Source: an uncultured Clostridia bacterium (GTDB taxonomy: Bacteria > Bacillota > Clostridia > Lutisporales > Lutisporaceae). From it: a stretch of 36,568 nt of DNA. Shown piece by piece: positions 1 to 36,568 of the stretch. The notes under the pieces were generated by a model. It made no database searches. It was not told the DNA's origin and saw only the letters and a list, made by a program, of their open reading frames with translations. Where the stretch lies: contig CALGKJ010000167.1 of the NCBI GenBank assembly GCA_937930535.1, forward strand, positions 1 through 36,568, written 5' to 3'. The translations under genes and the position numbers were made by a program. Each line of letters opens with the position of its first letter. Within the stretch, counting starts at the first letter, position 1.

Positions 1-1
1 T

Positions 2-30
2 TAGCTTAAAACTTAAATTAATCTAAGCTA
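2..30 (+). promoter_or_regulatory. Small inverted repeat upstream of the pullulanase ribosome site
   Basis: TAGCTTA (2-8) is the exact reverse complement of TAAGCTA (24-30), about 20 bases before the GGGAGGAG ribosome site. An AAGCT at 38-42 could compete for the same pairing. It may be a leader hairpin or an operator half; the promoter lies outside the window, so its role cannot be judged. Confidence 0.25.
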
Positions 31-64
31 TGAAGTAAAGCTTGTATTGGGAGGAGTATTAGAA

Positions 65-1942
65 ATGAATGGATTTGTTTATTTCGCTGATGATTTAGGA
101 GCCAGCTATAATAAGGATTCTACGATATTTAAGGTATGGTCGCCAATTGCCCAGGAAATGAAGGTAGTAATTTATAACGACTATAATGATAATATCGGCA
201 AGGTATATCCTATGAGCAAAGCAGAACAGGGGGTATGGGTGTTTAAGCTGGAGGGTGACTATAAAAATAAATACTACAACTACAGGATATCCATAAATGG
301 AATAGAAAGGGAGACACCAGACCCATATGCAAAAGGAGCAACAGCCAACAGTAAAAAGGGAATGATTGTTGATTTTGCAGCTATCAATCCACAGGGCTGG
401 GAGGAGCATAATATCCCAAGGGCATTAAAACCTACAGAAGCTATTGCCTATGAAGTACATGTAAGAGATTTTTCTATAGATGAACAGTCAGGAATACAAA
501 ATAAAGGAAGGTTTTTGGCCTTTACAGAAGCTGGCACAAGAGGTCCACAAGGTGTTTCAACAGGACTTGACCATCTTAAAGAGCTGGGTATAACACATTT
601 GCATCTGCTTCCAGTCTATGATTTTGCCAGTGTTGATGAAACAAAGGACGACCAATATAATTGGGGCTATGATCCGATTTTATACAATGTACCGGAAGGC
701 TCTTACTCCACAAACCCCTATGATGGCACTGTAAGGATTAAAGAATTCAAGGAAATGATAAAAACGCTTCATGAGAATGACATACGAGTTGTTATGGATG
801 TTGTATATAACCATACCTACTCAACAGGAGATTCACCCTTTGACGTGCTGGTTCCCCAGTACTATTATAGGACTGATGTTTATGGTAATTATACAAATGG
901 CTCAGGCTGCGGCAATGAGACAGCGTCAGAGAGACCAATGATGCGAAAGTTCATTGTTGATTCTGTAAAGTTCTGGGCGTCAGAGTATAAAATTGACGGC
1001 TTTCGCTTTGACTTAATGGCACTTCATGATATAGAAACTATGAAAGAAGTAGCGCGCGAATTAAGAAAAATAAATCCTGCCATACTAGTATATGGTGAAC
1101 CTTGGACAGGTGGAGAATCGGCTTTAGACTATGCTTTACAGCTTAAAAAGGGAAGTCAGAAGGGCATTAATATAGCTGTATTCAATGATGATATTCGAAA
1201 TGCTCTTAAGGGTGATAATGATGGTATTGGACTAGGCTTTGTTAATGGAGGTTATAATCTGGAAAACGAAGTAAAAAAGGGAATTGCAGGCAGCATTAAT
1301 TACAGCGATAGTATAGTCAGCTTTACTGATAGAGCAAGCGAATCAATAAATTATGTAAGCTCCCATGATAATCTCGCATTATTTGACAAGTTTGAGAAAA
1401 GTAATCGTGAGGCAGCTCCCTATGAAAGAGAACTGATGAACAGACTTGCGCTGTCTGTCGTGCTTACATCACAAGGAATTCCGTTTATACAGGGCGGTAC
1501 AGATATACTAAGGACTAAGAAGGGAAATCATAACAGCTATAATGCAGGCGATGAAATAAATAAAATAGAATGGAATAGAAAGAACATATATAGAGACACC
1601 TTTGATTATATAAAGAATCTGATTGCCTTAAGGAAAAGTCAGAAGGTATTATGCCTAGATGACGCAGAGGATATAAGAAATAGTTTAAGCTTTATAGATT
1701 CACCACAGAACACTATAGCATACCTGTTAAAGTCATCCTTTGAGGGAGATTTTAAAAATATGCTGATAGTGCATAATGCAAATAAGCATACAGTATTGAT
1801 CAAGCTCCCCTTGGATGGCGAATGGAAGGTAATAGCAAATGAGTTTCAAGTTAACTTATCAGGAGTAAGCAAGGGTGAGAGCAGCTTCTGGAATGATGTA
1901 AAGGCAGCACCTCTGTCAACTTACATTTTGTGTAGGGATTAG
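65..1942 (+). CDS. pulA: Type I pullulanase (GH13 debranching enzyme)
   Basis: The enzyme hydrolyses alpha-1,6 branch links of pullulan, limit dextrins and glycogen. A CBM48-like beta domain (about residues 8-110) precedes the GH13 barrel. The type I pullulanase signature YNWGYDP is present near residue 197. The four conserved GH13 regions are DVVYNHT (near 245), FRFD with nucleophile Asp316, YGEPW with acid/base Glu345, and SSHDN with Asp435. The protein has 625 residues, a normal length for cytoplasmic AmyX-type enzymes. No signal peptide is seen, so it probably acts on imported maltodextrin or stored glycogen. The ATG at 65 is chosen because GGGAGGAG lies 8 bases before it; an in-frame TTG at 47 has no ribosome site. 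The gene converges on the amylase. Confidence 0.95.
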   Translation: MNGFVYFADDLGASYNKDSTIFKVWSPIAQEMKVVIYNDYNDNIGKVYPMSKAEQGVWVFKLEGDYKNKYYNYRISINGIERETPDPYAKGATANSKKGMIVDFAAINPQGWEEHNIPRALKPTEAIAYEVHVRDFSIDEQSGIQNKGRFLAFTEAGTRGPQGVSTGLDHLKELGITHLHLLPVYDFASVDETKDDQYNWGYDPILYNVPEGSYSTNPYDGTVRIKEFKEMIKTLHENDIRVVMDVVYNHTYSTGDSPFDVLVPQYYYRTDVYGNYTNGSGCGNETASERPMMRKFIVDSVKFWASEYKIDGFRFDLMALHDIETMKEVARELRKINPAILVYGEPWTGGESALDYALQLKKGSQKGINIAVFNDDIRNALKGDNDGIGLGFVNGGYNLENEVKKGIAGSINYSDSIVSFTDRASESINYVSSHDNLALFDKFEKSNREAAPYERELMNRLALSVVLTSQGIPFIQGGTDILRTKKGNHNSYNAGDEINKIEWNRKNIYRDTFDYIKNLIALRKSQKVLCLDDAEDIRNSLSFIDSPQNTIAYLLKSSFEGDFKNMLIVHNANKHTVLIKLPLDGEWKVIANEFQVNLSGVSKGESSFWNDVKAAPLSTYILCRD

Positions 1943-1968
1943 CAGTAAAGTAATCATATAAAAGTGAG

Positions 1969-2048
1969 AACCCCTTAGCATATATAGGGAAGCAACCATA
2001 AAACTTAACTTGTTCATGGGTTAGTTATTGCTTCCCTTCTAAGGGGTT
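1969..2048. terminator. Nested hairpin between convergent pulA and amylase genes
   Basis: AACCCCTTAG (1969-1978) pairs with CTAAGGGGTT (2039-2048). Inside it GGGAAGCAA (1987-1995) pairs with TTGCTTCCC (2028-2036), and CCAT can pair with ATGG inside that. It lies between two converging stop codons, which suggests a bidirectional terminator. The T-runs are weak on both sides, and the 80-base span is long for a simple terminator. Confidence 0.65.
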
Positions 2049-2076
2049 GTTTATTGAACTGATTAGTGATAAACCA

Positions 2077-3576
2077 CTATTTAGATTCAAGCAGCAAAAT
2101 TTCTAATGGTTGCAGTGTTACTTCCAGTTTATTATCAGCAGCAGTATATGTTTTGTTTGTAAGAATATTTTTGTATTTTACATTAGAAGCAGGTAAATTT
2201 ATAGTAACTGCTTTTTCTTTATTTTGTACGTTATAAACAACAATTAGTGAGTTATTGTCCTTCTGTCTCATATAAGAGAAGAAATAATTGTCGTAATCAA
2301 GCAATTCAAAGCTTCCATCGCTGACTACGGGTTTGCTTCTTAAATCTGCAAGAGTTTTATAGAATTTCAGCATATCGGAGTTTTTGACCTTTTCCCATTC
2401 CATGTCTCGTCTGTTGTCAGGATCGTCTCCGCCTTCCATTCCCAGTTCGGTGCCATAGTATATTGTTGGTATTGAAGGATATGTCATTATGAAGGTTAAT
2501 GCTTGCTTTAAGTATTCTGCGCCATTCTCTCCTGCGCTTGTAATATGTCTCTTATTATCATGATTATCTATGAATATAGCATTTAGCTCAGGATTTGTAT
2601 AGGTTTTTCGCTGATTAATTGCATTAATAAGCGTGTTGACCTTTCCAAAACGAGTAAAGGCAGTTTTTATCCCCTTATACAGCGGGTAATCCGTTAAACC
2701 GTCTATACCAAGTGCGTGGAATTGCTCTAAATATGTGGGATTTTCATCCCATACCTCACCTAAAAGATAAAAATCAGGATACTTTACTTTAATGGAATAT
2801 GCAAACTCATTCCAAAAGGATTTAGATACATGCTTTACAGTATCCAGACGCATACCATCTATATTTGTCTGCTCAATCCACCATAAAGCATTTTCAATTA
2901 AAAAGGCTTTTACTTCAGGATTACTTTGATCTAGGTCGGGAAGCCCATAAATCCATCCTTTTTCCAACTGCTCTGGATCGTTCCAGTTTGATATATCTTT
3001 TCTAGGATGAAACCAATTGTCTTTTGTGCTATCCTTGAGCCAAGGAGAATTATAGCCTGTATGATTAACAACATAGTCTAGTATAACCTTGATCCCCTTA
3101 GCGTGAGCTTCATCAACAAGGTTTTTCAAGTCCTCCATAGTACCCAGATGAGGATCTACCTTATAAAAATCCCTGGTCCAATATCCATGATAACCATATT
3201 CCTCGTTTTGAACAACTGGAGTCAGCCAGATAGCTGTAGCTCCTAGGGATTTAATGTAGTCAAGTTTTTTTGTAACTCCCTTTAAGTCCCCTCCATGATA
3301 TGCCTTTGGGTTGTTTTTATCCACATCACTAAATTGATTGTTGGCAGTATCACCATCATAGAAGCGGTCTGTCATAACAAAATAAATTAAATCCTTACTG
3401 GAAAAAACACCGCTTTGATTGGGAACTGCATAAGCTGTAACCTTCTCCTCCTTAACGGGGGTAGGCTCAGCCGTTGTGGGCTGTGGTGTTATGTCAGCTG
3501 ATTTATCCGGTGTACCCTGACAACCTGAGATAAAGAGTATGAGAACTAAAAATAATACTAAAGCTCTTTTACACAT
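2077..3576 (-). CDS. Secreted lipoprotein alpha-amylase (GH13)
   Basis: This is an extracellular, membrane-anchored GH13 glucanase that would cut starch or maltodextrin outside the cell. The N-terminus MCKRALVLFLVLILFISGC is a lipoprotein signal peptide ending in a lipobox (SGC), followed by a Pro/Thr-rich linker (about 20-45). The catalytic regions are DYVVNHTG, MRLDTVKH (nucleophile Asp), LGEVW (acid/base Glu) and FIDNHDN. Length is 499 residues. The ATG complementary to 3574-3576 is chosen because AGGAGGT precedes it and the signal peptide starts there; a longer in-frame reading to 3639 would cross the promoter and cre site. It is divergent from the debranching enzyme gene and likely CcpA-repressed. 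Neopullulanase or cyclomaltodextrinase-like specificity cannot be excluded. Confidence 0.92.
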   Translation of the reverse strand: MCKRALVLFLVLILFISGCQGTPDKSADITPQPTTAEPTPVKEEKVTAYAVPNQSGVFSSKDLIYFVMTDRFYDGDTANNQFSDVDKNNPKAYHGGDLKGVTKKLDYIKSLGATAIWLTPVVQNEEYGYHGYWTRDFYKVDPHLGTMEDLKNLVDEAHAKGIKVILDYVVNHTGYNSPWLKDSTKDNWFHPRKDISNWNDPEQLEKGWIYGLPDLDQSNPEVKAFLIENALWWIEQTNIDGMRLDTVKHVSKSFWNEFAYSIKVKYPDFYLLGEVWDENPTYLEQFHALGIDGLTDYPLYKGIKTAFTRFGKVNTLINAINQRKTYTNPELNAIFIDNHDNKRHITSAGENGAEYLKQALTFIMTYPSIPTIYYGTELGMEGGDDPDNRRDMEWEKVKNSDMLKFYKTLADLRSKPVVSDGSFELLDYDNYFFSYMRQKDNNSLIVVYNVQNKEKAVTINLPASNVKYKNILTNKTYTAADNKLEVTLQPLEILLLESK

Positions 3577-3600
3577 ATTTACCGACCTCCTATCAAAGGT

Positions 3601-3629
3601 ATTGTATAATATTTTTTGAAATAATGCAA
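3601..3629 (-). promoter_or_regulatory. Sigma-A type promoter of the amylase
   Basis: On the minus strand the -35 box TTGCAT (3624-3629) and the -10 box TACAAT (3601-3606) are separated by 17 bases, giving a start near 3594, about 18 bases before the amylase start codon. The -35 box is part of the cre palindrome. Confidence 0.65.
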
Positions 3630-3639
3630 TCGTTTGCAT
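3624..3639. promoter_or_regulatory. CcpA cre site overlapping the amylase -35 box
   Basis: ATGCAATCGTTTGCAT read on the minus strand is ATGCAAACGATTGCAT, which fits the cre consensus WTGNAANCGNWNNCA at every fixed position and has the central CG. Its position over the -35 box of the amylase promoter is the classic location for carbon catabolite repression by CcpA-HPr-Ser-P. Confidence 0.8.
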
Positions 3640-3646
3640 GAAAATG

Positions 3647-3655
3647 TGTTATAAT
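3647..3655 (+). promoter_or_regulatory. Extended -10 promoter for the debranching enzyme gene
   Basis: TGTTATAAT at 3647-3655 is an extended -10 box (TG-N-TATAAT) with no good -35 box. It lies 8 bases downstream of the cre site and reads toward the gene at 3780, with a predicted leader of about 118 nt. Confidence 0.55.
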
Positions 3656-3690
3656 ATCTATATATGATCAAAAAGCTATGCTAGTAGGGA

Positions 3691-3707
3691 ATTCATACTG
3701 TATGAAT
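3691..3707. promoter_or_regulatory. 17-bp palindrome, candidate operator
   Basis: ATTCATAC-T-GTATGAAT is a perfect 8-1-8 inverted repeat about 36 bases downstream of the extended -10 box and 73 bases before the GTG start. Size and position suit a dimeric repressor operator in the early transcribed region. The regulator is unknown. Confidence 0.5.
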
Positions 3708-3779
3708 AAGTGAGAGTGATTAAATTAGGTAATGATTTCCTTATTGGTATTGACTGAAAAATAATACGGAGGTGTAGTT

Positions 3780-5726
3780 GTGAAGCTTGGATTACATAGC
3801 TGGAGAACATTTGATGAGGGCTTGCAAAAAGAGTACCTAATTACAAATGGTTTAGGAAGCTCTTGTTCCTCGACAATTATTGGAGCAAATATAAGGAAAT
3901 ATAACGGATTATTAAATGCTTCTCTTGTGGCTCCCGTAAAAAGAGTACTGTTGTTAGCAAAAATCGATGAAGAAATAACTATAGGCGAAAAAACATATCC
4001 CTTGCATAGCAACGAATTTATAGGAAAAAGGACAGAAGGCTTCAAGCATCTAAGAAATGTCAGCTATGACCTGCTTCCTAGATTTTCCTTTGGAATCCAA
4101 GATGTATGTATCGAAAAAGAGATTTCTATGGAATATGGAAAGAATACAGTAGCAATTGTTTATCGGGTAAATACCGGAAAAGAAAAGATAAAAATGAGCT
4201 TTACTCCTTATGTGAATTTCAGGGATCACCATGACTTAAGCAAAAGAGAAGGATTTCATTACACCCAGCATTATGAGGGAAATACCCTTCACTTAGTAGA
4301 GAAAGAAACCAATCTGGATCTAAAAATCATCTCCAACTGTACATATTTGCAAAAGGAAAGCTGGTCTTTACCTGTTTTTTACAGAAATGAAGCGGAAAGA
4401 GAGCTAAAGCCCATAGATTTTCACTTTATACCCGGAGAATTTACATACGAGATGGAACCATATGGTGAATACATTATTACCTTTTCTGCGACAATAGAGA
4501 CAGATACAGACATAAATCCACTGTCAATTATTTCTGAGGAAAAAAAGCGAAGACAGAAGCTTTTAGAGCTGGCTGGTTATCAGGAGCCTATACTAAAGGA
4601 GCTGACCTTAGCGGCAGATCAGTTTATAGTAGAACGCTTCTCAACCGGCAAAAAGACAGTTATAGCAGGATATCCTTGGTTTACTGACTGGGGCAGGGAT
4701 ACAATGATTGCCTTTTCGGGACTTACATTGGTAACTAAAAGATTTCAGGAAGCAAAGGAGATACTTCTTACCTTTATTGAATATCTAAAATTTGGGTTGA
4801 TCCCAAATATGTTCCCCGATGAAAATAACCAGCCTATGTATAATACCGCCGATGGAACATTGTGGTTTTTCCAAGCTGTATATAAATATCTTGAATATAC
4901 AGGGGACAGAGAGACCGTAAAAAAGGAAATATATCCATATCTTAAGGAAATTATTCAATACCATATAAAAGGAACTGAATATGACATATTTATGGATGAG
5001 GATGCTTTACTTTCCGCTGGAAATGATGGCACACAGCTAACATGGATGGATGTGAAGGTAGGAGATTGGGTAGTGACTCCTCGTCACGGCAAGGCAGTTG
5101 AGATTAATGCATTGTGGTATAATGCCCTGAAAATAATGGATAAATTCTCAGCGGAATTTGAAGAAGCTGATATAATGTACGGCACACTGGCGGAAAAAGT
5201 AAAAAACAGCTTTGTTGAACAGTTCTGGAATGAGGATGAAAAATGCCTGTACGACGTAATTCAAGGCGGTCAAAAAATAGGCAAGCTTAGACCAAATCAG
5301 GTAATAGCAGTTAGTCTGCCCTATTGTATGCTGGATAAGGAGAAAAGCAGGCTTGTAGTACAAAAGGTCTATCAGAGTCTTTATACTCCATATGGCTTAC
5401 GCAGTTTATCAACAGAGGATCATGAATATATAGGAATATATAAGGGTGATATCTATCACAGGGATGGAGCGTATCATCAGGGGACTGTATGGGGATGGCT
5501 TATAGGACCTTTTTTAGATGCCTATGGAAAGGTAAATGAATACTCACAAGAAAGTAAAAACCGAATAAAGCAGATGCTAAATGAGTTTTATATGCACATG
5601 CAGGATGGTTGTCTAGGAAGTATAGCCGAGATCTTTGACGGAGACGAACCGTTTTACCCAAGAGGCTGCATGGCGCAGGCATGGTCAGTTGCAGAAGTAA
5701 TACGAGTATATGTAGAATTATTATAA
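3780..5726 (+). CDS. Glycogen debranching enzyme-type amylo-alpha-1,6-glucosidase
   Basis: Likely releases glucose from alpha-1,6 branch stubs of glycogen or limit dextrins in the cytoplasm. The N-terminal GDE_N-type beta domain starts with the family pattern EYLITNGLG (near residues 18-26) and covers about 1-260. The C-terminal (alpha/alpha)6 GDE_C domain contains [11 protein letters not shown] (near 297-307), expected to hold catalytic acids. It ends with [20 protein letters not shown], typical of the family. Length is 648 residues. The GTG start follows GGAGGTG. The gene is expressed away from the amylase from a shared, cre-containing region, and the chemoreceptor gene begins 15 bases after its stop, probably in the same transcript. 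Confidence 0.88.
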
Positions 5727-5740
5727 GAGGGGGATTTTTA

Positions 5741-7477
5741 ATGTATCTGCGGAAATTAAGTTCTTTTTTTGGAATTCTAAGGCAAGGCTTTAAAAACGTG
5801 AAGGTAGTACACAGCATTATTTTTCTTTCAGTTGCAGCAATAATAGCAACCAGTGTTATAAGTGCAACCGGCTACTCTGCAATGAAAAAAATCAACCATA
5901 ACATTGATATTATGTATAATAAAAATCTAATTCCAATAGTTAAAATAGGGGAACTGAAAAATAACTTTTTCGTACTACGTTATAATATGTCTATGGCCGC
6001 GGAAAGTAAATTTTACTATGAATATGAAAAAGATATTAAAAACAACGATACTGCAATAAATACTAATATTGAGGTTTATGAAGACTTAATTTCTGATAAA
6101 AACCAGAGGGAATATATAGATAGGCTTAAAAAGGACTATAAAGAATACATGCTGATTTGGGAAGCTATAAAGACAGCCGCCAAGGATAATAAAAAGCTTT
6201 CCAGTACAGAACTAACCAGAAAAAAAACCTTAGAGTTAAATATCATAAATTACTTTGATGGACTAATTAAATACAATAATATGACTGCTGATAATTTAAA
6301 TAAAAGCAGCGAAGATATATATAGGAAAAATTTAGATATATTTACATATATAACAACAGCAGCAGTAATTCTTCTTTTATTATTGACATTAGCTATTATA
6401 AAAACCATAAATACATCCATAAAGGATATGATTAATCATTTGAACCTAATATCTCAAGGTAACTTTACCGCTAATATAAACACAGCCAGTAAGAACGATT
6501 TTGGGATGATGAAAAAGTCTCTGAATGGAATGATGAACAATATATCAGGTATGCTAAAGCTCGTAAAGGAAAACTGCGATAGTATTGCGTTACATTATCA
6601 GTCACTTTCTAATGTATCTAATACAATGAATGAAACCTCAGGAGAGGTTGCACTTGCGATACATGAAGTCTCAAGCGGTTCACTCAGTCAGTCAGAAAAC
6701 TTATCTGGTATTGATGCTTCCATTACCCAGCTCGGCAGTGAATTAGAAAATGTGTTGATTTTTATGGAAGAAGCCAGAACAAACGCAGAAGCTACAGGAA
6801 ATAAGGCAAGCGAGGGAAATGATGGGCTAAACCGTTTAATAGAAATGGTTGAGGATATTAATACATCATTTGGACAAATAAGCAGTAAAATTCTCAATTT
6901 AGGCAAAAAAATAAATGAAGTCAATCATATTACGAGTCTTATCAATTCTATAGCAGATCAAACCAATCTGCTGGCATTAAATGCAGCTATAGAAGCTGCA
7001 AGAGCGGGCGAGGCTGGAAAGGGCTTTTCTGTTGTTGCCAACGAGGTTCGAAAGCTATCTGAACAAGCAAAGGGAGCTTCACAAAATATCCATTCCCTGC
7101 TTCAGGAAATTTCTATGGAAACGAACAGTGTAGTTAATACAACCAGTATTTCCAGTGAACATTTAAACACACAAGTTGAGGGGATGAACGGGACGATAAG
7201 TTCATTTAAAGAGATAATTGACGCTATAGGAAATATACTGCCGCAAATTAACAATGCAAGTAAGCTTGTATTCGAGTTAAACAATAATAAAAATTATGTA
7301 ATTGAAAAGGTAAGGCAGACAAATGTAGTATCTCAGGAAAATGCCGCCCTATCACAGCAAATATCCGCATCTACGCAGGAAATGCATTCTGCATCAGAAG
7401 AGGTTACTCATACAATTCAGCAGCTTAAGGATATGACTGATAAAATGAAAGAGCAAGTAAATAAGTTTAGATTATAG
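5741..7477 (+). CDS. Methyl-accepting chemotaxis protein, 4-helix-bundle type
   Basis: A transmembrane chemoreceptor signalling to CheA/CheW. TM1 is near residues 25-47, an all-helical extracellular domain of about 150 residues resembling 4HB_MCP follows, then TM2 (about 200-222), a HAMP segment (about 223-275) and the long cytoplasmic coiled coil. The hairpin tip is canonical: [20 protein letters not shown], then [12 protein letters not shown]. There is no C-terminal CheR-docking pentapeptide. Length is 578 residues. The ATG at 5741 follows AGAGGGGG; an earlier in-frame start would overlap the debranching gene. The neighbourhood suggests, but does not prove, that it senses sugars or dextrins. 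Confidence 0.92.
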
Positions 7478-7479
7478 AA

Positions 7480-7510
7480 AAAAAACTCCAGATAATCTGG
7501 AGTTTTTATT
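7480..7510. terminator. Bidirectional terminator shared by the chemoreceptor gene and the 6S RNA
   Basis: ACTCCAGAT (7485-7493) and ATCTGGAGT (7495-7503) form a GC-containing hairpin flanked by A-runs on the left and T-runs on the right. Both strands therefore show a stem plus U-tract. Confidence 0.85.
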
Positions 7511-7519
7511 TTTAATTAG

Positions 7520-7712
7520 TACCCAAAATGCCGCTTAGTCATATTTTGATCCCTAGCGAAGCTAGGTGGGTATTCTGACTTGGCTTTGTACCTTCCTCTG
7601 ACTGAATATAAACTGTAAATTGAGGCTTGGTACTACAACATGTACGCGAATTCCCTTATCAGAACTGTAGGTTCAAAATATGAGACATTGCAAACATCTC
7701 AGGCTTCGTTAA
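7520..7712 (-). ncRNA. ssrS: Probable 6S RNA (RNA polymerase-binding regulator)
   Basis: Read on the minus strand this 190-nt stretch folds as a 6S-like rod. The outer closing helix is CCTGAGATGTT (7703-7693) with GGCATTTTGGG (7532-7522), all 11 positions pairing if G-U is allowed. The inner closing helix is CATATTTTGA (7682-7673) with TCAAAATATG (7549-7540), 10 perfect pairs. A large central bubble carries a small 5' hairpin (CTACA/TGTAG) and a 3' hairpin (CCTAGC-ttc-GCTAGG, 7566-7552). The terminal stem is GTACC-aag-CCTC with GAGG-aa-GGTAC. The 5' end GCCTGAGATGTTTG resembles, from memory, the start of Bacillus 6S RNA. It ends at the shared terminator. Known role of 6S RNA: sequesters housekeeping RNA polymerase in stationary phase. 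The 5' end is approximate. Confidence 0.75.
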
Positions 7713-7946
7713 ACTTCTTTGTACTTATATATTAACATAATACTGTTTTATAGTCTATAGAATTAATTCCATTAAAATAAAATAATTTCGTTAACAATTT
7801 AAATTATTATTATTGACCATATAAACAAAAATTGTATATACTTTATATATATTATTTAGTTACCTCGCCGAGTTTATGCGAATTTAGCATAAAAAATTTT
7901 GTGGATTACTGCATAAAAGTTGGACAAATTACCTTTTCATACAGGT
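7713..7946. other. AT-rich spacer between the 6S RNA and the DUF402 gene
   Basis: Contains the upstream region of the 6S RNA (a weak minus-strand TATAAG near 7724-7729) and the leader of the next gene. TTATGC-N7-GCATAA at 7875-7893 is a small hairpin without a T-run. TACCT/AGGTA (about 7930-7948) could partly pair around the ribosome site of the next gene. No open frame with a ribosome site was found. Confidence 0.4.
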
Positions 7947-7959
7947 AGGAGGTGCGATT

Positions 7960-8499
7960 TTGAAACACACTATTATAGATTTTACTACTTTTATAGAGAG
8001 CTTTAGAAAAGACGGAAGGAGACATGATTACAAAATAGATTTCATTGAGGTCTATAATGATTATTTGCATTATAAGAGACGTTATATAAACCATGCTTTT
8101 CATGAAGCTGTTGAATATTATTTGTTTCCTAGAGAAAATATAGGTATATACAGACTAAAGCAATATGACAATATTATTATTGATCCATCAGATACATATA
8201 AGTACTATGTAGATATGGTTAGTGTAGATAGAAAGGAAAGCCTTTGGGACATCAAGGATTTGTATATAGACTTTATAATTAAAAGGGATGGAAATCATTA
8301 TGTGGTTGATATTGATGAGTTTAATGATGCCATAATTCGCAAGGAGCTGGATCAAGATGATATTACAAATGCCCTAAATGGACTAGATTGCGTTTTAAAG
8401 GGATATTATGCCAGCTTTGATATGGAAGCATATATAGAAAGTCTTATTGAAAAATATAATCATCCAGACAGCCTGCTATTATCGCAGGACGTGGAATAA
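7960..8499 (+). CDS. DUF402 family protein (possible nucleoside di/triphosphatase)
   Basis: A 179-residue soluble protein. The C-terminal part (about 85-165), from YYVDMVSV through LWDIKDLYIDFIIKRDG and VVDIDEFNDA, fits the DUF402/FomD-like beta-barrel fold, with its Asp-rich strands and 'D.DE' segment. Staphylococcal and Bacillus relatives are reported as metal-dependent nucleoside tri/diphosphate phosphohydrolases. The acidic residues are visible here but the exact catalytic set was not mapped. The TTG start has AGGAGGTG 5 bases upstream and no better start nearby. It appears monocistronic: a terminator-like hairpin follows. Substrate is unknown. Confidence 0.75.
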   Translation: MKHTIIDFTTFIESFRKDGRRHDYKIDFIEVYNDYLHYKRRYINHAFHEAVEYYLFPRENIGIYRLKQYDNIIIDPSDTYKYYVDMVSVDRKESLWDIKDLYIDFIIKRDGNHYVVDIDEFNDAIIRKELDQDDITNALNGLDCVLKGYYASFDMEAYIESLIEKYNHPDSLLLSQDVE

Positions 8500-8512
8500 C
8501 TCATCAGCTATA

Positions 8513-8556
8513 GAGAAACAACTTTAAAATTAAATTTATCCAGTTGTTTCTTAAAA
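8513..8556 (+). terminator. Hairpin after the DUF402 gene, resembling the stem found upstream of glpP
   Basis: AGAAACAACT (8514-8523) pairs with AGTTGTTTC plus T (8542-8551). The T-run is poor (TTAAAAAT). The left arm with its flank (CTATAGAGAAACAACT) is nearly identical to CTATGAGAGAAACAACT at 26467-26483, so it may belong to a repeat family as well as terminating transcription. Confidence 0.55.
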
Positions 8557-8607
8557 ATAGATTAGCAACTCTTAACAAACATAATCAAAATTTCAGGAGG
8601 TACATAC

Positions 8608-9141
8608 ATGGAATTAAAAGGAAGTAAAACCGAGAAAAATATTTTAGCCGCTTTTGCAGGTGAGTCACAAGCAAGAAACAAATATACATATTTTGCTGGT
8701 GTTGCTAAAAAAGAAGGCTATGAACAGATATCCGCTATTTTTCAGGAAACAGCAGATAATGAAAAGGAACATGCAAAGCTATTATTTAAGCTGCTTGGAG
8801 GAATTGGCAACACAGTAGAGAATCTTAGACATGCGGCTGAAGGTGAAAACTATGAATGGACAAATATGTATAAGGAATTTGAAAAGATTGCATTAGAAGA
8901 AGGCTTTAGCGATATAGCTAAGCTCTTTTCAGGACTTGCAGCTATAGAAGCAGAGCATGAAGCCAGATATAATGAGCTTCTGAAAAATGTACTTGAACAG
9001 AAGGTGTTTGCTAAGGATGATCAGGTACAATGGAAATGCAGAAACTGCGGACATATTCATACTGGTAAAGAAGCAATAGAGGTTTGTCCGGTTTGCAAGC
9101 ATCCTAAAGCATACTTTGAGCTAGTAAGCAATAATTATTAA
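8608..9141 (+). CDS. rbr: Rubrerythrin
   Basis: A cytoplasmic non-haem iron peroxidase that reduces hydrogen peroxide using electrons from rubredoxin or NADH systems; typical of anaerobes. The N-terminal ferritin-like four-helix domain (about 1-138) carries the di-iron ligand pattern ESQARNKY, ETADNEKEHAK and AIEAEHEARY. The C-terminal rubredoxin-like domain (about 140-177) has two CXXC pairs, CRNC and CPVC. Length of 177 residues is near typical. The ATG follows CAGGAGG. A strong terminator follows, so it is likely a single-gene unit. No convincing PerR box was seen upstream. Confidence 0.96.
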   Translation: MELKGSKTEKNILAAFAGESQARNKYTYFAGVAKKEGYEQISAIFQETADNEKEHAKLLFKLLGGIGNTVENLRHAAEGENYEWTNMYKEFEKIALEEGFSDIAKLFSGLAAIEAEHEARYNELLKNVLEQKVFAKDDQVQWKCRNCGHIHTGKEAIEVCPVCKHPKAYFELVSNNY

Positions 9142-9149
9142 TTTCATCA

Positions 9150-9202
9150 GCGGTTAATTTGTTATAGATAAGTAAGTCTATAACAAATTAACCGCTTTTT
9201 TA
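9150..9202 (+). terminator. Strong intrinsic terminator after rubrerythrin
   Basis: A 19-bp perfect stem, GCGGTTAATTTGTTATAGA (9150-9168) with its reverse complement at 9177-9195, an 8-base loop, and a T-run from 9196. Confidence 0.93.
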
Positions 9203-9344
9203 TATTGTATAAAAATTATAATAATACAAAAAATAAATTTGTGCTGTGGTTTTATTATAGAAGAAGTTGTGTAATGAATTAACATCATTCATCAGCACTT
9301 GCTTTTATAGCAGCAATATACTAAAAATGATTGGAGGAGTCACA

Positions 9345-9524
9345 ATGGAAAGAAAGATACGTGAAGGCTTAATACCTACAGTACTTGGAACTGCTGTAAC
9401 AGTTGCTGGCTTGGCTGCCTTTGCTGCATATCCTGTAACAGGTGCAGGTGTTGCTGGTTTTGGTCTTGCTCATATAGTGCTTGGGGGAATAGATTTAGCA
9501 ACACATAGGGATGGCAACAGCTAG
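9345..9524 (+). CDS. Small conserved-looking hydrophobic protein of unknown function
   Basis: A 59-residue protein with a basic N-terminus (MERKIREG) and two hydrophobic Gly/Ala-rich segments: residues about 9-29 (IPTVLGTAVTVAGLAAFAAY) and 33-50 (ending GFGLAHIVLGGIDLA), then a short polar tail. It looks like a two-helix membrane hairpin. The ATG at 9345 is preceded by TTGGAGGAG; the longer reading from 9267 lacks a ribosome site and adds unlikely sequence. It stands alone between a terminator upstream and one downstream. Similar small proteins seem familiar from clostridial genomes, but I know of no established function. Confidence 0.75.
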   Translation: MERKIREGLIPTVLGTAVTVAGLAAFAAYPVTGAGVAGFGLAHIVLGGIDLATHRDGNS

Positions 9525-9549
9525 AGGTTGTGCTAGCATGTAGTAGGCG

Positions 9550-9588
9550 GTGTTTTATCTGAGGCTATTTCAGATAAAACACTTTTTA
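9550..9588 (+). terminator. Terminator after the small hydrophobic protein gene
   Basis: GTGTTTTATCTGA (9550-9562) pairs with TCAGATAAAACAC (9570-9582), followed by TTTTTAT. The right arm includes the stop codon of the converging glycosyltransferase gene. The minus strand has no T-run after the stem, so it mainly serves the plus strand. Confidence 0.88.
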
Positions 9589-10691
9589 TACACCTCATAA
9601 GTCTTTTCAGCAGTATTTACCCATGAATACTCCTTTGCTTTCTCCAAGCCCATAAGACTATACCTTTGCCATAAATTTTCATTATCCAGCAAGCTGAGGA
9701 TTGCATCCGAAATTTGATCAGTAGAATAGGGATTTATCTGTATACAGGCATCTCCTACTATTTCAGGTATTGAGGATACGTTTGATGTAACTACCGGAGT
9801 TGCACACTGCATAGCCTCTAGTGGAGGGAGACCAAAGCCCTCATATAGCGAAGGATATACAAATACCTCCGCTCCATTGTAAAAGTAAGGCAAATCCTCA
9901 GTAGGTATAAAGTTTAAGAATTTTATATATTCGCACAAACCAAGCTGCTCTGTAAGCTTCCATAGGCTATTATATGAACGAGAATGTTCACCAAGTATAA
10001 GAAGATTTACAGGATTTTTCGACTCAGAAACTACCTTCTTAAAGGCAGTTATTAACCTAGAGATATTCTTTCTCAAGCTAAACCCGCCCAGATATAAAAT
10101 ATATTTATTGTTAACACCATACTTGTTGAAAATAACATTGCGAGCCTTATTCCTATCATAGGGCTTATAGATATCATCGGCTGCCAGATGTGTTACTGTT
10201 ATTTTATCATCATCAACTCCAAAATATTTTTGAATATCTGATTTTGAATATTCTGAAACAGTAATAATATGCGAGGCTTCTTCAATTATATAGGGTGTAC
10301 GTTTAAAAGTATAATCAAGATGTGGTCTATCCACTGTCTCCGGCATAATGTATGGAATCAGATCGTGCAGTGTTATAACCTTTTTACCCTTGCTTTCTTT
10401 TGGTAGTCCTATACCATTTACTGTATTGTGAAAAATGTCTATAGGGAAATCTATATTCCAGTTAGTAGTATACATGTTATGCCAGAAATCTTGTCTTCTT
10501 TCACCTAATAAAAGGTTTTTAGGCATACTATCAATATGATAAACATCGGACTTATTTATATATGGATAAAACATATATATGCTTTTAACAGTATTTAATT
10601 TCTGTATGTTATATAGCAGATTATTTGTATATGTTGCAAGACCAGAGCCTATGTGCCAGGTTATTACCCTGCTGTCCATTCCTAGAATCAT
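9570..10691 (-). CDS. Glycosyltransferase family 4 (GT-B fold)
   Basis: Transfers a sugar from a nucleotide-sugar donor, probably to a polysaccharide or lipid acceptor at the cytoplasmic membrane face. The N-terminal domain has the acceptor-side pattern [14 protein letters not shown] (near residues 16-29). The C-terminal donor domain has [18 protein letters not shown] (near 197-214) and the GT4 signature [18 protein letters not shown], with the expected EX7E glutamates. Length is 373 residues with no membrane segment. The start codon is preceded by TTGGAGG. It stands alone rather than in a cell-wall gene cluster, so acceptor and sugar are unknown. Confidence 0.9.
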
Positions 10692-10826
10692 ATTGATACC
10701 TCCAATTATTAAAGGGTTTTGAGATTAACTGTAAAAATATATCTATATATAATATGTATGTGGGTGTATTGTGTGACAAAACTTATTTACTGCAAATATT
10801 TGAATTAAATTTATATAAATGCTGGT

Positions 10827-10855
10827 TTGAAGCAATCAATTATATGGGGTATACT
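10827..10855 (+). promoter_or_regulatory. Promoter of the Xaa-Pro peptidase gene
   Basis: TTGAAG (10827-10832), a 17-base spacer, and TATACT (10850-10855). It places a transcription start about 28 bases before the GTG codon. Confidence 0.7.
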
Positions 10856-10889
10856 CATTATATAAAAAGAAAAAGGGGTGTTTCTATAA

Positions 10890-11990
10890 GTGGGACTATT
10901 TAATGAAAGAAAATCAAGATTATTGACATTAATGAAAGAAAATAAACTAAAATCCGTTATACTTAGTCCATCAGCTAATATGTATTATATAACGGGCTTT
11001 TCTACATTTCCCGGGGAAAGATTTTTAGCATCAGTTATAGTAGATACAGGAGAAGTCATTTTTATTGTACCTAAGCTTTATGAGCAGGAGGTAAAAGAGA
11101 ACGCTTATTACGACAGCATTATGACCTGGGATGATTCACAAAACCCTCTGCATTTATTAGAGGATATTTCAGCCAAATATGGCTTAAGAGATTGCAATAT
11201 AGCCATAGAGGATACTATGTGGTTTACTACATTTGAAAAAATCCTAAAAACCTGTAATAACGCAGCCTACAAAATGGCATCAGATATTATTGGACAGATG
11301 AGAATAACTAAATCTGAGGAAGAACTCAAAAAGCTGAGAAAAGCATCACAACTGGCGGATAACGCTTTATCTAACATTATGGGAAGCATAAAAGCTGGGA
11401 TAACGGAATTAAAGCTTAAGGAGCTGCTTGAACAGGAAATGAAGGTCTTAGGACTTAGTGCGCCATCCTTTGATACTATTATAGGCTCTGGTTCTAATAG
11501 TGCTCTTCCTCACTATAGCGCGGGTAATAAGATAATAAATGAAGGTGATGCAGTAGTTATAGATTTTGGAGGTATATTTGAAGGATATTGCTCTGATATG
11601 ACAAGAACCATTATAATAAGCAGAGCATCTACAGAATATAAAGAGGTATATAATATTGTAAAAGAGGCTCAGCAAAAGGCTATTGAAGCAGTAAAGCCGG
11701 GCGTAAAGGCATGTGAAATAGATGCCGCTGCTAGAAATTATATTACCGAAAGAGGCTATGGCAAATATTTCATACATAGAACAGGACATGGAATAGGACT
11801 TGAAGTACACGAGACACCTTACATAGCAGAAAAAAGTGATTTACTATTAAAGCCGGGAATGGTGTTCAGCATTGAGCCGGGAGTATATCTGCCAGAAAAA
11901 TTCGGTGTAAGAATTGAAGATTTAGTGGTTGTAACTGAATCAGGAGCAGAGGTATTAAATAGCTTTAGTAAGGAGCTTCAAATAATATAA
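10890..11990 (+). CDS. Xaa-Pro aminopeptidase / dipeptidase (M24B)
   Basis: A metallopeptidase removing residues next to proline in peptides. The N-terminal creatinase-like domain (about 1-130) precedes the pita-bread catalytic domain (about 135-360). The five metal ligands are visible: Asp in VIDFGG, Asp in CSDMTRT, His in HRTGHGIG, Glu in SIEPGVY and Glu in GVRIEDL. Length of 366 residues is typical of the short PepQ/YqhT-type enzymes. The GTG start lies about 9 bases after AAAGGGGTG. It is a single-gene unit between its own promoter and a terminator shared with nhaC. Whether it acts as aminopeptidase P or prolidase cannot be decided from sequence. Confidence 0.92.
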   Translation: MGLFNERKSRLLTLMKENKLKSVILSPSANMYYITGFSTFPGERFLASVIVDTGEVIFIVPKLYEQEVKENAYYDSIMTWDDSQNPLHLLEDISAKYGLRDCNIAIEDTMWFTTFEKILKTCNNAAYKMASDIIGQMRITKSEEELKKLRKASQLADNALSNIMGSIKAGITELKLKELLEQEMKVLGLSAPSFDTIIGSGSNSALPHYSAGNKIINEGDAVVIDFGGIFEGYCSDMTRTIIISRASTEYKEVYNIVKEAQQKAIEAVKPGVKACEIDAAARNYITERGYGKYFIHRTGHGIGLEVHETPYIAEKSDLLLKPGMVFSIEPGVYLPEKFGVRIEDLVVVTESGAEVLNSFSKELQII

Positions 11991-12022
11991 AAAAATCCGC
12001 TCTTAGTTGAGCGGATTTTTTT
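11990..12022. terminator. Bidirectional terminator between the peptidase and NhaC genes
   Basis: AAAAATCCGCTC (11991-12002) pairs with GAGCGGATTTTT (12009-12020) around a 6-base loop, flanked by A-runs and T-runs that serve both strands. Confidence 0.93.
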
Positions 12023-12023
12023 A

Positions 12024-13490
12024 TTATTTTTTCTTACTACCTTTGTATTCAGGAGATGATGGATCGTTTTCCAGCTTCATCATTGTTATGCCTGTATATC
12101 CGAATACTATTGAAACAATAGGATTAACTAGATTTAAGAAGCAGTAAGGAAGATACTCTATAGTTGGTACTCCAAGACTTTGAGACATTGTTGCACCGCA
12201 AGTATTCCAAGGAATAAGCGGTGATGTAAGAGTACCTGCATCTTCAAGACATCTGGAAAGATTTCTTGGCGCAAGACCTCTCTTCTTAAATTCATCCTTA
12301 TACATCTTACCTGGTAGTACTATTGACAGATATTGATCCCCAGCAAGTATATTTGTAAATATACTTGTTAGTATTGTAGCAGTTACAAGTGAACCTGAAC
12401 TCTTGGCAAATCTAAGTATTCTCTTGCCTATAGCTTCAAGCATACCAGTTTTTTCAAGTATTCCTCCGAATGTAAGTGCTGCAAGTATAAGAGAAATTGT
12501 CCAGAACATGCTTTGATAGCCGCCCTTTGAAAGTAAAGCATTAAACACTTCATTTTCAGTTTCGATAGAAAAACCATTTTGCATTGCATTAATAACATCA
12601 GCAATACTGCTTTTTTGGAATATAATTGCTGCTATTCCGCCAAGAAGAGTTCCGCCAAATAAGCCTGGTATTGCTGGAATCTTCAAGGCTACTATTACTA
12701 TAACCATTATTGGAACTATCAGTAATAGTGGTGTAATGTTAAAGTTTTGGGAAATAAGTGCTAGAAGGTTTTGAATCTCAGCTGCATTTAATTCCTGACC
12801 TGCGTATCCGAAGCCTAGTATAGCAAAGCCGATAAGTGCTATTATTAAGCTTGTTCCTGTTGTGTAAAGCATATGCCTTACGTGGTCAAAAAGGTTCGCT
12901 CCAGCCATTGCTGGTGCAAGGTTTGTTGTATCAGATAATGGTGACATCTTATCACCAAAGTATGCGCCGGAAATAACCGCACCTGCTGCGATAGGCAGCG
13001 GAATGCCAAGACCTTGTGCAACACCCATAAGTGCTATACCGACAGTACCTGCTGTTGTCCATGAGCTTCCTGTAGCAAGGGAAACTACACCACAGAGTAA
13101 ACAGGCAGCTACTAGGAAAAGTCCTGGTGTAAGGATCTTCAAACCATAATAAATTAAAGTTGGAACGATACCTCCAAGTATCCAAGTGCCTATAATCATA
13201 CCTATAATTGCAAGAATAAGAATAGCTTGCATTGTTCCAGAGATACTGCTAATAATACCTTCTTCTAGGTCCTTCCAAGAGTAACCTAGTCTCCACATTG
13301 CAACTAAACCTGCTATAAGTGCACCCAATACTAATGGAATATGAACTTCCTGTTCCCATCCGAAAAATCTGATTCCGAAAAGTTCTCTTTCAGGCAGTAC
13401 CGACCACATTAAGAGTAGGATGGTGGCAACGACGGGTACAAGAGCTTCCCATAGTTTTGCCTCTCTTTTTTGATTTGTTTTTTTTGCCAT
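12024..13490 (-). CDS. nhaC: NhaC family Na+/H+ antiporter
   Basis: An integral membrane antiporter, predicted to exchange Na+ for H+; some NhaC relatives instead exchange malate/lactate or amino acids. Eleven or more hydrophobic segments span 488 residues. Family features include ATGSSWTTAGTVGIAL in the first half, the YFGDKMSPLSDTTNLAPA segment near residue 180, and the matching TSPLIPWNTCGATMSQSLGV near residue 425, reflecting the inverted repeat of the fold. The ATG complementary to 13488-13490 has GGAAGGGG 8 bases upstream; an in-frame TTG two codons earlier is too close to that site. Substrate assignment beyond family level is inference. Confidence 0.9.
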   Translation of the reverse strand: MAKKTNQKREAKLWEALVPVVATILLLMWSVLPERELFGIRFFGWEQEVHIPLVLGALIAGLVAMWRLGYSWKDLEEGIISSISGTMQAILILAIIGMIIGTWILGGIVPTLIYYGLKILTPGLFLVAACLLCGVVSLATGSSWTTAGTVGIALMGVAQGLGIPLPIAAGAVISGAYFGDKMSPLSDTTNLAPAMAGANLFDHVRHMLYTTGTSLIIALIGFAILGFGYAGQELNAAEIQNLLALISQNFNITPLLLIVPIMVIVIVALKIPAIPGLFGGTLLGGIAAIIFQKSSIADVINAMQNGFSIETENEVFNALLSKGGYQSMFWTISLILAALTFGGILEKTGMLEAIGKRILRFAKSSGSLVTATILTSIFTNILAGDQYLSIVLPGKMYKDEFKKRGLAPRNLSRCLEDAGTLTSPLIPWNTCGATMSQSLGVPTIEYLPYCFLNLVNPIVSIVFGYTGITMMKLENDPSSPEYKGSKKK

Positions 13491-13931
13491 CTGCAATACC
13501 CCTTCCTTCTTTATATTTACTGCTAAAATGTATAAATAAACACTCTATGCAGCAAGGAACAAAAATCAATATAACACTACATTTTATATTATCTCAAAAG
13601 GATATAATATTGTAAATATAAAAATATGACAGAACACCTGCCAAAACAGCTTAAATATGTATAAAGTTTGATGAAATGTTAATAATACATATACATAAAG
13701 CATGAAGTTAAGTGTTTAATAATATAAATTTATGATTTTATAAATAAAATATAATATATTTTAACTTATTTTTTAAATAAAAGCAGGTAAAATTAAAAAC
13801 TTATAGAATATGTATAATATAATAATCAAAAAAATGCACAGTATATTTATAACTTCTTTTTAAGTTTTATGAGTGCTTTTATGCCTATAACCTAAAATTG
13901 ATATAAAACATTTTGTTAGGGGGTAATAAAA
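13491..13931. other. Long AT-rich divergent intergenic region
   Basis: About 440 bases without a gene. On the minus strand TTGAGA (13592-13597) and TTATAT (13569-13574), 17 bases apart, could be the nhaC promoter, with a leader of about 75 nt. ATATGTAT (13655-13662) and ATACATAT (13685-13692) form an A/T-only inverted repeat. A TATAAT at 13813-13818 reads toward the plus-strand gene but lacks a clear -35 box. No structured RNA or open frame was recognised. Confidence 0.4.
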
Positions 13932-14339
13932 ATGGTTAAGTTTATTTTGGGAGCGAAAGGCTCAGGAAAGACAAAACGAATGATTGACATGGCAAATGAA
14001 GCTGGCAAAAAGTCTGATGGTAATGTTGTTTATATCGACAGAGATAAAAACCACATCCATGATCTAGACAGAAAGTTAAGATTTATTGAAACTGGTGATT
14101 TTCAAATTGACAGCTTAAAGTCCTTTTATGGTTTCCTCTGCGGAATCATATCTCAAAACTATGATACTGAAAAGGTATTTATTGATGGCCAAAAAATAAT
14201 ATCAAATGCAAAAGATGAATATTTAGAAGAATTTGTTTTACATCTTAATAACCTAGGAGAAAAATTCGGCGTGAACTTCATAGTAAGCAGCAGCAGAAAA
14301 GAAGAAGAAGTACCTGCTTTCTTAAAGCAGTATATCTAA
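13932..14339 (+). CDS. Small P-loop NTPase-like protein, unknown function
   Basis: A 135-residue protein beginning with a Walker A motif, GAKGSGKT (residues 7-14), on the first strand-loop-helix. A Walker-B-like strand ends KVFIDG (about 79-84), and INFIVSSSRKEEE-like sequence near 118-124 resembles the later strand of a RecA/kinase-type fold. The middle (about 33-60) has a His/Asp-rich segment, DRDKNHIHDLDRKLRFIE. It is too short for a typical kinase or AAA+ protein. The start follows TTAGGGGG. A terminator separates it from the helicase genes, so it is probably not co-transcribed with them. Similar proteins occur in clostridia, without known function. Confidence 0.75.
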   Translation: MVKFILGAKGSGKTKRMIDMANEAGKKSDGNVVYIDRDKNHIHDLDRKLRFIETGDFQIDSLKSFYGFLCGIISQNYDTEKVFIDGQKIISNAKDEYLEEFVLHLNNLGEKFGVNFIVSSSRKEEEVPAFLKQYI

Positions 14340-14374
14340 TCTCATAAAATTGAAAATACTTTAATTATTATATA

Positions 14375-14408
14375 TAAGGACCTTTCTATGAAGGGTCTTT
14401 ATTAATTT
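14375..14408 (+). terminator. Terminator after the P-loop protein gene
   Basis: AAGGACCTTTC-tat-GAAGGGTCTTT (about 14377-14400) forms a stem with one mismatch, followed by ATTAATTT. Confidence 0.7.
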
Positions 14409-14463
14409 AGAATTATTAGCTATATAGGCTTTACCAACAATAATTAACTAAGGGTGATAGAGT

Positions 14464-17106
14464 TTGAATAAAGTGATAGATCTAGGAGAGTATAGTAACC
14501 GCATTATTGCAACAAAAGCAATTCCAGCAAAGAAACCTGTTTTATGTGATTTCCCTGAAAAGCTTTCGAAGGAACTAAATGCATTTTTAAAAGCGCAGGG
14601 TATAGAAAAGCTTTATTCTCATCAGGGTGAAATGTTTGAAAAGGCTCTTAATGGGAAAAGTATAGTAATAACCACTTCAACCTCAAGCGGAAAGACACTA
14701 AGCTTTCTTTTGCCTGTGGTTCAAAAGATTTTGGAGGATCCATCCACAAGGGCAATATTTTTATACCCTACAAAAGCATTAGCCCATGATCAGTATCGTA
14801 ATCTTGTGCCTCTGCTAGAGTATTTCGGACCTAAGAGAATACAGGCTGGCATATATGACGGAGACACACCTAATACCGAACGTTCAAGAATAAGAAAAAA
14901 TGCAAATATCATATTAACAAATCCTGAAATGCTGAATTCATCCTTTTTACCGAATCATAGTGTATACGGCTTTAACCATATGTTTTCAAAGCTGCGCTTT
15001 ATGATAATAGATGAGCTGCACTACTACAGAGGTGCCTTTGGCTCTCACATGGCAAATATAATGAGAAGGCTTACAAGAATCTGCAAATACTACAGATGCA
15101 CTCCTCAGTTTTTGTGCAGCTCTGCTACAATCTCAAACCCTGTGGAGCTTGCTGAAAATATATGCGGAGATAAGTTTACTCATATTGAAAAGGATGGTTC
15201 GCCGACATCTGAAAAAAATATTCTATTTTGGCAGCCGCCCCTCATAAGAGATACTCAGTATAGAAAGACACCAGAAGCTGAGGCTTCAGAGCTGATACCC
15301 ATTTTGGTTGAACAGGACATAAGATTTATAACCTTTTGTAAAACTAGAAGAGAGGTAGAGGTAGTACTTAAGGAGGTCAGGGATAAGCTGACTAACATGG
15401 ATAACAAGCCAACCCTTGGTAAAAACTTATCTCATTTGGTAGCAGGCTATAGAGGTGGATACACACCAGAAGAACGGAAGGAAATAGAGAATAGGCTGTC
15501 TACAGGCAAGCTGGCAGGTGTTGTTTCCACCAATGCTTTGGAGCTTGGCATAGATATCGGTAAGCTTGATATAGTAGTTGAAGCTGGATTCCCGGGAACA
15601 AAGGCTTCCTTCTGGCAGCAGCTTGGAAGAGCAGGACGCAGGGGCGGAAAAGCTTTTGGCATACTTATATTAGATATTACACCAAATGATCAATACATAG
15701 CTGTAAATAGCGAGTGGTTATTTGAAAGCGGAGTAGAAAATGCGGTAATCGATAAGAATAATCTGTTTATACAGCTTGCACATGTACGGGCTGCGGCGGC
15801 AGAGCTGCCAATCAGTCTTGACGATGCGGCTTTGTTTCCCGATATTGGGGAGATTATTCCAGTTTTGCTGCAAGCAAAGGAGCTTAAAAATGACAATGGA
15901 AGCTTTGTATGGATTGGAAATGAGTTTCCTGCAGGTGACTATAATTTGAGAAATATCAATAATAAGACATATAAAGTAGTAAATAAATTCAGCGGAACGG
16001 TGATAACTGAAATGGATGAGTATCTGGCATTTCATGAGGTACACCCCAAGGCAATATACATACATGACAGTATGCAGTACATGGTAGAAAGTCTTGACAC
16101 AACCAACAGGATAGCATATGTATTTCCAGTAGATATGAACTATTTTACTGTTCCCTTTGTTGAAACTGATGTTAATGTACTGAGAGAGTTTAAAAATCAG
16201 GCTATTCAAAGGACAGAAGTAAGCTTTGGAGATGTTAAGGTTAAGGAAGCTGTACCTGCATACAAAATGGTTCAGTTTCATAACCATCAAAATCTAGGCT
16301 TTGAAAGAATAACATTACCGCTTTTTCAAGAAATTGAAACTGAGGGCTTATGGTTCACTGTAGATGATGAAGTTGACAGAATTTTCAACAGCCATACACA
16401 GCATAACTATTACAATGGATTAAAGCACAGCCTGTTAAACGCAGCCATGAGAAAAACCATGTCAACAACAGAGGATTTGAAAGGAACGGTTTTCAACAGT
16501 AAAAACGAGCAGGGGGAAGTAAAAAAATCTCATGTTCTGATATATGATTTGTATCCCGGCGGGCTGGGCTTTTCAGAAAAGGCATATGACTATGGCAGTG
16601 AAATAATAGATGACTCTATTGTACTTGTAGAGAATTGCAAATGTGATGATGGATGTCCGGCATGTGTAGGCGATTATCATCTTGATAAAAAGCTGGTGCT
16701 GTGGGGGCTTAGAAGAATGCTGGAGGAGGCAGATACTCCAGAAAATATTAAGAAGGCGGAAAAACCGCCATCAATTATTCAGGAATATGCATACAGTCTT
16801 AAAGAGCTTCCCTCAAAATGGGAGGAGTTTGTTCTATTCCTAAAAACAAAGGGTGAATACCTGAACAGCTTTTTAAGCACTATTAATCAGATTGAGCTGC
16901 ATGGCACCGTATTACATTTTGTTACTGATTTTATGTTTTATGAAGAATGGATATTAAATACCGCAAATAAGAAAAAGCTGATGAACATAATAAAAAGATA
17001 TGTAGAGGTACCCGCAGGCTTTGATATTAGTGTTAAGACTATAGAAAAAAAGCCCTTTGATATAAAGGATAAAATAATGAGAAGATATGATGATCTTATA
17101 AAGTAG
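14464..17106 (+). CDS. MrfA/YprA-like DEAD/DEAH-box SF2 helicase with DUF1998 and extra C-terminal domain
   Basis: A putative DNA-repair helicase. Helicase motifs: Q-like YSHQ, motif I TSTSSGKTL (near 78-86), motif II IIDELHYYRG (DELH), motif III SSATISNP, and motif VI QLGRAGRRG (near 391-399). The second half carries the DUF1998 region with a Zn-site-like cysteine set, CKCDDGCPACVGDYH (near 728-742). Bacillus MrfA is about 750 residues and works with the nuclease MrfB in mitomycin repair. This protein is 880 residues; its last 100 resemble the DnaX/DnaA-I type domain (see findings). The TTG start has AAGGGTGAT upstream. A UvrD-like helicase gene abuts its stop codon, and no MrfB/YprB gene is present here. 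Confidence 0.88.
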   Translation: MNKVIDLGEYSNRIIATKAIPAKKPVLCDFPEKLSKELNAFLKAQGIEKLYSHQGEMFEKALNGKSIVITTSTSSGKTLSFLLPVVQKILEDPSTRAIFLYPTKALAHDQYRNLVPLLEYFGPKRIQAGIYDGDTPNTERSRIRKNANIILTNPEMLNSSFLPNHSVYGFNHMFSKLRFMIIDELHYYRGAFGSHMANIMRRLTRICKYYRCTPQFLCSSATISNPVELAENICGDKFTHIEKDGSPTSEKNILFWQPPLIRDTQYRKTPEAEASELIPILVEQDIRFITFCKTRREVEVVLKEVRDKLTNMDNKPTLGKNLSHLVAGYRGGYTPEERKEIENRLSTGKLAGVVSTNALELGIDIGKLDIVVEAGFPGTKASFWQQLGRAGRRGGKAFGILILDITPNDQYIAVNSEWLFESGVENAVIDKNNLFIQLAHVRAAAAELPISLDDAALFPDIGEIIPVLLQAKELKNDNGSFVWIGNEFPAGDYNLRNINNKTYKVVNKFSGTVITEMDEYLAFHEVHPKAIYIHDSMQYMVESLDTTNRIAYVFPVDMNYFTVPFVETDVNVLREFKNQAIQRTEVSFGDVKVKEAVPAYKMVQFHNHQNLGFERITLPLFQEIETEGLWFTVDDEVDRIFNSHTQHNYYNGLKHSLLNAAMRKTMSTTEDLKGTVFNSKNEQGEVKKSHVLIYDLYPGGLGFSEKAYDYGSEIIDDSIVLVENCKCDDGCPACVGDYHLDKKLVLWGLRRMLEEADTPENIKKAEKPPSIIQEYAYSLKELPSKWEEFVLFLKTKGEYLNSFLSTINQIELHGTVLHFVTDFMFYEEWILNTANKKKLMNIIKRYVEVPAGFDISVKTIEKKPFDIKDKIMRRYDDLIK

Positions 17107-17115
17107 GTGAGGCTA

Positions 17116-19257
17116 TTGTCTGCTGATATTAATAGGCTTTCTGATAATAAGGAAATATCTCCTGTAGATTTATTCTATGAAAGCTTTGAGAAGTTGAATG
17201 AGTACCAAAAAGCGGCTGTCCTTGATTATAGGAAGGCTTTGCTTGTTAACGCTCATGTAGGCAGTGGAAAAACAACAGTACTAATACACAAAATACTATA
17301 TCTGCATTTTATAAAAAAGCTTCCCTTGCAGAGCATGGTAGTGCTTACCTTCACAAACAAAGCGGCTCAGGAGATCAAGGACAGACTAAAACAATTAGGC
17401 AGCACTATAAAAAATGACGATATGAAGTTTTTTGGCACCTTTCACAGTGTTTGCAGAACTCTGCTAAGCAGCAGCCTGACTGTTGAAAACTTAGGATATA
17501 CAAAGGAATTTTCTATAGCTGATGGAGATGAAATATTAGAGCTGTATGACAGAATAATGATTGACAATAATTTGTCAATAAAATACAAAAACAAGATTAA
17601 AAAGCGTATGGATAAAGTAAAAAGCGGAGAGACACTATATGGGAATATGAAAAATGATGATGATATAAACGAGCTTATGAAGCTTTTAAAGCAGGAGAAG
17701 ATACGCTGTAATATTATGGATTTTGATGATTTAATTGATTATAGCATTGAACTGCTTCCTATATCGCAATTTAAACCTCAATGGATAATAATAGATGAAT
17801 TTCAGGACTGCGACAGCAGACAGCTTAAAATGGTGGAGCTTTTGGCTGGAAATACAGGCAATATATTTGCAGTTGGGGATCCAAACCAAGTAATATATTC
17901 TTGGCGAGGCGGAGGCGGAGAGGTTTTTGAGGATTTTAAGGTCAAGCATAATGCCAGTGAAATATCACTGCCAATTAACTACAGGTCTACCACTACCATA
18001 CTTAATGCGGCAAGATCATTTTTAAAGAACGGTGTTAACTTAAGCGGGGTTCGAGAGAGCGGAACGCCTATAACCATAAAAAAACACCACAACAGGTTTA
18101 ATGAAGCAGTATATTTGTGCCAGAGAATTAAAAGCCTCAATTCCATGGGAACAGCTTATAAGGACATCGCTGTTTTTTATAGAAAGCAAAAGGATTCAGA
18201 GGTTTTTGCAGAAGTGTTTGATAAGCATGATATACCCTTTGAAGTATCATCAAGAAAAACACTTAGAGATACTCCTGCATTGTATTGGGCTTTGAGGCTT
18301 CTAAAGGCGGCGGTTAATAACAGAGATAAAAGCAGTATTGTGTTTTTACTTGGTACTGGCAGATATGGTGTAGGAATCAGTCAAAAAAAAGTAAAAGACA
18401 TAGCACAGAAATTCTTTAAAGCTGATGCTGATACATGCGGTATTGAACTGTTGTCAAAAATAAAGGGCTTCAGAGAATGGTGCGGCAACCATACAACCTC
18501 CTTGGAGGAAACCGCCAGTCAGATATATGACTACTTTGATATCGCTATGTATCTTGCCCCCACCTCTATTACCTTTGAAGAAGACAGACGCATTGTGATG
18601 AAGCTTTTAAATGATATTACCGAATATTCAGTGGCTAATAATAAGGATATCTTTGAAGTAATAGGAGACTATGCTAATAGTTCCTCCCTTTATGGTAATC
18701 AAATATTAAAGGAAGTCAGCAACAACATACACCAAGATGAGGATACTGTCAAGCTTATGACTCTTCATGCTTCCAAGGGCTTAGAATTCGATTATGTATT
18801 TATTTCTGGTGTTAATCTTGGAAATATACCTATTATTAGTAAGGGTGAGGAGGGGGAGAAGGAAGAACAAAGATTGTTTTTTGTGGGAATCACCAGAGCC
18901 AGAGACAGTCTTGAAATATCCTATCATGTAAAGCCTGATGATTTTGGCGTGTATGGGGTTCCCAGTCCTTATCTAAGGATGATACCAGAGGAACTTATTG
19001 AAAGTGAGGATTTTGGAAGCAGAGCATCCAGCCTTGGGCAGCTTAGAAGAGAAATAAAGGATAATATTGATAAAAAATCTGAAAGCTCAAAAGCCAATTG
19101 TCCAGCGGACAATGTAAAGCATAAAGTGCTGGTAGTCCATGATAAATACGGTCAGGGAGAAGTTATTTCAGAGGATGAAAACAACATAACCGTAGAGTTT
19201 CCTGTCTATGGTGACAAAACATTTACAAAAATGTTTTGTCCTCTAAAATATATATAA
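17116..19257 (+). CDS. UvrD/PcrA-like SF1A helicase
   Basis: A putative 3'-5' DNA helicase. All core motifs are present: Walker A AHVGSGKTT, motif Ia VVLTFTNKAA, motif II IIDEFQDCD, motif III VGDPNQVIYSWRG, motif IV NYRSTTTI, motif V TLHASKGLEFDYVF and motif VI EEQRLFFVGITRARDSL. No C-terminal nuclease domain. The last 45 residues (HKVLVVHDKYGQGEVIS to MFCPLKYI) resemble the Tudor-like, RNA-polymerase-binding C-terminus of PcrA. The TTG at 17116 is chosen because AGGTGAGG precedes it; a GTG at 17107 directly after the upstream stop would add three residues but has no ribosome site. About 713 residues, near PcrA length. Translational coupling to the SF2 helicase is likely. Confidence 0.88.
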   Translation: MSADINRLSDNKEISPVDLFYESFEKLNEYQKAAVLDYRKALLVNAHVGSGKTTVLIHKILYLHFIKKLPLQSMVVLTFTNKAAQEIKDRLKQLGSTIKNDDMKFFGTFHSVCRTLLSSSLTVENLGYTKEFSIADGDEILELYDRIMIDNNLSIKYKNKIKKRMDKVKSGETLYGNMKNDDDINELMKLLKQEKIRCNIMDFDDLIDYSIELLPISQFKPQWIIIDEFQDCDSRQLKMVELLAGNTGNIFAVGDPNQVIYSWRGGGGEVFEDFKVKHNASEISLPINYRSTTTILNAARSFLKNGVNLSGVRESGTPITIKKHHNRFNEAVYLCQRIKSLNSMGTAYKDIAVFYRKQKDSEVFAEVFDKHDIPFEVSSRKTLRDTPALYWALRLLKAAVNNRDKSSIVFLLGTGRYGVGISQKKVKDIAQKFFKADADTCGIELLSKIKGFREWCGNHTTSLEETASQIYDYFDIAMYLAPTSITFEEDRRIVMKLLNDITEYSVANNKDIFEVIGDYANSSSLYGNQILKEVSNNIHQDEDTVKLMTLHASKGLEFDYVFISGVNLGNIPIISKGEEGEKEEQRLFFVGITRARDSLEISYHVKPDDFGVYGVPSPYLRMIPEELIESEDFGSRASSLGQLRREIKDNIDKKSESSKANCPADNVKHKVLVVHDKYGQGEVISEDENNITVEFPVYGDKTFTKMFCPLKYI

Positions 19258-19287
19258 GTTTAATTTATTTGAGAGTGGGTGTAATGT

Positions 19288-20775
19288 ATGGGAGAAGGAA
19301 GCTTTAAAAACATTTTTAAAAACAGGAATTTTCTAATTTTATGGGTAGGTCATGTAATAAGTTTTTTTGGGGATATGCTTACTTTTTTTGCACTGCCGCT
19401 GCTGGTTTATAATGCAACAGGCAGTAAGAAGGCATTAGCTATGGCTGCTCTGATTAGAGGTATACCTATACTGGTGCTTGGACTTTTTGCAGGAGCACTG
19501 GTTGACCGCTGGAATAGGAAAAAAATAATGATATCCTCTGATTTGATCAGAGCTGTATTAACACTGCCCTTGATATTTGTAGGTGATAAATACTTTGTTA
19601 TAACTGTATATATAGTATCACTGTTAAAATCAGTTGTAGGTATATTCTTTAATCCTGCATACAGCTCTACAATACCTTTCATTGCTGAAAAAAAGGATTT
19701 AAATACGGTTAATTCACTATCTGGTTTAGCAAACAATCTGCTGATGATTCTATCACCGTTGATAGGAGTGGCATTGCTTGTAAGGTTTAATTACAGCCGT
19801 ATGATACTGTTTATAGATATAGTATCCTTTATTATATCTGCAATTGCTGTTTATTTTGTAAATATACCTGAAAGAGAAAAATCAGAAAATAATAAGCTTA
19901 ACGTTAGGACTGTATTGCTGGATGCCAAGGATGGTGTTAAATATATAGTAAATTCAAAGCCCCTTTTGGCAATAATGATAACCTCTGTTATCACCATGTT
20001 TGGACAGGGCTTTATTGGTCCTTTATGGACTCCCTATGTTGTAGAGGTGCTAGGAAAGCCTGCTACATTTCAGGCTAAGCTGGTGTCAAACCAAGGTATT
20101 GGCATGCTGGCAGGTACAGTTATGGTAATGCTTCTAGGTCTCAGGGGTTCCAAATCAAATAAAAAAGTTTATACAGTATTTGCAGCATTTACAGGAGCCG
20201 CTGTTTATTTGCAGCTTGTTTTTTCTGAAAATGCCGCAGAAATGTCTTTTTTTAAGTATGTAACCGAGATATTCAGAGCACCTTCGGCATTTCTCAGCAG
20301 CCTTCCCTTTAAAACAGGTATTGTGTTCTTAATTTGCATTATTGCAGTAATAGTATTTGGTCTGAAGGCTTCTGAAACCTATAAAAAAATGTATTCATAT
20401 TTTGTGTTGATGACAGGTATAACTATATTTATGCAGATAACAACAGCCAATTTTAATGTGTTTGTTATGTGGGGTATATTAGTAGGAATATTTATCTCAG
20501 GTATGAACGTATCAACACAGACTATTATGCAGCATGCCACAAGAAAGGATTATATGGGAAGAATAAGCAGTGCATTTTTTCTGATTAATCAGGGCTTTTC
20601 CATGTTATCCATGAGCTTGGTGGCAATAGTTGGGGATATAATAACTACCAAAAATCTGCTGGTATTTGCATGTAGTATTTGGCTTGTAGGCTGTATAATT
20701 GGTTCCATTGCCATGCTGCTTGTTAAAGAAAAGCAGCTAACTGTAATAGAAACCACTACTCACCATGCTCAATAG
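19288..20775 (+). CDS. MFS transporter, macrolide-efflux (MFS_3) type
   Basis: A 495-residue proton-coupled transporter with about 12 membrane segments. It starts FLILWVGHVISFFGDMLTFFALPLLVY-like, matching the NRE/MefA-type subfamily, and carries the motif A loop GALVDRWNRKKIM (near residues 71-83). Members export drugs, macrolides, metals or siderophores; the substrate here is unknown. A longer than usual central stretch (about residues 300-350) separates the two halves. The ATG follows GAGAGTGGGTG. It begins 30 bases after the SF1 helicase stop with no terminator between, so it may share that transcript. Confidence 0.85.
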   Translation: MGEGSFKNIFKNRNFLILWVGHVISFFGDMLTFFALPLLVYNATGSKKALAMAALIRGIPILVLGLFAGALVDRWNRKKIMISSDLIRAVLTLPLIFVGDKYFVITVYIVSLLKSVVGIFFNPAYSSTIPFIAEKKDLNTVNSLSGLANNLLMILSPLIGVALLVRFNYSRMILFIDIVSFIISAIAVYFVNIPEREKSENNKLNVRTVLLDAKDGVKYIVNSKPLLAIMITSVITMFGQGFIGPLWTPYVVEVLGKPATFQAKLVSNQGIGMLAGTVMVMLLGLRGSKSNKKVYTVFAAFTGAAVYLQLVFSENAAEMSFFKYVTEIFRAPSAFLSSLPFKTGIVFLICIIAVIVFGLKASETYKKMYSYFVLMTGITIFMQITTANFNVFVMWGILVGIFISGMNVSTQTIMQHATRKDYMGRISSAFFLINQGFSMLSMSLVAIVGDIITTKNLLVFACSIWLVGCIIGSIAMLLVKEKQLTVIETTTHHAQ

Positions 20776-20789
20776 ATATAAATTTGAAT

Positions 20790-20841
20790 ATTAACTATTC
20801 CCAATTTATGTCAGAAACTTTGTATTAATAGTTAATTTCTG
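20790..20841 (+). terminator. Inverted repeat between the MFS and ppx genes, possible terminator
   Basis: ATTAACTATT (20790-20799) is the reverse complement of AATAGTTAAT (20827-20836) with a 27-base loop. CAGAAA (20812-20817) inside the loop could pair with TTTCTG (20836-20841), which is a pseudoknot-like arrangement. There is no T-run, so terminator function is uncertain. Confidence 0.35.
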
Positions 20842-20904
20842 GTTGAAAATTATTTGCATATATGTAATTATTTATATAGATTATTAAAAGAGGAGTATTA
20901 TGCT

Positions 20905-22422
20905 ATGGATGAAAGGATTGCAATCATAGACCTTGGATCCAATTCCGTAAGACTTATGATTATGGAAATATATGCTGACAATTCCTTTAAGGTTATTAAT
21001 GAAGTTAAGGAAACAGTAAGGCTGTCAGAGGGCATGAACAAGGAGAATATTTTGCAGCCTGATGCAATCCGCAGAACACTTCAAGTACTCAGGCTGTTTA
21101 AAAGCTTGTGCAGTTCAAACAAGGTAAGACATTTAATAGCTATAGCTACAGCAGCGGTGAGAACAGCCAGAAATAGAGAAGAGTTTTTGCATATTGTGAA
21201 GCTTGATACTGGAATCAGCTTTGAAGTTATTTCTGGAGAAAAGGAAGCTGCTCTAGGCTTTAGAGCCGTAGAATTCACAATGAATATTGAAGAAGGATTT
21301 TGTGTGGACATCGGTGGAGCCAGCACAGAGATAACCAGATTTAAAAACAAAAAAATAATAAATTCTATAAGCTTACCCTTTGGTGCGGTTAATCTTACAG
21401 AAAAGTTTTTAGATAAAGGTGCTAATACTCAAAAAACGGTACAAGTGCTTGAAAAATTTTTAGCAGCACAGTATAAAAAGGTGCCATGGCTGAGAAAAAG
21501 TAAGGATGCAAGTGTATTAGTTGGTCTGGGAGGCACTATCAGAACTTTATGTAAGATTGATCGAAGCAGAAAGGCCTATAGTCTTAATATGACTCACAAT
21601 TATGAGATGGAATATAAGGATATAGAAGAAATATACCATGATATCAGACTTATGGATCTTGAAAAAAGAATGAGTATACCTGGAATGTCAAAGGAAAGGG
21701 CAGATATTATTATAGCAGGCAGCAGTGCCATTTACATGCTGCTTAAAGCAATTGGAACAAGCAAGCTTATTGTAAGCGGAAGCGGCATAAGAGAAGGTGT
21801 TTTCTATGACTATTACCTGAATCAGCAGATGCAGGGTGAAATACGAAATATAAGTGAGTTTAGTGTAAATAATATAATTAAGCGTTATAATATTAATATT
21901 GATCATGCAAGGCAGGTAAGAAGCCTTGCTTTGGACATATATGATCAATTAGAACCTATACATAAGCTGCCTAAGGAATGTAGTGAAATAATATCCAGAG
22001 CAGCATTGCTTAATGATGCTGGGATAATGATTGATTTTTATAACAGGGACGAGCACACATATTACCTGATTACAAATTCAAGAATTAGTGGTCTTTTACA
22101 TAGAGAGATTATTATGACTGCATTAGTTGCAGCTAAATTCACAGGGAATAAATTTAAAAAGTATTGTCACTATCATAAGGATATAATATCCAAAGAGGAT
22201 TATATCATAATCAGAAAATTAATTATTATGCTTTCCATATGTGATAAGCTGGACAAAAGTAAATCACGAATGCTTGAGGGTTTTAATTGCAGCATATCTA
22301 ACAGCAAGGTAATAATAAAAATAAGCAAGACAGGCGGCTATAGCGAGCTTGAGATAGCCGAAGCGAGCAAGCTTAAGGTAAGCTTTAAAAAGATTTTTGG
22401 TAAATCCCTAGAGATAATTTAA
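20905..22422 (+). CDS. ppx: Ppx/GppA family exopolyphosphatase
   Basis: Cleaves terminal phosphate from polyphosphate or pppGpp. The N-terminal ASKHA-fold domains (about 1-310) show AIIDLGSNSVRL (residues 5-16), VDIGGASTEI, VGLGGTIRTL and VSGSGIREGVFYDY, the usual phosphate-binding loops. The C-terminal HD-type helical domain (about 320-505) is present, but the canonical HD doublet reads ND in LLNDAGIMIDF (near residue 369). The ATG at 20905 follows AAGAGGAG; a longer reading from 20854 crosses a probable promoter region. The polyphosphate kinase gene is 69 bases downstream, forming a polyphosphate pair. Length is 505 residues. Confidence 0.92.
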   Translation: MDERIAIIDLGSNSVRLMIMEIYADNSFKVINEVKETVRLSEGMNKENILQPDAIRRTLQVLRLFKSLCSSNKVRHLIAIATAAVRTARNREEFLHIVKLDTGISFEVISGEKEAALGFRAVEFTMNIEEGFCVDIGGASTEITRFKNKKIINSISLPFGAVNLTEKFLDKGANTQKTVQVLEKFLAAQYKKVPWLRKSKDASVLVGLGGTIRTLCKIDRSRKAYSLNMTHNYEMEYKDIEEIYHDIRLMDLEKRMSIPGMSKERADIIIAGSSAIYMLLKAIGTSKLIVSGSGIREGVFYDYYLNQQMQGEIRNISEFSVNNIIKRYNINIDHARQVRSLALDIYDQLEPIHKLPKECSEIISRAALLNDAGIMIDFYNRDEHTYYLITNSRISGLLHREIIMTALVAAKFTGNKFKKYCHYHKDIISKEDYIIIRKLIIMLSICDKLDKSKSRMLEGFNCSISNSKVIIKISKTGGYSELEIAEASKLKVSFKKIFGKSLEII

Positions 22423-22491
22423 TTAATTTAAGCTTCAGGGCTTGTGACTTTTTTTAATTACAATAAGGTCATACCAAGGAAAAGGTGAAGC

Positions 22492-24639
22492 ATGATGTTA
22501 GAAAATAACAAACTATTTAGTACCCTGGATGATAAGCCAGCGGTATTAGAAGTTAATAAATCAGAAAAATGTCATTCAGGAAAAAACTACATAAACAGAG
22601 AATTAAGCTGGCTTGAATTTAACAGCAGAGTATTAGAGGAGGCACAGGATAAGAAAAATCCGCTTCTTGAGCGGACTAAGTTTTTATCAATAGTAAGCTC
22701 CAATCTTGATGAATTTTTTATGGTAAGAGTAGCCTCGCTAAAGGATCAGATTCATGTAGGGCATTTAAAGCATGATTTATCAGGTATGCTGCCAGCAGAG
22801 CAGATTAAAAAAATATCCTTAAAGGTGCACAATATGGTATACAAGCAATATAATTCCTTTAACAGATCAATAATGCCTGCATTAAACAGAGAGGGAATAG
22901 CACTTTTAAAATTAGAGGATCTGGATAATAAGCAGCTGGAATATATTGAAGAATATTTTGAAAGTACTATATTTCCAGTATTAACTCCTATGGCTGTTGA
23001 TAAAAGCAGACCCTTTCCACTTATATTAAATAAAAGCCTAAATATTGCAGTATTATTGGAAAGCAGGGAAGCGGAAAGCGGCTTTATCTTTGCTACTGTA
23101 CAAGTACCTGCCATTTTAGACAGAATAATTAAGCTGCCATCCCCAAATGAGCAATTTATATTGCTGGAGGATATAATAAAGAAATACCTACATAGACTTT
23201 TCAGAGGTCACAATATACTAAGCTCAGGCATGTACAGAATAACAAGAAATGCAGATTTAAGCATAGACGAGGAAGGTGCCGAGGATTTACTCAAGGCTAT
23301 TGAGAAGTCAATAAAAAGAAGAAAATGGGGAGCTGCCATAAGACTTGAGATAGACTATGGATTTGATACTAGGCTTATAGATATTTTGAAGGAAGAGCTG
23401 GAGATAAAAAATGAGGATATATATTATATAAATGGGTGCTTAGACCTTACTTTCTTAATGAAATTCAATAACAAGCTGGGAGATAAATACAGTTATCTGA
23501 GAAATGAGCTGCTGCCGCCTGTAACACCTCTTGACCTTATAGGATATGACAACATTTTTGAAGCAATTTCAGAAAAAGATATACTTCTTCATCATCCTTA
23601 TGAATCCTTTGACTATGTAACTGAATTTATAAAAAAAGCTGCATGGGATCCCAATATCCTTGCAATAAAGCAGACCCTTTATAGAGTAAGCGGTAATTCA
23701 CCTATAGTAAATGCATTAGCAGAGGCTGCTGAAAATGGCAAACAAGTATCGGTGCTGGTAGAGCTGAAAGCACGTTTTGATGAAGAAAATAATATTAACT
23801 GGGCAAAACAGTTAGAAAAATCGGGCTGCCATGTTATTTACGGACTCATGGGCTTAAAAACCCATTGTAAGATGACCTTGATAGTCCGAAAAGAAGATGA
23901 AGGTATAAAGAGGTACGTACATCTGAGTACTGGAAATTATAATGATATAACTGCTACTCTGTATACAGATATTGGCTTGTTTACTTCTAATCCATATATA
24001 GCAGCAGATACTTCAGCAATATTTAATATGCTTTCCGGCTATACACAGCTGGATAAGTTATATAAGCTGGAGGTAGCCCCTATTGGTATGCGCAGAAGAT
24101 TTATTGAGCTTATAGAAAACGAAGCAAACAATGCCAGAGAAGGCAGAAAGGCTGCCATAATAGCAAAAATGAACTCCCTTATGGACGAGGATATTATCAA
24201 TGCTTTGTATGAAGCATCAAGAGCGGGTGTCAGTATACAGCTTATTGTCAGGGGAATTTGCTGCCTAAGACCTCAGGTTGCTGGACTAAGTGAGAATATA
24301 AGAGTAATAAGCATTGTGGACAGATTTCTTGAACACAGCAGAATATATTATTTCTACAATAATGGAGCTGAATCAGTATATTTATCAAGTGCTGACTGGA
24401 TGTATAGGAATATGGATAAAAGAGTAGAAGTAATATTTCCAGTTGAAGATAGCTGCTTGATAGAAAGAATAAAAAAAATTCTTGACATACTGCTTCGAGA
24501 TAATGTAAAGTCAAGAGTATTAGGATCGGATGGAGTATATTGTCATATTGATAAAAGAGGAAAGCAGCTTATACAAAGTCAATTGTATCTTTATGAAATC
24601 ACCCGACAACAGGTTGAGGAAAAACAAAAGAGCTTTTAG
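22492..24639 (+). CDS. ppk1: Polyphosphate kinase 1
   Basis: Makes inorganic polyphosphate from ATP, reversibly, at the membrane face. The N-terminal domain starts INRELSWLEFNSRVLEEA (about residues 33-50), followed by LSIVSSNLDEFFMVRVA. Two PLD-type phosphohistidine regions carry the catalytic residues: GLKTHCKMTLIVR with His458, and EHSRIYYFYNNG with His615; HLSTGNYN lies between. The protein is 715 residues, a full-length enzyme. Two ATG codons (22492 and 22495) follow AAAGGTGA; the first is used. A weak stem with a run of seven T (about 22431-22456) lies between ppx and this gene and might reduce read-through. Confidence 0.96.
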   Translation: MMLENNKLFSTLDDKPAVLEVNKSEKCHSGKNYINRELSWLEFNSRVLEEAQDKKNPLLERTKFLSIVSSNLDEFFMVRVASLKDQIHVGHLKHDLSGMLPAEQIKKISLKVHNMVYKQYNSFNRSIMPALNREGIALLKLEDLDNKQLEYIEEYFESTIFPVLTPMAVDKSRPFPLILNKSLNIAVLLESREAESGFIFATVQVPAILDRIIKLPSPNEQFILLEDIIKKYLHRLFRGHNILSSGMYRITRNADLSIDEEGAEDLLKAIEKSIKRRKWGAAIRLEIDYGFDTRLIDILKEELEIKNEDIYYINGCLDLTFLMKFNNKLGDKYSYLRNELLPPVTPLDLIGYDNIFEAISEKDILLHHPYESFDYVTEFIKKAAWDPNILAIKQTLYRVSGNSPIVNALAEAAENGKQVSVLVELKARFDEENNINWAKQLEKSGCHVIYGLMGLKTHCKMTLIVRKEDEGIKRYVHLSTGNYNDITATLYTDIGLFTSNPYIAADTSAIFNMLSGYTQLDKLYKLEVAPIGMRRRFIELIENEANNAREGRKAAIIAKMNSLMDEDIINALYEASRAGVSIQLIVRGICCLRPQVAGLSENIRVISIVDRFLEHSRIYYFYNNGAESVYLSSADWMYRNMDKRVEVIFPVEDSCLIERIKKILDILLRDNVKSRVLGSDGVYCHIDKRGKQLIQSQLYLYEITRQQVEEKQKSF

Positions 24640-24742
24640 GAATAATCTGGCTTAATATTCGTTACAAAAAATATTTTGACAAATAGAAGGGTAATTAAAA
24701 AATACGTAGAATATATATTAATTATAATAAGGAGGGAAGTGT

Positions 24743-26215
24743 ATGGATAAAAAACAAGTATTAATTCAACGCAATAGCTTATTATGTAAACTTTTATGGG
24801 CATCCTGGCTGCTAAGTATGGCTGTAAGTATATTAACAAACAAACCACTAATGACAATATTGAGCATTGCAATTGCAGGAACAGCAGTATGCTTATTGAC
24901 AACTATCCTCACATGGAAGAAAATTATGGTAATGCATACTATGTATGTGGTTGTGGCAGGGGTTAGCGTCATAAGCTTTATGATGATGAAAGGTGTCCCG
25001 CATATTACCACATATGTTATGGTTTATTTTAGCTTGATACTTGTTTCGCTTTATCAGGATTATAAGCCTATTTTATTTTCGGGCATAGTGGGAATGGGAT
25101 TTACAGTATATTTCTTTATGATATATAAAGAAGCAATGTTTTTAACTGGAACAATGACTACTCTAATCAATTTTATAGTATATATAATATTGTTCACAGG
25201 CTTGCTTATTTTCCAAAGTACATTCAGTGAAAGGCTGCGCAATAGAGTAGTGGCTAGTCAGGAAGAAGCTTTGGAATCTCATAAGGAGCTTGAAGCAATG
25301 CTGCTGAAAATAAAAGAATCAGTAGGAATATTAAGTGAATTCAGTGAACATTTAAGTTCAAACCTGAAGGTAACAGGACAAATATCAGAAAGAGTAACAC
25401 AGACCTTTCATGAAATAGCTCAAAGTATAGAGAGTCAGGCTGCAAGTGTCTCAGATATTAGTCATTCCATGAATGTTGGGGATGAAAATATTGTGATGGT
25501 TGTTAAAGCCTCTAAGGTCATGAATGAAAAATCAAGTCAAACTGTTGAAATAATTCAAAATGGAAATAATCTTATGCACGCATTGTCTGCTGAAATGGAG
25601 ACAGTAAGCTTAGATATTAACAGTACAGTTACAAAGATGAGTGAGTTAAATGAACAAACTCAGCAAATAGGAGATATACTTACTACTATAAATAGCATAG
25701 CAGAGCAGACAAACCTGCTGGCATTAAACGCAGCTATAGAAGCAGCAAGAGCTGGAGAGCATGGCAGAGGCTTTGCAGTTGTAGCTGATGAGGTTAGAAA
25801 GCTGGCTGAAAACTCAAGACAAGCTACTGAGAACATTGTAACAATATTGGGAGATATCAGAAGCAAAACCCTGAGTGTGACAAAGCAGATCGATTCTGTG
25901 CAGGTATCAGTACGTGAAAGCGATACTTCAACAAAGAAGGTAAGTAATATGTTTGTTCAGATATCAGACAACTCCAAGGAAGTACTAAATCAGGTAACAA
26001 GTGTAGACAATATGGTAAATGCTCTGATGACGTCTTCGCAAGAGATAGTTGAGGAAATAACATCAATATCTGCTGGTACTGAAGAAAACACAAGCTATGT
26101 CAGTGAAATGCTGGATAGTGTAAAGGAACAAAATGAAAGAATAGATGATATAGTAAAAAGCTTTAAGAAAATCGAAAAGCTTACTTCAGAGCTGAGAGAA
26201 ATGACTATTCAATAA
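24743..26215 (+). CDS. Chemoreceptor-like MCP with multi-helix membrane N-terminus
   Basis: A signalling protein of 490 residues. The first 165 residues hold about six hydrophobic segments with short loops and no sizeable extracellular domain. No clear HAMP segment follows. The rest is the MCP coiled coil with the canonical tip: [20 protein letters not shown] (about 320-339) followed by [12 protein letters not shown]. The input is therefore probably sensed within the membrane (membrane state, proton or electron transport, a hydrophobic ligand) or through another protein. The ATG follows AAGGAGGG. TTGACA at 24676-24681 is a good -35 box but lacks a good -10 box. A terminator follows the gene. 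Confidence 0.88.
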
Positions 26216-26250
26216 TATCAGCGATTATTTGGAGGTACAATTAACTGCAT

Positions 26251-26291
26251 AAAAAAATGCTTTTATTCCTATGAATAAAAGCATTTTTTAT
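26251..26291. terminator. Terminator after the second chemoreceptor
   Basis: ATGCTTTTATTC (26257-26268) pairs with GAATAAAAGCAT (26273-26284) around a 4-base loop, with A-run before and T-run after. Confidence 0.92.
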
Positions 26292-26305
26292 ATTTGAATT
26301 TATAG

Positions 26306-26311
26306 TATACT
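26306..26311 (+). promoter_or_regulatory. Possible -10 box ahead of the tandem repeat
   Basis: TATACT lies inside the palindrome TAGTATACTA (26303-26312). There is no good -35 box; the matching position falls in the T-run of the terminator. A start from here would begin inside the first arm of repeat copy 1. Confidence 0.3.
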
Positions 26312-26410
26312 AGAGCTAAGACACTTTAAAGTTGAAAATACTTTCAACTAAAAGTCTCTAAGCTCTATGAGAGAAATAACTGGAAAAACTAAATTATGAA
26401 GTTATTTCTC
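26311..26410 (+). repeat. Structured tandem repeat, copy 1 (glpP upstream region)
   Basis: Two hairpins. Hairpin A: TAGAGCT (26311-26317) with AGCTCTA (26361-26367); then a symmetric 5x5 internal loop (AAGAC / CTCTA); then ACTTT (26323-26327) with AAAGT (26351-26355); then GTTGAAA (26331-26337) with TTTCAAC (26342-26348) and a 4-base loop. Hairpin B: GAGAAATAACT (26371-26381) with AGTTATTTCTC (26400-26410), 11 perfect pairs. Copy 2 follows at a spacing of exactly 102 bases. Confidence 0.85.
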
Positions 26411-26412
26411 TG

Positions 26413-26513
26413 TATAGCTAAGACGCTCTAAAGTTGAAAATGCTTTCAACTAAAAGCCTCTAAGCTCTATGAGAGAAACAACTAGAAAAACTCAATTTTT
26501 AGAGTTGGTTATC
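26413..26513 (+). repeat. Structured tandem repeat, copy 2 (glpP upstream region)
   Basis: Offset 102 bases from copy 1. From GCTAAGAC to GAAAAACT (76 bases) only six positions differ. Hairpin A keeps its inner stem, GTTGAAA with TTTCAAC, and its internal loop. The A-U pair 26323-26355 of copy 1 is G-C here (26425-26457). Hairpin B is GAGAAACAACT (26473-26483) with AGTTGGTTATC (26503-26513), 9 of 11 paired; the U-A pair 26377-26404 of copy 1 is C-G here (26479-26507). A TATAAT follows at 26514-26519. Confidence 0.85.
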
Positions 26514-26519
26514 TATAAT
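26514..26519 (+). promoter_or_regulatory. Candidate -10 box for the glpP-glpK transcript
   Basis: Consensus TATAAT, 41 bases before the GTG of glpP, directly after repeat copy 2. No consensus -35 box (CTCAAT at 26492-26497, 16 bases upstream). If this is the promoter, the repeats are upstream DNA elements rather than a transcribed leader. Confidence 0.45.
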
Positions 26520-26554
26520 GACATGAGATTATTGATACTTATGGAGGTAATACA

Positions 26555-27121
26555 GTGGGGTCATTATTTTATAGCAAAATACATGCCTGTCCAATAATAG
26601 CGGCAGTTACTGATATGGAAAAGCTAAAAGAGGCAGTAGCTTCACCCTGTGAGATTGTATTTATGCTTACAGGAAACATCTTTAACATCAGGGAAGCTGT
26701 ACAGGAAATAAAACAAAACCACAAAATGGTATTTGTACATTTAGATCTTTTAGAAGGGTTATCCAAGGATTCCACAGCCATTAAATATTTAAACAAGACT
26801 ATTGAACCAGATGGTATAATTACAATTAAAAGCGGCTTAATAAAAATTGCCAGGGAAATGGGTATGTTCGCTATACAAAGGCTGTTCTTTGTAGATTCAT
26901 TATCAGTAGAATCAGGCATTAAGACTGTAAATAATTCTAAGCCTGATGCAATAGAAATAATGCCGGGTATTATGCATAGTGTGACATCGAGAGTATGCAA
27001 TGAAGTTAGAATTCCTGTAATCACAGGAGGTCTAATTAATGATAAGGATGATGTTATTGCTTGCTTAAAAGCTGGAGCTATGGGCATATCGACTAGTAAT
27101 AAGGAAAACTGGTATTTATAA
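26555..27121 (+). CDS. glpP: GlpP-type glycerol-3-phosphate-responsive antiterminator
   Basis: An RNA-binding regulator that, with glycerol 3-phosphate, lets transcription pass leader terminators of glp genes (known from Bacillus subtilis). The 188-residue protein shows the family sequence from CPIIAAVTDMEKL (residues 11-23) through VFVHLDLLEGLSKD, DGIITIKSGLI and DAIEIMPGIMHSV to VITGGLINDKDDV and AGAMGISTSN, in a TIM-barrel-like arrangement. The GTG start follows TGGAGGTAA. It is 12 bases upstream of glpK, clearly an operon. A likely target, a leader terminator, lies downstream of glpK. Confidence 0.93.
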   Translation: MGSLFYSKIHACPIIAAVTDMEKLKEAVASPCEIVFMLTGNIFNIREAVQEIKQNHKMVFVHLDLLEGLSKDSTAIKYLNKTIEPDGIITIKSGLIKIAREMGMFAIQRLFFVDSLSVESGIKTVNNSKPDAIEIMPGIMHSVTSRVCNEVRIPVITGGLINDKDDVIACLKAGAMGISTSNKENWYL

Positions 27122-28633
<1,512 letters not shown>

Positions 28634-28671
28634 ATAGCTTTACTATTTATAGTAAATGTGATAGATTTATA

Positions 28672-28701
28672 TTGAAACAATCATTATTTGATTAATATAT
28701 A
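28672..28701 (+). promoter_or_regulatory. Possible promoter between glpK and the flavoprotein genes
   Basis: TTGAAA (28672-28677), then 17 or 18 bases, then ATATAT/TATATA (28695-28701). This would give a short leader carrying the attenuator hairpin. Confidence 0.45.
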
Positions 28702-28717
28702 GGCTTAGAGTTAGAGA

Positions 28718-28770
28718 GCCGCACTAATTACCTATGGAATGATAGGTTTAATTGGTGTGGTTTTTATTTT
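28718..28770 (+). promoter_or_regulatory. Attenuator/terminator in the leader of the glp oxidoreductase genes, candidate GlpP target
   Basis: CCGCACTAATT (28719-28729) pairs with AATTGGTGTGG (28750-28760) over 11 positions (including G-U), extended by CCTAT (28731-28735) with ATAGG (28742-28746). TTTTTATTTT follows directly. It lies inside a glycerol regulon, about 20 bases before the AGGAGGGG ribosome site. In Bacillus, GlpP acts on just such leader terminators before glpD. Confidence 0.8.
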
Positions 28771-28801
28771 GCTCAATCAATGTTTCTTAGGAGGGGTATG
28801 T

Positions 28802-30238
28802 ATGTATGATGTAGTTATAGTAGGAGCAGGAATAATAGGGACATTTATAGCTAGAGAGCTTTCACGGTATAAGCTTAAAATAGCTGTGCTGGATAAGCTT
28901 AATGACGTAGCCTGTGCTACAACCAAGGCAAATAGTGCCATAATACACTGCGGGTATGATGCAAAGCCGGGGACGCTTAAGGCAAAGCTTAATGTTTTAG
29001 GAAATCCTATGTTTGACAGCATATGTGAGGAATTGGATGTTCATTTTAAGAGAGTTGGCTCTTTGGTGCTTGCTTTTAATGATGAGGAAATGAATACTCT
29101 AAATGAGCTTTACCAAAGAGGGATTCAAAATGGTCTGAAAAATATATATGTGGTGGAAAAAGAGCAGCTTAAGAGCCTGGAGCCAAATTTAAGTGACAGT
29201 GCTGCAGGTGCGCTATATGCACCTGACTGTGGTATAATAGGACCCTTTGAACTGGCTGTAGCACTGGCAGAAAATGCAGTGGAAAACGGAGTTGAGCTGT
29301 TGTTGAATACAGAGGTATCAGCTATTGAAAAGAATGACGAGCTTTTTAAAGTACAAACAACCGCAGGGGTTATAAAAGCACGCTATATAATAAATTGTGC
29401 AGGAGTACACGCAGACCATATAAATAACATGGTATCAAAGGAATGGTTTAAAATAACACCCAGAAGAGGTCAGTATTTTGTACTTGATAAAAGCGCAGGG
29501 GACTTAGTAAGCAAGGTTATTTTTCAATGTCCCACTAAAATGGGCAAGGGCGTACTGGTTCTTCCTACTGTTCATGGAAATATACTTGTAGGACCGGATT
29601 CAGAAGATATAGAAGACAAGCAGAATCTAGAGACTACCATGGAAAGGCTGGAGCATGTAAGGACAGCGGCTATGAAGAGTATACAGAATATACCCTTTGA
29701 TAAGAGCATTACATCCTTTACGGGGCTCAGAGCATCAGCTGAAAAGGGAGATTTTATAATAGAAGAAAGTAACGATGTAAAAGGTTTAATAAATGTAGCA
29801 GGTATCGAATCACCTGGACTTTCTGCTTCGCCAGCCATCGCTCAGTATGTAGTACAGTTAATAAAAGAAATTAATGGAGGCTTTGCAGAAAAAGAAGACT
29901 TTAATCCACATAGAAAAAAGGTAATGAGATTCATTGAATTAGGAGATAAGGAAAAGGCAGAGCTTATTAAAAATGATCCAAGCTATGGAAGAATAATTTG
30001 CAGATGTGAATTGATTACAGAGGGTGAGATTGTAGATGCAATACATAGAAAGGCAGGAGCTGCTACCTTGGATGGTGTAAAAAGAAGAGTAAGACCTGGT
30101 ATGGGACGATGTCAGGGAGGCTTTTGTAGTCCTAGGGTAATGGAGATATTAGCCAGAGAGCTTAACAAGGATATTCTGGAAATAGTTAAGGACAGCAGGG
30201 CTTCAAAAATACTTACAGGTATTACTAAAGAACAGTAG
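28802..30238 (+). CDS. GlpA-like FAD-dependent oxidoreductase with BFD-type [2Fe-2S] domain
   Basis: Probable catalytic subunit of an anaerobic glycerol-3-phosphate dehydrogenase making dihydroxyacetone phosphate. The N-terminal DAO-type flavoprotein domain starts YDVVIVGAGIIGTFIARELS (GXGXXG). The C-terminal 90 residues form a BFD-like Fer2 domain: CRCE (near 401), then GMGRCQGGFC, giving CXC and CX4C cluster ligands. 478 residues. The ATG at 28802 lies just after AGGAGGGG; the longer in-frame reading from 28739 starts inside the terminator hairpin. It is followed by two genes of the same set. Related LhgO-type hydroxyglutarate oxidases are an alternative, but the neighbours favour glycerol 3-phosphate. 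Confidence 0.88.
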   Translation: MYDVVIVGAGIIGTFIARELSRYKLKIAVLDKLNDVACATTKANSAIIHCGYDAKPGTLKAKLNVLGNPMFDSICEELDVHFKRVGSLVLAFNDEEMNTLNELYQRGIQNGLKNIYVVEKEQLKSLEPNLSDSAAGALYAPDCGIIGPFELAVALAENAVENGVELLLNTEVSAIEKNDELFKVQTTAGVIKARYIINCAGVHADHINNMVSKEWFKITPRRGQYFVLDKSAGDLVSKVIFQCPTKMGKGVLVLPTVHGNILVGPDSEDIEDKQNLETTMERLEHVRTAAMKSIQNIPFDKSITSFTGLRASAEKGDFIIEESNDVKGLINVAGIESPGLSASPAIAQYVVQLIKEINGGFAEKEDFNPHRKKVMRFIELGDKEKAELIKNDPSYGRIICRCELITEGEIVDAIHRKAGAATLDGVKRRVRPGMGRCQGGFCSPRVMEILARELNKDILEIVKDSRASKILTGITKEQ

Positions 30239-30256
30239 GAGAGAGGAGGTATAACT

Positions 30257-31516
30257 ATGTATGATGTAGCGGTTATAGGCGGCGGGCCGGCAGGCTTGGC
30301 TGCGGCAATAGAAGCCAGAAGAAACGGCATACAAAATATTCTGGTAATCGAAAGAGACCGTGAGCTGGGAGGCATATTGCAGCAGTGTATTCATAACGGC
30401 TTTGGACTCCATATATTCAAGGAGGAGCTGACAGGGCCTGAATATGCAGAGCGATTTGTAAATGAGCTAAATGAGCTTGGCATAGAATATAAGCTGGACA
30501 GTATGGTGTTGGAAATAACTAAAGATAAAAAAGTTCATTATGTCAATTCAAAGGACGGCTTTGTATCAATACAAGCCAAGTCAATTATTCTTGCAATGGG
30601 ATGCAGAGAAAGAACAAGAGGAGCTATTGGCGTTGCAGGCACACGTCCGGCAGGGGTATTTACCGCAGGTACGGCTCAAAGATATCTCAATATGGAAGGC
30701 TATATGGTGGGAAAAAAGATTGTAATATTAGGCTCTGGAGATATAGGACTTATTATGGCAAGAAGGCTTACTCTTGAAGGAGCGGAAGTAAAAATAGTCC
30801 TTGAAAGGATGCCATATCCCGGCGGACTGACAAGAAATATAGTACAATGCCTTAATGACTATAATATACCCCTGAAGGTTTCCCATACTATATCAAGCAT
30901 AAAGGGCAAGGACAGAGTTGAGGGAGTTACCATAGTCCAATTGGACGAGTCAGGCAGAATAATACCCGGCAGTGAGCAGTTTATGGAATGTGATACACTA
31001 ATACTTTCTGTGGGCTTGATACCCGAAAATGAGCTTTCTGAAAAGCTTGAAATGAGGCTTGATAAAGTCACTAAAGGTCCATACGTAAATGAAGCTATGG
31101 AAACCAGTGTCAGCGGCATATTCGCATGCGGCAACGTTGTGCATGTTCACGATATAGTAGACTATGTAACAGAGGAAAGCCGTATAGCAGGGAGAAATGC
31201 TGCAAAATATGCAAAGGGCGAGCTTAAGACAGAGGGACGGCTTGTCGAAACTGTACCAGGTAATGGTATAAGCTATATAGTACCTCATACAATAAGAGTC
31301 AATAATATAGAAAATAAAGTTGATTTGCTTATGAGAGTCAGACAAGTATTTCATGATGTAAGGATGATAATAAAAGCAGATGGAGAAAAAATCAGGGAAA
31401 TCAAGAAAAGCCATCTCTTACCAGGCGAAATGGAAAGAGTAAGTCTTGATATAAAGGCTTTAACTTGCAAAAACATTGCAAAGCTTGAAGTAGAGATATG
31501 TGAGGGGGAAGAGTAA
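30257..31516 (+). CDS. FAD/NAD-dependent oxidoreductase, second subunit of the glp set
   Basis: A pyridine-nucleotide-disulfide-type flavoprotein of 419 residues. It has an N-terminal FAD site, VIGGGPAGLAAAIEA (residues 6-20), a second nucleotide-binding site, IVILGSGDIGLIMARRL (about 154-170), and a third FAD contact, GIFACGNVVHVHDIVDYV (about 287-304). It lacks the CXXC pair of true disulfide reductases. It probably passes electrons from the first subunit to NAD or another carrier. The gene starts 18 bases after the previous stop with AGGAGG, and its stop overlaps the next start (TAATG), so the three genes are co-translated. Confidence 0.87.
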   Translation: MYDVAVIGGGPAGLAAAIEARRNGIQNILVIERDRELGGILQQCIHNGFGLHIFKEELTGPEYAERFVNELNELGIEYKLDSMVLEITKDKKVHYVNSKDGFVSIQAKSIILAMGCRERTRGAIGVAGTRPAGVFTAGTAQRYLNMEGYMVGKKIVILGSGDIGLIMARRLTLEGAEVKIVLERMPYPGGLTRNIVQCLNDYNIPLKVSHTISSIKGKDRVEGVTIVQLDESGRIIPGSEQFMECDTLILSVGLIPENELSEKLEMRLDKVTKGPYVNEAMETSVSGIFACGNVVHVHDIVDYVTEESRIAGRNAAKYAKGELKTEGRLVETVPGNGISYIVPHTIRVNNIENKVDLLMRVRQVFHDVRMIIKADGEKIREIKKSHLLPGEMERVSLDIKALTCKNIAKLEVEICEGEE

Positions 31517-31881
31517 TGAGCTGCAAGGAAATTATATGCATTGTCTGCCCCATGGGCTGCCATCTTCAGGTTGCAGAAAATCCAAATATGGAGGAGGTCT
31601 ATGAAGTAGCTGGCAACAAATGCCCGAGAGGTAAAGTTTATGGAATAAATGAAATGGTTAACCCTACAAGGGTACTTACCACAACAATAAAAATAGAAAA
31701 TGCCCCATTAAAAAGGCTGCCGGTAAAAACCAATGGAGTAGTGCCAAAGGATAAGATATTCCAATGCATGGAGGTTATAAATAAGGTTAAGGTAGCTTCA
31801 CCTGTAAATATGGGGGATGTAATAGTAAGCAATATATTAAACACAGGTGTTGATATAGTTGCTTCAAGAAGCATGAGATAA
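31516..31881 (+). CDS. DUF1667 protein, third member of the glp oxidoreductase set
   Basis: A 121-residue protein with an N-terminal cysteine cluster: CIVCPMGC (Cys 8, 11, 15) and CPRG (Cys 33), suggesting a metal or iron-sulfur site. The C-terminal half (about 50-121) is a small alpha/beta domain without recognised catalytic residues. DUF1667 genes are typically found beside the two flavoprotein genes, as here, so it is probably a small electron-transfer or assembly subunit. The start overlaps the upstream stop by one base, with GAGGGGGAAG as ribosome site. A strong terminator follows, closing the glycerol unit. Confidence 0.85.
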   Translation: MSCKEIICIVCPMGCHLQVAENPNMEEVYEVAGNKCPRGKVYGINEMVNPTRVLTTTIKIENAPLKRLPVKTNGVVPKDKIFQCMEVINKVKVASPVNMGDVIVSNILNTGVDIVASRSMR

Positions 31882-31882
31882 C

Positions 31883-31926
31883 AAAGCTTCTTTCTGCTGA
31901 TAGTTTGGCAGAAAGAAGCTTTTTAT
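31883..31926 (+). terminator. Terminator closing the glycerol gene cluster
   Basis: AAAGCTTCTTTCTGC (31883-31897) pairs with GCAGAAAGAAGCTTT (31908-31922), 15 bp, followed by a T-run. Confidence 0.95.
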
Positions 31927-32027
31927 ATTTTTACTTGCACCCCAATATGTTATAATTATATAAGTGGCAGTATGCGTAAACTGTATATGCTGCTGTTATC
32001 ATTAATATTTATAATATGGAGAACGCA

Positions 32028-32912
32028 ATGTTTGGATATGTGATGCCGGATAAACCGGAAATGAAAATAAAGGAATTTGAACTGTTCAGGGCATACTACT
32101 GCGGTGTATGCAAGTCTATGGGAAGAAATTTTGGAGTACTGTCACGCTTTGCATTAAACTATGATTCAGTTTTCTTAGGCTTATTTTTATCATCTGTTAA
32201 TAAGCGCAAAGCTGTTATTAGGAAAGAAGCCTGCTTTGCCAATCCCTTTAAAAAGAAATTTATTGCAAGGGACAACAAATATATAGATTATGCAGCAGAC
32301 ATTAATGTGATTTTGACGTATTATAAATTAAGGGATAATTGGGATGATGAGAAAAACATTCCTTCATTATTGGGTAGCGGAGCTTTTAGCAGAGGATATA
32401 AAAAAGCTAAAAAAAGAAACCCAGATATTGAAGCTGCTATTGGAAAATCTATAAAGGAATTGTCTGATTTAGAAAAACAAAAGTGCTGTTCAATGGATAA
32501 GGCGGCAGAGCCCTTTGCTTTAATGATGGCAGACATATTATCCTCTGGATACGAGGGAGCGAAAAAGTCCGTTAAGGATTCTCTAAGCTGGGCAGGGTAT
32601 AATATGGGAAAGTGGATATACCTAATTGATGCATATGATGATATAAAAAAGGATGCCAAGTCAAATAGCTATAATCCTTTAATACTCCAGTTTGATTATA
32701 AGCCAGAACAGGACATTGAAGAATTTAAAACCAGTATAAAAGAGCATGTAAGCTTTAATCTTATTCACACCATGAGTCAGGTGGCAAACACCGTAGAGCT
32801 TTTAGATATTGATAACAAAGGAATTATTGAAAATATAGCTTATCTTGGAATGTACAAAAAGACAGAACAGATAATGCATAATTGCATAGATAATAAGTGT
32901 AAAAATTCGTAG
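32028..32912 (+). CDS. DUF5685 family protein, unknown function
   Basis: A 294-residue, mostly helical soluble protein. It begins MFGYVMPDKPEMKIKEFELF, followed by YYCGVCKSMG (Cys near residues 23 and 26), a pattern I associate with the DUF5685 family of Firmicutes. Further cysteines are near 61, 149-150 (KCCS) and the C-terminus (HNCIDNKCKN), so a metal site is possible. The ATG at 32028 is chosen because GGAG (32017-32020) precedes it and the family begins MFGYV; an ATG at 32016 has no ribosome site. A J-domain gene follows 31 bases downstream, suggesting a client or partner relationship. No enzymatic motif is recognised. Confidence 0.82.
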   Translation: MFGYVMPDKPEMKIKEFELFRAYYCGVCKSMGRNFGVLSRFALNYDSVFLGLFLSSVNKRKAVIRKEACFANPFKKKFIARDNKYIDYAADINVILTYYKLRDNWDDEKNIPSLLGSGAFSRGYKKAKKRNPDIEAAIGKSIKELSDLEKQKCCSMDKAAEPFALMMADILSSGYEGAKKSVKDSLSWAGYNMGKWIYLIDAYDDIKKDAKSNSYNPLILQFDYKPEQDIEEFKTSIKEHVSFNLIHTMSQVANTVELLDIDNKGIIENIAYLGMYKKTEQIMHNCIDNKCKNS

Positions 32913-32943
32913 ATTCATAATATTACAAAAGGAGTGGCTGATT

Positions 32944-33579
32944 ATGAGAAATCCTTATGAGGTGCTGGGTATAAGGGATGGTGCAAGTATTGAAGAAATA
33001 AAGGCTGCATATAAAGAGCTGGTAAAAAGATATCATCCTGATCAATATATGAACAATCCTTTGTCAGACTTGGCTCAGGAAAAATTAAAGGAAATAAACG
33101 AGGCATATGATTATTTGATAAAAAAAGCTGGGGGAAACACTTATCAACATGCGAATAATCAAGGCAGAAATAATAGCTACAGCTATAACGGCAGCAGTAG
33201 CGGAGAACATAAAACCAGCTATGAACAGGTAAGAAGCTTTATAAATAGCGGCAATATTGCAGCCGCTGAGGATATACTTCAAAGAATTGGTGCAAGAGAT
33301 GCAGAGTGGTATTATCTATCAGGCTTGGTGTTTATGAGAAAGGGCTGGTATAATGAAGCCTTTTCAAGCTTGCAGACAGCAGTTAACATGGCTCCAAACA
33401 ATTATGAGTACAGAGATGCTATGAATAGATTGGCAAATTCAAACAGGCATTATCAGTCTACCGTACACAACAGAAGGGGCTATAGAAATGACCCGGATAT
33501 GTGTTCCATTTGTCAGTGCCTTATTTGTACAGACTGCTGCTGTGAATGTGCCGGCGGGGACTTTATTAGCTGCTGTTAA
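32944..33579 (+). CDS. DnaJ-domain protein with cysteine-rich C-terminus
   Basis: A co-chaperone-like protein of 211 residues. The J domain (residues 1-60) has the essential HPD motif in RYHPDQYM. A Gly/Asn/Ser-rich linker (about 62-90) leads to a short helical, TPR-like region (about 92-160: YEQVRSFINSGNIAAAEDIL, AEWYYLSGLVFMRKGWYNEA). The last 30 residues hold nine or ten cysteines (MCSICQCLICTDCCCECAGG, then SCC), unlike the DnaJ zinc finger. It presumably recruits DnaK to a specific client, probably the DUF5685 protein encoded just upstream. The ATG follows AAAGGAGTGG. It is not the housekeeping DnaJ. Confidence 0.88.
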   Translation: MRNPYEVLGIRDGASIEEIKAAYKELVKRYHPDQYMNNPLSDLAQEKLKEINEAYDYLIKKAGGNTYQHANNQGRNNSYSYNGSSSGEHKTSYEQVRSFINSGNIAAAEDILQRIGARDAEWYYLSGLVFMRKGWYNEAFSSLQTAVNMAPNNYEYRDAMNRLANSNRHYQSTVHNRRGYRNDPDMCSICQCLICTDCCCECAGGDFISCC

Positions 33580-33680
33580 AAAGTCGGGTCAGCTACTTTT
33601 TCACACTGGCTAATATGAAAATAAAGCTGCGTCTGTCTAGGGTCACTTCCTGAGACTTGCTTTCTTTTCATTCATTACTG

Positions 33681-33709
33681 ATTTAAAGTTGGGTAGACCA
33701 ACTTTAAAT
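33681..33709. promoter_or_regulatory. 12-bp perfect inverted repeat upstream of the membrane protein gene
   Basis: ATTTAAAGTTGG (33681-33692), loop GTAGA, CCAACTTTAAAT (33698-33709). No T-run follows on either strand, so it is not an ordinary terminator. It ends 7 bases before the ribosome site GTTAGGGGG, so it is either an operator or an RNA hairpin that affects translation or message stability. Confidence 0.6.
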
Positions 33710-33727
33710 AAAGGTTAGGGGGATTAA

Positions 33728-34246
33728 ATGAGTAGAAAAATTGCTTTCGGCGGAATTTTTTCAGCTATTTCTTTTATAATGGTGTATTTTGCAGGGATAC
33801 TGCCATCGGGCAGGCTTGCATTATATGCTGCAAGCTCTTTTCCAACAGCGTTTATGCTAATTGAGTTTGGGGCAGCCTCAGCTTTAAGCGTATATTTGGT
33901 TGCAGGCAGCTTATCCTATATACTGTTGGGCGATATTAACGCAATGATTCCATATGCAATATTTTTCGGGTACTATAGCGTAGCCAAATTTTATATAGAA
34001 AAGGTAAGAAAACCCATATTGGAGATATTATTAAAGCTGCTGCTATTCAACATTATTTTAGCCGCTTCTTATTTTGTATATATGAATTTGCTTGTTGCAG
34101 ATTTGCCGTTGAAAAATATATCTAACATTAATATTTGGCTTGCAGTAATAATTGCTGTATTACAGCTTGCGTTTATAGTATACGACTATGTTTTTACCAG
34201 AGTAATCATGTTTTACCAGGAAAAGATGAGATTTACAAGATGGTAG
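33728..34246 (+). CDS. Small integral membrane protein of unknown function
   Basis: A 172-residue protein with about five or six hydrophobic segments: near 6-25, 30-58 (two), 68-85, 98-118 and 138-155. The N-terminal pattern (AFGGIFSAISFIMVYFAGILPSG) is reminiscent of ECF-transporter S components and related prokaryotic membrane proteins, but no ligand signature is recognised. The tail is basic (EKMRFTRW). The start follows GTTAGGGGGATTAA. It is separated from the J-domain gene by 148 bases holding an inverted repeat, and has its own terminator. Confidence 0.75.
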   Translation: MSRKIAFGGIFSAISFIMVYFAGILPSGRLALYAASSFPTAFMLIEFGAASALSVYLVAGSLSYILLGDINAMIPYAIFFGYYSVAKFYIEKVRKPILEILLKLLLFNIILAASYFVYMNLLVADLPLKNISNINIWLAVIIAVLQLAFIVYDYVFTRVIMFYQEKMRFTRW

Positions 34247-34273
34247 TATGCTTTAAAGTTATATTTGGCTATA

Positions 34274-34313
34274 AAAATGCAGTTCCTTAGATAGTTGGAA
34301 CTGTATTTTTTAT
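34274..34313 (+). terminator. Terminator after the membrane protein gene
   Basis: AAATGCAGTTCC (34275-34286) pairs with GGAACTGTATTT (34297-34308), with one G-U pair, followed by a T-run. Confidence 0.9.
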
Positions 34314-34335
34314 AAACATTGAAGGGAGAAAAATA

Positions 34336-35106
34336 ATGAAAAAAAGATTTTTTGTAGTCGTTGCTTGCATAATAATAATTTTAGCATTGGCTTCTTTATA
34401 TCAGACATCTAATAATACTGATAAAACCAATAGTAATACTAATAGTAATACTAATAGTAATGCATTTACCGACAAAACAGAAATGCCTGCAACAGAAGAA
34501 ACCAAAGAGACTGTTGAGGAGACTTTGCTTATTGATAAAATTCTTTCAGGTCATGATGAGGATCAGGATGGTATAGATGATTTTGAAGATATTATTTTGG
34601 GAGCGAGAAAGGATGCCGCTAATAAGCCTTCCTATAGAAGTGCTTATTATAGGGGAGGATATCCGCCTGAAGATGAAGGCGTATGTACAGATGTTATATG
34701 GCGGTCTTTTTTGGAAGCAGGATATAATCTAAAGGATATGGTGGATAAGGATATTAAAAGTAATACTAGGGATTATAAAAGAGTTACGGAATCAGGCGGA
34801 CCCGATCCAAATATTGATTTTAGGCGGGTTCCAAATCTTGCTGTATTTTTCAGCAAGACAGCACAGAAGCTGACTATTGAGGTAAAACCAGGTGATATAG
34901 AAAACCTTAAAAAATGGCAGGGGGGAGATATAGTAGTCTTTGGAGGAAGAACAAAGCATATAGCCATAATTTCGGATAAAAGAAGACCTGATGGAGTACC
35001 ATATATAATACATAACGGAGGACCATATACTAAGGAGGAGGATGCACTAATATACTGGGACAGCATTTCAAGGATATCTCATCATTTCAGGTGGATTAAA
35101 AATTAG
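34336..35106 (+). CDS. Secreted or membrane-anchored DUF1287 protein with a calcium-loop-like motif
   Basis: A 256-residue extracytoplasmic protein. Residues 5-22 are a signal anchor. A low-complexity Asn/Ser/Thr spacer (about 26-45) follows. Near residues 72-85 is DEDQDGIDDFED, which fits an EF-hand/dockerin-type calcium loop (D-D-D-G-D-E). The DUF1287 domain (about 95-255) has the candidate cysteine in DEGVCTDVIWR, a histidine in RTKHIAIISD and a second histidine in YIIHNGG, consistent with an NlpC/P60-like papain fold. It may act on cell-wall peptides or on an amide bond; no substrate is known. The ATG follows GAAGGGAG. Confidence 0.82.
   Translation: MKKRFFVVVACIIIILALASLYQTSNNTDKTNSNTNSNTNSNAFTDKTEMPATEETKETVEETLLIDKILSGHDEDQDGIDDFEDIILGARKDAANKPSYRSAYYRGGYPPEDEGVCTDVIWRSFLEAGYNLKDMVDKDIKSNTRDYKRVTESGGPDPNIDFRRVPNLAVFFSKTAQKLTIEVKPGDIENLKKWQGGDIVVFGGRTKHIAIISDKRRPDGVPYIIHNGGPYTKEEDALIYWDSISRISHHFRWIKN
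34429..34462 (+). repeat. In-frame 12-bp tandem repeat (NSNT)
   Basis: AATAGTAATACT occurs at 34429-34440 and 34441-34452, with a nearly complete third copy from 34453. Each unit encodes four residues (Asn-Ser-Asn-Thr) in the spacer after the signal anchor, so copy number could vary without a frameshift. Confidence 0.85.
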
Positions 35107-35165
35107 TATGTGTTATAATAGTGGGAGATATAGGGTTAACATTATAAAAACAATGGAGGGTTATT

Positions 35166-35609
35166 ATGGATAAGTGGGTAGAAATACAGGATAATGCAGA
35201 AAATTATTTTAATGGCGGTTATAATTGCTGTGAAGCGGTTGTACTAGCTCTATGCGATCACTTTGGAATTGATAAGGAACTGCCATTAAAGATTGCTACT
35301 CCCTTTGGAAGCGGAATGAGCAGAAATGGCAGCAACTGCGGCGTACTGTCGGCTGCTTTTATTGCAGCGGGTATGAAAAATGGCAGGGAAAAAAGTGATG
35401 ATAGCAGAGACCCGTCTTATTTACCTGCTGATGCTATTTACAATAAATTTAAGGAAAAATATCAAACAACCCAGTGCTGGGACATAACAGGGGTAAACCT
35501 TAGAGACCCTGATGAAGCGGCTAACAATAAGGAGAGAATGCATAAGGAAATATGCGGACCAATAGTAAGACAGGTAACACAGTGGATATTGGAGGAATTA
35601 GATAAATAA
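35166..35609 (+). CDS. C_GCAxxG_C_C family protein
   Basis: A 147-residue cysteine-rich protein. The defining elements are NCCEAVVLALC (residues 19-29), GSGMSRNGSNCGVLSAAFIAAG (Cys near 59) and later CWDITG and KEICGPIV. The family is named for these spaced cysteines and is thought to bind a metal or iron-sulfur cluster in redox roles; function is not established. The first cysteine pair reads NCCEAV rather than the usual N-C-A-Q/E-A-V. The ATG follows ATGGAGGG. It is a single gene between the DUF1287 gene and a bidirectional terminator. Confidence 0.86.
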   Translation: MDKWVEIQDNAENYFNGGYNCCEAVVLALCDHFGIDKELPLKIATPFGSGMSRNGSNCGVLSAAFIAAGMKNGREKSDDSRDPSYLPADAIYNKFKEKYQTTQCWDITGVNLRDPDEAANNKERMHKEICGPIVRQVTQWILEELDK

Positions 35610-35641
35610 AAGGTTGCTGACAGGGGTCAGCAACCTTTTCA
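35608..35641. terminator. Bidirectional terminator between the C_GCAxxG_C_C and aldolase genes
   Basis: AAAAGGTTGCTGAC (35608-35621) pairs with GTCAGCAACCTTTT (35626-35639) around a 4-base loop. T-runs are present in both directions. Confidence 0.93.
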
Positions 35642-35645
35642 ATTT

Positions 35646-36568
<923 letters not shown>

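Follow-up and report, generated by a model that had tools for sequence, protein, structure and literature searches.

Short intergenic palindromic repeats of known type

RUP: The repeat unit of pneumococcus (RUP) is 107 bp long, and IS630-Spn1 has been proposed as its mover (PMC2229807, PMC3049150). The element upstream of glpP described here resembles RUP in size, AT-richness, high copy number, terminal inverted repeats, TA target, intergenic position, and proposed mobilisation in trans by IS630. In contrast, it belongs to another host group, is built of two palindromic modules, each also found by itself, and frequently forms 102-nt tandems.

Correia elements and NEMIS: These Neisseria elements are about 107 and 155 bp long (PMC2229807). 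Terminal inverted repeats with a terminal TA, target duplication, RNA able to form long stem-loops, and size variants are common to them and the clostridial element. However, roles of IHF and RNase III are described for the Neisseria elements alone (PMC2229807).

BOX elements: The BOX elements of S. pneumoniae are likewise modular and have an internal module that can be repeated (PMC3049150). Unlike BOX, the clostridial element has modules that are each bounded by the terminal-repeat motif, and BOX is linked to ISSpn2 and not to IS630 (PMC3049150).

Clop-1 and Clot-1: The 93-bp Clop-1 of C. perfringens and the 74-bp Clot-1 of C. tetani are, by their description, intergenic stem-loop repeats of similar size in clostridia (PMC2267715).

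Judged by the type features given in these papers, the nearest analogues of the element are RUP and Correia/NEMIS (PMC3049150, PMC2229807). A partial full-text literature search found no description of such a clostridial MITE. The element is a previously undescribed family of a known kind, compared with RUP, Correia/NEMIS, Clop-1, and Clot-1 by description only.

The tandem element upstream of glpP

The window is the whole analysed stretch of 36,568 nucleotides from an uncultured Clostridia bacterium (contig CALGKJ010000167.1). The hairpin pair that it carries before glpP is two back-to-back copies of a very short dispersed transposon and not a dedicated glycerol switch. With high confidence, the locus is explained as a MITE, a non-autonomous DNA transposon, of two palindromic modules, mobilised by IS630 and present as a tandem pair; that the mobilisation occurs in trans is what we infer. 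The features in the window are as follows.

8509..8578, - strand: truncated MITE copy (module B plus half of A) between two genes (nhmmer E 1.5e-12)
26311..26412, + strand: MITE copy 1 (subfamily T1, AB form), element plus TA, with the left TA at 26311-26312 (E 1.5e-19)
26311..26367, + strand: palindromic module A of copy 1 (hairpin A), from the fold
26370..26411, + strand: palindromic module B of copy 1 (hairpin B), an inverted repeat whose outer arm is of the right terminal repeat type
26413..26517, + strand: MITE copy 2 (T1, AB form), with a right terminal repeat of T2 type (chimeric) (E 2.3e-16)
26501..26517, - strand: right terminal inverted repeat of the tandem, TATAGATAACCAACTCT, with the right TA at 26516-26517 (from the sequence and the terminal-repeat pattern)
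26514..26519, + strand: TATAAT made up of TATA from the element end and AT from the host, by sequence reading a possible -10 box of glpP
26555..27121, + strand: glpP, glycerol-3-phosphate responsive antiterminator (PF04309, E 3.7e-66)

A preliminary description had reported two copies in a 102-nt register, each composed of hairpin A and hairpin B, and both the alignment and the predicted fold bear this out. Positions 26311-26395 and 26413-26497, the first 85 of each copy, share 91% identity and lie exactly 102 apart, a register that a 100-bp element plus TA would account for. The predicted folding energy is -36.5 kcal/mol for copy 1 (z -8.2) and -25.3 for copy 2 (z -3.5); the complementary strands of both copies fold slightly better, so that the hairpins are strong on both strands. 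Module B of copy 1 contains a perfect 12-nt inverted repeat (26370-26381/26400-26411). The 5x5 internal loop AAGAC/CTCTA described earlier is replaced in the prediction by an AGA/UCU helix flanked by two 1x1 mismatches. Differences between the copies do exist, but they are not as few as first described: the 17 aligned positions that differ exceed the mean of 11.3 for random T1 pairs.

The two compensatory changes reported between the copies are present when these are compared with each other and with the family. For the change from A-U at 26323/26355 to G-C at 26425/26457, copy 2 has the derived state relative to the family. For U-A at 26377/26404 versus C-G at 26479/26507, C-G is the consensus of the family, which makes the state in copy 1 the derived one. 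Copy 2 has AGAGTTGGTTATCTATA as the 3' arm of its hairpin B. This arm corresponds to the terminal repeat of the other subfamily and is not a diverged form of the arm in copy 1; copy 2 is therefore a chimera. No ORF of at least 80 aa covers 26311-26517. The truncated copy at 8509-8578 had been overlooked in the same window.

Copy number and distribution

The genome of origin comprises 4.69 Mb in 252 contigs, and blastn gave dozens of loci in it among the matches listed. A covariance model built from 27 units detected at least 150 full-length units, all with E <= 3e-13. The 21-nt terminal-repeat pattern, with up to three mismatches, matched this genome 588 times versus 8 times for the reversed control, and a fair estimate from these matches is a total of roughly 250-300 elements. 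The copy counts come from lower-bound searches and about 150 individually retrieved genome stretches. An exact 24-nt T1 pattern gave no match in a collection of genome contigs, being too specific.

Among 22 genomes of the family, the element occurs only in its own genome and in a sister species; the covariance-model search did not find it in the 20 others. It is rare in the sister species, with one strong copy at E <= 0.001 and a second match at E <= 0.01. A full-length copy there lies just before cysK (identified by eye), and the orthologous cysK region of the own genome is without the MITE and carries a different hairpin repeat. Searches of plasmid and phage collections gave no match to the element, and viral contigs searched with the terminal repeat gave one isolated match. 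In other genomes, several matches to this pattern arose by chance, lying inside genes or being unpaired (e.g. L161, L164, L167, and L175).

The hairpin repeat upstream of cysK in the own genome, a third one (ATGAAAATAAAGCTGCGTCTGTC...GGGTAGACC...), was observed at L087/L196 (G000:C44, just upstream of position 45790). A sequence related to it is found, cargo-like, inside a 153-bp element bounded by the MITE terminal repeats (L155, 982-1134).

Subfamilies, modules, and origin of the tandem

The 114 aligned copies form two subfamilies, T1 with 19 members including those of the window and T2 with 95. T2 ends in TATAGATAACCAACTCTAAAA and, on the opposite strand, TATAGAGAAACAACTTCAAAA, which are terminal inverted repeats; the terminal repeat is weaker at the left ends of T1. 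At their inner ends, both hairpins also carry a motif like the terminal repeat, in inverted orientation. The forms present are solo B (about 48 bp), solo A (about 57 bp), AB (104), AB+A, and ABAB.

Tandems could arise when the element plus TA is duplicated locally, or when another copy inserts at the terminal TA of one already present. None of the 21 multi-unit blocks contains an inverted unit, and in some tandems (L002, L075, and L078) the mates differ at one position or not at all. The constant orientation together with near-identical mates favours local duplication of the element plus TA, in some cases at least. The pair in the window may be either an old duplication or two insertions. Its divergence above the T1 mean speaks for two independent insertions, as do the different elements inserted end to end in related genomes (L250 and L246), but the lack of inverted units and the near-identity of some mates speak against it, and independent insertion is the somewhat less likely origin of this tandem.

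Evidence for mobility and the putative mobiliser

One copy of the element (L010) lies within another repeat, of which an empty copy exists (L018, 91% identity over 132 nt). The filled site reads CCTTGTG-TA-element-TA-GAGACTTAG and the empty site reads CCTTGTG-TA-GAGACTTAG, which is a TA target duplication. Such a duplication is a hallmark of the IS630/Tc1-mariner superfamily. This is a single clean empty site, and since the TATA-rich ends adjoin the TA, the exact cut is ambiguous by 1-2 bases. The features of a MITE are found in the non-coding 102-nt units, their high copy number (at least 150), their terminal inverted repeats, and the target duplication at one site pair; TA, the target dinucleotide of a MITE mobilised by IS630, is seen at L010/L018. 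A flank search in 210 kb of the sister genome revealed no orthologous empty site with both flanks together.

The repeat that hosts this insertion (L010, L018, and L020) is larger; one of its ends carries AACGTGAGTTCGATA, and the opposite end carries the reverse complement of this sequence. The motif GATAAAGATTTTACAT adjoins MITE insertions at L013, L135, and L159 and possibly represents a further repeat family.

Movement of the element would depend on an IS630/Tc1-mariner transposase acting in trans, with ends of the TATAGATAACCAACT type as its recognition sequence and TA as its insertion site. Two IS630 DDE_3 loci are present in the own genome, and both were rejected as the mobiliser, one being broken and the other having unrelated ends. 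No autonomous IS630 whose ends match was found in this genome, where the draft assembly may conceal one. The terminal repeat is matched 63 times in Maledivibacter halophilus, 235 times in Bacillota MAG.222, 43 times in Anaerovirgula multivorans, and 27 times in Clostridium beijerinckii HUN142, with no match in the controls. In these four genomes, the elements that it delimits are 51-310 bp long and have unrelated interiors.

Bacillota MAG.222: A 1222-bp IS630 element (L250, 1344-2565) encodes HTH_33 and DDE_3 and ends in TAAAGATAACCAAAAC and TATAGATAACCAAAAT, which share only the first 13 bases with the MITE terminal repeat. It is abutted by a 104-bp MITE. In the same stretch (L250, 1240-2867), a second MITE lies about 200 bp from the other end of the IS630 and is directly followed by another IS630-type end.

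Clostridium beijerinckii: Three IS630 copies (L252, L254, and L255) end in TATAGATATCCAACTTAAGAA or one base off. Each is cut by a contig edge, leaving one end visible per copy, and one of them directly abuts a 310-bp MITE.

Mobilisation in trans is thus well supported for an IS630-type transposase as a type, the candidate enzyme of the own genome not having been found. The common end of 13-21 bp links widespread clostridial palindromic repeats to IS630-type transposases and provides a simple annotation handle for these repeats, which probably cause breaks in draft assemblies and changes in promoters. As a tentative and rather doubtful extension, a clan of TA-inserting palindromic MITEs may exist across Clostridia, with the terminal repeat alone in common and unrelated interiors; each module described here would in itself be a mobile unit of minimal size (48-57 bp), and some copies would have come to serve as promoter ends or as sites of RNA processing.

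Meaning of the paired changes

Pairing-preserving double changes in the stems number four in T1 and five in T2, and these nine compare with about 0.3 expected in each subfamily, or about 0.6 in all, if the arms varied independently. This excess indicates that palindromicity is maintained. Selection on one RNA strand should tolerate G-U more than A-C. The ratio of G-T to A-C mismatches is 8:5 in T1 (p 0.58) and 18:24 in T2 (p 0.44), with totals of 26 and 29. Because the two kinds are equally common, the compensatory changes do not show RNA function, even though they exceed chance. There is no sign of strand-specific RNA selection, the counts being small enough for a weak effect to be possible. 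Template switching in replication can make paired changes in one event (PMC8794818). DNA-level maintenance of the palindrome or such template switching, either of which would predict mismatches of both kinds alike, fits better: the fold would correspond to facing inverted repeats in DNA, and the compensatory changes to palindromicity that is maintained or to template switching. Compensatory changes between two hairpin copies are accordingly weak evidence of RNA function in general.

Genomic setting and alternative explanations

The element is intergenic in 131 of the 132 copies placed against ORFs. Between co-directional genes, its orientation shows no bias (39 versus 30, p 0.34), and the flanking gene pairs include 21 divergent and 7 convergent ones. 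The neighbouring genes look unrelated and include, by eye, obg, a patatin-like gene, rpmB, a purR-like gene, and a topoisomerase. In the window, the genes downstream encode GlpP, glycerol kinase, and an FAD-dependent oxidoreductase.

The location directly upstream of glpP-glpK, the strong hairpins, and the two compensatory changes had suggested a tandem riboswitch or a GlpP-binding antiterminator leader controlling these genes. However, at least 150 units lie elsewhere beside unrelated genes, and among 14 glpP loci of the family scanned with the model, the window's alone matched and the 13 others did not. At the sister glpP locus, similarity to the window starts at the gene, with none before it. 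Moreover, G-U is not favoured over A-C, the region has no terminator-like site, and Rfam 15 gave nothing at the gathering threshold and only sub-threshold microRNA noise at a low threshold. Regulation of this kind is highly improbable. The preliminary description had held scattered matches with no conserved downstream function to point away from a regulator, and this scatter is what the dispersed, almost wholly intergenic units display; of its four options, the tandem riboswitch, the GlpP-binding leader, and the paired operator fall with the dispersal of the units and their absence from 13 other glpP loci, leaving the dispersed hairpin repeat. A false riboswitch candidate is thereby removed. 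By present evidence glpP is a neighbour without a functional link to the element, which probably inserted before it by chance.

A dispersed repeat could also be spread by other enzymes or serve the host. Short intergenic palindromes in high copy, some of them in tandem, would suit REP/BIME-type repeats, with a RAYT (Y1) transposase spreading them, or some other IS200/IS605-like element, but Y1 transposase (PF01797) had no match in the own genome, where the positive controls worked. Insertion of the IS200/IS605 type is not known to create a target duplication, and the TA duplication seen at the empty site makes this origin scarcely credible. A role for the host at the level of RNA or DNA (an RNA-processing site, a transcription terminator, or a protein-binding palindrome), of the sort that some NEMIS and BOX copies have been claimed to play, is compatible with a MITE. 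It would accord with hairpins that are strong on both strands, with the excess of pair-preserving changes, and with the 97 copies that have a gene no more than 600 bp away on either side, at median distances of 71 and 79 bp. The right end of the element can also complete TATAAT, which at 26514-26519 lies 35 nt before the glpP start, and it is a possibility, read from the sequence, that this end affects glpP transcription. In contrast, orientation is unbiased, TATAAT is completed at only 10 of 65 right ends, and the window locus has no promoter-like pair on the + strand, the promoter scan having found no -35 partner for this TATAAT. Such a host function is unlikely, and the MITE mobilised by IS630 is preferred with or without it.

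Three MITE copies (L009, L020, and L147) lie in the loops of apparent terminator hairpins. A preference for terminator loops was rejected as a general rule at 3 of 138 copies, though this is above the 0.1 expected. Another palindromic repeat family (TATAGGGAAGCAACCATAAAA...CTTCCCTTCT) is present in the window at 1983-2040, apparently in a terminator loop (AACCCCTTAG...CTAAGGGGTT). The motif at its ends is similar to the MITE terminal repeat and occurs in 13 retrieved loci of the own genome, some of them overlapping. The window also contains a 6S RNA gene at 7516-7708 on the - strand (Rfam RF00013, 69.2 bits).
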